A stretch of DNA of 64,000 nt, taken from assembly GCF_001307035.1 (NCBI RefSeq), contig NZ_LKIU01000002.1, positions 603,088 to 667,087 of the forward strand, written 5' to 3'. Positions 1-64,000 of this stretch are shown in pieces (position 1 is the stretch's first letter; every line of letters begins with the position of its first letter). Source of the DNA: Arthrobacter sp. Edens01 (lineage in GTDB: Bacteria > Actinomycetota > Actinomycetes > Actinomycetales > Micrococcaceae). A program made the translations under genes and the position numbers. The notes under the pieces were generated by a model that worked only from the letters and a program-made list of their open reading frames with translations, was not told the DNA's origin and did not search any database.

Positions 1-52
1 GGAAGACCTCCTGGCGGCTGGCGCAGCGGATCTGACCGAGCTGGCATCCTAA
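1..52 (+). CDS. hemC: Hydroxymethylbilane synthase, C-terminal end (partial)
   Basis: The window opens inside a reading frame (codons from base 2) that ends in TAA at 50-52. It encodes only about 16 residues, ending EDLLAAGAADLTELAS. The identity is inferred mainly from position: hemD starts 14 bp later and hemB-hemL follow, the usual actinobacterial order hemC-hemD-hemB-hemL. Sixteen residues cannot prove a family, so the call depends on context. Confidence 0.55.
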   Translation, partial: EDLLAAGAADLTELAS

Positions 53-66
53 GCGGCCGCGCCTAG

Positions 67-969
67 ATGACCGGAGGAAGCAGCAGGGAGAACCGGGCCG
101 CAGGCGGGTCCGGCGGTTCCCTGTCCGGAGCTGACGTGGTGCTGCTGCGCAGTCCCGGCCGCGCAGGCCCCATGACCCGCGAACTTCGTTCCCGGGGAGC
201 GCGGGTACATCTGATGCCCCTGATCGACTTCCAGCGGCCGGCGGACACCGAACCGGTTTCCGCCGGCCTGCGCAGGCTTGGTGCAGGGGACTTCACCTGG
301 ATTATCTTTACGTCCGCTACGACCGTCGGGGCTCTCTCCCTCGCTGCGGAGGACCTCGGCGGAACCCTGCCCGGCCTGTGCTCCGGCACGCGGGTGGCAG
401 CCGTCGGCAAGGGAACGGCCCGTGCACTCGAAGCGGCCGGCATCTCAACGGACCTGCTTCCCGGCGCGGACCAGTCAGCACGCGGGCTCGCCGCGGCATG
501 GCCGGCGTCGGAAGACGGAGCGAACCGGGTTTTCCTGCCGCAGGCGAACATAGCCGATCCGTTCCTGCGGACCGCGCTGGCTGCCTCCGGCTGGGACGTC
601 TGCACCGTTGCCGCATACGAGACGGTGGACTATCCGGCTCCGGAAGACCGCCGAATCAGCGCCGAGCCGGAGGGCGACCAGGAACTGCTTTCCCCGTCCC
701 GGTACCGTGCCGGCGCAGCGTTCCCGCACGCCGTCGTCGTAACCTCTCCCAGCACCGCCCGGCGGTTCGTCCGCGATGCACTGGTGCCCGGAACCGCCGT
801 GCTCGCAGCCATCGGTGATCCCACGGCCGCCGAACTGCGCGGGCTGGGCCATCCGGCGGCCGCCACGGCAGAGCACCCCACTCCCGCCGGAATCGCCCGT
901 GCCGTGGAAGCGGCGCTGGCAACCATAGATTTCCCACACCCTGACCCGGAAGGCAGAGAACAGCCATGA
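67..969 (+). CDS. hemD: Uroporphyrinogen-III synthase
   Basis: A 300-residue protein that would close and invert ring D of hydroxymethylbilane to make uroporphyrinogen III in the cytoplasm. It has the loose two-lobe HemD pattern: an N-terminal stretch with [13 protein letters not shown], then [15 protein letters not shown] (about residues 76-90), [16 protein letters not shown] (about 111-126), [12 protein letters not shown] and [11 protein letters not shown] near the C-terminus. HemD is weakly conserved, so neighbours carry much of the weight: it lies between the hemC end and hemB. Its stop overlaps the hemB start (ATGA at 966-969), which implies translational coupling. It is slightly longer than many HemD proteins because of a Gly/Ser-rich N-terminal extension and a proline-rich C-terminus. 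Confidence 0.85.
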
Positions 970-1949
970 GCTTCCCCCAGCACCGCCCCCGCCGGCTGCG
1001 GACCACACCGGCCATGCGGCGGATGACCGCCGAATACCGCCTCGATCCGGCCGAACTCGTGCTCCCGGCCTTCATCCGCGAAGGCATCACGGAACCGAAC
1101 CCCATCACCTCGATGCCCGGCGTCGTGCAGCACACCACACAGACGCTCAAACGCGCCGCTGCTGAAGCCGTGGAGCTCGGCGTCGGCGGCATCATGCTCT
1201 TCGGCATCCCCGCTGAGCGAGATGCCGAAGGCAGCGCCGGAACCGATCCCGAAGGCGTGCTGAACAAGGCAATCGCTGACGTGCGTGCTGAAGTCGGCGA
1301 CGACCTGGTGATCATGAGTGACGTCTGCCTGGACGAATTCACCGACCACGGCCACTGCGGTGTGCTCGATTCAAACGGCGTGGTGGACAACGACACCACT
1401 CTTGAAATCTACGGCCGCATGGCAGTGGAGCAGGCCCGCGCCGGAGCGCACGTCCTCGGCCCGTCCGGCATGATGGACGGCCAGGTCGCCGTGATCCGCC
1501 ACGCCCTTGACCGGGCAGGGTTCCAGGACGTCTCAGTCATTGCCTACGCCGCAAAGTACGCGTCGGCGTTCTACGGTCCGTTCCGTGAGGCAGTGGACTC
1601 CCAGCTCAAGGGAGACCGGCGAACCTACCAGATGGACGCAGCCAACCGCCGCGAAGCACTCCTGGAGGTCGAGCTCGACCTCGAAGAGGGCGCAGACATG
1701 GTCATGGTCAAGCCGGCCATGAGCTACCTGGACATCCTCGCGGATGTCGCGGCGATGTCCCCGGTTCCGGTAGCGGCTTACCAGATCTCCGGCGAATACG
1801 CGATGATCGAAGCTGCGGCCGCGAACGGCTGGATCGACCGCCGCCGCGCCATCGAAGAATCCGTCCTCGGCATCAAGCGTGCCGGTGCCAACATCATTCT
1901 CACGTACTGGGCTGCCGAGCTGGCCGCCTGGCTGAAGGAAAGCAAGTAA
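966..1949 (+). CDS. hemB: Delta-aminolevulinic acid dehydratase (porphobilinogen synthase)
   Basis: A 327-residue TIM-barrel enzyme that condenses two 5-aminolevulinate molecules to porphobilinogen. Both Schiff-base lysines are visible: K197 in [13 protein letters not shown] and K249 in [13 protein letters not shown]. The metal loop [14 protein letters not shown] (about 119-132) has Cys121 and Cys131, but Asp where the classical zinc enzyme has its middle Cys, a pattern I recall from other actinobacteria. The start ATG overlaps the hemD stop by 4 bp, and the TAA stop overlaps the hemL start (TAATG at 1947-1951), so hemD-hemB-hemL look translationally coupled. Confidence 0.97.
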
Positions 1950-3265
1950 TGACCCAGACGACCTCCTCCGAAGAGCTCTTTGACCGCGCCCGTGCCCTGA
2001 TGCCCGGCGGCGTGAACTCACCCGTGCGCGCCTTCGGCTCGGTGGGCGGCACCCCGCGCTTCCTGGTTTCCGCCAAGGGCCCGTACGTCACCGACTCCGA
2101 GGGCCGCGAATATGTGGACCTGGTTTGCTCCTGGGGCCCGGCGCTGGTGGGCCACTCCCACCCCGACGTCCTGGCCGCCGTGCATGCCGCAGTTGACCGC
2201 GGACTGTCCTTTGGCGCTTCCACTCCGGCAGAGGCCGAGCTGGCAGCCCTGGTGATGGACCGGGTCAAGCCGGTTGAGCGCCTGCGCATGGTGTCCACCG
2301 GCACCGAAGCCACCATGACAGCCGTGCGCCTGGCCCGGGGATTCACCGGCAGGAACCTGGTTATCAAGTTCGCCGGCTGCTACCACGGCCACCTGGATTC
2401 CCTGCTCGCATCCGCCGGTTCCGGCGTCGCGACCCTGGCGCTGCCCGGCTCCGCCGGCGTTACCGAGGCCACTGCAGCGGAGACGCTGGTGCTGCCCTAC
2501 AACGACGTCGCTGCCGTGGAAGCAGCGTTCGCCGAGCACGGCGCGAACATCGCTGCTGTCATCACCGAGGCGGCCCCCGCGAATATGGGTGTTGTTACCC
2601 CTGCTGAGGGCTTCAACGCCGCGTTGTCCCGAATCACCACGGCCCACGGCGCCCTGCTCATCCTTGACGAAGTCCTCACCGGCTTCCGCACCTCCCCTGC
2701 GGGCTACTGGGGTCTGACCGGCCAGAAGGAAGGCTGGGCTCCGGACCTGTACACCTTCGGCAAGGTCATTGGTGGCGGCATGCCCGTAGCTGCCCTGGGC
2801 GGCCGCGCCGAGGTCATGGACTACCTGGCGCCAATCGGCCCGGTCTACCAGGCCGGCACCCTGTCCGGTAACCCGATCGCCATGGCTGCCGGCGTAGCAA
2901 CGCTGACCGCAGCCACCGCCGAGGTCTATGCGAACATCGACGCACGCTCGGCCCAGCTGTCCCAGGCTGTCTCCGATGCGCTCTCCGCAGAAGGCGTGAA
3001 CCACAGCGTCCAGCGTGCCGGAAACCTGTTCAGCATCGCGTTCGGCAGTGCCGGGAACGGGGTACACAACTACGCTGACGCCCTGGCCCAGGAAGCATTC
3101 CGCTTCAAGCCGTTCTTCCACTCGATGCTTGACTCGGGTGTCTACCTGCCGCCGTCGGTCTTCGAAGCCTGGTTCCTTTCGGGCGCACACGATGACGCCG
3201 CGATGGACCGGATCCTGGCGGCCCTGCCGGCAGCAGCGAAGGCTGCGGCTGCCGCCCAGCCCTAG
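1949..3265 (+). CDS. hemL: Glutamate-1-semialdehyde 2,1-aminomutase
   Basis: A 438-residue class-III PLP aminotransferase-fold enzyme that isomerises glutamate-1-semialdehyde to 5-aminolevulinate in the C5 pathway. The PLP lysine is K272 in [11 protein letters not shown]. The cofactor Asp is D240 in [12 protein letters not shown], and the N-terminal substrate loop [11 protein letters not shown] is present. Its presence means the organism makes ALA from glutamyl-tRNA. It is the last gene of the hem run. Translation likely couples to hemB through the TAATG overlap. An 18-bp gap separates its stop from the long palindrome at 3283-3338. Confidence 0.97.
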
Positions 3266-3282
3266 CGCCCTCCCTCCCGCGT

Positions 3283-3338
3283 CGAGATGACAGAAACTGC
3301 CCGTATCAGCACTGATACGGGCAGTTTCTGCTATCTCG
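3283..3338. repeat. Long palindrome, copy 1 (27-bp arms)
   Basis: Arms 3283-3309 and 3312-3338 are complementary except for two adjacent positions, with a 2-base loop. The core is CAGAAACTGCCCGTATC and its reverse complement. It sits between the convergent ends of hemL (plus) and the ABC permease (minus), so it may act as a two-way transcription stop. There is no T-run after either arm. A near-identical copy lies at 5169-5225, so it may belong to a dispersed repeat family. Confidence 0.85.
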
Positions 3339-3347
3339 GTGAAGTGC

Positions 3348-4166
3348 CTAGCCCAGGATGTCCCGGCGGTTCAGCGCCCACACCGCCAGCCCCGTGAAAA
3401 GGATGCAGGCAGCGGCGAGCAGTCCCAGACCGGGTAAGTCGAAGCCATCCGCCAGAGGGTCGTTCCGGTAGGCCCCGGAATAAGGCGAGAAGTTCCGCAG
3501 CCAGTCCAGGTCCGAGTTCTGGTTCGCAAGCGCGTTCATGACGTAACCCGCTGCAGCCACCCCGGCGGCGGTACCCAAGGCCACGGTCCGGCGGCCGGTG
3601 AGGGCACCTGCTGCCATCGCGATGCTGCCGGACAGATAACCCAGTCCAAGCCACGCTGCCTCCACTGCCGCCACGTTTGCGGCGTCCAGGCCAAGCTCGG
3701 AGGGGCCGCTGAGGGCAAGCACCACTACCGCCGTCGCCACAGCGAACCAGAGGAGCCTCACCAGGATCCCCAGCGCTGACTCCACGGCATACCGGACCCT
3801 GCCGACGCCATGGGAAAGGACCAGCTCCAGCCGCCCGGATTCTTCGGCGCCTGCTATTGCCGTGCTTCCCCAGGAAACCGCAGCCGCAGTGATGAGGACG
3901 AACCCCAGCAGCCCGAAGAACGTTGCCTGGACGTACCCCGGACCGGAGAGGATGTCCTCGTAGCCCAGGGCATTCACCAGCTCGGGAGGAAGCGAGCTGA
4001 TCAGGCTGCGCATGTCGGCGCCGTTCATGGAGGGGTAGAGCGGCAGGTAGAGCAGCAGCACGGCGGCAAGGGCCGCGGTCCAGATGAGGGTCGAGCGCCA
4101 TGAATCGATGACCGCCCTGCGGAAGACCGGCAGCGGTTTTGGCGTGGAGATCATCGGCGGGCTCAT
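3348..4166 (-). CDS. ABC-2 type transporter permease subunit
   Basis: A 272-residue integral membrane protein with about six hydrophobic segments, for example IWTAALAAVLLLYLPLY, FFGLLGFVLITAAAV and LGLLAAACILFTGLAVWAL. The motif GAEESGRLELVLSHGV after the second segment is typical of ABC-2 exporters, where it lies in the cytoplasmic loop. It would form the membrane channel for the ATPase encoded just upstream, whose stop overlaps this start by 4 bp (ATGA). The substrate cannot be read from sequence; lipids, drugs or peptides are all possible for this family. The gene pair lies between two copies of the same palindrome. Confidence 0.82.
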   Translation of the reverse strand: MSPPMISTPKPLPVFRRAVIDSWRSTLIWTAALAAVLLLYLPLYPSMNGADMRSLISSLPPELVNALGYEDILSGPGYVQATFFGLLGFVLITAAAVSWGSTAIAGAEESGRLELVLSHGVGRVRYAVESALGILVRLLWFAVATAVVVLALSGPSELGLDAANVAAVEAAWLGLGYLSGSIAMAAGALTGRRTVALGTAAGVAAAGYVMNALANQNSDLDWLRNFSPYSGAYRNDPLADGFDLPGLGLLAAACILFTGLAVWALNRRDILG

Positions 4167-5107
4167 TCCGGACCCTTTCGAATGTCCCCGGGAGCGGCGT
4201 CGGGCCCGCCGTACAGCTGCAGCACTGATTCCTCGAGGTCAGGTTCTTCCACTGCAAGGTCCAGTATCCGGTGCCGTGCGAGCACCCTGATGAAGGCGTC
4301 AACCCCGCCGTCCAGCGTGCCCCGGACACGGGCAGTTCCATCCTGCCACGTGACGGTTCCCTGCAGTCCCGCAGCAGCGAGTTCGTCTTCCAGCACCGGG
4401 CCGGCCCCGCCAGCGGCTGCCAGCGAAGCCCTTACATGACGCAGTCGGTTTAGGCGCAGGGAGGCTACGTCCCCCTGCGCCACCACTTTGCCCAGCGAGA
4501 GGACGGCAACCTGGTCAGCGCTTTGCTGGATTTCGCTGAGGACGTGGGAGCTGAGCAGGACGGTGCGGCCTGCAGCGCGTGCCTCGGCGAGCATTTCCAG
4601 GAACTCGCGCTGGACCAGCGGATCGAGTCCGCTGGTGGGCTCGTCAAGGACCAACAGGTCCGGGTCATGCATAAAGGCCTGCACCAGGCCCAGCTTCTGC
4701 CGGTTGCCCTTGGACAGGGTTCGAACCGGCCGGGAAAGGTCCAGACCCAGCCGCTCAGCGAGTGTTTCAACGCGTCCGGCAGGAACCGGTGAGCTGATCT
4801 GCGCGAAGTGTTCCAGCAGTGTCCGGCCCCGGGCCCGGCCGTTGAGCCGGAGGTCTCCGGGAACGTAGCCGATTCGGCGGCGCAGGGCGGGTCCGCCGGA
4901 CCGTGGCGGAACCCCCAGGACGAGGGCCTGGCCCGACGACGGCCGGATGATGTCCAGCAGCATCCGCAGGGTTGTGGTCTTGCCGGAACCGTTGGGGCCG
5001 ATCAGCCCGAAGACACATCCAGGCTGGACACTCAGGTCCAGTGAATCCACGGCCGTGCGGGACCCGTAGCGCTTGGTCAGCGCCCGGGTTTCTATGACCG
5101 GCGGCAT
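4163..5107 (-). CDS. ABC transporter ATP-binding protein (exporter type)
   Basis: A 314-residue ABC ATPase. Walker A is GPNGSGKT (37-44), the signature is LSKGNRQKL (131-139), Walker B is LLVLDEP (151-157) with the D-loop SGLDP, and the switch His lies in LLSSHVLSEIQ. A C-terminal tail of roughly 90 residues after the nucleotide-binding domain resembles the accessory domain of drug/lantibiotic-type exporters. The start is supported by a GGGAGG ribosome-binding site about 6 bases upstream. It is the first gene of a two-gene minus-strand operon with the permease; together they would form a homodimeric ATPase plus permease exporter of unknown substrate. Confidence 0.9.
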   Translation of the reverse strand: MPPVIETRALTKRYGSRTAVDSLDLSVQPGCVFGLIGPNGSGKTTTLRMLLDIIRPSSGQALVLGVPPRSGGPALRRRIGYVPGDLRLNGRARGRTLLEHFAQISSPVPAGRVETLAERLGLDLSRPVRTLSKGNRQKLGLVQAFMHDPDLLVLDEPTSGLDPLVQREFLEMLAEARAAGRTVLLSSHVLSEIQQSADQVAVLSLGKVVAQGDVASLRLNRLRHVRASLAAAGGAGPVLEDELAAAGLQGTVTWQDGTARVRGTLDGGVDAFIRVLARHRILDLAVEEPDLEESVLQLYGGPDAAPGDIRKGPE

Positions 5108-5168
5108 TCGGCACCTCCCACTCGGCAGTGGACATTATGCTAGCTCCGCTCCGGGCCGGTTGAACTCC

Positions 5169-5225
5169 CGAGATAGCAGAAACTGCCCGTATCCGGGATG
5201 GATACGGGCAGTTTCTGCTATCTCG
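5169..5225. repeat. Long palindrome, copy 2 (perfect 26-bp arms)
   Basis: Arms 5169-5194 and 5200-5225 are perfect reverse complements around a 5-base loop (GGGAT). The core is the same CAGAAACTGCCCGTATC as in copy 1 at 3283-3338. It lies 19 bp beyond the metQ stop on the minus strand and upstream of the ABC ATPase start, so it could insulate the met operon from the ABC operon. It has no T-run, so it is not a textbook intrinsic terminator. Confidence 0.9.
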
Positions 5226-5244
5226 ATGAGGCGGCGAACCGGGC

Positions 5245-6084
5245 TTAGAACGCCGGGGTCACGTCACCGTTGGGCCACTTCTCCTCGATGAAGGACTTCA
5301 CCTCGGGGGAGTGGAGGAGCTCTTCGAGCTTGTCGATCCGGGCGTCCTTGCTGCCGGCCTTCCAAGCCAGCAGGTTGGCGTACGGATTGTTGTCGAGGGA
5401 CTCCACCAGCAGGGCGTCCTCCGTCTTCAAACCGGCGTCGAGGATGTAGTTGCCGTTGATGATTGCAAGATCCACGGTGGGATCGGAGAGATCGTTGACC
5501 AGCAGTTCAGCCTGGTTCTCGACGAAATCCAGGTTCTTCGGGTTCTGCTCGTCGTTCAGCGAGATCACGGAAGCGTCCGCGGGGACATCCTTGAGCAGGC
5601 CGGCGTCCTCAAGCAGGGCAAGGGCCCGGGCCTGGTTGGATGGATCATTGGTGATGGCTACGCGGGCACCTTCTTCGACGTCGGAGATGTCCTGGTGCTT
5701 TTTGCTGAAGACCGCGTAGGGCTCAATGTGGATGCCTTCCCCGCGCTCAAAGTCGTATCCGCGTTCCTCGATCTGTGCGTCCAGGTAGGCGCTGTGCTGG
5801 AAGTAGTTGGCGTCGATTGAGCCGTCATCCAGGGAGATATTCGGGGTCACGTAGTCATCGAACGGAACAACTTCGAGTTCCAGTCCGGCATCTGCGGCGA
5901 GGTTGTCGGCCACGTATTCCAGGATGACAGCGTGCGGCTGCGGGCTGGCGCCCACAGTCAAGGAGACCGGATTGGCAGGATCGAGGCTCTCCACAGCGCT
6001 GGAGGAGGATTCAGAACCCCCGCAAGCCGTCAGCGCCAGAGCCGCGGCCACGCCGGTGGCCACGAGTGAAAATGCTTTCCGCAT
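5245..6084 (-). CDS. metQ: MetQ/NlpA-family substrate-binding lipoprotein
   Basis: A 279-residue lipoprotein with a signal peptide and lipobox LALTACGG (Cys21), so it would be anchored outside the membrane. The mature part has the NlpA-family pattern: SLTVGASPQPHAVILEYV, LELEVVPFDDYVTPN, DANYFQHSAYLD, RVAITNDPSNQARAL and DLAIINGNYILDAG. It would capture D/L-methionine or a related compound and deliver it to MetI-MetN, encoded upstream in the same direction. It is separated from metI by 126 bp holding a perfect hairpin (6108-6130), unlike the overlapping metN-metI pair. An AAAGGA site lies about 10 bases before the ATG. Confidence 0.92.
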   Translation of the reverse strand: MRKAFSLVATGVAAALALTACGGSESSSSAVESLDPANPVSLTVGASPQPHAVILEYVADNLAADAGLELEVVPFDDYVTPNISLDDGSIDANYFQHSAYLDAQIEERGYDFERGEGIHIEPYAVFSKKHQDISDVEEGARVAITNDPSNQARALALLEDAGLLKDVPADASVISLNDEQNPKNLDFVENQAELLVNDLSDPTVDLAIINGNYILDAGLKTEDALLVESLDNNPYANLLAWKAGSKDARIDKLEELLHSPEVKSFIEEKWPNGDVTPAF

Positions 6085-6107
6085 TGGATGCGTTTCCTTT
6101 CGAAGGT

Positions 6108-6130
6108 CCGGCCCGGGAACCCCGGGCCGG
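6108..6130 (-). other. Intercistronic hairpin between metI and metQ
   Basis: Perfect 10-bp arms CCGGCCCGGG (6108-6117) and CCCGGGCCGG (6121-6130) with a 3-base loop lie 24 bp upstream of metQ, within the metN-metI-metQ transcription unit. No T-run follows on the minus strand. It could be an RNA-processing or stability element that sets metQ expression separately from metNI. That role is inference; the inverted repeat is direct observation. Confidence 0.6.
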
Positions 6131-6210
6131 CTGTTGTGCAGCTAGCGGCTACTGGCTGCAGGCTCCGGCGGGTGCGCAGGCACCGGCCGGAAAAACTGGG
6201 GTGCGCGGAA

Positions 6211-7011
6211 TCAGACCCGGGTCCGCGCATCGTCCGTTGCCGGGGCTTCCGCTGCCGGAGCATCCGCGGCCGGGACAGCGGGTGCCGCTGCCCGCGAAGG
6301 ACGCCGGCGACGCCGCGTGGTGCCCGCTGCTGAACGGTGGTCGACCCTGCGGGCGGCAAAGTCTCCCGCAAGCTGGATGATCTGGACGATCGCAACGATG
6401 ATGACGATCGTGACGACCATAACGGCCGTGTCGAAGCGCTGGACGCCGTAGTTGTAGGCCAGCCGGCCCAGGCCTCCGCCGCCGATGATGCCTGCCATGG
6501 CTGAGTAGCCCACGAGGGTTACCAGGGTGGTGGTCAGGGCTGCGACCAGTCCGGGAAGGGCCTCCGGCATCAGAACCTTGCGGATAACCTGCATCCGGGT
6601 GGAACCCATGACCAGGGCAGCATCGATCTTCCCGCCTGCCACATCACGCAGGGAGGTCTCCACCAGGCGTGCGAAGAACGGAATAGTGCCGATGCTCAGG
6701 GGCACGCATGCAGCCAGCGGGCCGATCGAGGAACCGGTGACCAGACGGGAGAACGGAATCAGGATCACCATCAGGATCGCGAACGGAATTGAACGCGTGA
6801 TGTTCACAATGATGTCCGAGAGGATCCGGTTGGTAACCGGCATGGGCCGCAGGCCGCCGGGTGCGGAGGTGTGCAGGAAGATTCCCAGTGGCAGCCCGAT
6901 GAGGAGCGTGAAGAAACCGGACACACCAACCATCAGCAGGGTGTCGGCCACGGCCTCGGGCAGTGCCTTGGTGATGCCGGGATTGTTCGCAAGTTCTTCG
7001 AACAGGTTCAT
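6211..7011 (-). CDS. metI: Methionine ABC transporter permease
   Basis: A 266-residue permease with about five membrane segments and the binding-protein-dependent transport signature. The N-terminal half has ITKALPEAVADTLLMVGVSG and FTLLIGLPLGIFLH. The central region has RSIPFAILMVILIPF and IPFFARLVETSLRDV, and the EAA-type loop reads VMGSTRMQVIRKVLMPEALPG. A second signature, GYSAMAGIIGGGGLGRLAYNYG, is characteristic of MetI. The last roughly 35 residues are an Arg then Ala/Pro-rich tail, not part of the fold. Its start overlaps the metN stop by 4 bp. Confidence 0.95.
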   Translation of the reverse strand: MNLFEELANNPGITKALPEAVADTLLMVGVSGFFTLLIGLPLGIFLHTSAPGGLRPMPVTNRILSDIIVNITRSIPFAILMVILIPFSRLVTGSSIGPLAACVPLSIGTIPFFARLVETSLRDVAGGKIDAALVMGSTRMQVIRKVLMPEALPGLVAALTTTLVTLVGYSAMAGIIGGGGLGRLAYNYGVQRFDTAVMVVTIVIIVAIVQIIQLAGDFAARRVDHRSAAGTTRRRRRPSRAAAPAVPAADAPAAEAPATDDARTRV

Positions 7012-7988
7012 GCTGCCACCTCCACTGAAACGCCCTGGCCGGCCAGGTAGTCCTTCACCGCGTCCATATCCGTCCGTTCGTCGAGCTGCACCCGCAGCCT
7101 GCCGAACCGTTCACCGGCGAGAGTCTCGACGCTGCCGGCAAGGACATTGACGTCCGTGTCGAAGCGCCGGGTCAGTCCGGAGAGCACGGGCTCGGTTGCA
7201 TGTTCGCCAACCATGAGCAGCTCCACCACGGGGCCTCCGGGCACGGGAGGAGTTGCGGGAAGGGGAATCAGCGCCTTGGCCAGACGGCCGCCAAGGTGGG
7301 ATGCGACTTCCTGCAGCGGGCCGTGTTCCACGACCCGTCCGGCCTCGAGCAGCGAGACCGAGTCGCAGATCCGCTTCACTACGTTCATCTCGTGCGTAAT
7401 GATCAGCACGGTCAGTCCCAGCCGGTTGGTCAGCTCGGAAATCAGGTCCAGGATTTCATCCGTTGTCCGCGGGTCCAGGGCAGAGGTTGGTTCATCGCAG
7501 AGCAGCACGTCCGGCTGTGCCGCCAGGGCGCGGGCTATGCCGACCCGCTGTTTCTGGCCGCCGGAGAGCTGGGCCGGGTAAGCGCCGGCGAAGTCCTGCA
7601 GGCCTACGAGCGAAAGCAGTTCGGCAACCCGGGCCTCGGTGTCCTTCCGGCTGGTGCCGACAAGCTCCAGCGGGTGCGCGATGTTGGCTGCCGCCGTGCG
7701 TGAATCCATGAGGTTCGCGTGCTGGAACACCATGCCGATGCGGCGGCGTGCCAGCCGGATCTCGGAGTCCTTGACGTTGGTCAGCTCCCGGCCGTCAATC
7801 GTGACAGTTCCCGACGTCGGGCGGTCCAGCAGCGTCAGGCAGCGCACCAGGGTCGACTTTCCGGCACCGGAATGGCCGATGATGCCGTGGATCGATCCTT
7901 TGGGCACGCTCATGCTGACCCCGTCCAGGGCCACCACGTCACGGGAGCCTTGGCGGTATACCTTGCGCAGGTCGGTAACTGTGATCAT
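7008..7988 (-). CDS. metN: Methionine ABC transporter ATP-binding protein
   Basis: A 326-residue ATPase. Walker A is GHSGAGKS (38-45), the signature LSGGQKQRVG (141-150) and Walker B VLLCDEP (161-167). The C-terminal region (about 245-325, VVELLMVGEHATEPVLSGLTRRF... GRLRVQL) matches the NIL regulatory domain that lets methionine inhibit MetN, so transport is probably feedback-controlled. It is the first gene of metN-metI-metQ, read on the minus strand. I looked for a SAM riboswitch in its upstream region and did not recognise one; a candidate operator is noted at 8138-8160. Confidence 0.95.
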   Translation of the reverse strand: MITVTDLRKVYRQGSRDVVALDGVSMSVPKGSIHGIIGHSGAGKSTLVRCLTLLDRPTSGTVTIDGRELTNVKDSEIRLARRRIGMVFQHANLMDSRTAAANIAHPLELVGTSRKDTEARVAELLSLVGLQDFAGAYPAQLSGGQKQRVGIARALAAQPDVLLCDEPTSALDPRTTDEILDLISELTNRLGLTVLIITHEMNVVKRICDSVSLLEAGRVVEHGPLQEVASHLGGRLAKALIPLPATPPVPGGPVVELLMVGEHATEPVLSGLTRRFDTDVNVLAGSVETLAGERFGRLRVQLDERTDMDAVKDYLAGQGVSVEVAA

Positions 7989-8137
7989 TCATCCTCAATG
8001 TCTGCGTACTTCGTAGGAGGTCGTGCAGGGGGAAAACAGCCCGGAGGAAGGGACGCCAACGGCCCGGCTGTGTGGGAAGTGCCTGCCAATCGCGTGACAC
8101 GGGGCGCGTACGGCCGCGCCCGGGCGCCATCAGCGCC

Positions 8138-8160
8138 TGACACTGTCTTAAGTATGTCAA
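8138..8160 (-). promoter_or_regulatory. Candidate promoter/operator upstream of metN
   Basis: On the minus strand TTGACA (8160-8155) matches a -35 box, but no good -10 box follows at 16-18 bp. The same segment forms an interrupted inverted repeat, TGACA ... TGTCA, around CTTAAG, about 150 bp upstream of metN. This could be a repressor site controlling methionine uptake. Evidence is weak. Confidence 0.25.
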
Positions 8161-8260
8161 TGCTACGCGGGCGGAGGTCCCATACCGAAATCCGGAATGT
8201 GGGGAAGGAACCTGCTGTGCGGGGGATTCCGGGGTATGGACGTGCTGCCCGGGACGTTTA

Positions 8261-9103
8261 CTAGCTGGGGGAAAGTTCCATCACCAGCTGGCCACCGTCC
8301 TCCTCCGCCAGCACCGGGACTTCCAGTGCCGGTACAGGGACTTCCGGTCCCGGAACAGCAACAGCGGCGGCCGGGACGGCGGAGGCCGACAATGCAGCAG
8401 GAACGGAAACAGCGAACGGTGCGGGCTTGAGCGGCCAGGTGCCGTCGATGACGGCCTCCGGATCGCGGCGGCGCAGGTAGGCCTGGAAACTCGCTGCCTG
8501 TTCTGCCGCCCACTGAACCTGCAGGGAGTGCAGCACCGCTGCTTCCTGTGCCATGACGGGGAAGGCATTCGCCACCGCGGCTCCGACGCTGAGGGTTGCC
8601 AGCACGTCTGCGGCAGAGGTGTGCGCGTTCTCGAAAGCCACCCCGTAGTGCTCTGCCATGGCGGTCAGGGTGCGCTTTCCGCGGCGGAAGCGGTCTGCCT
8701 GCTTATCCATGATGTAGGGATCGATGACAGGATGCGGCACCGGAGCCGTAAGCCCGTGGCGTTCGGCTTCGCGCGCCAGGACAGTGAAGTCGTAGGCGGC
8801 ATTGAACGCCAGTACCGGGATGCCGGCGGCAAAGGTGTCCGCCAGGACCGCGCTGATCTGGCGGACTGCTTCGGCGGCACTGATTCCGTCGCGGCGGGCC
8901 GTTTCGGTGCTCACCCCGTGGATCGCTGCTGCTTCGGCGGGGATTTCGACGCCGGGGTCAACCAGCCATTCATGGTGGGCCATGATGCTCCCGCTGCCGT
9001 CCACCAGGATGATGGATGCGGTGACAATACGTGCCTGCTGGGGATCCCGTCCCGTGGTTTCCAGGTCGAAGGATGCTCGGGGAAGTTCGTGCCAGCTCAA
9101 CAT
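8261..9103 (-). CDS. DEDDh-family 3'-5' exonuclease (DNA polymerase III epsilon-like)
   Basis: A 280-residue protein with all four exonuclease blocks: SFDLETTG (Asp13, Glu15), IHGVSTETARRDG, VLAFNAAYDFTVL, and the terminal HTSAADVLAT providing His and Asp. It would remove nucleotides from 3' ends; family members act in proofreading or repair. The start chosen (MLSWHELPRASFDLETTG) has GGTAGG upstream and matches the usual N-terminus of the family. An ATG 30 bp further upstream (9133) is possible but adds a poorly conserved leader. The last roughly 55 residues are Ala/Val/Pro-rich. It is divergent from the DNA-repair genes that follow, so it may be functionally linked with them. Confidence 0.88.
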   Translation of the reverse strand: MLSWHELPRASFDLETTGRDPQQARIVTASIILVDGSGSIMAHHEWLVDPGVEIPAEAAAIHGVSTETARRDGISAAEAVRQISAVLADTFAAGIPVLAFNAAYDFTVLAREAERHGLTAPVPHPVIDPYIMDKQADRFRRGKRTLTAMAEHYGVAFENAHTSAADVLATLSVGAAVANAFPVMAQEAAVLHSLQVQWAAEQAASFQAYLRRRDPEAVIDGTWPLKPAPFAVSVPAALSASAVPAAAVAVPGPEVPVPALEVPVLAEEDGGQLVMELSPS

Positions 9104-9173
9104 GTATTCAAACCTACCGGCGGGCACGGACATTACCCGGAATCAGCGCGCCGGGCATGGCTAAGCTGGAATC

Positions 9174-9590
9174 ATGCGGGAGGACTTTAGGGAAGCAGTG
9201 CTGGCCGTGGCCGCGCTGATTCCGCCTGGCCGGGTGCTGGCCTACGGGGATATTGCCGAACTGCTGGATGCCGGCGGGCCGCGGCAGGTTGGGTCAGTGT
9301 TGTCCAGGGAAGGAGGTTCGGTCCCCTGGTGGCGGGTGATCCGATCATCAGGTGAGCCCCCTGCCTGCCACGGACGGCGTGCATGGACGCATTACCTGCG
9401 GGAGGAAACTCCACTGCGGGGCAGCGTGGAACCGGACGGGTCCGGTTACCGGGTCCGGATCAGCCAGGCACGGTGGCAGCCCGACGACGCCGGCTGGGAA
9501 ACACTTGATGCGCTGCGGAACCGCCTGGCTGCCGGCGCATCGCAGGCAAAGCAGGGAATGTCACCGGGACATGGTGAAGTGGAGGTATGA
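9174..9590 (+). CDS. Alkyltransferase-like (ATL/MGMT-fold) DNA-binding protein
   Basis: A 138-residue protein matching the DNA-binding domain of O6-alkylguanine transferases: IPPGRVLAYGDIAELL, GGPRQVGSVLS (Arg37 in the position of the arginine finger) and VPWWRVIRSSGEPP. The catalytic PCHR motif is PWWR here (residues 51-54), so the acceptor cysteine is replaced by Trp. The protein cannot take up an alkyl group. ATL proteins bind O6-alkylguanine and hand it to nucleotide excision repair. Its stop overlaps the adnA start by 4 bp, suggesting co-translation with the helicase-nuclease pair. Confidence 0.9.
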   Translation: MREDFREAVLAVAALIPPGRVLAYGDIAELLDAGGPRQVGSVLSREGGSVPWWRVIRSSGEPPACHGRRAWTHYLREETPLRGSVEPDGSGYRVRISQARWQPDDAGWETLDALRNRLAAGASQAKQGMSPGHGEVEV

Positions 9591-12500
9591 GCATCAACCT
9601 GCGGCTAGTTCCGCCCGCCGCGGCCGGCCAGGCCGCACCGCAGCTTAGCCCGGACCAGCGTGCCGCCGTCGAGCGCCCGGCCGGGAGCGGGCCCCTCCTT
9701 GTACTGGGCGCACCCGGAACCGGAAAGTCCACGGTCCTGGTGGAAACCGCCGTCGAGCGCATCACACACGGCGGATTGGATCCTGCCGGCGTGCTTCTGC
9801 TGGCACCGTCGCGGCTGGCAGCTGCCGCGCTCCGTGATTCGCTGTCCGCCCGGCTGGAGCGAACCATCAGCGCCGCTCCGGCACGGACCTGGGCGTCCTA
9901 CGCGTTCGATGTCATCCGCCGTGCCAAGGCCGAGGGCCTAATGCCGCACGTTACCCGCGCCCCGAAACTGCTGTCCGGTGCGGAACAGGACGTCATCATC
10001 AAGGAGCTGCTCGCCGGGCACGGACAGAACGGCGTGCCGCAGCTGCCCTGGCCCGACTCACTGTCCCTGGCACTGGGCACGAGGGGGTTCCGCCAGGAGA
10101 TCAGGCAGCTGTTTGACCGGGTGATTGAACTCGGGCTCGCTCCCGAACAGCTGGAGGACTTTGGCCGGCGGTACGGGAGGCAAGACTGGATTGCTGCAGC
10201 GCATCTGTACGCCGAATACCGCGATGTCCTGGATCTGCGTATGCCGGAGGCCTTCGACCCCGCCGGGATCATCACTACGGCAACGGACATTCTGGCCTCC
10301 GAGCCCGGGTTCCTGGCGGCAGAGCACGAGCGGCTCCAGCTGATCCTCGTTGATGACCTCCAGGAAGCCAACGGCGCGATCCACCGCCTCCTGGGGCTAC
10401 TGGCCCGGGACCGCGAAGCCGTGGTCACTGCCAGCCCGGACACCGTGGTCCAGGGGTTCCGCGGCGCCCGCCCGGATCTGCTCGGTGACCTGAAGAACGT
10501 GCTGGGTTCCGATCTCCAGACCGCGGTGCTGCAGACCCAGCACCGGCTGGCTGAACCCGTCGCCGCCGCCTGGCACCGCTGCGCGTCACGCATTTCCGTG
10601 GTGAAGGGACTCGCCGCTGCGCGGACCCCCGGCGGCCGCAGCGGAAATGATGGAACCGGTCCGGTGTCGGCGACGGCCCACGTGGTGGATTCGCCCATGC
10701 ATGAGCAGCGTTACGTAGCCCAGCGGATCCTGGAAGCGCAGTTGCTGGACGGCCGGCAGCTGGAGGACATCGCCGTGATTGTGCGCACCGGAGGCCAGCT
10801 GGCACGGATCCAGCGCTACCTCATCAGCCAGGGGATCGAGGTGCGTGTGCCGGTGGCTGAAAAGGCTGTTCGCGACGAAGCCGCCGTCCGGCCCCTGCTC
10901 GATGCCTACGGCGTTGTGCTGGACCAGGACCTGCTGACTCCGGAACTGGCGGTCTCGCTGCTCACTTCACGGATCGGCGGGGCAGGATCGCTGGACCTGC
11001 GCAGGCTGCGGCAGGCGCTGCGCCGTGAAGAACTTCGTGCGGGCGGCGGGCGCAGTTCCGACGCCCTGCTGGTGGAGGCACTGCTGGACCCGCTTTCCGA
11101 CTCCGGGCTGGCGCTCGCCGGACTGGGCTGGGAGGCGGCGCCCGCCAAACGGCTGGCAGCTATGCTGCGTGCCGGCCGCGAAGCAGCTGGGCAGCCCGGT
11201 GCCAGTGCCGAGACTGTCCTGTGGGCTTTGTGGTCGACGTCGGGGTGGTCCAAAAAGTGGGCGGAAGCCGCCCTCTCGGGAGGATCGGCGGGAATCCGGG
11301 CCGACCGGGACCTGGATGCGATCATGGCACTGTTCCAGACTGCTGAGCGCTACGTCGACCAGCTTCCGGGCTCCACACCGGCACAGTTCCTGGACTACCT
11401 CACCAGTTCCGAACTGCCCATGGACACCCTCGCAGCCAGGGCACAGCAGCGTGACGCGGTTGAACTGCTGACCCCGGCCAGCGCCGCAGGGCGCGAATGG
11501 CCCGTGGTGATCGTCGCCGGTATCCAGGAGGGTGTCTGGCCCAACCTCCGTCTGCGCGGGGAACTGCTCGGCAGCGGGGACCTGGTGGCAGCCGTCGAGT
11601 TCCCCGACACCGACTACCGCTCCGCCCGCAACCCGCAGGCGCTGATGCAGGCGACCCGCTACGACGAACTGCGCAGCTTCTCCACTGCGATCTCCCGCGC
11701 CCGGGATGTGCTGGTCTGCACGGCCGTGGCTTCGGATGACGAGCAGCCCTCCCAGTTCCTGGACCTGGTGGACCCGCTGCCCGACGGCGTCGGAGTTCGC
11801 CCCCGCACAGAGGTCCTGCGCCCGCTGACCCTGCGCTCCCTCGTCGCGGAACTGAGGGCCCATGCCCAGCAGGCCGAAACCGATCCGGAGACAGCGCGCG
11901 AAGCGGCTTTCCACCTCGGCCGGATGCTCCGGCACCCGGTCCGTGTGCCCGGAGCTGCGCCGGCGGAGTGGTGGGGTCTCCGTCCGCTGTCCAGCACCGG
12001 ACCGATCCTGCCGCCCCAGGCACCCATTCCGGTCTCGCCTTCCAAGGTGGACGCCGTGATGAAATCACCCCTGAGCTGGTTTGTTTCTGCCGTGGGCGGG
12101 GAACAGGCCACCGATTTTGCCCGTTCGCTTGGCACACTGGTTCACCAGATCGCCCAGGAGATGCCCGATGCCACCGGCACCGAATACACGCAGGAGCTTC
12201 GCAGGCGCTGGCCTTCCCTTGGCATGAAGGACAACTGGGAAGGGAAGACAGATCTCAAGCGGGCCGAAACCATGGTGGGCAAGCTGGCGGAATACGTAAT
12301 CAAGATGCGCCAGGGCGGCAGGTCCCTGGTTGCCGTGGAACAGGACTTCGAAGCGGCAATTCCGGTGGAAGTCCGAAGCGCAGTCCGGACGGCCCTGCTG
12401 CGCGGCCAGATCGACCGGCTGGAGAAGGACGCCGAAGGAAGGCTGTACATCGTGGATCTGAAGACCGGCAGGAGTGCGCCGAAGAAGGCGGACCTCGAAG

Positions 12501-12811
12501 GGCACCCCCAGCTGGCTTCTTACCAGGAGGCAGTTCGGGAAGGCGCGCTTGACGAGGGTCCACGGGTCCCGGGCGGCGCTGCCCTGGTGCAGCTGGGCAC
12601 CAGTTCCAAGGGCGTCGCTGTGCAGGAGCAGCCGCCGCTGGGCCCTGATGACACCAGTGCGCTGGAAATGATCCAGCAGGCCGCGGCGCTTATGTCTGAT
12701 GAGAAGTTCGACACCGTTCATGACCCCGCGCGCAGCGGACACGGCGGACACGGCTGCCGGCTGCCGGAGATCTGCCCGCTGTGCACTGAGGGAAAGCAGG
12801 TCACGGAATGA
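9587..12811 (+). CDS. adnA: AdnA-type UvrD-like helicase with RecB-like nuclease domain
   Basis: A 1074-residue protein with an N-terminal UvrD-family motor and a C-terminal PD-(D/E)XK nuclease. Walker A is GAPGTGKS (41-48). Motif II reads LILVDDLQEANG, a departure from the usual DEFQD. Later helicase motifs include QTQHRLAEPVA and TPASAAGREWPVVIVAG. The nuclease site is GQIDRLEKDAEGRLYIVDLKTG followed by QLASYQ. The C-terminus ends with three cysteines spaced Cx5Cx2C. AdnA pairs with AdnB, encoded next with a 4-bp overlap, to resect double-strand DNA ends in actinobacteria. Gene order (AdnA then AdnB) matches the mycobacterial pair. Confidence 0.88.
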   Translation: MSINLRLVPPAAAGQAAPQLSPDQRAAVERPAGSGPLLVLGAPGTGKSTVLVETAVERITHGGLDPAGVLLLAPSRLAAAALRDSLSARLERTISAAPARTWASYAFDVIRRAKAEGLMPHVTRAPKLLSGAEQDVIIKELLAGHGQNGVPQLPWPDSLSLALGTRGFRQEIRQLFDRVIELGLAPEQLEDFGRRYGRQDWIAAAHLYAEYRDVLDLRMPEAFDPAGIITTATDILASEPGFLAAEHERLQLILVDDLQEANGAIHRLLGLLARDREAVVTASPDTVVQGFRGARPDLLGDLKNVLGSDLQTAVLQTQHRLAEPVAAAWHRCASRISVVKGLAAARTPGGRSGNDGTGPVSATAHVVDSPMHEQRYVAQRILEAQLLDGRQLEDIAVIVRTGGQLARIQRYLISQGIEVRVPVAEKAVRDEAAVRPLLDAYGVVLDQDLLTPELAVSLLTSRIGGAGSLDLRRLRQALRREELRAGGGRSSDALLVEALLDPLSDSGLALAGLGWEAAPAKRLAAMLRAGREAAGQPGASAETVLWALWSTSGWSKKWAEAALSGGSAGIRADRDLDAIMALFQTAERYVDQLPGSTPAQFLDYLTSSELPMDTLAARAQQRDAVELLTPASAAGREWPVVIVAGIQEGVWPNLRLRGELLGSGDLVAAVEFPDTDYRSARNPQALMQATRYDELRSFSTAISRARDVLVCTAVASDDEQPSQFLDLVDPLPDGVGVRPRTEVLRPLTLRSLVAELRAHAQQAETDPETAREAAFHLGRMLRHPVRVPGAAPAEWWGLRPLSSTGPILPPQAPIPVSPSKVDAVMKSPLSWFVSAVGGEQATDFARSLGTLVHQIAQEMPDATGTEYTQELRRRWPSLGMKDNWEGKTDLKRAETMVGKLAEYVIKMRQGGRSLVAVEQDFEAAIPVEVRSAVRTALLRGQIDRLEKDAEGRLYIVDLKTGRSAPKKADLEGHPQLASYQEAVREGALDEGPRVPGGAALVQLGTSSKGVAVQEQPPLGPDDTSALEMIQQAAALMSDEKFDTVHDPARSGHGGHGCRLPEICPLCTEGKQVTE

Positions 12812-15800
12812 GTGTCGACGTGAGTGATGACGTGGAGCAGAACACGCCGTTCCAGCCGCAGTACTCTGCCAGGAGACTGGCGGAGATGCTGCACGACGGC
12901 GATCCGCAGGACGTCCAGTACCCCACCGAGGCCCAGCAGCAGATCATTGAGGGTCCGTTGGAACCGCTGCTGGTGGTGGCCGGAGCAGGGTCTGGAAAGA
13001 CCAAGACCATGGCCGACCGCGTGGTCTGGCTGGTGGCGAACAAGCTGGTTGCACCGGAACAGATCCTCGGCGTTACCTTTACCCGCAAGGCGGCCGGGGA
13101 ACTGGCCAGCCGTATCCGCGGACGGCTGCGGCTGCTGGAACGCAAACTGGGGGAGGACACCGGTGACCATGACCCGCAGCTCGAAGCTGCGGTCTCCACC
13201 TACCACTCCTATGCCAACGGCATCGTCAATGACTATGGCCTGCGCATCGGCGTCGAACGTGACTCCGTAATGCTCGGAGGTGCCCAGTCCTGGCAGCTGG
13301 CCAACGAGGTCGTGGAGGCCTACACCGGGGACTATGAGCATTTCACCGCCGCTAAATCCACTCTGGTCACTTCGGTGCTGCAGATGGCTTCGGAATGCTC
13401 TGAGCACCTAAAGACGCCGGCGAGGGTCCGTGCCGAGCTCGAGAAGCATGTGGCCGGGGTTCTGGCCCTGCCGTACCAGGCAGGCAAGCCCAAGCAGCCC
13501 ACCCAGGCGGCAAAGGACCTGGTCAACAAGCTCCGCACCCGTATCTCGGTTACCGAGCTGGTAGAGGCTTACCAGCGCGCCAAGACTGAGCGCAGGCAGC
13601 TGGACTTCGGTGACCTCGTGGCGCTCGCCGCCCGCATTGCCGAAGAGATCCCCGAAGCACGCGAGATGGAACGTGCCAAGTATAAAGTGGTGCTGCTGGA
13701 CGAGTTCCAGGACACCTCCCACGCCCAAATGGTCTTGTTCTCCACGCTCTTCGGCAACGGCACTCCGGTAACGGCGGTGGGCGATCCGCACCAGTCGATC
13801 TACGGTTTCCGCGGGGCATCCGCGGGTCAGCTGGGCACTTTCCGGGAGCATTTCCCGCGGTTCAATTCCGACGGCAGCCGTTCGCTGGCCGGCGTCGCCA
13901 ACCTGTCCGTGGCCTGGCGGAACTCAACCTCCATCCTCGCTGCTGCCAATGCAGTCTCCGGAGCCCTGAACGCACCGGTGCCGTGGCTGAAGAACAACCG
14001 GCCGCTGGACGTCCCGGAACTGCAGGCCAAGCCAAAAGCGCGCGTCGGCGATGTATTCCTGGGCCGCTACCTGAGCGAGAAAACCGTCACCCTGCCGGAC
14101 GGTACCGTGAGCGTGGGGGAAGCCGAAGCGCTGGCCACCGAGATCGCCCGGGTCCGCACCCAGTGGTTTAGGCACCCCAGCCATGAAACCGATGGCCGGG
14201 GGAACGCGCTGCCGCCCACCGTGGCTGTGCTGTGCCGCGGCAAGAAGCAGTTCGACCCGATCCGCCGGGCGCTGGAAGACCGGGGTATCCCCGTGCAGAT
14301 CGTAGGCCTTGGCGGGCTGCTTTCAACCCCGGAGATCGTGGACCTGCTCGCGGTCCTGAGGGTCCTCAGCGATCCGGGACGCTCTGACTCAATGCTCCGC
14401 ATCCTTGCCGGGGCGCGCTGGCGCATTGGTCCGGCGGACCTGATGGCGCTGGCTGACTGGTCACGGCACCTTGTCCGGGTCCGGGAACGGGCTGTGCGGG
14501 TCCAGGATCTCTCGGATGTACACGGGCCTGATGAAACCGGCGCCGCCGTCGTCGAAACCGATCTCGCGGAAGCCGGAAGCCTGGTGGAAGCCGTGGACTA
14601 CCTGCCCAAACCGGGATGGGTCTCCAGCGCCGGACGCACGCTGACAGAGGAAGGGCTGGCCCGGCTGAGCGCTCTGCGCGATGAACTGCGGCAGCTGCGC
14701 GGGTACGTCGGGGAAGACCTGACCACCCTGATCGGCGAGGTGGAGCGCCGCATCCTGCTGGACATCGAGGTAGCGGCCAAGCCGGGTATCAGCATCCACG
14801 AATCCAGGCGGAACCTGGACGCGTTCATCGACGCAGCCGCCACATTCAGTGCCTCCGCGGACCGTGTGGACCTCGCGGCCTTCCTGGCCTGGCTGGAAGT
14901 TGCCGACGAGGAGGAGAACGGCCTGCCGGTCACCGCGCTGGAGACCTCCCGCGAAGCAGTCCAGCTGCTGACAGTCCACGCGTCCAAAGGCCTGGAGTGG
15001 GATGTAGTGGCCGTACCGGGTCTCTCGGAGGGCCAGTTCCCGAACGTGAAGGATTCACGCTGGAGCAGCGGAAACTCCGCCATCCCGTGGAACCTGCGCG
15101 GAGACGGACCGGACCTGCCGCAGTGGGACTGGGAACAGCCGGACCAGAAATCCTGGCTGGAAGCCGAGAAACAGTTTGCCGAAGATGCGCGCGGCCATGC
15201 GGAGCGCGAAGAGCGGCGGCTGGCCTACGTGGCTTTCACCCGTGCCAAGGACATCCTGTTCTGCACCTCAAGTGCCTGGGGCGGCGGCCGGACCAAGCCG
15301 ACACCGGCGTCGCGCTATCAGCTGGAACTCTATGAACTCGGTAAGGGCGGTGCACCCGGCTACCATCTTCTCTCCTGGCTGGAACCGGAGGACGAAGGGG
15401 ACGAGAACCCGGCGAACGCGGCAGTGGAGCGGGCCAGCTGGCCCAAGGACCCGCTGCCTGCGGAGAGGCGTGCGGCCATGGAAGCCGCCGCCGAAGCTGT
15501 GCTCGCCGCTGCCCGCGAATCTGTTCCGCCGGCCGGGTCCCGGGACAAGGGCGCTGTTTCGGAGACCGGGAACGACGTCTTCGAACCCCGGCGCTGGGGG
15601 CGGGACGTAGAACTGGTCCTTGCCCGGCACCGTGCGCCGGATGAGGTAATGGAAGTTGAACTGCCCGCCCACATCTCGGCCTCCATGCTCGTGGACCTGC
15701 AGGATGATCCTGAGGCAGTGACCCGACAGCTGCGCCGTCCTGTTCCGCGGGAACCGGGGATGGCAGCCCGCAAGGGAACAGCGTTCCACGCCTGGATTGA

Positions 15801-16266
15801 GGAGTACTTCGGCCGCAGCGGCATGCTCGACATTGACGAGTATCCCGGGGCCGCAGATGCCTACGTTGACGAGGCTTACCAGCTCGAGGACATGGTGGCC
15901 ACGTTTGAAGCTTCTGAGTGGGCACCGCGGACGCCGGCTTACATAGAGGTTCCGGTTGAGACACGGGTCAACTCGGTCGTCGTCCGGGGACGGATCGATG
16001 CCGTGTTCCAGGATGAGGACGGCGGCTGGGACCTGATCGACTGGAAGACGGGGGCTCCGCCTTCGAAGGAGAAGCTGGCCGTCCGCTCGGTGCAGTTGGC
16101 GGTTTACCGGCTGGCCTGGGCAAGACTGAAGGGCGTTCCCCTGGAAACGGTCCGTGCGGCGTTCTACTACGTTGCGGCAGACAAAGTGATTCGTCCGCAC
16201 AACCTTCTTGGGGAAGAGGAGCTGGAACGGATCATCCTCGATGCCGCAGGCGGTCCGGATGCCTAA
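12808..16266 (+). CDS. adnB: AdnB-type UvrD-like helicase with RecB-like nuclease domain
   Basis: A 1152-residue UvrD-like helicase-nuclease. Walker A is AGAGSGKT (58-65), motif Ic YHSYANGIV, motif II VVLLDEFQDTSH (about 293-304), motif III AVGDPHQSIYGFRGAS, motif V TVHASKGLEWDVV and motif VI RRLAYVAFTRAK. The C-terminal nuclease has GRIDAVFQDEDGGWDLIDWKTG and QLAVYRLAWA. It would be the main translocating motor of the AdnAB heterodimer acting on broken DNA ends. It starts inside the adnA stop. A perfect hairpin at 16319-16358 follows its stop and faces a convergent ABC operon. Confidence 0.92.
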   Translation: MSVDVSDDVEQNTPFQPQYSARRLAEMLHDGDPQDVQYPTEAQQQIIEGPLEPLLVVAGAGSGKTKTMADRVVWLVANKLVAPEQILGVTFTRKAAGELASRIRGRLRLLERKLGEDTGDHDPQLEAAVSTYHSYANGIVNDYGLRIGVERDSVMLGGAQSWQLANEVVEAYTGDYEHFTAAKSTLVTSVLQMASECSEHLKTPARVRAELEKHVAGVLALPYQAGKPKQPTQAAKDLVNKLRTRISVTELVEAYQRAKTERRQLDFGDLVALAARIAEEIPEAREMERAKYKVVLLDEFQDTSHAQMVLFSTLFGNGTPVTAVGDPHQSIYGFRGASAGQLGTFREHFPRFNSDGSRSLAGVANLSVAWRNSTSILAAANAVSGALNAPVPWLKNNRPLDVPELQAKPKARVGDVFLGRYLSEKTVTLPDGTVSVGEAEALATEIARVRTQWFRHPSHETDGRGNALPPTVAVLCRGKKQFDPIRRALEDRGIPVQIVGLGGLLSTPEIVDLLAVLRVLSDPGRSDSMLRILAGARWRIGPADLMALADWSRHLVRVRERAVRVQDLSDVHGPDETGAAVVETDLAEAGSLVEAVDYLPKPGWVSSAGRTLTEEGLARLSALRDELRQLRGYVGEDLTTLIGEVERRILLDIEVAAKPGISIHESRRNLDAFIDAAATFSASADRVDLAAFLAWLEVADEEENGLPVTALETSREAVQLLTVHASKGLEWDVVAVPGLSEGQFPNVKDSRWSSGNSAIPWNLRGDGPDLPQWDWEQPDQKSWLEAEKQFAEDARGHAEREERRLAYVAFTRAKDILFCTSSAWGGGRTKPTPASRYQLELYELGKGGAPGYHLLSWLEPEDEGDENPANAAVERASWPKDPLPAERRAAMEAAAEAVLAAARESVPPAGSRDKGAVSETGNDVFEPRRWGRDVELVLARHRAPDEVMEVELPAHISASMLVDLQDDPEAVTRQLRRPVPREPGMAARKGTAFHAWIEEYFGRSGMLDIDEYPGAADAYVDEAYQLEDMVATFEASEWAPRTPAYIEVPVETRVNSVVVRGRIDAVFQDEDGGWDLIDWKTGAPPSKEKLAVRSVQLAVYRLAWARLKGVPLETVRAAFYYVAADKVIRPHNLLGEEELERIILDAAGGPDA

Positions 16267-16318
16267 GGCCGGATGACGCCGGCTATCCGTTCAGGCCATG
16301 GCGCGGGCGGAGAAACCT

Positions 16319-16358
16319 GAACAGCGCCGCCGTCCCGGACAGGACGGCGGCGCTGTTC
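16319..16358. terminator. Bidirectional hairpin terminator
   Basis: Perfect 17-bp arms (16319-16335 and 16342-16358; core CAGCGCCGCCGTCC) with a 6-base loop. It lies between the convergent stops of adnB (plus) and the small ABC-cassette membrane protein (minus). On the plus strand it is followed by a moderately T-rich stretch (GTATTGTGTG). Confidence 0.8.
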
Positions 16359-16379
16359 GTATTGTGTGCTGTGTGCCGG

Positions 16380-17075
16380 CTACGGGGTGGCCCGGCGGAG
16401 CGTCCCGTAGGATCCGGCTGCCAGGACCACTCCGACGAGAAGCAGCCAGCCGGTCAGGGCCAGGGGCGTGAGCTGCATGAACCAGGCGCCCACCGAAGCC
16501 CACGAGTCTGTGTATGACGCGAGTCCAACCGCGCCAAGCAGAAGCAGGCCGAATCCGACGAGTGCTGCTACCAGGCCCGTGGTCCTCCATCGCCGGTAAA
16601 CGGTGGCGAACCAGAAACCGAACATAAACAGGAGAATTGTCAGCGCGAAGTACAGCAGGATCTGGACCCACCAGGCAGACTCAACGACCCAGGGCAGCGC
16701 GTAGATGTTCCCGTCGACTCCCCAGCCGTTCGTTGCCTGTTCCACCAGTCCCAGCACCCAGTACAGGACACCCAGTGCGAGTGCCAGGACTGAGAACAGT
16801 CCCAATGTTCCGATGTAGAAGGACCGGCGGCTGACGCTCATGGCCTGCGAAAACGGGAAGGTCAGGCTCAGCGACTGGACGCCGGCCGCCAGAAAATACC
16901 ACATGACCGCCTGGCCGGAGAACGCCATCCTGGTGCCTTCGCCGCCGTCAGACGGGACCATCGCCAGGATCGCGATGGCGATGAGCGTGGATGAGGCGAT
17001 GATAATTCCCGGGATGCCAAGGTACAGCCACTTGTTCAGCAGCTGCATACGCGCGACGGCGAGGGGGCGGTTCAT
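16380..17075 (-). CDS. Multi-spanning membrane protein, ABC permease partner of a GntR-linked cassette
   Basis: A 231-residue protein with about six hydrophobic segments (for example YLGIPGIIIASSTLIAIAIL, LGLFSVLALALGVLYWVLGL, ILLYFALTILLFMFGFWF and a terminal pair ending LLLVGVVLAAGSYG). I recognise no enzymatic motif. Its start overlaps the upstream ABC ATPase stop by 4 bp, and a YtrA-like GntR gene heads the operon, so it most likely forms the membrane half of a small exporter or sensor-transporter. The substrate is unknown. Confidence 0.75.
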   Translation of the reverse strand: MNRPLAVARMQLLNKWLYLGIPGIIIASSTLIAIAILAMVPSDGGEGTRMAFSGQAVMWYFLAAGVQSLSLTFPFSQAMSVSRRSFYIGTLGLFSVLALALGVLYWVLGLVEQATNGWGVDGNIYALPWVVESAWWVQILLYFALTILLFMFGFWFATVYRRWRTTGLVAALVGFGLLLLGAVGLASYTDSWASVGAWFMQLTPLALTGWLLLVGVVLAAGSYGTLRRATP

Positions 17076-18001
17076 CGCAGGACCTCCAGATCCTTCTCGT
17101 TATTCTCCTGATGGGAGCCGTAGTGTTCGTTGGCTTTGAGGGTGCGCCGGATGATGAGCTGCTGCAGCGACACCGGGGCGAGTTCCAGCCCAAGGGCCTG
17201 CGCCCGCTGCCGGTCATCGGCGGACAGCGGAGTGTCCACCGTGACCGAGGCCAAAGCGCCCAGTCCTTCCCGGTGCAGGATCGGACGTCCCGCAACGAAC
17301 TCCTCCACGGAGGACGATTTCCCTGCCACCGCGAAGGCGGATCCGGTGATGGCTTCCACCTCGTCATCCATCACGATGCGCCCGCGGTCGATGACGATGA
17401 CGTGTTCGAGCAGGTTCGCCACTTCGTCGATCAGGTGGGAGGAAAGAATGATCGTCCGCGGGTGGTCTGCGAAGTCGGTCAGCAGCCGGTCGTAAAAGAG
17501 CTGCCGGGCGACGGCGTCGAGTCCCAGGTACGGTTCGTCGAAGAAAGTCAGCTCTGCCCGGGATGCCAGCCCGATGATCACGCCGACGGCGGACAGCTGG
17601 CCACGGGAGAGTTTCTTGATCCGGTGCTTCTTCGGCCGGGGGAGCTGGAAATCCTCGAGCAGGGTGTCCGCGAGGTCCTTGTCCCAGTTGGGGAAGAACA
17701 GGGCAGCTGCATCCAGGGCATTCCGGACAGTGAAGTCATCCGGGTATTTCTGCGACTCCCGGACGAAGCACAGCCGGGAGAGGACGTGCTCGTTTTCGAA
17801 TGGGTTTCCGCCGAACACCCGCACTTCGCCGGAGGTGGCAAAGCCCTGTGCGGTCAAGATGGACATCAGGGTTGTCTTCCCTGCGCCGTTGCGGCCCAGA
17901 AGGCCGTAGATGCGGTTTGGGGCGATGTCGAGATTGACGTCGTCAAGGGCCACCTGGTCCTTGTATCGGCGGGTCAGTCCGCGGGTTTCTATGACGTTCA
18001 T
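17072..18001 (-). CDS. ABC transporter ATP-binding protein of GntR-linked cassette
   Basis: A 309-residue ABC ATPase: Walker A GRNGAGKT (36-43), signature LSRGQLSAVG, Walker B LTFFDEPYLGLDA and the H-loop ILSSHLIDEVANLLEHVIVIDRG. It resembles BcrA/YtrB-type ATPases. The C-terminal region after about residue 215 is variable. It overlaps the gntR gene upstream and the permease gene downstream by 4 bp each, giving a tight three-gene operon. Such cassettes usually respond to cell-wall-active compounds in Firmicutes; a similar role here is inference. Confidence 0.9.
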   Translation of the reverse strand: MNVIETRGLTRRYKDQVALDDVNLDIAPNRIYGLLGRNGAGKTTLMSILTAQGFATSGEVRVFGGNPFENEHVLSRLCFVRESQKYPDDFTVRNALDAAALFFPNWDKDLADTLLEDFQLPRPKKHRIKKLSRGQLSAVGVIIGLASRAELTFFDEPYLGLDAVARQLFYDRLLTDFADHPRTIILSSHLIDEVANLLEHVIVIDRGRIVMDDEVEAITGSAFAVAGKSSSVEEFVAGRPILHREGLGALASVTVDTPLSADDRQRAQALGLELAPVSLQQLIIRRTLKANEHYGSHQENNEKDLEVLR

Positions 18002-18378
18002 GGTGCCGGGGTCCCTTCGTGTTCAGCGGCACTGCGTTGGATGAGGTTTGTGAGTTCCTCCATGCTGATCCCGAGTTTCCGGGCCTCCAGATGGAGTGGC
18101 TGGACGTATTGGCGGTAGAACTGCTCCCGGCGCTTGGCCAGGACCTGTGCACGGGCTCCGGGTGCAACGAACATGCCGATTCCCCGGCGCTTGTAGAGGA
18201 GTCCTTCGTCAACCAGAAGGTTCACGCCCTTGGCCGCAGTGGCCGGGTTGATCCGGTAGAAGGCTGCAATCTCATTCGTTGACGGCACCTGTTCCTCCTC
18301 CGCCAGCACGCCGTCCAGCACATCTGACTCGATCCGTTCGGCGATCTGCTGGAAGATCGGTTTGCTGTCGTCGATCAC
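17998..18378 (-). CDS. GntR-family (YtrA subfamily) transcriptional regulator
   Basis: A 126-residue regulator with the GntR winged helix (PIFQQIAERIESDVLDG ... VPSTNEIAAFYRINPATAAKGVNLLVDEGLLYKRRGIGMFV) and only a short C-terminal helix segment (about 45 residues), which defines the YtrA subfamily. It starts at GTG (18378) with GCAGGA about 5 bases upstream; the nearby ATG runs into a stop. It heads an operon with an ABC ATPase and a membrane protein, so it probably represses its own operon. A 22-bp imperfect palindrome 26 bp upstream (18405-18426) is the likely operator. The effector is unknown. Confidence 0.92.
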   Translation of the reverse strand: MIDDSKPIFQQIAERIESDVLDGVLAEEEQVPSTNEIAAFYRINPATAAKGVNLLVDEGLLYKRRGIGMFVAPGARAQVLAKRREQFYRQYVQPLHLEARKLGISMEELTNLIQRSAAEHEGTPAP

Positions 18379-18404
18379 GGCATCCTGCTTACGCTGGCTT
18401 GTTG

Positions 18405-18426
18405 GTTCATTACTTGACTAACTAAC
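18405..18426. promoter_or_regulatory. Probable GntR operator
   Basis: On the minus strand the sequence follows GTTnnTTAnTnnAnTAAnnAAC, a 22-bp palindrome with 14 of 22 symmetric bases. It is centred about 37 bp upstream of the gntR GTG start. It stands out as an AT-rich block in GC-rich surroundings. Autoregulation by the adjacent YtrA-like GntR protein is the simplest reading. Confidence 0.55.
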
Positions 18427-18466
18427 CATGGAACCAGGATGTCCGTCAATAGTGCTCCCAAAAACA

Positions 18467-18495
18467 AAAGCCCGCCTGAAAATCAGGCGGGCTTT
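18467..18495 (-). terminator. Intrinsic terminator of the phosphotransferase gene
   Basis: Perfect 13-bp arms (18467-18479 and 18483-18495; AAAGCCCGCCTGA and its complement) with a 3-base loop. Read on the minus strand, the stem is followed by CTTTTGTTTTTGGG, a good T-tract. It starts 29 bp after the phosphotransferase stop, so it is a textbook Rho-independent terminator for that gene. Confidence 0.9.
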
Positions 18496-18523
18496 CACTG
18501 GGCTTTGCAGCGATACCGGGGTG

Positions 18524-19846
18524 TCAGGAGTTCCTGGTGTCTTTGGCTGCAGGGGAATCAGCCACAACCAGCGGAATTGCCGTGGTGGCGGGACCCGCTT
18601 CAGCTTCCTCGCCGGTCTCATCCACATCCGGAGCGGGGGTCTCCTCCGGGGTTGGCGGAGCGTCTTTCTCGGCCCTAACCTCTGCGGGCTCCGCCGCCGG
18701 CTCTGGTTTGGGGGACGGTTCCGGTTCCGGAATGGGCATAACCGTAACCTTGCCGCCCCCGGTGGACGGCCTGGTGCCGGTGGAGACGGCGGGGGCGCCC
18801 GGTTTTGCGGGAACCGCCTTAGCAGCGGAGCCGGTCTGCAGGAGCGGCTCGGCCTGGACCGCGGGACTGGACGGCGCCGAGGGGCCCGCAGCAGCATCCG
18901 CACCGGCATCCGCTGCGTCCTCCAGCGCCTCTTCCTGGGCCAGGATGTCCGCTTCCAGCGTCGCGAGCATCTCTTCGGCTTCCTCCACCATTGACTGGTT
19001 CTCAGCAGCCAGCCCGCGGACCAGCCACTGGGCAAGGGCAAACTCCGCAGACAGGGCTGCCCGCCTGATTAGGTGGGGGTCTACGGCATCGGGCCGGGCG
19101 GCAACGTAGGCGCTGTGGACTGTGTCGGTGAAACGGGAGTTGTTCGCCGCGATGAGCCAGGCAAAATCGTCTGCGGGGTCACCGATCCGCAGATCGGTCC
19201 AGCCATTCACGGCGCTGATCCGGTTCCCGGAAATGAGCAGGTTGTCCTCGTGAAGGTCCCCGTGCACCACAGTGGGGCTAAAACGCCAGAGTCCAACGTC
19301 CTCCAGTGCGTGCTCCCAGCGGCGCAGCAGTGTCGGGGGAATCTTGCCGGTCGTCGCGGCCTGGTCCAGCTCATTCAGCTTGCGCTGGCGGAACTCATTG
19401 GCCGTGTAGCTCGGCAGGTCCGCGTTGTTCACGAGGGACTGCGGGAGGGCATGAATGGCGGCCATCGCACGCCCGACGTCCGCCGCGAGATCACCCCCGG
19501 CCACGGCCAGCTCGTCAATATCCTTTGTGGCCCCGGGAAGATGGGAGTAGACAAAGGTGCACAGCTCGCCCTGACGGACGGTTCCTGCGACATAGGGCAG
19601 CGCGAAGGGCAGTTCGGCGCGGACAGCCGGCACAAAAGCCCGCAGAACAAGCAGCTCAGTCTCCAGGCGCATGCTTGCTTCCACATGCTTGGGGGAACGC
19701 ACCCGCCATTGTTTTCCGGCGTCGTCAACCAGGAGCGCGGAGTCGAAGTCCGCGGCGTCGTCGGGCGAACCGGCCACGCCGGTAAGCGCCAGCGCCGGTA
19801 CGGCGGCGCTGGCCAGGGCTGCCAATTCCATGGGTGTGCGTTTCAC
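18524..19846 (-). CDS. Aminoglycoside/macrolide phosphotransferase-like protein with altered metal site
   Basis: A 440-residue protein with the APH kinase-like fold: a nucleotide-binding lobe (WRVRSPKHVEASMRLETELLVLRAF) and the catalytic loop VVHGDLHEDNLLI (about 193-205). The usual I-D-W/F metal motif reads AVNGWTDLRIGDPADDFAWL, so Gly215 occupies the place of the metal-binding Asp. Activity as a kinase is therefore uncertain. The last roughly 170 residues are Ala/Pro/Glu-rich and probably disordered. I chose GTG at 19846 (VKRTPMELAALAS); an open frame extends to 19948 but its codons look non-coding. It is divergent from nudC and ends in a clear terminator. Its substrate is unknown; a resistance role is not shown. 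Confidence 0.78.
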   Translation of the reverse strand: MKRTPMELAALASAAVPALALTGVAGSPDDAADFDSALLVDDAGKQWRVRSPKHVEASMRLETELLVLRAFVPAVRAELPFALPYVAGTVRQGELCTFVYSHLPGATKDIDELAVAGGDLAADVGRAMAAIHALPQSLVNNADLPSYTANEFRQRKLNELDQAATTGKIPPTLLRRWEHALEDVGLWRFSPTVVHGDLHEDNLLISGNRISAVNGWTDLRIGDPADDFAWLIAANNSRFTDTVHSAYVAARPDAVDPHLIRRAALSAEFALAQWLVRGLAAENQSMVEEAEEMLATLEADILAQEEALEDAADAGADAAAGPSAPSSPAVQAEPLLQTGSAAKAVPAKPGAPAVSTGTRPSTGGGKVTVMPIPEPEPSPKPEPAAEPAEVRAEKDAPPTPEETPAPDVDETGEEAEAGPATTAIPLVVADSPAAKDTRNS

Positions 19847-19999
19847 ACTTTCAACCGTAGGGGCAGATGTGGTGCGAGTAACCCATAGGCACCCGGCGAG
19901 TCGGAAGAGCGTGAGGAAAAACTCAGCCGGGGATGCCGCATTGTCCACTGGCGGGCCACGGCTTTCTGGTTGGGCCCGCGAAGTAAGTACGGTAGGGGT

Positions 20000-20956
20000 A
20001 TGAGCAGTCCGTTACGCACGCCAGACTCCCCGCAGCTAGGACGGCTTCCGCTTGCACGCGGGGCCATAGACCGCGGCAGTGAGCGGAGGACAGCCGGAGA
20101 CCTCTTCGAGCAGATCAGTGCCCTGGAGACCACCCGGGTGATGTACTTTTCCCGCGGGAAGGCCCTGATCCGGGAAGAGAAACTCGTCCTTGAGCCCGCC
20201 GGTCCCGAAGGCTTTGGCGATGAGCCCGTCTACCTGGGCCGAACGCTCGAAGACGGCCAGGTTCCTGCTGGCGCGGACATAGTGATGGTCACGCTGGCCG
20301 AACCCGATCCGGAGATGGAAAGCAGCGGTGCCCGCTGGGCAGGGCTGCGCGACGTCGCGGTTACTCTGGGGTCCCTGGACGCGGGACTGTTTGTGGAAGC
20401 CTGTGCGGTTGCGAACTGGCATGCCACGCACACCCACTGCCCGCGCTGTGGTGCCCCCACCCGAATGGAGCAGGGCGGCTGGGTGCGCCGCTGCTCCGAA
20501 GACGGCAGCCAGCACTTCCCCAGGACTGATCCGGCGATCATCGTGGCCATCACCGACCCCCAGGACCGGATCCTGCTGGGGCGGGCCGCGGCCTGGCCGG
20601 GCAACCGTTATTCCACCCTTGCCGGCTTCGTGGAACCCGGGGAGTCCCTCGAAGCGGCAGTCATCCGCGAGGTGGCGGAGGAATCCGCAGTCGTGGTGCG
20701 CAACCCGCAGTATCTGGGGTCCCAGCCATGGCCGTTCCCGTGCTCGCTGATGCTTGGTTTCTGCGCCGAGGCGGATGGCACCGAACCGCGGGCCGACGGC
20801 GTCGAAATGGCAGACGTGCGGTGGTTCACCCGCAGGGAACTCACCGATGCGGTCGCCTCCGGGGAGCTCAGTATCCCCTCTTCCATCTCGATTGCCCGGA
20901 ACCTGATCGACCGCTGGTACGGCGGCCCCGTTCCGGAACCGGAGGGCAGCAAGTGA
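20000..20956 (+). CDS. nudC: NADH pyrophosphatase / NAD-RNA decapping Nudix hydrolase
   Basis: A 318-residue protein with the NudC layout: N-terminal domain, zinc ribbon (HCPRCGAPTRMEQGGWVRRCSEDGSQHFPR, with Ser where a fourth Cys might be expected), Nudix box GFVEPGESLEAAVIREVAEESAVVV, and the NudC-specific SQPWPFPCSLMLGF directly after it. It hydrolyses NAD(H) and can remove NAD caps from RNA. The ATG at 20000 is preceded by GGTAGGGG; the in-frame ATG 30 bp earlier is less likely. Its stop overlaps the uvrD2 GTG start (GTGA), so the two are probably co-translated, as in the mycobacterial neighbourhood. Confidence 0.95.
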   Translation: MSSPLRTPDSPQLGRLPLARGAIDRGSERRTAGDLFEQISALETTRVMYFSRGKALIREEKLVLEPAGPEGFGDEPVYLGRTLEDGQVPAGADIVMVTLAEPDPEMESSGARWAGLRDVAVTLGSLDAGLFVEACAVANWHATHTHCPRCGAPTRMEQGGWVRRCSEDGSQHFPRTDPAIIVAITDPQDRILLGRAAAWPGNRYSTLAGFVEPGESLEAAVIREVAEESAVVVRNPQYLGSQPWPFPCSLMLGFCAEADGTEPRADGVEMADVRWFTRRELTDAVASGELSIPSSISIARNLIDRWYGGPVPEPEGSK

Positions 20957-23076
20957 GCATTGATACCCTCGAAGCCCGCATCCTCGCCGGTCTCGACGAC
21001 GAGCAGCGCGAAGTAGCGACCACTCTTTCCGGGCCGCTCTGTGTCCTTGCCGGAGCCGGCACCGGCAAGACCCGTGCCATCACCCACCGCATGGCCTACG
21101 GCGTCCACTCCGGCATGTACAAGCCGCAGCAGGTCCTCGCCGTAACCTTCACGGCCCGTGCCGCCGCTGAGATGCGCACCCGGCTGCGGGATCTCGGTGC
21201 AGGGGGCGTGCAGGCGAAGACATTCCACGCTGCTGCCCTGAAACAGCTGCAGTACTTCTGGCCGCAGACCGTCGGAGGACCGCTGCCCGCACTGCTGGAC
21301 CATAAGGCGCAGCTCATCGCCGAGGCGGCACGCAGGCTGCGCCTCTCCACCGACCGGGCGGCTATCCGCGATGTAGCAGCTGAGATCGAGTGGGCGAAGG
21401 TTTCAATGCTGACCCCGGACAGCTATGTGCGGGCAGCAGCAGGCCGTGATGCTCCTGCGGGCTTCGACCTCACCACCGTCTCGCGCATCTTCCAGTCCTA
21501 CGAAGACGTGAAGGTAGACCGCAACGTCATCGACTTCGAGGACGTACTGCTGATTATCGTCGGCATCCTGCAGGAAGATCCGCGTGTGGCTGCGACGGTA
21601 CGCGACCAGTACCGCCACTTTGTGGTGGACGAATACCAGGACGTTTCGCCGCTCCAGCAGCGGCTGCTGGACCTGTGGCTGGGGGAGCGGGATGAACTCT
21701 GTGTAGTCGGCGATGCCAGCCAGACCATCTACTCCTTCACCGGTGCCACGTCCCGGCACCTGCTTGAGTTCACCCACCGTTTTCCCGGCGCCCAGGTAGT
21801 CAAGCTCGTCCGGGACTACCGGTCCACACCGCAGGTCGTGAACCTGGCAAACCGGATCCTTGCTGCGCGTACGGCAGAGGGGGAGCGCTCGCGGAATGCT
21901 CCTTCCTGGCCTGCGCCCCTCGAACTCATTGCCCAGCGCCCATCCGGTCCGGAACCGGAATTCACCGAGTGTTCGGATGACGAGGCAGAAGCCGCACAGG
22001 TTGCCGGCCGCATCCGGAAGCTTCTCGATGCAGGGGTTGAAGCCAGCCAGATCGCGGTCCTGTTCCGCACCAACGGACAGTCCGAAGCCTATGAGCAGGC
22101 CCTGTCAACCGCAGGAATCGGGTATCAGCTGCGCGGCGGCGAGCGGTTCTTCGCCCGGCGTGAAGTGCGGGACGCCATGCTCCAGCTGCGCGCGGCGTCC
22201 CGGTCCGTCGGGAACGAACCCGTGCCCCAGCTGGTACGTGACATCCTGGCCAACCTCGGGTACACGGCCGAGCCGCCCTCAGGCGGAGGAGCTACCCGGG
22301 AGAAGTGGGAGTCACTGGCTGCGCTCGTTGCGCTGGCTGATGAGCTGCATGCGAACCGCACCCTGGACCCGGACAGCATCTTTACCCTGCAGGATTTCAC
22401 CGCCGAGCTGGAGGAGCGGGCCGCTGCCCAGCATGCACCGAAGGTACAGGGAGTGACCCTGGCCAGCCTGCACTCAGCCAAGGGCCTGGAATGGGACGCG
22501 GTTTTCCTGGTGGGCCTGAGCGAAGGACTCATGCCGATTTCCTTCGCGGACACTCCGGAAGCCGTTGATGAAGAACGGCGGCTGCTCTACGTGGGCATCA
22601 CCCGTGCGCGGGAGCATCTCTTTCTTTCCTGGTCGACAGCCCGGACGCCAGGCGGCCGGGCGAACCGCAAGCCCTCCAGGTTCCTTGACGGACTTCGGCC
22701 GAATACCTCGCGTGACACCGGTACCCCGCGGCAGGCAAAGCCTGCCCGGCGGAAGGTCACCGGGCCGGCCAAATGCCGTGTCTGCGGGAGCCTGCTTGTC
22801 AGCGGAGCGGAACGGAAGATGGGCCGCTGCGGGGACTGTCCCGCAACTTATGACGAGGCAACCTTTGAAGCACTGCGTGAATGGCGGCGGGAGGCAGCCG
22901 CAGAGGCCGGCGTCCCGGCGTTCGTTGTGTTCACGGACGCTACCCTGGTTGCCATCGCCGAGGATAAGCCGCCTACGCTGAACCGGCTTGCGACGCTGCC
23001 GGGTGTGGGCCCCTCCAAGCTCGAACGCTATGGCGAGGCCGTGCTCGAGGTGCTGTCCAAGAGCCCGCAGCTGTAG
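20953..23076 (+). CDS. uvrD2: UvrD2-type DNA helicase with tetracysteine and HRDC domains
   Basis: A 707-residue superfamily-1 helicase. Walker A is AGAGTGKT (33-40), motif II VVDEYQDVS, motif III VVGDASQTIYSFTGA, motif V LHSAKGLEWDAV and motif VI RRLLYVGITRAREHL. The C-terminal part has a CRVC ... CGDC tetracysteine module (Cx2Cx14Cx2C) and then an HRDC domain (FEALREWRREAAAEAGVPAFVVFTDATL ... LPGVGPSKLERYGEAVLEVL). This domain set defines the actinobacterial UvrD2 3'-5' helicase. The start is the GTG overlapping the nudC stop; an ATG-initiated frame further upstream lies entirely inside nudC. Confidence 0.95.
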   Translation: MSIDTLEARILAGLDDEQREVATTLSGPLCVLAGAGTGKTRAITHRMAYGVHSGMYKPQQVLAVTFTARAAAEMRTRLRDLGAGGVQAKTFHAAALKQLQYFWPQTVGGPLPALLDHKAQLIAEAARRLRLSTDRAAIRDVAAEIEWAKVSMLTPDSYVRAAAGRDAPAGFDLTTVSRIFQSYEDVKVDRNVIDFEDVLLIIVGILQEDPRVAATVRDQYRHFVVDEYQDVSPLQQRLLDLWLGERDELCVVGDASQTIYSFTGATSRHLLEFTHRFPGAQVVKLVRDYRSTPQVVNLANRILAARTAEGERSRNAPSWPAPLELIAQRPSGPEPEFTECSDDEAEAAQVAGRIRKLLDAGVEASQIAVLFRTNGQSEAYEQALSTAGIGYQLRGGERFFARREVRDAMLQLRAASRSVGNEPVPQLVRDILANLGYTAEPPSGGGATREKWESLAALVALADELHANRTLDPDSIFTLQDFTAELEERAAAQHAPKVQGVTLASLHSAKGLEWDAVFLVGLSEGLMPISFADTPEAVDEERRLLYVGITRAREHLFLSWSTARTPGGRANRKPSRFLDGLRPNTSRDTGTPRQAKPARRKVTGPAKCRVCGSLLVSGAERKMGRCGDCPATYDEATFEALREWRREAAAEAGVPAFVVFTDATLVAIAEDKPPTLNRLATLPGVGPSKLERYGEAVLEVLSKSPQL

Positions 23077-23087
23077 TTCCGGCGCGG

Positions 23088-24140
23088 CTAGGCCGCCCGG
23101 GCGGACTGCAGCCGGCATCCGCAGCTGGGGTGGAACTCCAGCGGCTCTATGCCGGCATGGCCGTCGGCAGCACGAAACTGCAGCACGGCAGACCAGGTCA
23201 CCGGCTGGGCCACCCCGTCGATGAAGGACAGCGCCTGTCCTGCGGCGGCAGCGGCTGCCAGGGCCGCTGAGGACACTTCTTCGCCTCCCGGACCTGCGTT
23301 CTCATCCTGGGCGGGGCCCTCCGGAGCCAGGGCAGCGGCATACCAGCCCGGATCCGCGTCCCCGCGGTGCCGGTCCAGGCACCCCAGGCATGGTGTTGCC
23401 CCGGGAACCACCAGCGGGCCAACCTGGTAACCGTACTGCTGGGCCGCTATTGCCAGGTGCGGCTGCTCGCGCCGGCCTTCGGGCAGGGCGTGCAGCGGGG
23501 CAGGCTGCTCGCAGGCCAGGATCGACAGATCGACGCCAGCGGGGCCGGCTTCGGCTGACGGCCACGGGATCTGAACCACCCGCACAGTGGGGTCGATTCG
23601 GTACAGCTGGCGTTTGACAGCCTGGAACCGCGGCATCCCGATATCAGTCAGGGCGTAGGCGGGTCCGACGTCGCTGGGACGCACGATACCCGCATCGCCC
23701 AGCAGCACGGTGCCAATACCGGCGGCCGCAAGGATCCGTGCGGCCAGCGCCCCGCACCGGCCAAGTCCCAGGACCTCGACGGCTGCCGAGCCGCGCAGCG
23801 CTACCGGTTCCAGGGCATCGCGGCCATAGACGGCCGAGAGCCGTTCAAGGTCGGGACCAAGCCGCTCCTGGCGCAGCGGCGGCAGGAGCCGGCGGTCAGC
23901 CGGATTTGCCAGCAGAACGGGTGCCAGCGCCCGAAGCAGCTGCTCGCTGCGCTGGGTGTTAACACCTGCGGCTGCCGCCGCTTCCGGTTCTCCGCCGTCG
24001 GGAATCCCTGAGCGCAGGGCATGGATGAACGTGAGGTCGGCGTCCGTCAGCCCGGCGAGGAGAAGGGCTCCGCTGCCCAGCCCGAACTGCCGGCGGTCCG
24101 AACCGAGGTCCAGGACGTAAATCCCCGGGTTGATCCGCAT
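23088..24140 (-). CDS. ThiF/E1-like protein with possible RiPP recognition N-terminus (orphan)
   Basis: A 350-residue protein. Residues about 120-195 are a ThiF/MoeB-type Rossmann domain (VEVLGLGRCGALAARILAAAGIGTVLLGD), with GLGRCG at 125-130. A zinc site is suggested by TPCLGCLDRH (Cys251, Cys254) and a terminal SCGC (Cys340, Cys342). The usual SNLxRQ motif after the Asp is not present, as in ThiF-like proteins of azole-peptide clusters. The N-terminus (INPGIYVLDLGSDRRQFGLGSGALLLAGL) looks like a small beta/wHTH domain of the kind that binds leader peptides. No YcaO gene or precursor is nearby. The ATG at 24140 has GGAG upstream. It is convergent with uvrD2, with an 11-bp gap. Confidence 0.7.
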   Translation of the reverse strand: MRINPGIYVLDLGSDRRQFGLGSGALLLAGLTDADLTFIHALRSGIPDGGEPEAAAAAGVNTQRSEQLLRALAPVLLANPADRRLLPPLRQERLGPDLERLSAVYGRDALEPVALRGSAAVEVLGLGRCGALAARILAAAGIGTVLLGDAGIVRPSDVGPAYALTDIGMPRFQAVKRQLYRIDPTVRVVQIPWPSAEAGPAGVDLSILACEQPAPLHALPEGRREQPHLAIAAQQYGYQVGPLVVPGATPCLGCLDRHRGDADPGWYAAALAPEGPAQDENAGPGGEEVSSAALAAAAAAGQALSFIDGVAQPVTWSAVLQFRAADGHAGIEPLEFHPSCGCRLQSARAA

Positions 24141-24262
24141 GCCTGGACTCCTTCGGATTGGAATGTGCTGTGCCGGGGCACCATGTAAGCACGTCCAGGA
24201 TGGGGCCGCAGGAGTTTTCCACAGGTTTCGAATGCACCCGTCGAGGCGAATAATGTGGAGAT

Positions 24263-24835
24263 ATGCCATCTGTCTCCACCCCAGCCACCACCCGTGCCGG
24301 GCTGCCCATCGAAGTGCGGCGTTCGGCACGCCGCAAGCGCACGGTCAATGCCGTTTTCCGGGACGGAGTGGCCGTTGTTTCGATCCCTGCCCACTTCACA
24401 AAGGCCCAGGAAGCTGAGTGGGTCCAGCGCATGGTGGACAGGCTGGAGACCAAGACGGCCGCTCCGCCTGCCGCGGACCCGGCGGAGGCGCACTCCGGGC
24501 TGGCCGAACGCGCCGCGGAGCTGTCCCGGCAGTACCTGGGCGGTGCGGCCCGGCCGGTTTCCGTCCGCTGGGTGGGGAACCAGAACTCCCGCTGGGGCTC
24601 TGCGACTCCGGCCAGGGGGACCATCCGGCTGTCCGACAAGCTGATCGGCATGCCCCAGTGGGTGGTGGACTACGTGCTGCTGCACGAGCTCGCGCACCTG
24701 ATCGAGGGGTCCCACAGCCCGAAGTTCTGGCGCCTTCTCCAGTCCTATCCGCACACTGAAACAGCCAAGGCTTATCTCTCCGGCGCCGCGTACGCCAGTG
24801 CGCGGGGTCTTAAGGGAGAGTTCGCCGAGGACTAG
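24263..24835 (+). CDS. DUF45/YgjP-type (M48-like) metallopeptidase
   Basis: A 190-residue protein with the zinc protease motif HELAHLIEGSHSPKFW: HExxH plus the downstream SxxFW signature of YgjP/DUF45 proteins. Upstream are NSRWGSATPARGTIRLSDKLIGMPQWVVDYVLLHELAH, consistent with that family. No signal peptide is visible, so it is probably cytoplasmic. The start ATG follows GGAGAT closely. It is divergent from the ThiF-like gene, and its stop overlaps the convergent DUF2342 gene stop by 4 bp (24832-24835), so no terminator separates the two. Its substrate is unknown. Confidence 0.88.
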   Translation: MPSVSTPATTRAGLPIEVRRSARRKRTVNAVFRDGVAVVSIPAHFTKAQEAEWVQRMVDRLETKTAAPPAADPAEAHSGLAERAAELSRQYLGGAARPVSVRWVGNQNSRWGSATPARGTIRLSDKLIGMPQWVVDYVLLHELAHLIEGSHSPKFWRLLQSYPHTETAKAYLSGAAYASARGLKGEFAED

Positions 24836-26307
24836 GCGGAGGGTCCGTTCTTTCCGGAGCCGTCCCCGGAGCCATGTTCATCCGGGCCGTCGCCTTCGGA
24901 ACCGCCGTCGCCGTTATCCGGCCGGGACTCCGTACCGTCTTCGCTGTCGGCAGCGCCGTCGTCCTCAGGAGTGTCGAACCCGCCGTCCAGCAGCCGCCGG
25001 AGCGCTGCATCCACGTCGGAGTCCGAAGCGTCCAGCAGCTCGCGCCGCTTGCTGAAGCCCGCGGGATCATCCAGGTCCTTGGAAGTTGGCATGAGGTCCG
25101 GGTGCTGCCAGATGGCGTCCCGGCCTTCGATCCCGCGTTCTTCGCGCAGCTGAGCCCACAGGGCGGATGCGTCACGAAGACGGCGCGGGCGGAGCTCAAG
25201 GCCCACCAGCGAAGCGAAGGTGTGTTCCGCCGGTCCGCCGCTGGCACGGCGGCGGCGGATCATTTCGCGCAGCGCCTGGGCTGAGGGAAGGTTCGACGTC
25301 GCTGCGGCAGTTACCTCATCCACCCATCCTTCAACCAGGGCTAGGGCCGTCTCCAGCCGTTCCAGGGCAGCGTCCTGCGCGGGAGTGCGTTCGGGCTGGA
25401 AGACACCTCCGGCGAGTGCTTCCTGGATCGACTCCGGGTTGGCCGGATCAATATCCCTGGCAACCTCCTCGATCTTCGAGACGTCGATGTGGATGCCCCG
25501 GGCGTAGCTTTCGATGAGGCCGAAGAGGTGGGCGGCGAGCCACGGCGCGTGGGCAAACAGCCGGGCGTGCGCGGCCTCGCGGACTGCGAGGTACAGCCGG
25601 ACCTCGGCGTCGGGGACGTCGAGCCCCTCGCCGAACGAGGCGACGTTGGTCGGGAGCAGCGCCATGGTGCCCTCGGACAGGGGCAGGCCAATGTCGGTTG
25701 AGCTGAGGACTTCCTTGGACAATGCGCCAACTGCCTGGCCCAGCTGGATGCCGAACATGGCCCCGCCCATGTTCGCCAGCATGGAAGAAGCGCCGCCCAT
25801 CATGGACTTCATTTCTTCCGGCATCTGAGTGGTAATTGCATTTGAGAGTGCCTGGGAGATGCTGACTGCCACCGGCTCGGTCAGCCGCCGCCAGGAGTCC
25901 ATTGTGGCTTCAACCCACTCTGCGCGGGACCAGGCCCTGCCAAGAGTCGTTGTCGAAGGGAAATCCGTTACCGGATCGAGCCACATCTGAGCTACGTGAA
26001 GGGCTTCGTCCACCTCGCGGGCCTGGGACGCCGTAATCGACGGGTCACCTCCCGCCGCGGCCACCCTTCTGGCGTTGTCTTTGGCGAGCTGCCAGTTGAC
26101 CGGCCCGTCGGACGGGGCGCTGAACATGGCCTGGACCTGCTGGAAAATCATGGCCATGGCGTTCGGATCCGAAGGCAGGCCGGCTGCCTTGGCCAGTTCC
26201 TGCGGGTCGATGCCTCCGGCCTGGCCTCCGCCGCCAAAGAGGCGGGCAAGCATCTCGGACAGCGGATCCTGGGGAGTGTCCCCGTGGTCGGAGGGATTTG
26301 AGCTCAT
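24832..26307 (-). CDS. Zincin-like DUF2342 protein (F420-biosynthesis-associated family)
   Basis: A 491-residue protein with hallmarks of the actinobacterial zincin-like family: MSSNPSDHGDTPQDPLSEML with a GGGG region, central QLGQAVGALSKEVLSSTDIGLPL, and VREAAHARLFAHAPWLAAHL (about 242-260). The last block corresponds to an HExxH helix, but the first His is Arg (REAAH; Arg243, Glu244, His247), so zinc peptidase activity is doubtful. The C-terminus is Gly/Asp/Ser-rich. The start at 26307 avoids an unlikely 27-residue leader. It is divergent from the PDZ-Lon gene, the same pairing I recall around Rv3195/Rv3194c. Biological role unknown. Confidence 0.8.
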   Translation of the reverse strand: MSSNPSDHGDTPQDPLSEMLARLFGGGGQAGGIDPQELAKAAGLPSDPNAMAMIFQQVQAMFSAPSDGPVNWQLAKDNARRVAAAGGDPSITASQAREVDEALHVAQMWLDPVTDFPSTTTLGRAWSRAEWVEATMDSWRRLTEPVAVSISQALSNAITTQMPEEMKSMMGGASSMLANMGGAMFGIQLGQAVGALSKEVLSSTDIGLPLSEGTMALLPTNVASFGEGLDVPDAEVRLYLAVREAAHARLFAHAPWLAAHLFGLIESYARGIHIDVSKIEEVARDIDPANPESIQEALAGGVFQPERTPAQDAALERLETALALVEGWVDEVTAAATSNLPSAQALREMIRRRRASGGPAEHTFASLVGLELRPRRLRDASALWAQLREERGIEGRDAIWQHPDLMPTSKDLDDPAGFSKRRELLDASDSDVDAALRRLLDGGFDTPEDDGAADSEDGTESRPDNGDGGSEGDGPDEHGSGDGSGKNGPSA

Positions 26308-26571
26308 GGGTACCACCGGTCCTGTGGAAGTTCTAGTGCATTGGCAGCGGTGGGTCACCGGCTGCGTGGAATCCCACGTTACCGGCACCTGCCGGGCACT
26401 GTCCCGTATTCGCGGGATTCGTTCGCTGTTGGCAAAGGCGCACGTGGGAGAATGTCGGCAGAGCCCGTGTGCGCCCGGGTCCAGGCAAGCCCATTCCCGT
26501 GCGCATGTACCGCCCGATACTCCCGGTGCCAGACCGGACTGAGGCCACGAGCCCCAGGAAAGGACAGCAGA

Positions 26572-27702
26572 TTGCGTTCTCCGAACGAAGAACCGCCCGC
26601 AGGCAGCGCAGCAGGTGCCGAACCCGCAGGCACCTCCCCGCGCGCACGCCCGGGGCAGCGCCCGCCCCGCCGCCGGGCGCTGATGATCGCCGGCGGCACC
26701 GCATTCGTGCTGGGCGCTGCTGCCCTGCTGCTGCCCGCCCCGTACGTCCTTGAATCGCCCGGACCGACTTTCAATACGATCGGGGAAATAGGGGACAGCC
26801 CGCTCATCACCATCGAAGGTGAGCAGACGTACTCGACGTCCGGGGAGCTGGCGCTCACTACCGTGTATGTGTCCGGAGGCCCTAATGGTGCGGTGAACAT
26901 GGGGGAAGTGGTCGGTGCCTGGCTGGATCCGCAGGACGCCGTGCTGCCCGTCGATTTCGTCTATCCGCCGGGAACTACCAGGGGGGAAATCCAGGAGGGC
27001 AACGCCGAGGCCATGACCTCTTCGCAGGAATCCGCTGTGGCGGCCGCACTGGATGAACTGGGGATTCCGTTCACGGAGGAAATCTCGGTGGCCGGGATCA
27101 TGGAGGGTGCTCCGGCGGAGGGTGTGCTGGAAACCGGAGACATCATTGTGTCAGTGGACGGCAATCCGGTGACCAGCGTGGAGAGCCTGCGTGAATCACT
27201 GAATGCCACCGGCGGGGACGCCGCCGGTATTACGGTGAGGCGCGACGGAGAGGAACAGACCCTTGAGGTGACCCCGTCCCTGGCGGAGAGCGGTGCATAC
27301 CAGGTAGGCGCCTACCTGAGCATCGATTTCACCTTCCCGTTCGAAGTGGCAATCGCCCTTGAGAATGTCGGCGGAGCCTCTGCCGGGATGATGTTCGCAC
27401 TGGGAATCATCGACAAGCTGACCCCGGGGGAATTGACCGAGGGGCACCGCTTCGCCGGCACGGGCACCATCGATGCTGACGGCCAGGTTGGACCAATCGG
27501 CGGCATTGAGCAGAAGATGGTTGGCGCCGCGGAATCGGGAGCAGAATTTTTCCTGGCGCCTGTTGCCAACTGCGATGACGTAACGGGTAATATTCCGGAC
27601 GGCCTGGAAGTGGTCAGCGTGAGCACCCTGGAAGAGGCGCTCACTGCCGTGAAAACCCTCGCATCCGGGAGCGGTGCCGGGGACCTGGCACGCTGTCCGT
27701 GA
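26572..27702 (+). CDS. Membrane-anchored PDZ and Lon-type serine protease (YlbL-like)
   Basis: A 376-residue protein. A TM anchor (about 38-58, LMIAGGTAFVLGAAALLLPAP) is followed by the YlbL motif YVLESPGPTFNTIGEI. A PDZ domain is about 170-235 (EISVAGIMEGAPAEGVLETGDIIVSVDG). The Lon proteolytic domain has catalytic Ser270 in GGASAGMM and Lys315 in GGIEQKMVGA. The catalytic part would face outside. I chose TTG at 26572 because AAAGGA lies just upstream; the open frame continues to 26341 but encodes unlikely sequence, and an ATG at 26683 inside the anchor is too late. Substrates are unknown; the mycobacterial counterpart is Rv3194c by position. Confidence 0.85.
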   Translation: MRSPNEEPPAGSAAGAEPAGTSPRARPGQRPPRRRALMIAGGTAFVLGAAALLLPAPYVLESPGPTFNTIGEIGDSPLITIEGEQTYSTSGELALTTVYVSGGPNGAVNMGEVVGAWLDPQDAVLPVDFVYPPGTTRGEIQEGNAEAMTSSQESAVAAALDELGIPFTEEISVAGIMEGAPAEGVLETGDIIVSVDGNPVTSVESLRESLNATGGDAAGITVRRDGEEQTLEVTPSLAESGAYQVGAYLSIDFTFPFEVAIALENVGGASAGMMFALGIIDKLTPGELTEGHRFAGTGTIDADGQVGPIGGIEQKMVGAAESGAEFFLAPVANCDDVTGNIPDGLEVVSVSTLEEALTAVKTLASGSGAGDLARCP

Positions 27703-27943
27703 CGGTGCCGGGACACCGCAGGCGCGGAGGGATCGAATCACGATCCTAATAAGGTTCCCGTCCTAACCGCTGATAAGTGGCCCCGAGCGCATTTAACAGG
27801 GCAGAATAAGGAACCACGGCAAGAAACGGGCAGGCCGTCGGACACAGGGGTCGTTAGTTGCTTTGATACCGAGGCAGCAGAGATCCGAACTCGCCGAGCT
27901 GCCGCAGGTGCCGTGAGCCGACGTACCGAACGATGAGGTAACT

Positions 27944-30928
27944 GTGACTTCCGGACCTAATGGCCCATTCTCCCGACCGAGCCCCAGCACCACCCGTCGG
28001 CGGCGCAGCCCGCTGATTGCCACCCTGATCGTCGTAGCCGTACTGGTGATCGGGTTTGTCTACTTCTCCCAGGTTTACGCTGACGTGCTCTGGTACAACC
28101 AGCTTGGCTTCCTTGAGGTCTTCGTCAAGGAAAACCTGACGCGGATTGCGCTGTTCGCAGCAGCTTTCCTGATCATGTCAGTCTGTGTGTACTTCAGCAT
28201 CCGTGCTGCCTACTCATCACGGCCGATCTATGCGCCCGACAGCGCCCTGCAGGACAACCTGAACCGCTACCAGGCGCAGCTTGAGCCGGTGCGGAAACTG
28301 CTGATGATCGGCATTCCGGTTGTGGTCGGCGGTTTCGCCGGCACGGCGGCAATGGCCATGTGGGAACAGGCTCTGCTGTTCTTCAACCGCAAGGACTTCG
28401 GGCAGACCGACCCCGAGTTCAACATGGACTACAGCTTTTACCTCAATACGCTGCCGTTCGTGGGCTTCATTGTCGGTTTCCTGATCTCTGTCGTGGTGGT
28501 CAGCGGTATTGCCGGCCTGCTCACCCATTACCTCTACGGCGGCATCCGCCTGGAAGAAAAGGGTGTATTCGTCAGCCGTCCGGCGCGCATACACATTGCC
28601 GTGATCGCCGCATCCTTCCTGCTGCTCCAGGCCGTGAACTTCTGGCTGGACCGCTACAACACCCTGCTGAGCACCTCCGGTGCCTGGACGGGTGCCCTGT
28701 ACACCGACGTCAATGCCGTCATCCCGACCAAGGCGATCCTTGCGGTGGCCTCGGTGATCGTGGCGCTGCTGTTCATCCTTTCGGCCATCATCGGCCGCTG
28801 GCGCCTGCCGATCATCGGCACGGCGATGCTCGTGATCACCGCCATCGTTGCCGGCGGGGTCTACCCCTGGATTGTGCAGCGCTACCAGGTCGTTCCCTCG
28901 GAGCAGACGCTTGAGCGCGAGTACATCCAGCGCAACATCGACCTGACGCGCGAAGCCTACGGGCTTGCCGACACCGAAGTGATCGACTACGACGCAACGG
29001 TTGATGCCAACGCCGGGGCCCTGGCAGCCGATGCCGGAACCACCGCGAACATCCGTCTCCTGGACCCGAATGTCGTTTCGGACGCGTTCGGCCAGCTCCA
29101 GCAGTTCCGCCAGTACTACCAGTTCCCGGAAACCCTGAACGTTGACCGCTACGACGTAGAGGGCGACGTCCAGGACACTGTTATTGCCGTCCGTGAGCTG
29201 AACGTCAACGGCGTTCCCGATGGCTGGGTGAACGAGCACATCCTGTACACCCATGGCTACGGCGTGGTTGCTGCCCGCGGCTCCACCGTCCAGCCTGACG
29301 GCAAGCCCAGCTTCATGGAATCCGGAATCCCCTCCACTGGTGTGCTGGGAGACTACGAGCCCCGGGTGTACTTCGGTGAGTCCTCCCCGGACTACTCCGT
29401 AGTAGGTGCGCCTGAAGGATCCGCTCCGGTGGAGATCGACCGTCCGCAGACCGGCAATGCCGAGGACGACACGCAGACCACCTTCTCCGGTGACGGCGGA
29501 CCGAGCGTAGGCAACCTGTTCAACCAGCTTGTCTACGCCATCAAGTTCCAGTCCACGGAGCTGCTGCTCTCCGACTTCGTTAACGAAGACTCCCAGATCC
29601 TCTACGACCGCGATCCCCGCGAACGCGTGGAGAAGGTTGCTCCGTACCTGACGGTGGATGGAAACGCCTACCCCGCCGTTGTTGACGGACGAGTGAAGTG
29701 GATCGTGGACGGTTACACGACCAGCCGCTACTTCCCGTACTCCACCCAGCAGGAACTGGCTTCGGCCACTACCGACTCCCTGACCGGCGGCGCCTCAGCC
29801 GCACTGCCGGCAGACCGGGTGAACTACATCCGCAACGCGGTCAAGGCGACCGTGGATGCGTACGACGGTTCCGTGACCCTCTACGCCTGGGACGACGAGG
29901 ATCCGCTGCTGAAGGCCTGGCAGGACGTCTTCCCGTCCACGCTGAAGCCCTACAGCGACATGTCAGCGGACCTGATGGCGCACGTCCGCTACCCGGAGGA
30001 CCAGTTCAAGGTCCAGCGTGAGCTTCTGGGCCGCTACCACGTCACCGATGCCGAGTCCTTCTACAAGAACGACGACGCGTGGTCCGTTCCGTCCGACCCG
30101 ACCCGGACGAACTCCGACGTCAAGCAGCCGCCGTACTACCTCTCGCTGCAGATGCCGGGCCAGGACGCGCCGGCATTCTCCCTGACGACGCCGTTCATTC
30201 CGTTCGTAGCCCAGAACGGCGAAGCCCGGAACGTGCTCTACGGCTTCCTCGCGGCCGACGCCGACGCCGGCACCGGCAACGACGGCGAGAAGTCGGAGGA
30301 ATATGGAACTCTGCGGCTGCTCGAACTCCCGACTGATACGGCTGTGCCCGGCCCCGGCCAGGCACAGAACCGCTTCAACTCGGATCCGACCGTTTCCAAT
30401 GCGTTGAACCTGCTGCGCCAGGGTGCCTCCGAAGTCATCAACGGCAACCTGCTCAGCCTGCCCGTAGGCGGCGGCATGCTCTACGTGCAGCCCGTCTATG
30501 TGCAGTCCTCCGGTGCCTCCTCCTATCCGACGCTCCAGCGCGTCCTGGTGAACTTCGGTGAAAAGGTGGGCTTCGCTCCGACCCTGGACGAAGCACTTGA
30601 CCAGGTCTTTGGCGGCGACTCCGGAGCCGTTACCGGCGATGAGGAGAATGTTGGCGAGACGCCGGTTGATCCCAGTGCTCCGCCCGTGGAGACCACGGCC
30701 CAGGCAGACCTTGAAACTGCACTGTCCGACGCAGGCGCTGCAATCCAGGAAGGCCAGGAGGCCCTGGCCAGCGGCGACTTCGCAGCCTATGGCGCAGCGC
30801 AGGACAAGCTGAACGCCGCGATCCAGCGGGCCATCGCTGCACAGGACAAGATGGCAGGCGCAGCAGCGGGTGCCGATTCGGGCGACGCCGGTGCAGAGGA
30901 TAGCGGGAACGAGGGTTCAGGAGAGTAG
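27944..30928 (+). CDS. UPF0182-family large membrane protein
   Basis: A 994-residue protein with about seven membrane segments in the first roughly 310 residues (for example [55 protein letters not shown]). A large domain predicted outside the membrane follows, with UPF0182 blocks such as [44 protein letters not shown] and [11 protein letters not shown]-like [16 protein letters not shown]. The C-terminal 100 residues are acidic and Ala-rich. It starts at GTG with GAGG upstream. By position it corresponds to Rv3193c. No biochemical role is established that I know of. Confidence 0.93.
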
Positions 30929-30973
30929 CCGGTTTGCAGCTCAACCCCGCGGCGGGTAACATGGATAACACGC

Positions 30974-31050
30974 CGCGGGGTGGAGCAGTTCGGTAGCTCG
31001 CTGGGCTCATAACCCAGAGGTCGCAAGTTCAAATCTTGCCCCCGCAACCA
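30974..31050 (+). tRNA. Initiator tRNA-fMet (CAT)
   Basis: 77 nt with an encoded CCA end and a full cloverleaf: acceptor CGCGGGG/CCCCGCA, D-arm GAGC...GCTC, anticodon arm CTGGG-CTCATAA-CCCAG (CAT at 31008-31010), variable AGGTC and T-arm GCAAG-TTCAAAT-CTTGC. The C1-A72 mismatch and the three G:C pairs at the base of the anticodon loop are initiator-specific. It lies 45 bp downstream of the UPF0182 gene and is followed directly by a strong terminator. Confidence 0.97.
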
Positions 31051-31052
31051 AG

Positions 31053-31085
31053 AAAATCCCCGTCCGGGTTCCGGACGGGGATTTT
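31053..31085 (+). terminator. Intrinsic terminator after tRNA-fMet
   Basis: Perfect 15-bp arms (31053-31067 and 31071-31085; AAAATCCCCGTCCGG and complement) with a 3-base loop, followed by GTTTT. It starts 2 bases after the tRNA CCA end and would end the tRNA transcript. Confidence 0.92.
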
Positions 31086-31304
31086 GTTTTGCCGGCAGTG
31101 CACCCATCAGCGCCGGCCATGCCGTCTTTGGGGGACTGGTTCCAACGAACCCGGGCTCCACTACACTGCGGGAATGAATGCCCGCCAGTATCCGGGGTTG
31201 AACGGAAGGCCGGAGCCGCGTGTCCAGAACGACCCGGACCGCGGTGAGAGTGCGCTGCAAAAACTGGACCGGAACTGGACGGACCTCTGGTCACCGCTGT
31301 CCTG

Positions 31305-31577
31305 ATGTCCACCGTGGTGATGCACCGGTCCTTCTTCCAGCGGCGGATCAAGTACCAGCTGGTGCGCAACAGCGACCTGCTGCTGCGCTGGACACTCGTG
31401 CTGGTGGGGCTGATCCTGATTGGCACGCTGGGACTCGTTTTCGACCTCGTGCTGGGCGGCTGGGCAGGAGCTGTGGCCGCCGGCGCAGCCGCACTGGTGC
31501 TGCTGCTCCTTTGGATCGTGGTTCCGCAGCGCAGCAGGAGGCTCGCGGTTCGCAGGAAACTCGAAAGCAGCACCTGA
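31305..31577 (+). CDS. Small two-helix membrane protein
   Basis: A 90-residue protein of unknown function with two long hydrophobic segments (about 27-47, WTLVLVGLILIGTLGLVF, and 52-75, WAGAVAAGAAALVLLLLWIVV) flanked by basic ends (HRSFFQRRIKYQLVR and QRSRRLAVRRKLESS). Third codon positions are strongly G/C, as in neighbouring genes, and a perfect 15-bp hairpin lies 6 bp after its stop; both support a real gene. No clear ribosome-binding site precedes the ATG, so a second ATG 15 bp later is possible. It faces pspA convergently, and a membrane-stress link is only a guess. Confidence 0.6.
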   Translation: MSTVVMHRSFFQRRIKYQLVRNSDLLLRWTLVLVGLILIGTLGLVFDLVLGGWAGAVAAGAAALVLLLLWIVVPQRSRRLAVRRKLESST

Positions 31578-31583
31578 CACGGA

Positions 31584-31618
31584 AGCAGGCCGGCACCCGC
31601 ATGGGGTGCCGGCCTGCT
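31584..31618. terminator. Bidirectional hairpin terminator
   Basis: Perfect 15-bp arms (31584-31598 and 31604-31618; core GCAGGCCGGCACCC) with a 5-base loop, between the convergent stops of the small membrane protein gene and pspA. There is no long T-run on either side. Confidence 0.75.
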
Positions 31619-31633
31619 GCGGTAATGAGGAAA

Positions 31634-32374
31634 CTAGTTCTGTTCGATTGCTGACTGGTTGGCTGCAGAGGCCTTCAGAGCGGCAAGCCGGGCTTCTACC
31701 TCCGTCTGCTCGCCCAGGTCCTCCAGGGACTCGAACTGAGCGTCGAGGCTGGAGGCAGCGAGCTCATTGGCACCGCGTACCTTCGCCTCTTCACGGCGGA
31801 TCTTCTCTTCGAAACGGCCGACCTCAGAGGTGGGATCCATGACGTCAATGCTCTTGATCGCGTCGTGCATCTGGTTCTGCGCCGCAGCGTTGCGGGAGCG
31901 CGCGATAAGTTCGTTGCGCTTGGACTGCAGCTGCTGGAGCTTGTCCTTCATCTGGTTCAGCCCGGTCTTCAGCCGCTCGACGATTTCTTCCTGGGAAGCG
32001 ATTGTCGGCTCGGCGCCGCGGGCCTCGTTCTCCGAGGCCATCTGGCGCTGGATTGCCACCTTGGCCAGGTTGTCGAACTTCTGGGCATCGGCGGTGTTGC
32101 CGCTGGCCCGGAACTCGTCAGCCTTGCGCGAAGCTGCGAGGGCCTTGTTGCCCCAGCTGCGTGCATTTTCCAGGTCCTCGTTGTAGTCGTCCTGAAGCAT
32201 GCGCAGGTTGCCGATGGTCTGCGCCACGGCGCTTTCCGCCTCGGCGATGTTGTTGCTGTAGTCCCGGACCATCTGGTCAAGCATCTTCTGGGGGTCTTCC
32301 GCCTGGTCCAGAAGGGCGTTGATGTTGGCCTTGGCCAGTTGGGCGATCCGCCCGAATATGGACTGCTTTACCAT
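31634..32374 (-). CDS. pspA: PspA/IM30-family membrane-stress protein
   Basis: A 246-residue, almost entirely helical coiled-coil protein with the PspA N-terminus SIFGRIAQLAKANINALLDQAEDPQKMLDQMVRDY and a long charged coil after it. PspA/IM30 (ESCRT-III-like) proteins polymerise on the inner face of the membrane to stabilise it under stress. I start at MVKQSIFG (32374), with AAAGGC upstream; a start 15 bp earlier would add MKGRQ. It follows the TPM-domain gene on the same strand with a gap of about 110 bp, a pairing that suggests joint action at the envelope. It ends at a bidirectional hairpin. Confidence 0.93.
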   Translation of the reverse strand: MVKQSIFGRIAQLAKANINALLDQAEDPQKMLDQMVRDYSNNIAEAESAVAQTIGNLRMLQDDYNEDLENARSWGNKALAASRKADEFRASGNTADAQKFDNLAKVAIQRQMASENEARGAEPTIASQEEIVERLKTGLNQMKDKLQQLQSKRNELIARSRNAAAQNQMHDAIKSIDVMDPTSEVGRFEEKIRREEAKVRGANELAASSLDAQFESLEDLGEQTEVEARLAALKASAANQSAIEQN

Positions 32375-32485
32375 CTGTCTGCCTTTCACATGTGTGCAAG
32401 TAACCTGCGTTGTGCTGTTGCCAGCCTGTCAAAATACCGGTGCTGCAGTAACCCCGTCCCGGTAATTACCGGGGATGTTACGCCG

Positions 32486-34537
32486 CTAGAAGTTGCCCCC
32501 GGAGGAACCGAAGCCGCCGCCTCCGCCGAAGCCGCCGCCTCCGCCGCCGAAACCGCCGAAGCCGCCGCCGCCCCATCCTCCGCCGCCCCCGTGCGAGCCG
32601 CCGCGGAGGATCGAGTCGATGAGGATGCCGCCCAGAATGGCGCCACCCAGGCCGCTGCCGCCGCCGCGGCCGCCGTACATTCCGCCGCCGCCGAAGCCTC
32701 CCATGCCGCCCATACCGCCGAAACCATCGACGTCCTGCTGGGCCATCTGGGAAGCCTGCGCCGCCAGGGCGTTTGCCTGCTGGGCGTACGCCAGCGCGCT
32801 GACCGGATCCGAGGACTGAAGTGCAATGGCCTGCTGCAGGTTGCGTTCAGCTTCTGCCAGGCGGGTCCGCGCCTCGCTGCCAACCCCGCCGCGGCGGGCC
32901 CGGATGTAATCGGAAGTGCCGGCGATCTGCGCCTGCGCGGACATGATGGTGTGCTGGAGGGCGTCGCGTGCCCGCCGTTCCTGTTCCTGCCGGTCGCGCA
33001 GTCCTTCGAGAGCTGCATCAAGCTGGGCATTCGAGGCTTCAAGCCGTCCCAGCAGGTCCACTGGATCGTATTTCTCCCCGCGGGCCGCTGCCACAGCATC
33101 AAGTGCCTGTTCGACGCCGGCGATCGGACCGGCGAGCGCGGGCTGCGCACCGCCCTGTGAGAAGGCACGTGCCTGGGCGAGGTCCTGCTTCGCATCGGCT
33201 ACGGCGCGGTCCAGTTCCGCGGCTGCTTCGTCCAGCCCCTTGCCCGTGCGGTCGATGGCGTCCAGGAGGACGTTGGCCTGATGCACACTCTCCTCTGCAG
33301 CCCGGACAGCCAGTACTGCCGCGGAGGTATCTCCGCCCTGGAGCCTCTCTTCGGCGGTGGCGGATGCGTTTGATACAAATGCCAGCCGCTCCCGCGCCTG
33401 GTCAATGTTGTCCCGCACCTGGACCAGCGCGGAGTCACTGTACTTCGCGGACAGGCCTTCCAGCGCAGCACGGGCTGAGTCCAGCCGTTCTTCGGCGTTC
33501 CGGGCCGAGTCCTGGGCAGCGGCAAGAGCGGCAGGGGCGTTGCGTTCCAGTTCGCGCAGCGCGTCAAAGTCCTTCTTGTGGGCCTGCAGGGAGTCATTCA
33601 CTGCTTCACAGCGGCGGATGATGTCCTTGAGCCAGGCGCGCTGCTGCTCCTCGGTATCGGGGATCTCGTCGTCAAGCTGCTGCTGCATCTTGAACGACTC
33701 ACTCATGTGGGCGCGCGCAACTGCCAGGTCGTCGGTGAAAGTCGAGACGGCGTCGTCTCCGTACTGGGCTGCGGCAAAAGCCAGTTCCTGCTCGCTGGAC
33801 TTGATTGCGTCGTCGGCCGCCACCAGCAGGCTTCCTGCCTGCTTGCGCAGCTCCGGGACGCTCATGGCGTCGAGCGGATCCTTGGGTGCAGCCGCTTCAC
33901 GGCTGGTCAGTGCGCGCTGCTTCCTGGAACGGCTTCGAACCAGGGCGAAGACCGCAAACGCGCCCACCAGGACCAGTCCGGCCACCAGGAACGCCGGTAC
34001 CAGGCTGCCGCCTCCGCCGCGGGATGTGGTTTCCCCGTTTCCTCCGCCGGCGATGTCCTCCAGCGATTCGGCGGCGTTGACGGCAGAAGCAGTCCAGTCC
34101 TGGGAAGTGATGTCCTGGTTGCCCAGGAGCGGTTCCTGTGCGGCCTGGAGCATGGCGTTGCGCCGGGACTCGTTTAGAACCGACTGGTCACCCGTGGCAA
34201 CCTGCATCTTGCGGTCTTCGGTGGCGATTGCCAGCAGAGCTTCCTGGGCTCCCATGCCCTTGGTCTCCACTACGTCCCGTGCCCACGCGGTCGCGTCAGA
34301 GGGATCCGTGAACGTGTCGACGAAGACGACGTACAGGGTGTAGCCCGTGGATTCCTGCAGCTCTGTGATGGCGTCCCGGACCTCCGATGTACCAGCTCCG
34401 AGGGAGTCATTGGTATCCACCAGATACTGGCCCGGCGGAATGGTGACGGGCGGGTCGGCATGGGCTGCGGTCGGAACCAGCACCCCCAGCAAGCCGAGAG
34501 CAAGCACGGCTGCCAGCCGTGTGGTCCTGAACCGCAT
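32486..34537 (-). CDS. TPM-domain (YgcG-like) exported protein with coiled coil and glycine-rich tail
   Basis: A 683-residue protein. Residues 1-27 are a signal peptide ending AHA-DPP. A TPM domain follows (about 35-150, LVDTNDSLGAGTSEVRDAITELQESTGYTLYVVFVDTF). One TM segment (about 182-204, LVPAFLVAGLVLVGAFAVFALV) is followed by a roughly 370-residue Ala/Glu/Arg-rich coiled coil. The end is a tail of about 80 residues dominated by Gly with Phe, Met and Trp (GGMGGFGGGGMYGG type). The TPM part would be outside and the coil inside. It is encoded directly upstream of pspA on the same strand, which suggests envelope-stress work, and divergent from an HtrA-type protease. Confidence 0.88.
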   Translation of the reverse strand: MRFRTTRLAAVLALGLLGVLVPTAAHADPPVTIPPGQYLVDTNDSLGAGTSEVRDAITELQESTGYTLYVVFVDTFTDPSDATAWARDVVETKGMGAQEALLAIATEDRKMQVATGDQSVLNESRRNAMLQAAQEPLLGNQDITSQDWTASAVNAAESLEDIAGGGNGETTSRGGGGSLVPAFLVAGLVLVGAFAVFALVRSRSRKQRALTSREAAAPKDPLDAMSVPELRKQAGSLLVAADDAIKSSEQELAFAAAQYGDDAVSTFTDDLAVARAHMSESFKMQQQLDDEIPDTEEQQRAWLKDIIRRCEAVNDSLQAHKKDFDALRELERNAPAALAAAQDSARNAEERLDSARAALEGLSAKYSDSALVQVRDNIDQARERLAFVSNASATAEERLQGGDTSAAVLAVRAAEESVHQANVLLDAIDRTGKGLDEAAAELDRAVADAKQDLAQARAFSQGGAQPALAGPIAGVEQALDAVAAARGEKYDPVDLLGRLEASNAQLDAALEGLRDRQEQERRARDALQHTIMSAQAQIAGTSDYIRARRGGVGSEARTRLAEAERNLQQAIALQSSDPVSALAYAQQANALAAQASQMAQQDVDGFGGMGGMGGFGGGGMYGGRGGGSGLGGAILGGILIDSILRGGSHGGGGGWGGGGFGGFGGGGGGFGGGGGFGSSGGNF

Positions 34538-34861
34538 AAATTATCCTTCGTCTGTCATTCGTCTGTCCACGACAATCCTGTCGATGCTGCAACGGACTGC
34601 AGGGCGGATGTACCCCTGATTCTAGGGGTGGCCCCACCGCCCGTCCACCAAGAAACCGTATCCTACAAAGCTGGTGGTTGACCTTATGTACCGGCGGCTG
34701 ACTAGGCCCGACGGCGCCGATACCACCCGGCTCCCGTAGACGAACGCTTTCGGGGAATTCCCAGCGAGTATCCAGAAACCTTGTGCCTTTGTCACAGGGT
34801 GCACTGTCATAGTGGATGGGTCGATACTTACGGGTACAGCAATCTTGAAAGGACGGCCCAT
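34538..34861. other. Divergent intergenic region between TPM protein and HtrA
   Basis: 324 bp without a credible gene. It must hold the promoters of the TPM-pspA unit (minus) and of the HtrA gene (plus). A 6-bp inverted repeat ACCCCT-N6-AGGGGT lies at 34612-34629. TTGACC occurs at 34678-34683 on the plus strand, but without a good -10 box. I cannot assign a promoter with confidence. Confidence 0.4.
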
Positions 34862-36397
34862 ATGAGTGAGCACTTTGGGGGCAGCGAAGGCCCGCAGCGG
34901 CCGTTGCCTCCCCGTCCGCCGGCGCCGCCGTCGTCCTCAGTTCAGCCGGAGCCTTCAGCACAGCCTGGGTCCCAGGTTCCGCAGGAACAGCAGGGCGGTT
35001 CCGCGGCAGGTTCCGCCCCCACCGCAGCCGGCGCCCACGCGGCCGGCGGGGCAGCCTCCCGGGACGCGTCCTGGACCCAGACACAGCCGGCGTTTTACGG
35101 TCCGCCTGCGGCCCCGCCCGGGAACGGCGGCGGGTACCAGGATCCGAACTACGGCGGCGGGTATTCCGGCTCCGCTTATCCGGCGAATCCGGGCAAGCGC
35201 CGCTACGGGACCGGGACGCTGGTAGGCGCCATGCTTGTTGCCGGCCTGCTGGGCGGAGGCGTGGCCGTAGCAGCCAACTCAGTGATGGGTAACGGCAATG
35301 CCACGGCGGGAACCACCGGCCAGTCCCAGACAGTGGTGGTTAATGACCGGGATGACGTCAACGCCATTACGGCCGCCGCGGTCAAGGCATCGCCGAGCGT
35401 GGTGACAATCGAGGTTTCGGGCTCGGGCGCATCCGGAAGCGGCTCGGGCATCATCCTGGACGATGACGGCTACATCCTGACCAACACGCACGTGGTGACC
35501 CTGGGCGGTACCGTGGCCACACCTACCATCGAGGTCCAGACCGAAGACGGACGGGTGCTCTCGGCAACCGTTGTCGGGACAGACCCGCTCTCAGACCTCG
35601 CGGTCATCAAGGTGGATGCCCCGGACCTGGTTCCGGCGACGCTGGGCGATTCGGATGAACTGAACGTGGGCGACTCCGTGATCGCAATCGGTGCTCCTCT
35701 GGGGCTCTCCGGCACGGTAACGGACGGAATTGTTTCCACGCTCAACCGCACCATCAGCGTGCAGTCCTCGGCGGCACCGGAAAACGAGTCGGACACCGCT
35801 CCGGAAGACGACGGGTTCGGATTCCGCTTCGCCCCGCCGGACGGCTCGTCACAAAACCAGAGCTCAGCGGCGTCGTCCATCTACCTGAACGTCATCCAGA
35901 CCGATGCCGCCATCAACCATGGAAACTCCGGCGGTGCCCTGGTAAACACTGACGGTGACGTCATAGGCGTGAACGTGGCGATCGCTTCTGCCTCCAGCAC
36001 CGGCAGCGGCGAAGACAGCGGAAACATCGGCGTCGGGTTCGCCGTACCCGCCAGCTACGCGCAGCGTGTGGCCGACGAGATCATTGAGAACGGGTCGGCC
36101 ACGCACGGCTTCCTGGGCGTTTCCGTCACACCGGCGACGGGCGCGGGCTCATCGTCTTCCTTCACCATTGGAGCCGCCATCGCGGACAACCCCGCCAGCG
36201 GCACCCCGGCAGCGCAAGCCGGCCTGCAGAAGGGGGACATCGTCACGGCGGTGGACGGCATCCCTATCACGGACGCTAAGTCGCTGACCGCGGCGATCCG
36301 CATGCAGCCGGCCGACAGCAAGGTGACGATTGACTACGTCCGCAACGGACAGGCCGAGAGCACCGACGCAACGCTGGGCGACTCAGCGGACCAGTAA
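34862..36397 (+). CDS. HtrA/DegP-type membrane serine protease with PDZ domain
   Basis: A 511-residue S1C protease. Residues 1-110 are a Pro/Gly/Gln-rich, probably disordered cytoplasmic tail. A TM helix follows at about 118-140 (GTLVGAMLVAGLLGGGVAVAA). The protease domain has the triad His210 (ILTNTHVV), Asp245 (SDLAVIKV) and Ser356 (NHGNSGGAL). A C-terminal PDZ domain is at about 405-495 (GFLGVSVTPA ... AGLQKGDIVTAVDGIPI). The ATG at 34862 follows GAAAGGAC; an earlier in-frame start is unlikely. Such proteases degrade misfolded proteins outside the membrane. Its divergence from the TPM-pspA genes fits an envelope-quality-control locus. Confidence 0.94.
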   Translation: MSEHFGGSEGPQRPLPPRPPAPPSSSVQPEPSAQPGSQVPQEQQGGSAAGSAPTAAGAHAAGGAASRDASWTQTQPAFYGPPAAPPGNGGGYQDPNYGGGYSGSAYPANPGKRRYGTGTLVGAMLVAGLLGGGVAVAANSVMGNGNATAGTTGQSQTVVVNDRDDVNAITAAAVKASPSVVTIEVSGSGASGSGSGIILDDDGYILTNTHVVTLGGTVATPTIEVQTEDGRVLSATVVGTDPLSDLAVIKVDAPDLVPATLGDSDELNVGDSVIAIGAPLGLSGTVTDGIVSTLNRTISVQSSAAPENESDTAPEDDGFGFRFAPPDGSSQNQSSAASSIYLNVIQTDAAINHGNSGGALVNTDGDVIGVNVAIASASSTGSGEDSGNIGVGFAVPASYAQRVADEIIENGSATHGFLGVSVTPATGAGSSSSFTIGAAIADNPASGTPAAQAGLQKGDIVTAVDGIPITDAKSLTAAIRMQPADSKVTIDYVRNGQAESTDATLGDSADQ

Positions 36398-36409
36398 CTA
36401 TAAAACCGG

Positions 36410-36452
36410 ATTGGCTCCGGGCCCCTGGCGCAAGCCGGGGGCCGGAGCCAAT
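36410..36452 (+). terminator. Hairpin terminator after the HtrA gene
   Basis: ATTGGCTCC (36410-36418) pairs with GGAGCCAAT (36444-36452), and the stem extends inward through GGGCCCC/GGGGCC with one bulged G. It lies 13 bp after the protease stop. No clear T-run follows (GTGCATAT). Confidence 0.7.
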
Positions 36453-36614
36453 GTGCATATATGCGCAGTGCGAAGCGCTTCCGCGGCGCCGGGCTTTCAC
36501 CGCCGCGGTATTCGAGCCGGGGCGCTGCGTGTGATTAGCTTGAATCTGTCACCGCCGACGGGCGGGGGATTGCCGGGATCCGACCGGCGGAATCTTCCTA
36601 CAGGAAAGGCCGGA

Positions 36615-37454
36615 ATGCAGGAGTCAGCCAACAGGCCGCTGAACATTGTTGTTTTGGTGAAGCACGTCCCGGACACCCAGTTTGACCGGCAGCTTGCCGG
36701 ACCGGACCACACCCTTGACCGCTCGGAGAGCATCCTCTCCGAACTGGACGAATATGCGCTTGAAGCAGCGTTGCAGCTGGCCGAGGAACGCGGCGGCGAG
36801 AAGCGCGGCAACTCCGTTACCGCCGTCACAATGGGCCCGTCCGCAGCAGCGAACGCAGTCAAGAAATCACTCCAGATTGGTGCATACAAGGGCGTCCACC
36901 TGCTGGATGACGCACTGGCCGGTTCCGATGCCGCCGGCACGTCCCTGGCCCTGGCCGCCGTCGTGAACCACCTCAACGCCACCGCCGGACCCGTGGATCT
37001 GGTCATAACCGGGATGGCTTCCACCGACGGCGAGACGTCGCTGGTTCCGGCCCAGCTCGCCGAACGGCTGGGTTATGCCCAGCTCACGTTCGCTTCCGAG
37101 CTGGAGGCCGCAAACACCGCCTCCGGCCCAGGGCTGAGGGCCCGCCGCGACGGGGATTCCTACTCCGAAATCGTCGAAGCCCCGTTCCCGGCCGTGGTTT
37201 CAGTCACCGACCAGGCCAATGAACCGCGCTACCCCAATTTCCGCGGCATCATGGCGGCGAAGAAGAAGCCGGTAACCGTCCTGTCCCTGCAGGAAATCGG
37301 GGTGGACTCTGCCCAGGTTGGCAAAGCCGGTGCCTGGACCTCGGTTGCTGCCTCCGCTCCGCGCCCTGCACGCGGGCAGGGAACGATCATTACCGACGAC
37401 GGAAACGCCGGCGTAGCGCTGGTGGACTACCTCGCCTCGCAGAAACTCATCTAG
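36615..37454 (+). CDS. etfB: Electron transfer flavoprotein beta subunit
   Basis: A 279-residue protein with the EtfB pattern: NIVVLVKHVPDTQFDRQL at the N-terminus, LDEYALEAALQLAEERGG, VTAVTMGPSAAANAVKKSLQIGAYKGVHL, and LVITGMASTDGETSLVPAQLAERLG. It binds AMP and, with EtfA, carries electrons from acyl-CoA dehydrogenases and similar enzymes to the respiratory chain. I chose the ATG at 36615 because AGGAAAGG lies just before it; the frame is open much further upstream but runs back through the terminator of the HtrA gene. It is followed by etfA after 48 bp. Confidence 0.95.
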   Translation: MQESANRPLNIVVLVKHVPDTQFDRQLAGPDHTLDRSESILSELDEYALEAALQLAEERGGEKRGNSVTAVTMGPSAAANAVKKSLQIGAYKGVHLLDDALAGSDAAGTSLALAAVVNHLNATAGPVDLVITGMASTDGETSLVPAQLAERLGYAQLTFASELEAANTASGPGLRARRDGDSYSEIVEAPFPAVVSVTDQANEPRYPNFRGIMAAKKKPVTVLSLQEIGVDSAQVGKAGAWTSVAASAPRPARGQGTIITDDGNAGVALVDYLASQKLI

Positions 37455-37502
37455 CACGTCCCTTACGGCGCTGCCGCGCCTGTACCCCTAGGAGAGCGCC
37501 CA

Positions 37503-38447
37503 ATGGGCTCCGTACTGGTCTTCATTGATGTTCCGTCCCTTCCCCTTCCGCGGGCCAGCCGTGAGCTGCTGGCCCTTGCTGCCACCATCGGCACCCCCGC
37601 AGTCGCGTCCCCGCAGCCTCTTTCCGAAGATGCCGCCGCGGAGCTTGCCGGCTACGGAGTGCAGCGGATCTTCGAACCCAGCCAGCCGCTGCCTGAAGTC
37701 CTGGTAGCCGCCAAGGCTGCGTTCCTCGCTGAGGCCGTCCGCGCAGCAGCACCGGATGCCGTCCTGCTGGGCAATTCCTTTGAGGACCGTGAGGTGGCGG
37801 CACGCGCCGGAGTGAAGCTCGGCTCCGGAGTGATTACGGACGCCGTCGCCGTGGCGCCGGACCTGGCCGTCACAAAATCCGTTCTGGCCGGTTCCTACAC
37901 TTCCACCTGCCGTGTCGAAACCGGCGTTCCCATCATCACGGTGAAGGCCAACTCAGTGGAACCTGCGGAGCGGGGCGCAGCCGGATCACCCGAACGCGGC
38001 CTCGTGACTGTCCCCGAGACAGGACCGGCGGCGGTTGTGATGGAACGGTCCGAGAAGCGCGTCAGCGGACGGCCGGAGTTGTCCGAGGCCCGCGTGATCG
38101 TGGCCGGCGGCCGCGGCCTGGACGGGGACTTTGGTCCGGTGGAGGAACTTGCAGACCTGCTCGGCGGTGCAGTGGGCGCCTCCCGTGCGGCGACGGATGC
38201 AGGCTGGATTGAGCATTCGGCCCAGGTGGGCCAGACCGGCAAGACTGTCTCGCCCCAGCTGTACATCTCTGCCGGCATCTCCGGTGCGATCCAGCAGAAG
38301 GCCGGTATGCAGACCGCCAAGGTGATCGTCGCGGTTAACAAGGACGCCGACGCCCCCGTCTTTGAAATCGCGGACTTCGGTGTTGTGGGCGACGTCTTCA
38401 AGGTGCTGCCGCAGGCCGCGGAGGAGATCCGGAAGCGCCGGGCGTGA
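37503..38447 (+). CDS. etfA: Electron transfer flavoprotein alpha subunit
   Basis: A 314-residue protein. The C-terminal FAD domain is well preserved: VIVAGGRGLDGDFGPVEELADLLGGAVGASRAATDAGW, QVGQTGKTVSPQLYISAGISGAIQQKAGM and IVAVNKDADAPVFEIADFGVVGD. It forms the FAD-binding half of the ETF heterodimer with EtfB, encoded upstream. The GGAGAG ribosome-binding site is just before the ATG. Its TGA stop overlaps the GTG start of the PIG-L gene (GTGA), which suggests coupled translation and one operon. Confidence 0.96.
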   Translation: MGSVLVFIDVPSLPLPRASRELLALAATIGTPAVASPQPLSEDAAAELAGYGVQRIFEPSQPLPEVLVAAKAAFLAEAVRAAAPDAVLLGNSFEDREVAARAGVKLGSGVITDAVAVAPDLAVTKSVLAGSYTSTCRVETGVPIITVKANSVEPAERGAAGSPERGLVTVPETGPAAVVMERSEKRVSGRPELSEARVIVAGGRGLDGDFGPVEELADLLGGAVGASRAATDAGWIEHSAQVGQTGKTVSPQLYISAGISGAIQQKAGMQTAKVIVAVNKDADAPVFEIADFGVVGDVFKVLPQAAEEIRKRRA

Positions 38448-39193
38448 GCGCATTCCCAACCGGAGTCCCTGGGCGCGTCCTCGCGTTCGCCGCGCACCCG
38501 GATGACATCGACTTCGGTGCCGCCGGGACGCTCGCCAAATGGTGCGCCGCGGGCGCCGAAGTGACGTACTGCATCATGACCTCCGGGGACGCCGGCGGAT
38601 TCGAACCAGGTGACCGGGAAGGCGTGACGGCGCGGCGCAATGCTGAGCAGCGCGCCGCAGCGGACATCGTCGGGGCCGGGGAAATCCATTTCCTGGGGGA
38701 GCGGGACGGCTTCCTGGCCGCCGATCACGAGGTTGTGGGCAGGACCGTGGAGCTGATCCGCCGGGTGCGTCCCGACGTCGTGCTTTCGATGCACCCGGAA
38801 CGGAACTGGTCCCGTCTCCAGGCCAGCCATCCTGATCATCTGGCCTGCGGCGAGATCGTGACCAGGGCGGTATACCCTGCGGCCGAAAATCCCTTCGCCT
38901 ACCCCGAGCTCGCCGCCGGCGGGCTCGAAGCATACAAGGTGCCGTGGCTTTTCTTTTACGGAGCGCCGCGCGAGCGCGAAAACCACGCCGTTGACATCAC
39001 CGCGGAAGTGGACCGCAAGCTCTCAGCCATCCGGGTCCATGCCAGCCAGCATCCCGACCTCGCAGGCATGGAGTCCGCGGTGCGCTCATTCCTGCAGGAA
39101 AACGCCGTGCGCCATGGCCTGCCCGAAGGCGCCAGCGCGGAGGTCTTCCACGCGGTGGGAGTCAACACCCCCGCCACGATCGCAGGTTTCTAG
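38444..39193 (+). CDS. PIG-L/LmbE-family N-deacetylase
   Basis: A 249-residue protein with the zinc-binding AAHPDDIDFGAAGTLAKW block (His18, Pro19, Asp20, Asp21), TSGDAGG, ARRNAEQRAAADIVGAGEIHFLGERDG and the distal SHPDHLACGEIV. Members remove acetyl groups from N-acetylglucosamine-type substrates; MshB and Mca of mycothiol metabolism belong here, but I cannot assign this one to either. It starts at GTG overlapping the etfA stop. Its stop overlaps the convergent methyltransferase gene by 4 bp (39190-39193), so opposing transcripts overlap. Confidence 0.9.
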   Translation: MSAFPTGVPGRVLAFAAHPDDIDFGAAGTLAKWCAAGAEVTYCIMTSGDAGGFEPGDREGVTARRNAEQRAAADIVGAGEIHFLGERDGFLAADHEVVGRTVELIRRVRPDVVLSMHPERNWSRLQASHPDHLACGEIVTRAVYPAAENPFAYPELAAGGLEAYKVPWLFFYGAPRERENHAVDITAEVDRKLSAIRVHASQHPDLAGMESAVRSFLQENAVRHGLPEGASAEVFHAVGVNTPATIAGF

Positions 39194-39993
39194 GGTTTGA
39201 CGGCCGTTACGATCAGGGTGTCGGCATTGAGCGTGTACTCCTCGCCCAGTTCTGCGAGGAACGCCGTGCGGACGCGCTCGGCGGCACCGGGGTCGGCGGG
39301 CAGCAGCTGACGGAGCGGGCTGCCCATCACCAAAGCCCAGGCCAGGTCCTGGCTCAGTGCCACCGGAACCGGGGTGTGAACGGCCTTCACTCCGGTCAGC
39401 CCGGCGGACTGCAGCCGGTCCGTGGCCTTTTCCGGGGTGTTGATGCTCAGCATGTTGTCCCGTGAGCCGCCGCTGGCTTCCGGCAGCTCCACGCCTTCGG
39501 CGGCGCAGTGGCGGAAGAGAGCGGAAGTGAATTCCGTGAGCGCGCCCTCAGCCCAGGTGCTAAGCGCCAGGCGGCCGCCGCTTCGCAGCAGGGACACCAG
39601 ATGGCGAAGCCCCGCGTCCATGTCCGGGAGGAAGAACACGGCGTAACCGCACAGAACGACGTCGTACTCCGTGTCCGGCTGCCAGGAGAGTACATCGGAT
39701 ACGTGGAACGAAGCGTTTTCCAGGGACAGCGTCTGGGCCTTCGCAGCCGCCACTTCCAGCAGCTCCGCTGAGAGGTCCACCGCGTCCACGACGGCTTCCG
39801 GGCCGGCGCTCTGCGCCGCCGGCACCGTGATGGCTCCGCCGCCGCTGCAGGCGTCCAGGACGCTCTCACCCATGCTCACATCGGCCGCGGCCACCAGGGC
39901 ATTGCCCATTGGGTTCCACAGGGACGGGGCGAGGCGTTCAAAGTCGAGTGCACCGGCGTTGAAGGTCTCGGCAAGGGGATGCTGCTCGGGCAT
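39190..39993 (-). CDS. Class I SAM-dependent methyltransferase
   Basis: A 267-residue methyltransferase. Motif I is ESVLDACSGGGAITVPAA (about 43-60), motif II VVDAVDLSAELLEVAAAKA, and a later motif reads YDVVLCGYAVFFLPDMDAGLRHLVSLLRSGGRLALSTW. The pattern resembles the Methyltransf_11/UbiE-like group acting on small molecules. The substrate cannot be deduced. It is the last gene of a minus-strand run J-domain gene, trmL, methyltransferase, with 15 bp after trmL. Confidence 0.88.
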   Translation of the reverse strand: MPEQHPLAETFNAGALDFERLAPSLWNPMGNALVAAADVSMGESVLDACSGGGAITVPAAQSAGPEAVVDAVDLSAELLEVAAAKAQTLSLENASFHVSDVLSWQPDTEYDVVLCGYAVFFLPDMDAGLRHLVSLLRSGGRLALSTWAEGALTEFTSALFRHCAAEGVELPEASGGSRDNMLSINTPEKATDRLQSAGLTGVKAVHTPVPVALSQDLAWALVMGSPLRQLLPADPGAAERVRTAFLAELGEEYTLNADTLIVTAVKP

Positions 39994-40008
39994 GGTGTGT
40001 CCTTTGGC

Positions 40009-40476
40009 TTAGAGCTGGGCACCTGCGAAGCCGTGCTGGCGCCAGGCTTCGTAGACAGCAATGGAGGCGGAGTTAGCGAGGTTCAATGACCGGAGGGAGG
40101 GCAGCATGGGCAGCCGGACGCGGGCCGTGACGTGCGGATCGTTTTTTACTTCAGCGGGCAGGCCTACCGATTCGGGACCAAAGAGCAGCACGTCTCCGGG
40201 CTGATAGGCGACGTCGGTATATGAGGTATCCCCGTCCGAGGTGAAGGCGTAAACCCGTTCGGGCTGCAGCGCTTTCCAGGCAGCTTCCAGATTCGGGTGC
40301 ACACGAAGCACTGCCAGGTCGTGGTAGTCCAGCCCGGCGCGGCGCAGCTTTGAGTCTTCAAAATCAAAACCCAGGGGCTCCACCAGATGGAGCTCGGCGC
40401 CGGTAATGGCGGCAAGCCGGATTGCGTTTCCCGTGTTGCCGGGGATTTCAGGGGTATAGAAGAGGATGCGGAACAC
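40009..40476 (-). CDS. trmL: tRNA (cytidine/uridine-34-2'-O)-methyltransferase
   Basis: A 155-residue minimal SPOUT methyltransferase: RILFYTPEIPGNTGNAIRLAAITGAELHLVEPLGFDFEDSKLRRAGLDYHD at the N-terminus (motif 1), VLLFGPESVGLP (motif 2) and LPMLPSLRSLNLANSASIAVYEAWRQ (motif 3, trefoil-knot SAM site). TrmL methylates the ribose of the wobble nucleotide in leucine tRNAs. It starts 23 bp after the J-domain gene stop and precedes the methyltransferase gene on the same strand, so all three likely share a transcript. Confidence 0.95.
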   Translation of the reverse strand: MFRILFYTPEIPGNTGNAIRLAAITGAELHLVEPLGFDFEDSKLRRAGLDYHDLAVLRVHPNLEAAWKALQPERVYAFTSDGDTSYTDVAYQPGDVLLFGPESVGLPAEVKNDPHVTARVRLPMLPSLRSLNLANSASIAVYEAWRQHGFAGAQL

Positions 40477-40499
40477 GTCTTTATCCTATGCCCGCGCCG

Positions 40500-41468
40500 C
40501 TACTGTTTCGCCGCATCAAGGAGGGCGCCCAGCACGGGAAGGAGCACTGTGTTCGGCTGAGGTCCGGTACTGAAGAATCGGCGAAGGTCCCGGGCAAGGG
40601 TTCCCGGGTTCACGACGTCCACCGGAGCTGACTCAGGAAGATTGGGCGGTGAGTCGATGACGGGTTCAAAAGGGTTCTGGTTGGCGTTGTGGAGTACCAG
40701 CCAGCCGGAGACCCGGACGTCCGGGAACCTCTCCTGCAGTGTCCGGACGGCGTCGTCCAGCCGAAGCGATCCGACTGCATGCCCGCGGTGGCGCAGGGTA
40801 TTGCCGTCCCAGTACCAGGCCCCGGGAGAGGCCATCATCGAATCGATGACCGCCATCCGGTACCCGCCGAGCAGGACATGGCCGATCTCCAGCACCCCTC
40901 CCCGGCGGCCGCTGTCCGGAATTCGCAGACTGTTGACCAGCCTGCCTGCCGGGTAATCCGGGAGAAGGGAGTTGGCCAGCAGCCCGATAGTCAGGTTTTC
41001 AGCGTCGTACCGGGAACCGGCAGATGAACCCATCCGTTTGAACAGGCCGGGTCGTTCCGGCTCGCCGTTAACCTGGCGGCTGATCATCGCCAGGGGAATT
41101 GCCGGCGGCCGCTGAGGGGAAAAGTCGGGTTCAAAGACCGGAGACTTACCAAAGTCGGGGTTTGGTGCCGGTCGTCCGGGACGGCCCGGGGCGGTGCCGG
41201 CGCCGGTTCCCGCAGGACGGGCAGGGGAGGAGCCGTTTGGTGCGGCGCCGGTGCCGGCATGACCCAGACGCCGGTCGTAGGCGCTTCGCTGGAGCGGATC
41301 GGACAGTACCTGGTATGCCTCGGATACGAGGTGGAAGAGCTCGCTGCTGCCGCCCTGGTCCGGGTGGGACCGGCGGGCTGCACGACGGTAGGCCGACTTG
41401 ATCTGCTCGCTCGTCGCGGACGGCGTGAGTCCCAAAACCTCATACAGCGATTGGTTTGGGGGAGTCAC
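40500..41468 (-). CDS. J-domain protein with uncharacterised C-terminal region
   Basis: A 322-residue protein starting with a J domain: SLYEVLGLTPSATSEQIKSAYRRAARRSHPDQGG (HPD at 35-37) and EAYQVLSDPLQRSAYDRRLG. There is no Gly/Phe region and no zinc-finger domain as in DnaJ. A Pro/Ala/Gly linker (about 70-120) is followed by a roughly 200-residue C-terminal region I do not recognise, containing NLTIGLLANSLLPDYPAGRLVNSLRIP and VRVSGWLVLHNANQNPFEPVIDS. It should stimulate DnaK on a special client set. The GTG at 41468 has AGGACC upstream; the frame stays open further back only because it is antisense to the cysteine desulfurase gene. Confidence 0.85.
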   Translation of the reverse strand: MTPPNQSLYEVLGLTPSATSEQIKSAYRRAARRSHPDQGGSSELFHLVSEAYQVLSDPLQRSAYDRRLGHAGTGAAPNGSSPARPAGTGAGTAPGRPGRPAPNPDFGKSPVFEPDFSPQRPPAIPLAMISRQVNGEPERPGLFKRMGSSAGSRYDAENLTIGLLANSLLPDYPAGRLVNSLRIPDSGRRGGVLEIGHVLLGGYRMAVIDSMMASPGAWYWDGNTLRHRGHAVGSLRLDDAVRTLQERFPDVRVSGWLVLHNANQNPFEPVIDSPPNLPESAPVDVVNPGTLARDLRRFFSTGPQPNTVLLPVLGALLDAAKQ

Positions 41469-41522
41469 TGCTGGTCCTCTCGATAGCGAGTCGTCGGCGG
41501 CGGCATCCCGGCGCGGGTCCGT

Positions 41523-41555
41523 GGTGCCATACCTGCACATCACGGTGCAGGCACC
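41523..41555. repeat. Inverted repeat in the divergent J-domain/iscS region
   Basis: GGTGCC-ATAC-CTGCAC (41523-41538) pairs with GTGCAGGCACC (41545-41555), with a 4-base bulge and a 6-base loop. It sits 54 bp upstream of the J-domain start and 156 bp upstream of iscS. It could be an operator or a transcript hairpin; function unknown. Confidence 0.4.
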
Positions 41556-41711
41556 GGTATAACGCTGCAGGCCGCGGATTAGTTCGCAGCCTGGCGGAGA
41601 GCCAATTCTAGCGTTCGAAAAAGGGATGCAGACGCATCGGCTGCAGGCCGGTTTGGTGAAGGACTCCGGGGCGCGGAGCGCCGAAGGAGCACAAGCCGTT
41701 AGAATTGTCTG

Positions 41712-42938
41712 GTGCCCGTGTACCTCGACCACGCGGCGACCACGCCGATTTCGGCTTCGGCCCTCGCCGCACTCACCTCCGAACTGAGCCGCAGCGGCAA
41801 TCCTTCCTCGCTGCACGGCTCCGGCCGGCGTGCCCGGATGGTTGTTGAAGACTCCCGGGAAACCCTTGCCGCCGCGCTGGACTGCCATCCTTCCGAAGTC
41901 ATCTTCACCTCCGGTGGCACAGAGGGGGACAACCTGGCAGTCAAGGGACTGTACTGGTCCCGCCGCGACGCAGATCCGCGGCGGACCCGCATCCTGTGTT
42001 CCCCGGTGGAACATCACGCTGTGCTTGACACGGTGGAATGGCTCGAAAAGCATGAAGGCGCCGTCGTTTCCTGGCTGCCCGTGGACTCGGACGGCGTGGT
42101 CAGCCTCGACGCGGTGCGCCGCGAGCTGGAGGAACACGGTGGGGAGACGGCACTGCTTACGGTGATGTGGGCGAACAACGAGGTTGGTGCCATCCAGGAC
42201 ATTCCGGCCCTGGTTGAACTCGCGCACGCCCACGGCGTACCCGTGCACTCGGACGCGGTGCAGGCCTTTGGCGCCGTTCCCGTGAGCTTCCGCGAATCCG
42301 GCCTGGACACCATGGCGGTCAGCGGACACAAGATTGGCGGCCCTGTGGGAGTCGGTGCGCTGGTAGTGGGACGGGCAGTGAAGCTCACGCCGGTGCTGCA
42401 CGGCGGCGGCCAGGAGCGGGACATCCGTTCAGGAACCCTGGACAAGCCCGGAATTGCCGCGTTTGCTGCGGCGGCCCGGGAAACCACCGAAAACCTGCAG
42501 GAAGAAGCCGCACGGCTGCGCACTCTGCGCGACTACCTGATTACCGCCGTCGAACGCACGGTTCCCGACGCAGTACTCCGGGGACCGCGCGACGACGAGG
42601 CGGGCACCCGCAGGCTGCCCGGCAACGCCCACTTCACCTTCCCCGGGTGCGAGGGAGACTCCCTGCTTTTCCTCCTGGATCTTGCAGGGGTAGAGTCGTC
42701 CACCGGCTCGGCGTGCACCGCCGGCGTGCCCCGGCCCTCCCATGTGCTGCTTGCCATGGGACTAAGTGAGACCGAGGCCCGCGGGGCCCAGCGCTTCAGC
42801 CTGGGGCATACATCCACGGCTGACGACGTTGATGCATTGATAGATGCCCTGCCCGAGGCCTATGAGCGGGCCAAGAAGGCCGGCATGGCGGGCAGCGAAA
42901 GCAGCATTCGAACAGCAGGGACAGGTTTTATCTCATGA
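41712..42938 (+). CDS. iscS: Cysteine desulfurase (IscS/NifS-type)
   Basis: A 408-residue PLP enzyme that takes sulfur from cysteine for tRNA thiolation and Fe-S clusters. Visible motifs: [11 protein letters not shown] at the N-terminus, [26 protein letters not shown], His101-His102 in VEHHAVLDT, the PLP lysine K207 in [12 protein letters not shown], and the persulfide Cys335 in [11 protein letters not shown]. It starts at GTG. The stop overlaps the mnmA ATG (ATGA at 42935-42938). That strongly suggests it supplies sulfur to MnmA, matching the desulfurase-trmU pairing of mycobacteria. Confidence 0.95.
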
Positions 42939-44071
42939 AGGTTTTGGCAGCAATGAGCGGCGGAGTCGACTCCGCCGTAGCCGCAGCAAGGGCAGTAGAG
43001 GCAGGGCACGACGTCGTTGGGGTCCACCTGGCGCTCTCCCGGATGCCCGGTACGCTGCGCACCGGCAGCCGCGGCTGCTGCACCATTGAAGACTCGCGTG
43101 ACGCCTGGCGGGCCTGCGACATCCTGGGGATCCCCTACTACGTCTGGGACTTCTCCGAACGCTTCAAGGAAGACGTGGTGGATGACTTCGTCGCCGAGTA
43201 CGCGGCCGGCCGCACCCCCAATCCGTGCATGCGCTGCAACGAACGCATCAAGTTCGCTGCCCTGCTGGAGAAGGCACTTGCCCTGGGATTCGACGCCGTC
43301 TGCACCGGCCATTACGCCAAGGTGATCACCGACGCCGACGGCAACCCGGAACTGCACCGCGCCGCTGACTGGGCAAAGGACCAGTCCTATGTGCTCGGTG
43401 TGCTGACCCACGAGCAGCTCAGGCACGCCATGTTCCCTCTCGCTGACACCCCGTCCAAGGCGGAGGTGCGGGCTGAGGCTGAGCGCCGGGGCCTGTCTGT
43501 GGCCAACAAGCCCGACAGCCACGACATCTGCTTCATTCCCGACGGCGACACCCGCGGCTGGCTCGAAGAGCGCATCGAAATGACCGAGGGCGAGATCGTG
43601 GATCCCACCGGCGAAACCCTCGGCACGCATCCCGGTGCCAACGCGTTCACCGTCGGCCAGCGCAAGGGCCTGAAGCTGGGCCGCCCGGCTGCCGACGGCA
43701 AGCCGCGCTTTGTACTGGAGATCCGGCCGAAGGAAAACAAGGTCATTGTCGGACCGGAAAAGCTGCTTGAAATCGACCAGATGCGCGGCATCAAGGTCTC
43801 CTGGGCCGGGCTGCCCATCCGTGAGATAGCCACCGGGGAAACCTTCGAGTGCACCGCGCAGGTCCGCGCGCACGGCGACCCTGTTCCCGCCACCGCCTGG
43901 ATGGAAACAGGGGAGGACTCCCGCAGCGAGCTCGTGGTCCGGCTGAAGGATCCCATGCGCGGAGTGGCCCCCGGGCAGACCGTGGTGATCTACCAGGGCA
44001 CCCGGGTGCTGGGCCAGGCCACGATCGACTCGGCACGTTCCCTGCAGTGGGACCCCGCAGCAGTCTCCTAG
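42935..44071 (+). CDS. mnmA: tRNA-specific 2-thiouridylase
   Basis: A 378-residue enzyme that adds the 2-thio group to wobble uridine of Lys, Glu and Gln tRNAs. The ATP-pyrophosphatase loop is [13 protein letters not shown]. The catalytic cysteines are Cys98 in [14 protein letters not shown] and Cys199 in [18 protein letters not shown] and the C-terminal [17 protein letters not shown] ... [21 protein letters not shown] are typical. It uses sulfur from the desulfurase encoded upstream with a 4-bp overlap. It is followed by chorismate mutase after 56 bp. Confidence 0.96.
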
Positions 44072-44127
44072 CCCCGGCCGCCGTAACCTGCGCCGGTGCC
44101 GGCCGTCCGGGACCCTAAACTGGAGTC

Positions 44128-44508
44128 ATGAGTACTGCACCAGCTGACGACGACTTCGACCCCAAAGCCAGCTCCCTTTCCGGCAAGGTGGCCGACGAGG
44201 TCATGGACGAGCTGCTTGCCATGCGCAGCAGCATCGACAACATCGATGCGACGCTGGTGTATCTGCTGGCCGAACGGTTCAAGGCAACCCAGCGGGTGGG
44301 GCACCTGAAGGCCGAGCACCACCTGCCCCCGGCTGACCCAGGCCGTGAAGTTGCACAGATCGCCAGGCTCCGGCGGCTGGCGGAAGACGCCCACCTGGAC
44401 CCGGCCTTCGCCGAGAAGTTCCTGAACTTCATCATCAGCGAGGTCATCCGGCACCACCAGGCCATCTCCGAGACCCGCAACGGCGGAAGCAATGACGCAG
44501 GAGCCTGA
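44128..44508 (+). CDS. Chorismate mutase, AroQ class
   Basis: A 126-residue helical protein. The core LLAMRSSIDNIDATLVYLLAERFKATQRVGHLKAEHHLPPADPGREVAQIARLRRLAEDAHLDPAFAEKFLNFIISEVIRHHQAI fits the AroQ chorismate mutase fold, with the first-helix Arg, ERF/K-x-K and the paired Arg/Glu positions. It converts chorismate to prephenate for Phe and Tyr. No signal peptide is present, so it is a cytoplasmic form; in some actinobacteria such small mutases need DAHP synthase for full activity. It overlaps the next gene by 17 bp, so the two are probably translated together. Confidence 0.9.
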   Translation: MSTAPADDDFDPKASSLSGKVADEVMDELLAMRSSIDNIDATLVYLLAERFKATQRVGHLKAEHHLPPADPGREVAQIARLRRLAEDAHLDPAFAEKFLNFIISEVIRHHQAISETRNGGSNDAGA

Positions 44509-45565
44509 AACTTCCCAGCCGGCCCCGCCGTCCGGGGTCACAGCTACGGCAGCGGGCACCTGGCCCGGAACAGATCCGCTGGAAGCGGCGAAGACCATCC
44601 GGGGCGAACTGGGTGAGCCGCACCTGCCCTTCCTGGTGGAACTGCCCCAGCGGGGCCCGGGTGCCGACGCCACCGGACGTACCGCCGCACTGCTCGTGGA
44701 GCTCCCGGTGGACCTGCAGCCGCATGGCTGGCGCCTGGTGGACCGTCCCGGCGTCGACCACCGCCGCGCAGTTTCGCTGCTCTCACGGGACATCAACACC
44801 CTTGCCGACGTCATCGGCGAGGAGGAAGCACCTGGCTCTGCCCTGAAGGTCAGCCTCCGGGGACCGCTTTCCCTGGCCGCTTCCCTTTACCTGCACAACG
44901 GTGAGCGGGCGCTTTCGGACGCCGGTGCCCGCCGGGAGATCGCCGAATCCCTCGCCGCAGGTGCTGCCGGTTACGTTGAGCGGGTCAAATCCATAGCACG
45001 GGGAGCAGCGATTACGGTTCAGCTGGATGAGCCCCTGCTGGACCGGGTCCTGAGCGGACGCATTCCAACAGCGAGCGGCTACCGGACGCTGCGGTCGGTT
45101 CCGGCACAGGAAGCCTCACAGACATGGACTGCACTGCGGGAGACCCTGCTGGCAGCCGGTGCAGGCGAGGTCGTCCTGAATCTGCCCTCCGCGGAGCATG
45201 GCCGGCCCGGATCGGGGCTGGACCTTGCACTGGGAGCAGGGGCCGACGGCGTTGCGCTGCCAGCCCGCGGTCTTTCCAGCCGTGACTGGGAAGGACTCGC
45301 AGAAGCGATCGAGGCCGGGAAGCAGATCTGGCTGGGCATCCTGCCGCTTCCCGCCGCCGGTGCGGCACCCCGCCAGGTAACGGGGCTCGTTGAGGACGTC
45401 ACCGGACCGTGGTCCCGGGTGGGACTGCCGCTGCGGGACCTCCAGGCACTTCGGATCATGCCCGACGGTGACCTGGCGGATCTTGCGCCGTCCAGCGCCA
45501 GGCGTGTCCTGGAGCGGCTGGCCCAGACCGCATCGGCCCTGGACCAGCTGGCCGCCGAAGGCTAA
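44492..45565 (+). CDS. MetE-like barrel protein lacking zinc ligands
   Basis: A 357-residue protein resembling the actinobacterial 'methionine synthase, vitamin B12-independent' family (Rv3015c-like). It shows LKVSLRGPLSLAASLYL, AAITVQLDEPLLDRVLSG, GEVVLNLPSA and KQIWLGILPLPAAG, as in the C-terminal MetE TIM barrel. MetE needs two cysteines, a His and a Glu to hold zinc and homocysteine; this protein has no cysteine at all, so it cannot be a standard methionine synthase. It overlaps the chorismate mutase gene. Its order after the desulfurase-mnmA pair matches the mycobacterial region as I recall it, except that no ligA follows here. Function unknown. Confidence 0.8.
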   Translation: MTQEPETSQPAPPSGVTATAAGTWPGTDPLEAAKTIRGELGEPHLPFLVELPQRGPGADATGRTAALLVELPVDLQPHGWRLVDRPGVDHRRAVSLLSRDINTLADVIGEEEAPGSALKVSLRGPLSLAASLYLHNGERALSDAGARREIAESLAAGAAGYVERVKSIARGAAITVQLDEPLLDRVLSGRIPTASGYRTLRSVPAQEASQTWTALRETLLAAGAGEVVLNLPSAEHGRPGSGLDLALGAGADGVALPARGLSSRDWEGLAEAIEAGKQIWLGILPLPAAGAAPRQVTGLVEDVTGPWSRVGLPLRDLQALRIMPDGDLADLAPSSARRVLERLAQTASALDQLAAEG

Positions 45566-45589
45566 GGCCCGTCCTTCCGGAGAGCAGGC

Positions 45590-46270
45590 CTAGAGCCGCC
45601 GTTCCCACTTCTCGGGTTCCACATCCGGTGGAAGCACACCGTCGAAGTCCCGGTATTCGTAGCGGAAGCTGCCGTCATAGACGAACACGGTGCCGAGCTG
45701 CCGCTGGCGCACCAGGGTCCGGATCCGGAACATCCCGGATTCTGCGTCCCACCACTGCTCGGCGTGGGCGTCGGCGCCGGCGAGGACCGGGACCGGCACC
45801 CGCAGCCGGCCCAGGAACAGCCGGGTGTGCGGGGAGTGCATGTGCAGCCTGCCGTCCGCAGAGACGGAAAGCTGAAGGTCCGTGGCCAGGTTCCGGCGCC
45901 TGCCCACATAGTCCGTCAGCCCCGCGGGGGAGGTCAGGGACGTGGTGTCCTCGAAGATCCGCTCGGCGCGGTCAAAACTGAAAGTACGCACCGCCGTTAG
46001 CGAGGACCGCCCAAACGGGTCCAGATGTGCATAGTTGCGGATCGTAAACGGAACGGCGCGGCCGTAATCGGGGAAGAAAGCATTGGTCACCGGCAGGGCA
46101 GACATCAGGGGCCGCAGTACCGGGCGGGGGCTGCCGGCGACGTCGAACACTCCGGTTCCCACTCCGTACCGCTGCTCGCCGGGAGCCAGCGAGAAGTAAT
46201 CCTGCAGTTCGGGCTGAAGCCGGTCGAAATCGGCGCCCAGCGCCCGCTGGTATACGGACCCGTCAGTCAT
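45590..46270 (-). CDS. DUF4166 domain protein
   Basis: A 226-residue soluble protein matching DUF4166: YQRALGADFDRLQPELQDYFSL, VGTGVFDVAG, PVTNAFFPDYGRAVPFTIRN and RTFSFDRAERIFEDTTSL, then a C-terminal part ending FRYEYRDFDGVLPPDVEPEKWERRL. There is no signal peptide or membrane segment. DUF4166 is sometimes fused to saccharopine-dehydrogenase-like domains, but nothing is fused here. It is convergent with the MetE-like gene (24-bp gap) and lies downstream of the DUF58 operon on the same strand, separated by 47 bp with a small hairpin. Function unknown. Confidence 0.85.
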   Translation of the reverse strand: MTDGSVYQRALGADFDRLQPELQDYFSLAPGEQRYGVGTGVFDVAGSPRPVLRPLMSALPVTNAFFPDYGRAVPFTIRNYAHLDPFGRSSLTAVRTFSFDRAERIFEDTTSLTSPAGLTDYVGRRRNLATDLQLSVSADGRLHMHSPHTRLFLGRLRVPVPVLAGADAHAEQWWDAESGMFRIRTLVRQRQLGTVFVYDGSFRYEYRDFDGVLPPDVEPEKWERRL

Positions 46271-46288
46271 TCCTCCACACTACGCCGC

Positions 46289-46308
46289 CGGACCGGCTGA
46301 ACGGTCCG
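46289..46308 (-). terminator. Small hairpin after the DUF58 gene
   Basis: A 7-bp inverted repeat CGGACCG/CGGTCCG (46289-46295, 46302-46308), 10 bp past the DUF58 stop on the minus strand. It could end the DUF58-MoxR operon transcript. It is short and lacks a T-run. Confidence 0.35.
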
Positions 46309-46317
46309 CGGACGCAG

Positions 46318-47610
46318 CTAGAGCCTGCCGGAGGCCTTCAGCCGGATGTACATATCGGCCAGCTTCGGAGGGAGCTCATAAGGCGGTTCATCCACCACTT
46401 CAGCTCCCATTGACTTCAGCTGCGCTGTTACGGCTGCCCGGTCCAGCAGGGCACGTTCGGCTGCTGCCGCCCGGAACACGTCCGCGGCGCTTCCACGCCG
46501 GGAACGGAGGTCATCCAGTGCCGGATCCCGCACGGAAGCCACCACCACCACGTGCTTGGCCAGCAGGGCCGGAAGCACCGGAAGCAGCCCCTCTTCCACC
46601 GCTCCGGCATCCAGGGAGGTAACCAGCACAACCAGCGAACGCCGCGATGACACGGAGGAAATGATTCCCGGCAGCAGCGAGAAGTCGGCCTCAATGAGTT
46701 CGGCGTCCAGTGGCGCCATCGCCCCGGCCAGCCGGCTCAGCAGGTTCGCCTTCGCGGCAGAATCCACCCGTGCCCGCACGCGGCGGTCAAAGGCGACGAA
46801 GTCCACCCGGTCCCCGCCGCCCTGTGCGAGCATCCCCAGAAGCAGGGCAGCTTCAATCCCCGTATCCAGGCGGGGTTCGTCGAGAATCCGCGCGGCTGCG
46901 GTGCGGGAAGTGTCCAGCGCGATGATGACCCGGCGGTCCCGTTCCGGGCGCCAGGTTCGTACCACCGTGTCCCGCCGCCGCGCCGTTGCCCTCCAGTCGA
47001 TAGAGCGGACATCGTCGCCGCGCACGTAATCACGCAGGGAATCGAACTCTGTGCCCGCTCCGCGCAGCTGCACGGAGGCGTTGCCGTCGATTTCCCGCAG
47101 CCTGCGCAGTTTCGCCGGCAGGTGGCGCCTGGACCGGAACGGGGGCAGGACCCGCAGCGTGCCCGGGTAGGGAACGGTCCGCTGCCGGGCCGCCAGCCCC
47201 AGCGGGCCAAAGGAACGAACAGTAACCGAAGCGGTCCGAAGGTCGCCGCGCCGTTCAGGGCGCAGGGTTCCCGGTGCCCTTCGTGCTTCCCCGGCCGGGA
47301 CCGTGAGGCGGCGCTGGGGCTGGAGCTGGCCGGCCGACGGCTGCCAGGCATCCCGGATGACGGCGTGGAGAGTGCGGCCGGAGCCATTGCGGACCACCAG
47401 TGCAGCAGGGACGTCTTCATCCAGCCGGGCACTTTCCGGCAGGACGCGTTCCAGCCGGACCTTCAGCGGGGACGCCGCCAGGGCCAGGTCCAGTGCTGCG
47501 GCCGCAGCAAGCACACCGAGCCAGCCCAGTATGCTGACCGGTCCAGGGAAGAGCACGACTGCCACGGCGCCGGCGGCTGCCAGAAGGACCAGTCGGGACG
47601 AGATGGCCAT
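46318..47610 (-). CDS. DUF58 protein of a MoxR-type operon
   Basis: A 430-residue protein with two N-terminal TM segments (about 5-45) and the DUF58 signature LREIDGNASVQLRGAGTEFDSLRDYVRGDDVRSIDWRATARRRDTVVRTW. A von Willebrand-type region follows (RRVIIALDTSRTAAARI ... RSLVVLVTSLDAG). DUF58 proteins are typically client or adaptor partners of MoxR AAA ATPases, and the MoxR gene ends 3 bp upstream of this start. It is the last gene of a five-gene operon, and the membrane anchor puts its work at the envelope. Confidence 0.92.
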   Translation of the reverse strand: MAISSRLVLLAAAGAVAVVLFPGPVSILGWLGVLAAAAALDLALAASPLKVRLERVLPESARLDEDVPAALVVRNGSGRTLHAVIRDAWQPSAGQLQPQRRLTVPAGEARRAPGTLRPERRGDLRTASVTVRSFGPLGLAARQRTVPYPGTLRVLPPFRSRRHLPAKLRRLREIDGNASVQLRGAGTEFDSLRDYVRGDDVRSIDWRATARRRDTVVRTWRPERDRRVIIALDTSRTAAARILDEPRLDTGIEAALLLGMLAQGGGDRVDFVAFDRRVRARVDSAAKANLLSRLAGAMAPLDAELIEADFSLLPGIISSVSSRRSLVVLVTSLDAGAVEEGLLPVLPALLAKHVVVVASVRDPALDDLRSRRGSAADVFRAAAAERALLDRAAVTAQLKSMGAEVVDEPPYELPPKLADMYIRLKASGRL

Positions 47611-47613
47611 CGG

Positions 47614-48627
47614 CTACCGGGGTACCGGGACAGTGGCGAGGATGCTGCCCAGCACGTCATCCACGCTGACGCCGTCCATCTGGGCTTCGGGCCGCAGCGC
47701 AACCCGGTGCCGCAGCGCCGGCAGCGTCAGGGCTTTCACGTCGTCGGGCGTGATGAAGGAGCGGCCGGAAAGCCAGGCCCAGGCCCGTGCCGTGTTCAGC
47801 AGCGCCGTGGCACCGCGGGGGGAGACGCCCAGCTGGAACGACGGCGCTGAACGGGTGGCGCGGACAAGGTCCACGATGTAGCCCAGCACTTCCGGGGCGG
47901 TTTCCACCCGCGCCACCGCTTCGCGGGCGGCCAGCAGGTCGGTTTCCCCCGCCACCGGACGGACGCCCGCTGCAGCCAGGTTCCGCGGGTCGAAGCCGCT
48001 GCCGTGCCGTCGGATCACTTCGATTTCGTCGTCGCGGCCGGGGAGCTCCAGCGTCATCTTCAGCAGGAAACGGTCCAGCTGCGCTTCGGGGAGGGGATAA
48101 GTGCCTTCATACTCAACCGGGTTCTGGGTCGCTGCCACCAGGAACGGGTCCGGCAGCTGGCGGGAGACCCCGTCCACTGTGACCTGGCGTTCCTCCATGG
48201 CCTCCAGCAGTGATGCCTGCGTCTTGGGAGGAGTGCGGTTGATTTCATCGGCAAGCAGGATGTTGGTGAAGACCGGCCCCTCACGGAAACTGAACTCGGA
48301 GGTCCGCCCGTCGTAGATCAGGGAGCCGGTCACGTCACCCGGCATGAGGTCCGGGGTGAACTGCACGCGTTTGGTGTCCAGGGACAGCGCTGCGGCCAGG
48401 GTCCGGACCAGCAGCGTCTTCGCTACGCCGGGGACACCTTCCAGCAGAACGTGGCCGCGGGCGAGCAGGGCAATGATCAGCCCGGTAACTGCGGCATCCT
48501 GTCCCACCACCGCCTTTGCGACTTCCTGCCGGACGCCTTGCAGGGCCCGGCGCGCGTTTTCGCCGGCATCGGACGAAACGCCGGGCGCCTCGGCGGAGCC
48601 GGAGACCGAAGGGTAGTGCTGGGTCAT
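47614..48627 (-). CDS. MoxR-family AAA+ ATPase
   Basis: A 337-residue AAA+ chaperone-like ATPase: Walker A EGVPGVAKTL (in HVLLEGVPGVAKTLLVRTLA), Walker B NILLADEINRTPPKTQASLLEAMEERQVT, sensor FLVAATQNPVEYEGTYPLPEAQLDRFLLK and the C-terminal VSPRGATALLNTARAWAWLSGRSFITPDDV. The start ATG at 48627 overlaps the DUF4350 stop by 4 bp; the frame continues upstream only as a shadow of that gene. With DUF58 and the membrane proteins it forms a MoxR system that in other bacteria assists maturation of envelope or metal-binding complexes. The exact client here is not known. Confidence 0.94.
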   Translation of the reverse strand: MTQHYPSVSGSAEAPGVSSDAGENARRALQGVRQEVAKAVVGQDAAVTGLIIALLARGHVLLEGVPGVAKTLLVRTLAAALSLDTKRVQFTPDLMPGDVTGSLIYDGRTSEFSFREGPVFTNILLADEINRTPPKTQASLLEAMEERQVTVDGVSRQLPDPFLVAATQNPVEYEGTYPLPEAQLDRFLLKMTLELPGRDDEIEVIRRHGSGFDPRNLAAAGVRPVAGETDLLAAREAVARVETAPEVLGYIVDLVRATRSAPSFQLGVSPRGATALLNTARAWAWLSGRSFITPDDVKALTLPALRHRVALRPEAQMDGVSVDDVLGSILATVPVPR

Positions 48628-49844
48628 GATTCCGTTATCTCTTCCTCTAGGTAGAGCAGTTCCTGTGACCACGTCACGAGGTCGCTGTCGTTTGCAGGTG
48701 CGTGCCGGTTGAGCAGGGCGTCGATCTCGGACGCCGGGCGTCCGGTACTGCGTGCTGCCGCCTCCACAACGGCGGCACTGGTGCTGCCGGGCCCCAGCCG
48801 GAGCCTGGCCGCCAGGCGGACCATGGTGCCGGCACGCAGATTCGCCGCGGCGCGGTCCAGTGCCCTGCTGTCCTGGTAGAGACGCGCCCGGCCGTCTGCT
48901 GTCTCCGAAGCACGGACCACCACCGGCATGGGTTCCATTGCCAGCGGGCCCAGCCTGCGGCCCCGCCAGAATGCCGCGATTGCTGCCACGACCACAACCC
49001 ACACCAGCAGGGGATCCACCCAGTCCGGAAGCAGGCTGAACGGGTTGGCAGGGGCATCGCCGGCGGGGATGTCGGACGGGACGGGCAGATACCAGACCAG
49101 GGTGCCGGCACTGCCGAGGGAACGCAGAGCCAGGGCCGCGTTGCCGTTCTCGGTGATGGTGCCGTTGGCAAGCAGTCCGGAGTAGCCCAGGACGGCAGCC
49201 GAGCCGTCTTCTTCGGCAGCGAAGAGGCCGGCCGGCTCCCCGGCACCGCCGGTCACGGGAAAGCACGTGACCGGGCCGCGGTAAGCCAGTCCGCCGGCGC
49301 TGACCGTTCCGGCAGCCTCTGCCGCAGGGTCCGCGCAGCGCGGACCGGTCACCTCACCGGTTTCGACAGTCTCTTCGGGGACCAGCCCGGCCTGGGAGAT
49401 CCCTGGTGCCAGCCCGCGCAGCTGCGCAAACGTCGGTTCCACAAGAACGGCCTTCCCGGCAGCGGCACGCAGTTCAGCCAGCTGGCCGGCGCCGAGGTAT
49501 TCGTTCGGATCGAAGAAGAGCAGGGTCGCATCCTGCGCGTCCAGGGCCCGCAGTGCGCTGTCGAAGTCCGGTGCCTGAACGACGTCGACTCCCCGTTCGC
49601 CCAGAACCCTCACCAGCGCCTGCGCACCATTGGGGGAGGGGTTGCCGGCGGAGAGCGGGGTGCGGTCGGCACTGGTGGAGGTCAGCAGGCTAAGCACGAC
49701 GCCTCCGGCCAGTACGAGCGCCAGGATGATCCACAGCCGCCAGGCGCGGAACCGTCTGCGCAGCCGGGACGGACCTGCGGACGTACCGGAAACATTGCCC
49801 CCGACGGCGTGCCCCGCTGCGGTTTCCACCGCTGCGCCGCTCAT
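48624..49844 (-). CDS. DUF4350 membrane protein
   Basis: A 406-residue protein with one N-terminal TM segment (about 36-56, RLWIILALVLAGGVVLSLLTS) and a second near residue 280 (DPLLVWVVVVAAIAAFW). Between them is the DUF4350 domain (LSAGNPSPNGAQALVRVLGERGVDVVQAPDFDSAL, LLFFDPNEYLGAGQLAELRAAAGKAVLVEP), predicted outside. The C-terminal tail is inside. It overlaps DUF4129 upstream and MoxR downstream by 4 bp each. It is an accessory membrane part of the MoxR operon; no enzymatic motif is visible. Confidence 0.88.
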   Translation of the reverse strand: MSGAAVETAAGHAVGGNVSGTSAGPSRLRRRFRAWRLWIILALVLAGGVVLSLLTSTSADRTPLSAGNPSPNGAQALVRVLGERGVDVVQAPDFDSALRALDAQDATLLFFDPNEYLGAGQLAELRAAAGKAVLVEPTFAQLRGLAPGISQAGLVPEETVETGEVTGPRCADPAAEAAGTVSAGGLAYRGPVTCFPVTGGAGEPAGLFAAEEDGSAAVLGYSGLLANGTITENGNAALALRSLGSAGTLVWYLPVPSDIPAGDAPANPFSLLPDWVDPLLVWVVVVAAIAAFWRGRRLGPLAMEPMPVVVRASETADGRARLYQDSRALDRAAANLRAGTMVRLAARLRLGPGSTSAAVVEAAARSTGRPASEIDALLNRHAPANDSDLVTWSQELLYLEEEITES

Positions 49845-50521
49845 TTCGGGACCGCCAGGGACGGCTGCGCGGTGCGCTGCGGGGCGGCAGGCGAGGAGCC
49901 CAGCAGGCGTGCATCAAGTTCTCCCGCGCGGCGGGCATCCTGCTCCGCGGCCTGGCCGCCGCCGTAGCGGACTTCATCGAAGCGGCGGCTGAGCCAAAGA
50001 ATTTCCTCCGCCGCAGCCGGGAAGACTGCTGAGAGCGAAGCCCCCGCTTCATGGGCGGTCCGTCCGGGCCGGGGATCCAGGATGACCCGTTCCTCGGCAG
50101 AGCGCAGGATCGCCCGGAGCCGTTCGGCCAGTGACCTGTCCCAGTCGCCGGCGCGCAGCGCTTCCTCGGCAAGGGCCCGGTGGCTGACCGCGTCCTGACC
50201 GGTTTCGGCGTCGTCGAAAACCCCGTCCGGCCTGCGCCTTGCGTTCAGGCGCGGCCGGATGACCAGGATGGCAAGGGCCAGCAGCAGCAGGGCACCAAGG
50301 CCCAGCAGGAGGACACCGGTGGAAGCACCCACCCCCTGGATTCCTGACACCACATCAGCGAGCCACTCCAGCACAGCCGTCAGCGCCCGCTCCAGCAGGC
50401 CCGGCTGGGCCTCCTGGTATTCGGGCTTCGAGAGTTCGGACTGCAGCCAGTCGCGGGCCTGGTCAGCGTCAGGTTCCACCGGCACCTGCAGGACGGGTGC
50501 GGTACGAATGCTTGTCTCCAT
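49841..50521 (-). CDS. DUF4129 membrane protein
   Basis: A 226-residue protein with a single central TM segment (about 69-89, VLLLGLGALLLLALAILVI). The C-terminal DUF4129 domain reads ALAEEALRAGDWDRSLAERLRAILRSAEERVILDPRPGRTAHEAGASL ... ILWLSRRFDEVRYGG. DUF4129 domains are usually found with transglutaminase or MoxR-DUF58 modules. It overlaps DUF4350 by 4 bp and follows the proline-rich membrane protein gene by 6 bp. Confidence 0.88.
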   Translation of the reverse strand: METSIRTAPVLQVPVEPDADQARDWLQSELSKPEYQEAQPGLLERALTAVLEWLADVVSGIQGVGASTGVLLLGLGALLLLALAILVIRPRLNARRRPDGVFDDAETGQDAVSHRALAEEALRAGDWDRSLAERLRAILRSAEERVILDPRPGRTAHEAGASLSAVFPAAAEEILWLSRRFDEVRYGGGQAAEQDARRAGELDARLLGSSPAAPQRTAQPSLAVPK

Positions 50522-50527
50522 GCAGCC

Positions 50528-51835
50528 CTAGGCAGAACCGGGGTATGGGCTGCCCGGCCACTGGCCGGCCGGTGCCGGGGGCTGGTTCCGGCCAGGAACG
50601 AACTCAGGGCCGGAAGCCGCTGCGACTTCCTGGTCCTTCATCAGCGCAACGTCGAATCCCTCGCGGCGCATGCGCAGGTCGATGTACAGCAGCGACGTAA
50701 CCGCCGCCTGGAAGGCGTATCCGATTGCGCCGAAGAAGGCGGAGACTGCCGTAGTAAGGATGAGCACCGGGATGACGGAGGAAATGTCGTCCGCTGCAGC
50801 CTCTCCCGTGCCGAAGGACGCGAAGAGCGTGATCAGCATGGTTATGGGAGTGCTGATCACTGAAACGATGATGGAAACAATCACGCTGGTCAGCAGAAGG
50901 ATGCCGAAAGTGCGCCACCAGTTGCGCCGGGTGAGGGTCCAGGACCGGGAGACCGCAGCGAAGACTCCGCGGGGTTCGGCGACCAGGGCCGCCGGGGCCA
51001 GTGCCAGTTTCACCGAGAGCCAGGCAAACACGGCAATCAGCGCGAGCACACCGATAACGGTCAGGAACACCCCGAACGGGCCAAGGAATTCAATGACGAA
51101 GATCAGGGCGAAGATAAAGGCGACGATGCCTGCCGCCACGGCAGCGAACATCAGCAGGCCCAGTCCGGCAAGCCTCAGCATTGATCCTTTGGCCAGCCGC
51201 CACGTCTGGCCGAAGCCGGTCTTGAGGTTCAGGATTGCCCGGGCAACCGGAATAACCAGCAGCCCCTGCATGAGCAGGATGCCGATCGCGGAGACCACGG
51301 TCAGCGCCGTACCGCCGGTCAGGGCAGTAGCGCCCAGTGAGAGTGCCTGCTCGTCGGTGAGCTCCGACTCGAGGCCAATGTCCGAAAGCGGTGCCAGGAG
51401 TGACTGTCCGAAGATCACCGTCAGGACAGAGATGACGGCCTGGATGATGATTGCGGTGCCGAAGGTCGCTGCCGGGTTCCGGCGGCAGGCCTGGAAGGCA
51501 CCGTCCATGATTTCCCCGAGACCGAGGGGACGCAGCGGAATGACCCCCGGCTTCGGGGGAGCGCTGTACGCGCCGGGCGGATAGGGACCCTGGGGGCCTG
51601 CCCCGGGGGCGCCGTAGGGGCCGGCGTTCCAGCCCTGCGGCCCGTACGGCGGGACGCCGCCCGGCTGGGACGGGTTGCCTGCCGGCGGACCCCACGGCGG
51701 CTGTCCCCACTGGGGCACCTGGCCCCACTGCGGCTGCTGTCCCCAGGGCGCCTGGGGCGGAGGGGAGGGCTCATGCCCGGCTCCGGGGCGGGGTGCGCCG
51801 CCGGGTTCGGGTTCGTTGTGATTGTCCTGACTCAT
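50528..51835 (-). CDS. Proline-rich multi-spanning membrane protein (GDPD membrane-domain type)
   Basis: A 435-residue protein. The first roughly 105 residues are Pro/Gly/Gln/Trp-rich with imperfect WGQxPQ repeats and look disordered. After RPLGLGEIMDGAFQACRRNPAATFGTAIIIQAVIS come about six TM segments of the type found in the membrane domain linked to glycerophosphodiester phosphodiesterases. No phosphodiesterase domain is present. It heads the minus-strand operon with DUF4129-DUF4350-MoxR-DUF58 and is divergent from mtrA, an arrangement I recall from other actinobacteria. Confidence 0.82.
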   Translation of the reverse strand: MSQDNHNEPEPGGAPRPGAGHEPSPPPQAPWGQQPQWGQVPQWGQPPWGPPAGNPSQPGGVPPYGPQGWNAGPYGAPGAGPQGPYPPGAYSAPPKPGVIPLRPLGLGEIMDGAFQACRRNPAATFGTAIIIQAVISVLTVIFGQSLLAPLSDIGLESELTDEQALSLGATALTGGTALTVVSAIGILLMQGLLVIPVARAILNLKTGFGQTWRLAKGSMLRLAGLGLLMFAAVAAGIVAFIFALIFVIEFLGPFGVFLTVIGVLALIAVFAWLSVKLALAPAALVAEPRGVFAAVSRSWTLTRRNWWRTFGILLLTSVIVSIIVSVISTPITMLITLFASFGTGEAAADDISSVIPVLILTTAVSAFFGAIGYAFQAAVTSLLYIDLRMRREGFDVALMKDQEVAAASGPEFVPGRNQPPAPAGQWPGSPYPGSA

Positions 51836-51882
51836 CCTTGCGCCCCGCCTTTTTGGGTGATCGTCCTGTTTCTCCTAGTCCG

Positions 51883-51888
51883 ACTATA
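51883..51888 (-). promoter_or_regulatory. Candidate -10 box for the MoxR operon
   Basis: On the minus strand TATAGT (5 of 6 matches to TATAAT) lies about 48 bp upstream of the first gene of the MoxR-type operon. It is part of the palindrome ACTATAGT (51883-51890). No convincing -35 box is seen at the expected distance. Confidence 0.35.
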
Positions 51889-51988
51889 GTTTCTGGACGC
51901 CGTGAGAGGGACCCGGCGGGCCGGACGGAAATATGCCGTTAGGGATGATAGGGATAACATGGGCTATTCCGGCATGCCTGGCTTCAGG

Positions 51989-52048
51989 CTGGGTGCCGCA
52001 TGTCCGGTGAGAGCACACATCATGGCGTGTGGCTGCCGGACAGCCCAG
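51989..52048 (+). other. Three-tier hairpin upstream of mtrA
   Basis: Nested complementary segments: outer CTGGG/CCCAG (51989-51993, 52044-52048), middle TGTCCGG/CCGGACA (52001-52007, 52036-52042) and inner CACAC/GTGTG (52014-52018, 52027-52031). A further 11-bp palindrome CCCTGGCAGGG lies at 52060-52070. All lie in the 262-bp region between the divergent MoxR operon and mtrA, 49 to 108 bp before the mtrA start. This may be a structured mRNA leader or an operator. A possible -10 (TAACAT, 51955-51960) would put it within the transcript. I do not recognise a known riboswitch. Confidence 0.5.
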
Positions 52049-52097
52049 GACGTCGAATGCCCTGGCAGGGCGGGAAAGTAACGGGGAACTGAAAAGC

Positions 52098-52775
52098 ATG
52101 AAGGCACGGATACTGGTCGTAGACGACGACGAAGCGCTGGCCGAAATGATCGGTATTGTGCTTCGCAACGACGGGTTCGACCCCGTTTTCTGTGCCGACG
52201 GCGCCCAGGCGCTCGAGGTTTTCCGCAGCTCCAAGCCGGACCTCGTCCTCCTGGACCTGATGCTTCCCGGAATGGACGGCATTGAAGTGTGCCGGCAGAT
52301 CCGTGCCGAGTCAGACCTTCCGATCGTGATGCTGACCGCCAAATCCGACACCGCCGACGTCGTTCGCGGCCTCGAATCCGGTGCCGACGACTACGTGCCC
52401 AAGCCGTTCAAGCCGGCCGAACTGGTGGCACGGGTGCGGGCGCGGCTGCGCCCGGTTGATTCCAAGGCACCCGAGACACTGTCCATTGGCGAGATCAGCA
52501 TCGACGTCGCCGGCCACTCCGTTTCACGCGGCGCCGAGCGCATTGCACTGACACCCCTGGAATTTGATCTCCTGGTGGCACTTGCCCGCAAGCCCTGGCA
52601 GGTCTTTACCCGTGAGATGCTCCTGGAGCAGGTGTGGGGTTACCGTCACGCCGCAGACACGCGGCTGGTCAACGTGCACGTCCAGCGCCTGAGGTCCAAG
52701 ATTGAGCGGGATCCGGAAGCACCCGAAATTGTCCTGACGGTCCGCGGTGTCGGTTACAAAGCCGGCCAAAACTAG
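52098..52775 (+). CDS. mtrA: Response regulator MtrA (OmpR family)
   Basis: A 225-residue regulator. The receiver domain has acidic DDDE near the N-terminus, phosphorylation site Asp53 in LVLLDLMLPGMDG and Lys82 in LTAKSD. The DNA-binding winged helix (about 130-225) contains LTPLEFDLLVALARKPWQVFTREMLLEQVWGYRHAADTRLVNVHVQRLRSKIE. MtrA controls cell-wall and division genes in actinobacteria. The start is the ATG giving MKARILVVDDDE; a longer frame from 52029 runs back through the hairpin region and is rejected. It forms a unit with mtrB and lpqB. Confidence 0.97.
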   Translation: MKARILVVDDDEALAEMIGIVLRNDGFDPVFCADGAQALEVFRSSKPDLVLLDLMLPGMDGIEVCRQIRAESDLPIVMLTAKSDTADVVRGLESGADDYVPKPFKPAELVARVRARLRPVDSKAPETLSIGEISIDVAGHSVSRGAERIALTPLEFDLLVALARKPWQVFTREMLLEQVWGYRHAADTRLVNVHVQRLRSKIERDPEAPEIVLTVRGVGYKAGQN

Positions 52776-52809
52776 TACCTTCCCCTCCGCCGGTGCGGAG
52801 GAGGGCAGT

Positions 52810-54510
52810 GTGCCGGACAGTTTCAGAACCCAGGTCCGCGCGCGGCTGCAGCGCGCCCTTGCAGCGGTGCGCCGGGGAGCTGAATCCGCGCACCGGGCCA
52901 GCACCGCCAAGGTTGCCGCCCGCTGGCGCACGTCCCTCCAGTTCAAGACCGTTCTTGCAACGCTGCTGCTGGTGACCGTGGCCGCAGGCGGGATCGGGGC
53001 CTTCCTTTCCAACCAGATCGCCGGCGCGCTGTATGAGGAACGCCTGACGCAGTTCCAGGCCGAAGCCAGTTCGGGCCTGAGCAGCGTGAAGGAGAACTTC
53101 CGCACCACTGCCGCGGTCGACAGGGAAAGCACCGAACGGCTCGTCTCCAATACCCTGTCCCTGCTTGAGGGCAGGGGAGCTGAGACACCCCGCAGATACC
53201 TGCTCACGCCGCTGCCGGACCAGGAAAACCTCTACGTTTCACCGCTCGGCGACGGAATAACCGCCAGCGGTATCCCCGATCCGCTGAGCGAGGCCGTCGC
53301 GGCGCTTGATCCCGAGGGTGAGGACGTCGTCCACTGGTCCGCGCTGGCGCTGGCCCACGGCGAACCCGGGCTGGCTTTCGGCACCAAGGTGACGCTGCCT
53401 CCTGACCGGTCCGAATACGCGCTTTACCTCATTTATGACCTGTCCACCATGCAGCAGACCCTGGACGACATCCACCGCATCCTCTGGATTGCCGGCGGAC
53501 TGCTGCTGGTCATCATCGGCACCATCGCGTGGGTAGTGACCAAAGCAGGCGTCGGCGCCGTCAGCGCAGCGGCATCGGTTTCGGAGAAGCTCGCCGCCGG
53601 TGAGCTGCAGGAACGCATGGAGGTCAAGGGAGAGGACGAGGTCGCCCGTCTGGCAGCGTCGTTCAACCATATGGCCGCAACGCTGCAGGACCAGATCACG
53701 CAGCTGGCCCAGCTTTCGCGCATGCAGCAGGGCTTCGTCTCCGATGTCTCGCACGAACTCCGCACCCCGCTGACCACAGTGCGCATGGCAGCAGAGGTGC
53801 TCTACGATGCCCGGGACGGATTCGATCCGGTGTCCAAACGGTCCACCGAGCTGCTTTATCACCAGGTTGAACGCTTCCAGGCGCTGCTGGCGGATCTGCT
53901 GGAAATCAGCCGGTTCGACGCCGGTGCTGCTGAACCGGACCTCGAAGCCGCCGATATCCTCGGCATTGTCCGCGACGTCGTTGAAGCCACCGAGCCGCTG
54001 GCACTGAACAACGGTTCCCAGGTCCGCATTGTGTGCCGGGAAGAACGTGTAGTGGTCGACGCCGATCCCCGCCGGGTTGAACGGATCGTGAGGAACCTTG
54101 TGGTCAACGCGCTCGAACATGGAGAAGGCAAACCGGTCGAGATCGCCGTCGCCACGAATGCCGACGCCGTTGGCGTGGCGGTCCGGGACTACGGCATTGG
54201 AATGACCGAGGACGACGCAGCGCGTGTCTTTGACCGGTTCTGGCGCGCAGATCCGGCACGGGCGCGGACAACCGGCGGCAGCGGACTTGGCCTGGCGATC
54301 GCCGCCGAAGATGCCCGGCTTCACCGGGGCTGGCTGGAGGCCTGGGGCAGCCCGGGCGACGGCGCGTGCTTCCGGCTGACCCTTCCGCGGCGCCACGGAG
54401 AAGGTTTTGCAGCCTCTCCGGTGCCGCTCTCGCCGCAGGACACCGCGCTGCCGGCACCCCCGCGGGCACTTACTGCGGCCCCTGCCGAGGGGGAGGAATC
54501 CAATGCCTAG
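52810..54510 (+). CDS. mtrB: Sensor histidine kinase MtrB
   Basis: A 566-residue sensor kinase with two TM helices (about 49-71 and 225-245) around an extracellular sensor domain. HAMP follows, then the phospho-acceptor His315 in VSDVSHELRTPLT and the ATPase boxes NLVVNALEHGEG (N), VRDYGIGM (G1) and GGSGLGLAIA (G2). I chose GTG at 52810 because GGAGGAGGG lies just upstream; a GTG at 52747 inside mtrA is the alternative and would add 21 residues. It phosphorylates MtrA. The last roughly 45 residues are proline/alanine-rich. The lpqB start overlaps its end by 8 bp. Confidence 0.94.
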   Translation: MPDSFRTQVRARLQRALAAVRRGAESAHRASTAKVAARWRTSLQFKTVLATLLLVTVAAGGIGAFLSNQIAGALYEERLTQFQAEASSGLSSVKENFRTTAAVDRESTERLVSNTLSLLEGRGAETPRRYLLTPLPDQENLYVSPLGDGITASGIPDPLSEAVAALDPEGEDVVHWSALALAHGEPGLAFGTKVTLPPDRSEYALYLIYDLSTMQQTLDDIHRILWIAGGLLLVIIGTIAWVVTKAGVGAVSAAASVSEKLAAGELQERMEVKGEDEVARLAASFNHMAATLQDQITQLAQLSRMQQGFVSDVSHELRTPLTTVRMAAEVLYDARDGFDPVSKRSTELLYHQVERFQALLADLLEISRFDAGAAEPDLEAADILGIVRDVVEATEPLALNNGSQVRIVCREERVVVDADPRRVERIVRNLVVNALEHGEGKPVEIAVATNADAVGVAVRDYGIGMTEDDAARVFDRFWRADPARARTTGGSGLGLAIAAEDARLHRGWLEAWGSPGDGACFRLTLPRRHGEGFAASPVPLSPQDTALPAPPRALTAAPAEGEESNA

Positions 54511-56212
54511 AGCCCACATTGCCCGCCGTACTGCTGCAGTGCTGATCGCCGGACTGCTCTTCGTCTCCGGCTGCTCCTCGATCCCGACGGTGGGGCCGGT
54601 TGGCACAGCCACGGCCAACGCCGGCGGCAACAGCCTGACAAACCAGCTCAACTACAGCCCGCCCGGGCCGCCTGAGGGAGCCGGCCCGCAGGAGATCATC
54701 GAAGGATTCATCAGGGCAGGAGTGGGCGCCGCCGAGGACTACAGCGTTGCCCGCGAGTACCTGACTCCGGAACTGACTGCATCCTGGGTGCCCAACGAGC
54801 GTGTGGTTATCTACGGTGCGGACCCCAACATAGTCCCGCTGCCGGAACCAAATGCCTTCCAGATCCAGCTGGAAGTGGTCGGTTCGGTCAACGCCAAGGG
54901 AATCCGCACGGTGTCCGCACCGGGGACAACCGAGACGATCCAGGTTCGGCTTGTGGAGCAGGACGGCCAATGGCGGATCAACGGCATACCGAACGGCGTG
55001 ATGATCTCCGACGTAACGTTCCCAACCGTTTTCCGGGCACACAACCTGTATTTCTACTCCAGCACGTACCGCTACTGGGTGCCGGACACCCGCTGGTTCG
55101 TCCAGCGTTCGGGCATGGCGGCCTCAGTGGTAAATGCGATGCTTGCCGGCCCGGCCCCTTATCTCGAAGGCGCGGTCACCAGCGCCTTCCCCGTGGAGAC
55201 AAAACTTGCCCGCGACGCGGTCCCGGTGGTTTCCGGGGTGGCTACCGTGGACTTCTCCGCTGAGGTCCTGGAGGATTCCACGGACCTCAACCGGCAGCAG
55301 ATGGAACTTCAGCTGCAGCAGAACCTGCGCCAGCTCAACAACGTCAACTCTGTGGAGATGACCGTCAACCAGCGGGCCGTTGATCTGGGGCCCGAAAGCA
55401 GCGAGCTGCTGCCGGTTCAGGCTGATCCATCGGTAGGGGACACCCAGGTGGGTGTTCTGGGGAAGGAACTGGTCTTCTTCCGTGACCGGCAGGCGAAGGG
55501 CATTGAGAACCTGCCGGATGTCTCCGAATACGGCCCGCGGGATCCGGCCGTGTCCGTGGACCTGTCAACCATCGCTTTCCTGTCGGGTGACCGCAGCACC
55601 CTCCTGGTAACCGGCCCGGACAAGGACGTAGCCCAGGTTGCAACTGGCAGCGGGCTCAGCGGGCCGAGCATCGATCCTGAGGGCTGGATCTGGTCTGCCG
55701 CGGAAGCTGGTCAGGGGAGCAGGCTCATCGCTGTGGGGCCGAACCTTGCGGCATCCACACAAGCCGGACTGACTCCTTCCTGGCTCGCAGACATGCGTGT
55801 CCGGGAACTGCGTATCTCCCGGGACGGGGCGCGCGCCCTGCTTGTGGTGGAGCAGGACGGCGCATCCCGGGTCCTGGTCGCCGGCGTCGTGCGTTCCTCG
55901 GACGGCACCCCGCAGACACTGACCACCCCCCTGGAACTGTGGACGACCGAGCCGGTCTCCACAGCGGTCTGGGCCGGTGAAAACCGGGTCGCGGCACTGC
56001 AGCGGGGACAGGATGACGCACTTACCCCGGTGGTCCTTGATCCGGCGGAAGACAACCGTGAACTGGCAGACTGGGAGGGCAGCTTCGGCATCAGCGGAGG
56101 CGACGGGCCCGAGGATATTTTCCTGCAGACCGGAGAAGCCGTTTACAAGAAGCTCGGCAACGGCTGGATCCGCGAGATCGACGGAATCCGGGACCCGTCC
56201 TTCCCCGGCTAA
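54503..56212 (+). CDS. lpqB: Lipoprotein LpqB, MtrAB accessory factor
   Basis: A 569-residue lipoprotein with lipobox LLFVSGCSS (Cys24). An N-terminal domain (NYSPPGPPEGAGPQEIIEGFIRAGVGAAEDYSVAREYLT) is followed by a GerMN-like domain (about 205-310, RWFVQRSGMAASVVNAMLAGPAPYLEGAVTSAFP ... VATVDFSAEVLEDST) and a C-terminal beta-propeller-like region. LpqB acts outside the membrane with MtrB and modulates its signalling in mycobacteria. It overlaps mtrB by 8 bp, completing the conserved mtrA-mtrB-lpqB set. Confidence 0.95.
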   Translation: MPRAHIARRTAAVLIAGLLFVSGCSSIPTVGPVGTATANAGGNSLTNQLNYSPPGPPEGAGPQEIIEGFIRAGVGAAEDYSVAREYLTPELTASWVPNERVVIYGADPNIVPLPEPNAFQIQLEVVGSVNAKGIRTVSAPGTTETIQVRLVEQDGQWRINGIPNGVMISDVTFPTVFRAHNLYFYSSTYRYWVPDTRWFVQRSGMAASVVNAMLAGPAPYLEGAVTSAFPVETKLARDAVPVVSGVATVDFSAEVLEDSTDLNRQQMELQLQQNLRQLNNVNSVEMTVNQRAVDLGPESSELLPVQADPSVGDTQVGVLGKELVFFRDRQAKGIENLPDVSEYGPRDPAVSVDLSTIAFLSGDRSTLLVTGPDKDVAQVATGSGLSGPSIDPEGWIWSAAEAGQGSRLIAVGPNLAASTQAGLTPSWLADMRVRELRISRDGARALLVVEQDGASRVLVAGVVRSSDGTPQTLTTPLELWTTEPVSTAVWAGENRVAALQRGQDDALTPVVLDPAEDNRELADWEGSFGISGGDGPEDIFLQTGEAVYKKLGNGWIREIDGIRDPSFPG

Positions 56213-56320
56213 CGCCACCGGCCCTGCACAGGTCCGTCCGTTTCCCGGTACCCGTCCCGTGTTTCCGGAATCCGGTCCCCTGTCCCGCAGCCAGCAGCGG
56301 GCAGGCGCGATCATGGGCGC

Positions 56321-57112
56321 ATGGCAGCACTTAGGAGACTCGAGGAACTGCTCGCCCTGCCTGGGCCGGCAGCAGCCGCCGCAGCTTTGAATGAACTGCG
56401 CTCGGTGCTGCTGCCGGTGGAATGCGTTGCCTGCGGAACCCCGGACGCGTCGCTTTGCCTGCCCTGCCTGGCAGCCTTCCGCCAGGCCACCCTGCGCCCT
56501 TTCGACGCATCAGAACGGGCTGCCATGCTTCCCCGCCATGAAGAAGCGGATCATCTTCCTTTGCCGGTGACCGCCGCCGGACGTTACGGGGCAGAACTGG
56601 CAAGGGTAATGCTGGCGTACAAGAACCACGGGCACACAGACCTCACAGGCATCCTTGCCGAAGCGATGGCCCGTGCCCTTTACAGCGCGCGGTCATCAGC
56701 AGCCCACAGCGGGCACCTGGCAGTGGTGCCCGTCCCGGGATCTTTCCGGGGCAGGACCAGGCGCGGGTATGACCCACTGGAGCTGATCCTGGCGAAGATA
56801 GAGCGGCGGGGCCTGCTTCCCGCAGGAACAGGCATTCACCGCTCCCTGCGGTTCCGGCCGGCGGCTGCAGCAGCCGGAGTGCTCGGCCGGAGCAGAGGCG
56901 GGCAGAAGACGCTGAGGGCCCGTGCACGGCGCCGGAACGTCCACGGAACCATGACTGCCCGCCCGGTTACGCTCCAGGGGGCCACAGTGCTTGTTGCCGA
57001 CGACGTTCTGACTACCGGGGCGACGCTGGCCGAAGCTGTCCGGGCACTCCGTGCCGCCGGGGCACACGTAGCCGGAGCGGTGGTAATCGCGGCGGTGCGT
57101 GCTCCGTCCTGA
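56321..57112 (+). CDS. ComF-like phosphoribosyltransferase-domain protein
   Basis: A 263-residue protein with a zinc-finger-like CVACGTPDASLCLPC (Cys35, 38, 46, 49) near the N-terminus and a C-terminal phosphoribosyltransferase fold ending in the PRPP loop VLVADDVLTTGATLAEAV. Between them YGAELARVMLAYKNHGHTDL and VVPVPGSFRGRTRRGYDPLELI match ComF/GntX proteins. ComF is needed for DNA uptake in competent bacteria; other homologues have unknown roles, and no other competence gene is in the window. The ribosome-binding site is weak. It lies between lpqB and hpf, as I recall from other actinobacteria. Confidence 0.9.
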   Translation: MAALRRLEELLALPGPAAAAAALNELRSVLLPVECVACGTPDASLCLPCLAAFRQATLRPFDASERAAMLPRHEEADHLPLPVTAAGRYGAELARVMLAYKNHGHTDLTGILAEAMARALYSARSSAAHSGHLAVVPVPGSFRGRTRRGYDPLELILAKIERRGLLPAGTGIHRSLRFRPAAAAAGVLGRSRGGQKTLRARARRRNVHGTMTARPVTLQGATVLVADDVLTTGATLAEAVRALRAAGAHVAGAVVIAAVRAPS

Positions 57113-57200
57113 GCCAATCGGGCAGGCCGGGGCATATAAGAGTCCGGCCGCCGAAAACTCAGCCCGCCGAAGCACAGGCGGACACAGCGGCCAAGGTCAG

Positions 57201-57216
57201 AAGGTGAATTAACCTT
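57201..57216. promoter_or_regulatory. 16-bp palindrome upstream of hpf
   Basis: AAGGTGAATTAACCTT is symmetric at 14 of 16 positions (AAGGTkAATTmACCTT). It stands alone as an AT-rich block in the 225-bp hpf upstream region. A GGGTAT sequence like a general-stress -10 box follows at 57236-57241, but I see no matching -35. A regulator site is the natural reading; the regulator is not known. Confidence 0.4.
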
Positions 57217-57273
57217 CCCGGTGATCTAACGTGTTGGGTATGGATTGCTTCAAGAAATGGAGCGGTCCTGCGG

Positions 57274-57307
57274 CAACGGCCGCGAAGGAAACTGGCAGCG
57301 GCCGTTG
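57274..57307 (+). other. Hairpin in the hpf leader
   Basis: Perfect 10-bp arms CAACGGCCGC (57274-57283) and GCGGCCGTTG (57298-57307) with a 14-base loop, 30 bp before the hpf start codon. If transcribed it would sit just before the ribosome-binding site region and could tune translation or mRNA stability. Confidence 0.45.
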
Positions 57308-57337
57308 TTGTGTCACCGAAGAATATTGGAGGGCACC

Positions 57338-58060
57338 ATGGAATTCATGATCAGCGGACGCAATGTTGCAGTATCCGATCGGTTCCGTCAGTACGCCGCC
57401 GAAAAAATCGGCAAGGTCGAAAACCTCGGAGACAAGGTACAGCGGGTGGATGCCCGGGTTACCAAGCACGAAAACGTCCGTGAGGCGGATAGCTCCCTCA
57501 CCGTGGAATTGACCGTACTCGGCCGTGGACCAGTGGTCCGTGCAGAGGCCTCTTCCGCTGACAAATTTGCAGCCTTCGATCTGGCTTACGGCAAGCTGAT
57601 GGAACGCCTGCGCCGCGCCAGCGACCGGCGCAAGGTGCACCGCGGCCGCCACACCCCGGTTCCTGTCCGGGTTGCCACCGCGGGGCTGGAGCCAGTCAGC
57701 AGTTCCGAACCGCTCTCGTCCCAGTTCGCGGCCGCCGAGCCGGCCCCGGCCGAGAGCAGCGAAACCGACCAGGACATGCAGACCGGCGACTGCCCGGTCC
57801 TCATCCGTCGCAAGGTCTTCCCGGGTGCCCCCATGAGCCTTGACGACGCCGTCGACAACATGGAACTGGTTGGCCACGACTTCTACCTCTTTGTCGACGC
57901 TGCCACCGGAGCACCGTCCGTGGTCTACCGCCGGAAGGGGTGGACCTACGGCGTTATTACGCTGGATTCCAAGTGCGCCGAAGGGGCCGAGGAGATCCGC
58001 GAGGAGATGCGCGGCTACCGGGACGCCACGCCGGCCAAGGACGTGAACGCCGGCGCCTAG
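57338..58060 (+). CDS. hpf: Ribosome hibernation promoting factor, long form
   Basis: A 240-residue protein. The N-terminal domain (about 1-105; MEFMISGRNVAVSDRFRQYAAEKIGKVENL ... AFDLAYGKLMERLRRASDRRKV) binds the small ribosomal subunit. After a linker rich in Ala/Glu/Ser, the C-terminal dimerisation domain (about 150-205; CPVLIRRKVFPGAPMSLDDAVDNMELVGHDFYLFVDAATGAPSVVYRRKGWTYGVI) is typical of long HPF, which makes 100S dimers. The start has TTGGAGGG just upstream. Regulation by stress or starvation is likely; the upstream palindrome and hairpin may take part. Confidence 0.96.
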   Translation: MEFMISGRNVAVSDRFRQYAAEKIGKVENLGDKVQRVDARVTKHENVREADSSLTVELTVLGRGPVVRAEASSADKFAAFDLAYGKLMERLRRASDRRKVHRGRHTPVPVRVATAGLEPVSSSEPLSSQFAAAEPAPAESSETDQDMQTGDCPVLIRRKVFPGAPMSLDDAVDNMELVGHDFYLFVDAATGAPSVVYRRKGWTYGVITLDSKCAEGAEEIREEMRGYRDATPAKDVNAGA

Positions 58061-58092
58061 GGGCCAGTGCTCGCCGGTCCTAGGATGGGTGC

Positions 58093-59301
58093 ATGCCAGC
58101 AGCCTTCTCCCTTGACCGGGCACGCCGCACCATCCTCGGTGCCCAGCAGCTAGCCAAACCGCGGCCCGTCCGCCCGACTTCCGGGCAGGCGGGCCGCGTT
58201 TTTGATGCGCTGGCGCTGCTGCAGATTGACTCGGTGAATGTGCTGGCCCGCAGCCACTACCTACCCCTCTTTACCCGGCTGGGCGCCTACGACCGGGCTG
58301 CCCTGGACCGGATGTCCACCCGGCATCCCCGCCGGATGGTTGAATACTGGGCCCATGAAGCCAGCTTCATCCGCCCGGATCTGTTTGCAGACCTGCGCCA
58401 GTGGCAGCGCCGGACCTGGGTGCGTGCCACCTCGATGCCGGAGGAACCGCGCAGCCAGCTCACTGAAGCTGTGCTGGGCCTCCTGCAGCAGAAGCATCCG
58501 CTGTCTGCACGGGAGGTGGAGACCGTCCTTGGTCATGGCACACAGCCCGGCACCAAGTCATGGGGCTGGAACTGGACTGATTCAAAACGCGTCCTGTCGG
58601 ACCTTTTTGAACAGGGACTGATCTCATCGGCCGGACGGGGAACAGCCTTTGAACGGCTCTATGCTCCCGCAGCCGCAGTGCATCCTGACGGCGAAGCGGC
58701 ACTGGAGCCGGCGGACCGGGACGAGGCCCTGCTGCGGCTAACGGAAACGGCGGCACGGGCAATAGGCCTGGGGACGGCACCAATGCTCGCCGACTATTTC
58801 CGCCTCCCGCTGCGGGACACGCTCGCCGCAGCCCGGCGCCTTGCACTGCAGGGGCGTTTGGAGGAAATCACAGTCGAGGGATGGAAAGATCCGGTCTTCC
58901 TTCACCCGGAGGCAGGGACACCGAGGCGGTGCCACGGGCGCGGCCTGCTGAGCCCCTTCGATTCGCTGGTCTTTGACCGGCGCCGGCTGCAGGCAGTCTT
59001 CGGTGTCCATTACCGGATCGAAATCTACACACCCGCCCACAAACGCCAATACGGGTATTACGTACTGCCGTTCCTCCTGCGCGAGGCGATCGTGGCACGG
59101 GTCGACCTGAAAGCCGACCGGGCCGGCCGGGCCCTGCTGGTCCAGGCAGCCCACAGCGAGCCCGGTTCCCCGGACGACACGGCCGTTGAGCTTGCCGCGG
59201 AATTGCGGCTAATGGCACAGTGGCTGGGGCTCGCAGAGGTTATGGTAAGACCTGTGGGCAACCTTGCGCCCGCCCTGAAACTGGCAGTTGACCGTGGATG
59301 A
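58093..59301 (+). CDS. AlkZ/YcaQ-like DNA glycosylase (winged-helix family)
   Basis: A 402-residue protein of the AlkZ/YcaQ family. The conserved QxD motif is present as LLQIDSVNVLARSHYLPLFTRLG (Gln44, Asp46), then HPRRMVEYWAHEASFIRPDLF, winged-helix segments, and the later GLLSPFDSLVFDRRRLQAVFGVHYRIEIYTPAHKRQYGYYVLPFLL. E. coli YcaQ and Streptomyces AlkZ remove bulky alkylation or crosslink adducts; this copy may repair such lesions. It lies 32 bp after hpf and 91 bp before secA. No toxin biosynthesis genes are nearby, so a general repair role seems more likely than self-resistance. Confidence 0.92.
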   Translation: MPAAFSLDRARRTILGAQQLAKPRPVRPTSGQAGRVFDALALLQIDSVNVLARSHYLPLFTRLGAYDRAALDRMSTRHPRRMVEYWAHEASFIRPDLFADLRQWQRRTWVRATSMPEEPRSQLTEAVLGLLQQKHPLSAREVETVLGHGTQPGTKSWGWNWTDSKRVLSDLFEQGLISSAGRGTAFERLYAPAAAVHPDGEAALEPADRDEALLRLTETAARAIGLGTAPMLADYFRLPLRDTLAAARRLALQGRLEEITVEGWKDPVFLHPEAGTPRRCHGRGLLSPFDSLVFDRRRLQAVFGVHYRIEIYTPAHKRQYGYYVLPFLLREAIVARVDLKADRAGRALLVQAAHSEPGSPDDTAVELAAELRLMAQWLGLAEVMVRPVGNLAPALKLAVDRG

Positions 59302-59392
59302 CCCCCATGCGGGAACCAAGGCGACCTGCCGGACGTCTCTCACGTAGACTGGGGACGCCAGATTTCGGCAACACTAGATTGGGAGCAAATCA

Positions 59393-62137
59393 GTGGCATC
59401 ACTTCTCGAACGAGTTCTTCGCACGGGTGACAAGAAGACGCTGAAAACACTGCGTAACTACGCCGATGCGATCAACGTGCTCGAGGACGAGTTCAAGGGC
59501 ATGACCGATGCCGAACTGCGCGCCGAGACGGATAACCTCAAGGAACGCCACGCGGACGGTGAGAGCCTGGACGACCTGCTCCCCGAGGCCTTTGCCCTGG
59601 TCCGTGAAGCAGCCGGCCGGACACTCGGCATGCGGCACTTCGACGTGCAGATGATGGGCGGCGCCGCCCTGCACCTGGGCAACATCGCCGAAATGAAGAC
59701 CGGTGAAGGAAAGACCCTGGTGGCTACGGCCCCGGCCTTCCTCAACGCACTGACCGGCCGCGGTGTCCACGTGGTCACGGTCAACGACTACCTCGCTGAA
59801 TACCAGTCAGACCTGATGGGCCGTGTCTTCCGCTTCCTGGGCATGTCCACCGGCTGCATCCTTGCCAACCAGGATCCGGCCACCCGCCGTGAGCAATACG
59901 CAGCGGACATTACCTACGGAACCAACAACGAATTCGGGTTCGACTACCTGCGCGACAACATGGCCTGGAGCTCCAACGAGCTGGTCCAGCGCGGACACCA
60001 CTTCGCAATCGTCGATGAAGTGGACTCCATCCTCATCGATGAGGCGCGGACCCCGCTCATCATCTCCGGCGCCGCCAGCGGCGATGTCAACCGCTGGTAC
60101 ACGGAGTTCGCCAAGGTAGTGCAGCGGCTGACGCTGGACGTCGACTATGAGGTCGATGAAAAGAAGCGCACCGTGGGTGTGCTGGAGTCCGGCATCGAAA
60201 AGGTCGAGGACTACCTCGGCATTTCCAACCTCTACGAAGCTGCGAACACACCCCTGATCGGTTTCCTGAACAACGCCATCAAGGCGAAGGAGCTCTTCAA
60301 GCGGGACAAGGACTACGTCATCCTCAAGGGCGAGGTCCTGATCGTCGACGAGCACACCGGACGCATCCTCGCCGGGCGCCGCTACAACGAGGGCATGCAC
60401 CAGGCCATCGAGGCGAAGGAAGGGGTGCAGATCAAGGCCGAGAACCAGACACTGGCGACCGTCACGCTGCAGAACTACTTCCGCCTCTACGAAAAGCTCG
60501 CGGGCATGACCGGCACGGCCGAAACTGAAGCCGCCGAGTTCATGAGCACCTACAAGCTCGGCGTTGTACCCATTCCGACCAACAAGCCGATGGCGCGCCT
60601 TGACCAGTCGGACCTGATCTACAAGAACGAAGTCGCCAAGTTCGACGCCGTCGTCAAGGACATCGCCGAACGGCACGCCTCCGGCCAGCCCGTCCTCGTG
60701 GGCACCACCAGCGTGGAGAAGAGTGAATACCTTTCCAAGCAGCTCGCCAAGGCCGGCATCCGGCACGAGGTCCTGAACGCCAAGAACCATGCGCGTGAAG
60801 CGGCCATCGTCGCACAGGCCGGCCGCAAGGGTGCGGTTACAGTGGCAACCAACATGGCCGGCCGCGGTACCGACATCATGCTTGGCGGTAACGCAGAGTT
60901 CAATGCCGTTGCGGAGCTGAACAGCCGCGGACTGGATCCCGCCGAGGACCCGGAGGCCTACGAAGCAGCCTGGCCTGCCGCCCTTGAGAAGGCACAGGAA
61001 GCGGTTGCTGCCGAGCACGACGAAGTTCGTGCGCTGGGCGGACTCTACGTGCTGGGCACCGAGCGCCACGAGTCGCGGCGAATCGACAACCAGCTGCGCG
61101 GCCGCTCCGGACGTCAGGGCGACCCGGGTGAATCCCGGTTCTACCTGTCGCTGACCGATGACCTGATGCGCCTGTTCAACTCCGGCGCAGCAGAGCGGAT
61201 CATGAACAGCTCCTCCATGCCTGACGACGTCGCGCTGGAATCGAAGCTCGTTTCCAAGGCCATCCAGAACGCCCAGGGCCAGGTTGAGGCCCGGAACGCC
61301 GAGCAGCGCAAGAACGTCCTGAAGTACGACGACGTTCTCAACCGCCAGCGCGAAGCCATCTACGGGGACCGGCGCCGCATCCTCGAAGGCGACGACCTGC
61401 AGGAAAAGATCGGGTTCTTCCTCGAAGACGTGATCACCGCCGTCGTCAACGATGCAACGGCCGAAGGACACGGCGATGACTGGGACCTCGAGACGCTGTG
61501 GAAGAACCTGAAGATTGTCTACCCCATCGGACTCACCATCGATGAGGTCATCGACGAGGCAGGCGGCCGTTCCAGCCTGACCCGGGACTTCCTGCTGGAT
61601 GAAATCCTCTCTGACGCCCGGCTTGCCTACCAGGCACGCGAAGACGCCATCGGCTCGGCCGCAATGCGCGAACTCGAGCGGCGTGTTGTCCTCTCTGTGA
61701 TCGGCCGGAAATGGCAGGAACACCTCTACGAGATGGACTACCTCAAGGAAGGCATCGGCCTGCGGGCGATGGCACAGCGCGATCCGCTGGTTGAGTACCA
61801 GCGCGAAGGTTTCGTGATGTTCCAGACGATGATGGAGGCGATCCGCGAGGAGAGCATCCGTTACCTGTTCAACGTTGAAGTCCAGGTCACCCAGCCCGCA
61901 GCCCCCGAGGCGCTGCAGGGAATCAAGGACGCACGCGGCGTCGTTGGCGCCCCCGTGATCAAGGCTCCGGGTCTGGACGCTCCCGAGCGTCCGGCCAGCC
62001 TGCAGTTCTCTGCACCGAACAGCCAGGGCCAGGTGGAGACCCGGGTGGAACGCACAGCCGCGGCGAAGCCGGGCAGTGCACAGTCCCCGTCTCCTTCCCG
62101 CAAGGACAACCGCGCCAAGAAGAAACGGCGCAAGTAG
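59393..62137 (+). CDS. secA: Preprotein translocase ATPase SecA
   Basis: A 914-residue motor that pushes proteins through SecYEG. Walker A is KTGEGKT (102-108), FDYLRDNMA and Walker [21 protein letters not shown] are present, as are [46 protein letters not shown] and the helical scaffold/wing. The C-terminus is a basic linker ending KKKRRK with no cysteine-type zinc domain. It starts at GTG with a GGGAG site. Its TAG stop (62135-62137) lies in the first copy of a 38-bp tandem duplication. Position and length fit housekeeping SecA1. Confidence 0.97.
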
Positions 62138-62208
62138 CGTCACCCGATTTCCAGGGCCGCAACTTTCCAGAGTAGCGTCACCCGATTTCCAGGGCCGCAA
62201 CTTTCCAG
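62133..62208. repeat. 38-bp tandem duplication across convergent gene ends
   Basis: Bases 62133-62170 and 62171-62208 are identical (unit begins AGTAGCGTCACCCGATTTCC), and the next three bases (AGT) continue the match. The first copy contains the secA stop TAG (62135-62137). The second contains the stop of the minus-strand Rv3235-type gene (TCA at 62178-62180 read as TGA). It looks like a recent slippage or unequal-exchange duplication that changed neither protein. Confidence 0.95.
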
Positions 62209-62705
62209 AGTCCGCGCCGCAGCTCCAGACGGAGAGCTACGGCGCGGACTCTGTCCGTTTCTGCCGCGGCAACGGCGGTTTCGTAGACCCCGGGTGCCAC
62301 CGGGCACACGCGGACCCTGAGGATTCGCACGTTCCGGTGCAGCCGGGTCCCTTCCCGCCCGCGGACCAGGTTGGTACGCAGCTGCAGCCGTTCAAACTCC
62401 TCAAAATCCATCCAGCGGGCCAGCTGCTGAAGCGGACGTGTTCCGGCGAGGACCTCAAGCGCCCCCATTGTGACTGAGCGGGAGATTGCCTCAATCCGGG
62501 CGTCGTCTTCCGGGGAGCTGGACCAGTTCGCTTCCGTCTTAGCCGGGGCGGGGCGCAGTTCCCTTATGACGGCCGGATGCCGCTGCGGGAGGACCGGTGG
62601 GGCCTGGCCAGGCACGGTGCTGAATACTGGAAGGGGTTCTCCGCTGGCCCTGGACAGTTCCGGGGAAGCCTCTCCCGGCGCGGGGAGAACGATCAGGATG
62701 CTCAT
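62178..62705 (-). CDS. Rv3235-family protein
   Basis: A 175-residue protein whose C-terminal half (LARWMDFEEFERLQLRTNLVRG ... RNVRILRVRVCPVAPGVYETAVAAAETDRVRAVALRLELRRGLWKVAALEIG) matches the actinobacterial Rv3235/DUF6459 family. The N-terminal 60 residues are Pro-rich and probably disordered. There is no signal peptide. GAAAGGACA precedes the ATG. It follows the LysM gene by 25 bp on the same strand, the association I recall from other actinobacteria near secA. Function unknown. Confidence 0.82.
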   Translation of the reverse strand: MSILIVLPAPGEASPELSRASGEPLPVFSTVPGQAPPVLPQRHPAVIRELRPAPAKTEANWSSSPEDDARIEAISRSVTMGALEVLAGTRPLQQLARWMDFEEFERLQLRTNLVRGREGTRLHRNVRILRVRVCPVAPGVYETAVAAAETDRVRAVALRLELRRGLWKVAALEIG

Positions 62706-62730
62706 GGGGGTGTCCTTTCCGATGGACCAG

Positions 62731-63507
62731 TTAGTAGTCAGCGGGCGGGGGAGGGACAGCCAGAACCTGTCCGGGGATTATCACGTTCGGATCCGGGCCG
62801 ATGACAGAACGGTTGAGGTGGTACCAGCGGGGCCAGTGCCGGGAAATCTCCGCCTCGGCCGCAGAAGGACCGAGCTGTGCTGCGGCCAGCGCCCACAGCG
62901 TGTCCCCGGCCGCAACGGTGACGGTTTCGGCGGTCTGGGCAGGCCGCGGGGCGCGTGGGATGAGCAGCGAGCCGTTCAGCTGGCCGGAAGGCTGCCACGT
63001 AGGGTCTGCTGCCGGAGAGGAACGGGTGGCGGCGTCTGCACCGGCAGCTGACGGGCGCCAGACTGGATCCACCGGGGAAGAAGCAACAGCACCGATCGAC
63101 GTCGTGTTCTCAGTGCCGCCGGCCAGGGCTGGAAGGGGAACAGCCACCAGCTGCAGTCCGAGCGCTGCCGCTGCCAGCCTCCGCAGGAAGGCCGGGCTCA
63201 GGCGGCCGACGGCTCGGGCTGCCCCGGGGTTGCCGCTGCGCCAGAGGATCGCTGCGATGAAGCCTGCCGCAAGGCCCGCGGCCCACCAGAGCAGAACCAG
63301 GAGGCCGAGGAAACTGGCGCCGAGTCCGGCGCAGGTCTGAAGGTCCGGCAGGGAAAGTGCAGATCCCGGGGCCCAGGGCCACAGCCCACGGGGATCCGCG
63401 CCAAGCTGGGTCCCTGCCCAAAGCAGGAGTGCGCCTAGCCCCGCTGCAGTGACGGCGAGAACCAGGTCCTCAAGGACCCTGCCTGGTGCTGGTCTGTCCT
63501 GAGCCAT
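62731..63507 (-). CDS. LysM-domain membrane protein
   Basis: A 258-residue protein with three or four N-terminal hydrophobic segments (about 14-32 VLAVTAAGLGALLLWAG, 55-72 and others, plus about 112-127 AAALGLQLVAVPLPALAGG). A Ser/Ala/Pro-rich linker leads to a C-terminal LysM domain (about 195-245; VTVAAGDTLWALAAAQLGP ... WPRWYHLNRSVIGPDPNVIIPGQVLAV). LysM binds peptidoglycan, so the C-terminus should face the wall. I start at the ATG at 63507, which has GGAGG 6 bases upstream; a GTG 6 bp earlier overlaps that site. It is the first gene of a two-gene operon with the Rv3235-type gene. Phased T-tracts lie upstream. Confidence 0.85.
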   Translation of the reverse strand: MAQDRPAPGRVLEDLVLAVTAAGLGALLLWAGTQLGADPRGLWPWAPGSALSLPDLQTCAGLGASFLGLLVLLWWAAGLAAGFIAAILWRSGNPGAARAVGRLSPAFLRRLAAAALGLQLVAVPLPALAGGTENTTSIGAVASSPVDPVWRPSAAGADAATRSSPAADPTWQPSGQLNGSLLIPRAPRPAQTAETVTVAAGDTLWALAAAQLGPSAAEAEISRHWPRWYHLNRSVIGPDPNVIIPGQVLAVPPPPADY

Positions 63508-63537
63508 GGGCACCTCCGTGTTTGTTGCTCGATTCGG

Positions 63538-63607
63538 TTTCTATGTGTTTGATGCGTTTACCGTGCTCGTGGTTTTTGATGTGGTTTGGTGCAATTTCGT
63601 GCGATTT
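63538..63607. promoter_or_regulatory. Phased T-tract region between the LysM operon and the downstream gene
   Basis: On the plus strand TTT runs occur at 63538, 63548, 63557, 63575 (end of a T5), 63585, 63595 and 63605, so the last four repeat exactly every 10 bp. On the minus strand the same region is a series of 10-bp units beginning AAA (AAATCGCACG, AAATTGCACC, AAACCACATC, AAAAACCACG). It is an AT-rich island in a GC-rich genome, 31-100 bp upstream of the LysM start. Bent DNA or a direct-repeat regulator site is likely. Confidence 0.6.
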
Positions 63608-63702
63608 GGCAGAACTTGATGAAGGTTGATCCCCTTTACTACAGACTGATGAGCGTCCTGTCCAGAGTGGTGCGGCCGAAAAGGGCACGTTAGCCTTGCC
63701 CG

Positions 63703-64000
63703 ATGAGGTGGGAGGCTTTGTTCACGGATTTGGAGGCGCAGCTTGCTGCAGCCGGCCAGGCTGACCTTGAGGCGGAAATAGCCGACCGGCAGCGGGGAGA
63801 AGTTGCAGGGCTGGACCTGGCTGCGAGGCTCCGTGCGCAGCGGGGCAGGAGCCTGAGCGTCTACCTGGGGCTGGCCGGCGGACCGTTGAACGGGGTTCTG
63901 GGGCAGCTGGGTGCTGACTGGTTCCTGCTGGAATCAGCAGCGGGTTCGCATGTAGTGGCGCTTGACGCGGTGTCCATGATCGAGGGAATGAACCGATATT
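63703..64000 (+). CDS. Unknown protein, N-terminal part (cut by window end)
   Basis: An open frame from ATG 63703 runs off the end of the window after 99 codons. It begins MRWEALFTDLEAQLAAAGQADLEAEIADRQRGEVAGLDLAARL and continues GRSLSVYLGLAGGPLNGVLGQLGADWFLLESAAGSHVVALDAVSMIEGM. The first part is an acidic helical segment; the second looks like a beta-rich domain. There is no signal peptide. I do not recognise the family. It is divergent from the LysM operon, and codon third positions are G/C-rich, as expected of a real gene. Confidence 0.7.
   Translation, partial: MRWEALFTDLEAQLAAAGQADLEAEIADRQRGEVAGLDLAARLRAQRGRSLSVYLGLAGGPLNGVLGQLGADWFLLESAAGSHVVALDAVSMIEGMNRY

Follow-up and report, generated by a model that had tools for sequence, protein, structure and literature searches.

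Two long palindromes in the window, the whole 64,000-nt stretch of Arthrobacter sp. Edens01 DNA analyzed here, are members of a dispersed family, some 60 palindromes in all, that lie mostly behind gene ends in this genome. We consider it probable, from position, stem strength and comparison with relatives, that these palindromes act as transcription terminators or 3′-end-forming hairpins, often serving two convergent genes at once.

Two palindromes and their family

The two palindromes, their core segments and the neighboring genes are as follows.

1949–3265, plus strand: hemL, glutamate-1-semialdehyde 2,1-aminomutase; open reading frame with a TIGR00713 match above cut-off, its 3′ end facing palindrome 1
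3283–3338, no strand assigned: family palindrome 1, subfamily I; 27-nt arms, between the convergent ends of hemL and the ABC permease gene
3291–3303, plus strand: left-arm core of palindrome 1, CAGAAACTGCCCG, partner of 3318–3330; from the sequence and comparison of species copies
3318–3330, minus strand: right-arm core of palindrome 1; same basis
3348–4166, minus strand: putative ABC permease-like membrane protein; open reading frame without an NCBIfam match, role suggested by the adjoining ATPase gene and hydrophobic sequence
4163–5107, minus strand: ABC transporter ATPase, DrrA-like; open reading frame, match under the curated cut-off
5169–5225, no strand assigned: family palindrome 2, subfamily I; 26-nt perfect arms, behind the metQ stop codon at a distance of 19 nt
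5177–5189, plus strand: left-arm core of palindrome 2; from the sequence and comparison of species copies
5205–5217, minus strand: right-arm core of palindrome 2; same basis
5245–6084, minus strand: MetQ-like methionine-binding lipoprotein; open reading frame, match under the curated cut-off, 3′ end facing palindrome 2

A first-pass annotation had described two hairpins with 26–27-bp arms, one of them perfect, and this holds: the arms of palindrome 1 (3283–3309 and 3312–3338, 27 nt) are 93% complementary and those of palindrome 2 (5169–5194 and 5200–5225, 26 nt) 100%. The arms, called identical at the time, are near-identical, differing at the dinucleotide after CGAGAT. The 17-mer CAGAAACTGCCCGTATC occurs four times in the window (up to three mismatches allowed, all four exact) against 0.09 expected, a count reached in none of 100 shuffles. 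As described, the hairpins lie on both sides of the ABC operon; not stressed earlier was that each also sits directly behind the end of another gene, since palindrome 1 falls between the convergent stop codons of hemL (end 3265) and the permease gene (stop 3348), and palindrome 2 between the ATPase start (5107) and the metQ stop (5245). Among the matches listed, which may omit very near records, the nearest named relatives of HemL come from Arthrobacter and related Micrococcaceae (80–83%).

Predicted RNA folds reach −44 kcal/mol for palindrome 1, alike on both strands, and −54 to −56 kcal/mol for palindrome 2. The reported lack of a T-run was borne out: no run of four or more occurs in or directly 3′ of the 3′ arms of either window palindrome, and the longest, TTT, lies within the stem. 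A simple terminator scan of positions 1–16000, whose matches did not exceed the shuffled number, called neither palindrome. In an Rfam search of positions 1–12000, nothing rose above the gathering cut-off; microRNA and Chloroflexus-1 matches lay far below it and were taken for chance hairpin matches.

The genome (G000; 3.64 Mb in 10 contigs) contains 32 sites with the exact core pair of type I and none with a reversed control pattern. With 27 copies as its seed, a covariance model gave 114 strand matches at E ≤ 0.01, corresponding to 58 sites; as the best 150 of 1,017 first-look candidates were scored, this site list may be incomplete, and high counts are lower bounds. The exact core pair of type II marks eight sites, two of them (C2:39876 and C6:109039) outside the 58. 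This brings the total to about 60, 40 of which have an exact core pair of type I or II. The genome-wide count proposed in the first-pass annotation thus strongly supports the dispersed palindromic family suggested there. By core type, the 58 model sites divide into 33 of type I, nine of type II with four II-like, five of type III and seven others. About nine of them score below 45 bits; hairpins of family-poor relatives reach 43.5 bits, so these weakest sites, and low counts elsewhere, may include ordinary hairpins.

Family palindromes are about 56 nt long, with symmetric consensus ends, CATCGAGAT/ATCTCGATG, as read by eye over the 58 sites. TTT is present in all 34 subfamily I copies, where the T-tract is itself paired and extends to four or more in only two; in subfamily II it is found in four of 12 copies and absent from eight. 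Runs of at least four T occur in 4 of 58 family palindromes versus 22 of 46 other hairpins in relatives. In the literature searched, no description of the present family appeared.

Gene-end positions and sequence constraint

Thirty of the 58 sites lie in convergent gaps, 23 between genes of one direction, four in gaps called divergent and one at a contig end, so that 54 face a gene 3′ end. The palindrome edge is 0–30 nt from the facing stop codon at 48 of the 58; three more overlap a called gene and three are farther away. Both stops are within 0–30 nt at 22 of the 30 convergent sites. Among window gaps of at least 60 nt, 2 of 20 are convergent versus 30 of 57 family sites (Fisher p ~0.001), one of the two window gaps probably being that of palindrome 1 itself. 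Genes were called with a simple codon-usage caller, of whose first nine window calls eight matched an open reading frame at both ends and one differed in its start. The 20 nt on the gene side before the palindromes contain 45% C and 17–18% G; C is almost as abundant on the far side (41% C, 22% G), and the sequence preceding other hairpins in relatives has 39% C and 25% G, which makes C-richness weak evidence for Rho. At one site (L094, C2, palindrome near 749965), an ordinary hairpin carrying runs of A and T shares a convergent gap with a type II palindrome ~200 nt further on.

The stems vary in a paired manner. In the seed alignment, 88.8% of cells pair, compared with at most 40.6% after sliding; both-side changes occur at 13 of 29 pairs (shuffled mean 8.5), and 57 cells carry both-side pair changes against 25.3 in shuffles, none of 500 shuffles reaching 57. 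Seed rows were mostly exact-core choices (25 of 27), so core invariance in this alignment is partly built in. A cleaner comparison uses copies located through their neighboring genes, six behind hemL and five behind metQ, a small sample related by descent. Between species, these copies differ pairwise, per arm, by 0–3% in the 13-nt core, 0–7% in the outer hexamer and 0–10% in the four inner bases, and by 33–65% in the paired dinucleotide at positions 7–8. This contrast between core and dinucleotide is more than pairing alone explains. A near-invariant core adjoining a variable paired dinucleotide suggests that at the window sites the sequence itself may be recognized.

Sites and operon in related genomes

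Using 140-nt flank pieces, 26 of the 58 sites were mapped into five relatives and examined in four. In the relatives G006, G017 and G024, 72 mapped site–genome pairs comprised 46 with a non-family hairpin scoring at least 30, one with a family member, 15 with a weaker hairpin and 10 with none; in six of the 72, the called gap was shorter than 40 nt, perhaps through errors in gene calling. In G017, the core pattern picked out one subfamily II copy that the covariance model did not report. G023 has a family member at 16 of 23 mapped sites; compared with G000, the core is II instead of I at eight of the 16 and I instead of III at one. In G022, 20 of the 26 sites have a listed core, and at 14 of these 20 no G000 copy matches better than the ortholog; as the G022 cores came from exact-pattern listings, this comparison is biased toward agreement. 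Core type differs between G022 and G000 at two sites. At one (L076; G000 C1:73910, G022 C3:479516), the inner stem is kept under a changed core, the G022 copy being a hybrid whose core belongs to subfamily I and whose inner stem resembles the one in the subfamily II copy that G000 has there. With orthologs agreeing at most of the sites compared and core switches at few, copies appear to be mostly inherited in place, with the core occasionally changed as a unit. Family and ordinary hairpins may have been exchanged in either direction; a tree of 28 genomes gave no clear branching order among G023, four other family-rich and three family-poor genomes. In a separate case, a G017 flank (C8:110460–110599) is 99% identical to G000 (G022, 98%; G006, G024 and G023, 85–87%) yet the hairpin there lies outside the family and the next gene has another orientation; its near-identity may be a sign of recent exchange.

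Within the genus, covariance-model matches at E ≤ 0.01 were obtained in 20 of 29 genomes, the weak ones perhaps representing ordinary hairpins, and copy number differs strongly among relatives (high counts are again lower bounds, the best 150 candidates per genome having been scored). Exact core II pairs occur in five of the 29 genomes (G000, G005, G022, G023 and G040), and exact core I pairs in G000, G005, G022 and G023, with one each in G004 and G006; G040 lay outside the core I search. Core type III (CAGAARGTGC and close variants) accounts for all 14 sites read in G003, G004, G007 and G011, which are placed elsewhere in the genus. Across the taxonomic family, matches at E ≤ 1e-7 were found in at least 36 of 245 genomes and at least 12 of 32 genera, with the best 20 candidates per genome scored. 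From other genera, 15 sequences were read: all are long palindromes containing core-like words, and 13 lie no more than 50 nt away from the stop codon that faces them. Because the model had picked them, part of the likeness is built in. A core variant of one other genus (g34) is exact at three and two sites in two of four genomes and at none in the other two, at best a small family there.

The regions behind hemL were compared in 20 of the 28 other genus genomes and in our own. The ABC pair lies between hemL and metQ in G000 and in seven relatives with HemL identities of 95–96%. In all 13 other genus members examined, hemL directly faces metQ across one ordinary bidirectional hairpin, with a T-run of at least four in 12 of the 13 (by eye). 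The first-pass annotation had asked whether relatives without the ABC genes carry one palindrome: they do carry one hairpin, and it is of the ordinary type. The eight ABC genomes group together in the tree of 28 genomes (100/100), as do G006, G017 and G024 (100/100). Among the genomes examined, the operon is clade-specific, reflecting clade-specific gain or loss of an exporter. Within the clade, six of eight genomes have a palindrome at position 1 and five of eight at position 2. An extra plus-strand gene of ~945 nt lies between the ABC ATPase gene and metQ in G006 (C10, L249), and hemL of G014 matches in two pieces (C1:1114520–1115775), through a broken gene or an assembly fault.

That the palindromes are boundary repeats of a transferable ABC module, as suggested earlier, would agree with the operon being flanked by both in five of the eight genomes that have it and absent between hemL and metQ in the other 13 members. 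G017 and G024, however, keep the ABC genes without either palindrome, the finding named beforehand as speaking against a mobile module, and G006 has the first only; the other 56 model sites lie elsewhere in the genome, and most copies flank unrelated genes. Because the ABC genes occur with or without palindromes in the clade, the palindromes are not operon boundaries. We regard the module as largely refuted and extremely improbable.

Probable termination and alternative readings

Termination or 3′-end formation is the reading best supported by where the palindromes lie, their symmetry, their strong stems and their interchange with other hairpins: family members would mostly be bidirectional terminators, or 3′-end-forming hairpins, that lack a long T-run. 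At palindrome 1 the hemL and ABC operon transcripts would both end, and at palindrome 2 the metQ transcript, ahead of the ABC operon. The RNA of each strand is predicted to form a 26–27-bp hairpin directly after the stop codon. In subfamily I, TTTCTG follows the GC-rich inner stem and pairs with the A-rich side, which gives each strand a short U-tract. Release could then proceed by intrinsic termination with a weak U-tract or, alternatively, through Rho, in which case the hairpin would mark the 3′ end and shield it; the fixed core may add a further, sequence-specific recognition step. The insulation or termination function proposed in the first-pass annotation is supported by the gene-end position (54 of 58 sites, 30 of 58 convergent) and by hairpins at the same places in relatives (46 of 72). 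Against it count the scarcity of T-runs of at least four (4 of 58), the absence of TTT from 8 of 12 subfamily II copies, the 25 of 72 mapped sites in relatives without a family member or a hairpin scoring at least 30, the four of 58 gaps called divergent and a constraint on core and outer hexamer that exceeds the need of a plain hairpin terminator. The family agrees only in part with canonical intrinsic termination. It is possible, and we offer it tentatively, that the terminators are recognized by their sequence: a protein dedicated to this task, or RNA polymerase responding in a special way, would read the core and outer hexamer, cassettes would be exchanged with ordinary terminators genome-wide and lineages would settle on their own core (I, II and III in the genus, perhaps more in other genera).

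Two other accounts are less likely. A selfish or mobile palindromic repeat of the REP or MITE kind, inserting or tolerated mainly between gene ends and terminating transcripts only as a by-product, would explain some 60 similar copies beside unrelated genes, the strong copy-number differences between relatives and the variation of positions and core types between species. REP elements are tied to the Y1_Tnp (RAYT) transposase, however, and none was found in 29 genus genomes, with the control positive in 5 of 14. Matching 2-nt flanks are in excess (18 of 58 sites, where shuffles average 12 and 2 of 500 are as high), but 14 of the 18 are AT, which is self-complementary and as a slightly longer palindrome would give, and matches of 3 nt or more, as expected of target-site duplications, do not exceed chance at the 58 sites. 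Orthologous copies mostly stay put, as the G022–G000 comparison indicates, and 46 of 72 mapped sites in relatives hold other hairpins rather than being empty, 25 having none that scores at least 30. Phage and plasmid records, queried with one palindrome each, gave no match, nor did plasmid records with the ABC region. A single match to the core-pair pattern among viral contigs, more closely spaced and lacking the outer hexamer, was taken as unrelated. Lone arms were not found, all 61 arms (up to two mismatches) lying within paired model sites. We therefore judge mobility unlikely; the family may have spread by conversion between copies or by another mechanism. Less probable still is a DNA-level protein-binding site, for a roadblock, nucleoid or chromosome-organizing protein, that lies between genes by chance and whose RNA hairpins are irrelevant. 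The same site on both arms and a conserved core and outer hexamer with a free dinucleotide between them would suit such binding, but the preference for gene 3′ ends with near avoidance of divergent gaps, the other hairpins found at corresponding sites in relatives and the paired stem changes speak against it, though dyad-symmetric sites could also yield the last.

Taken as terminators, the palindromes can be set beside several known systems. Bidirectional intrinsic (Rho-independent) terminators resemble them in a hairpin just after two convergent stop codons, with an A-rich 5′ and a T-rich 3′ side; they are what relatives have between hemL and metQ, and passages on Bacillus cereus describe them for convergent genes (PMC5381666). 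The present family differs in its rare T-runs, longer stems and a fixed core common to unrelated genes. U-lacking (‘I-shaped’) terminators and actinobacterial 3′ ends share a strong hairpin near the stop codon and no poly-U tail. Such terminators and a dominant Rho route are described for mycobacteria (PMC12288462), where two references cited in that paper disagree on whether the polymerase does without a U-tract, and in Streptomyces clavuligerus 3′ ends have been described whose stems are strong but contain or precede few U (PMC8269248). Unlike the family here, U-lacking terminators are described, in the portions considered, without a sequence common to sites. Paired DNA uptake sequences of Neisseria and Pasteurellaceae, in part of one account (PMC1852404), are likewise short conserved inverted pairs forming terminator hairpins at many genes; those described there number ~1,000 or more and also occur unpaired, in contrast to ~60 sites with every arm paired. 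REP elements and stem-loop families, as portrayed in sections of two papers, are also dispersed intergenic palindromes, mostly at convergent or unidirectional genes (PMC3733652, PMC2267715). REPs are given in one of these as 20–40 bp, most with GTAG or CGTC at one end (PMC3733652); neither motif was seen at the palindrome ends of the 58 sites, by eye, and the missing Y1_Tnp genes further separate them from our family.

In this genome a fixed core recurs at dozens of gene ends, and relatives carry hairpins of other kinds, or with another core, at the corresponding positions. Terminators are generally regarded as free in sequence provided that the hairpin is kept. The family amounts to a natural experiment, both on how transcription may end in GC-rich Actinobacteria when clear U-tracts are lacking and on the way one regulatory element can come to be uniform throughout a genome.
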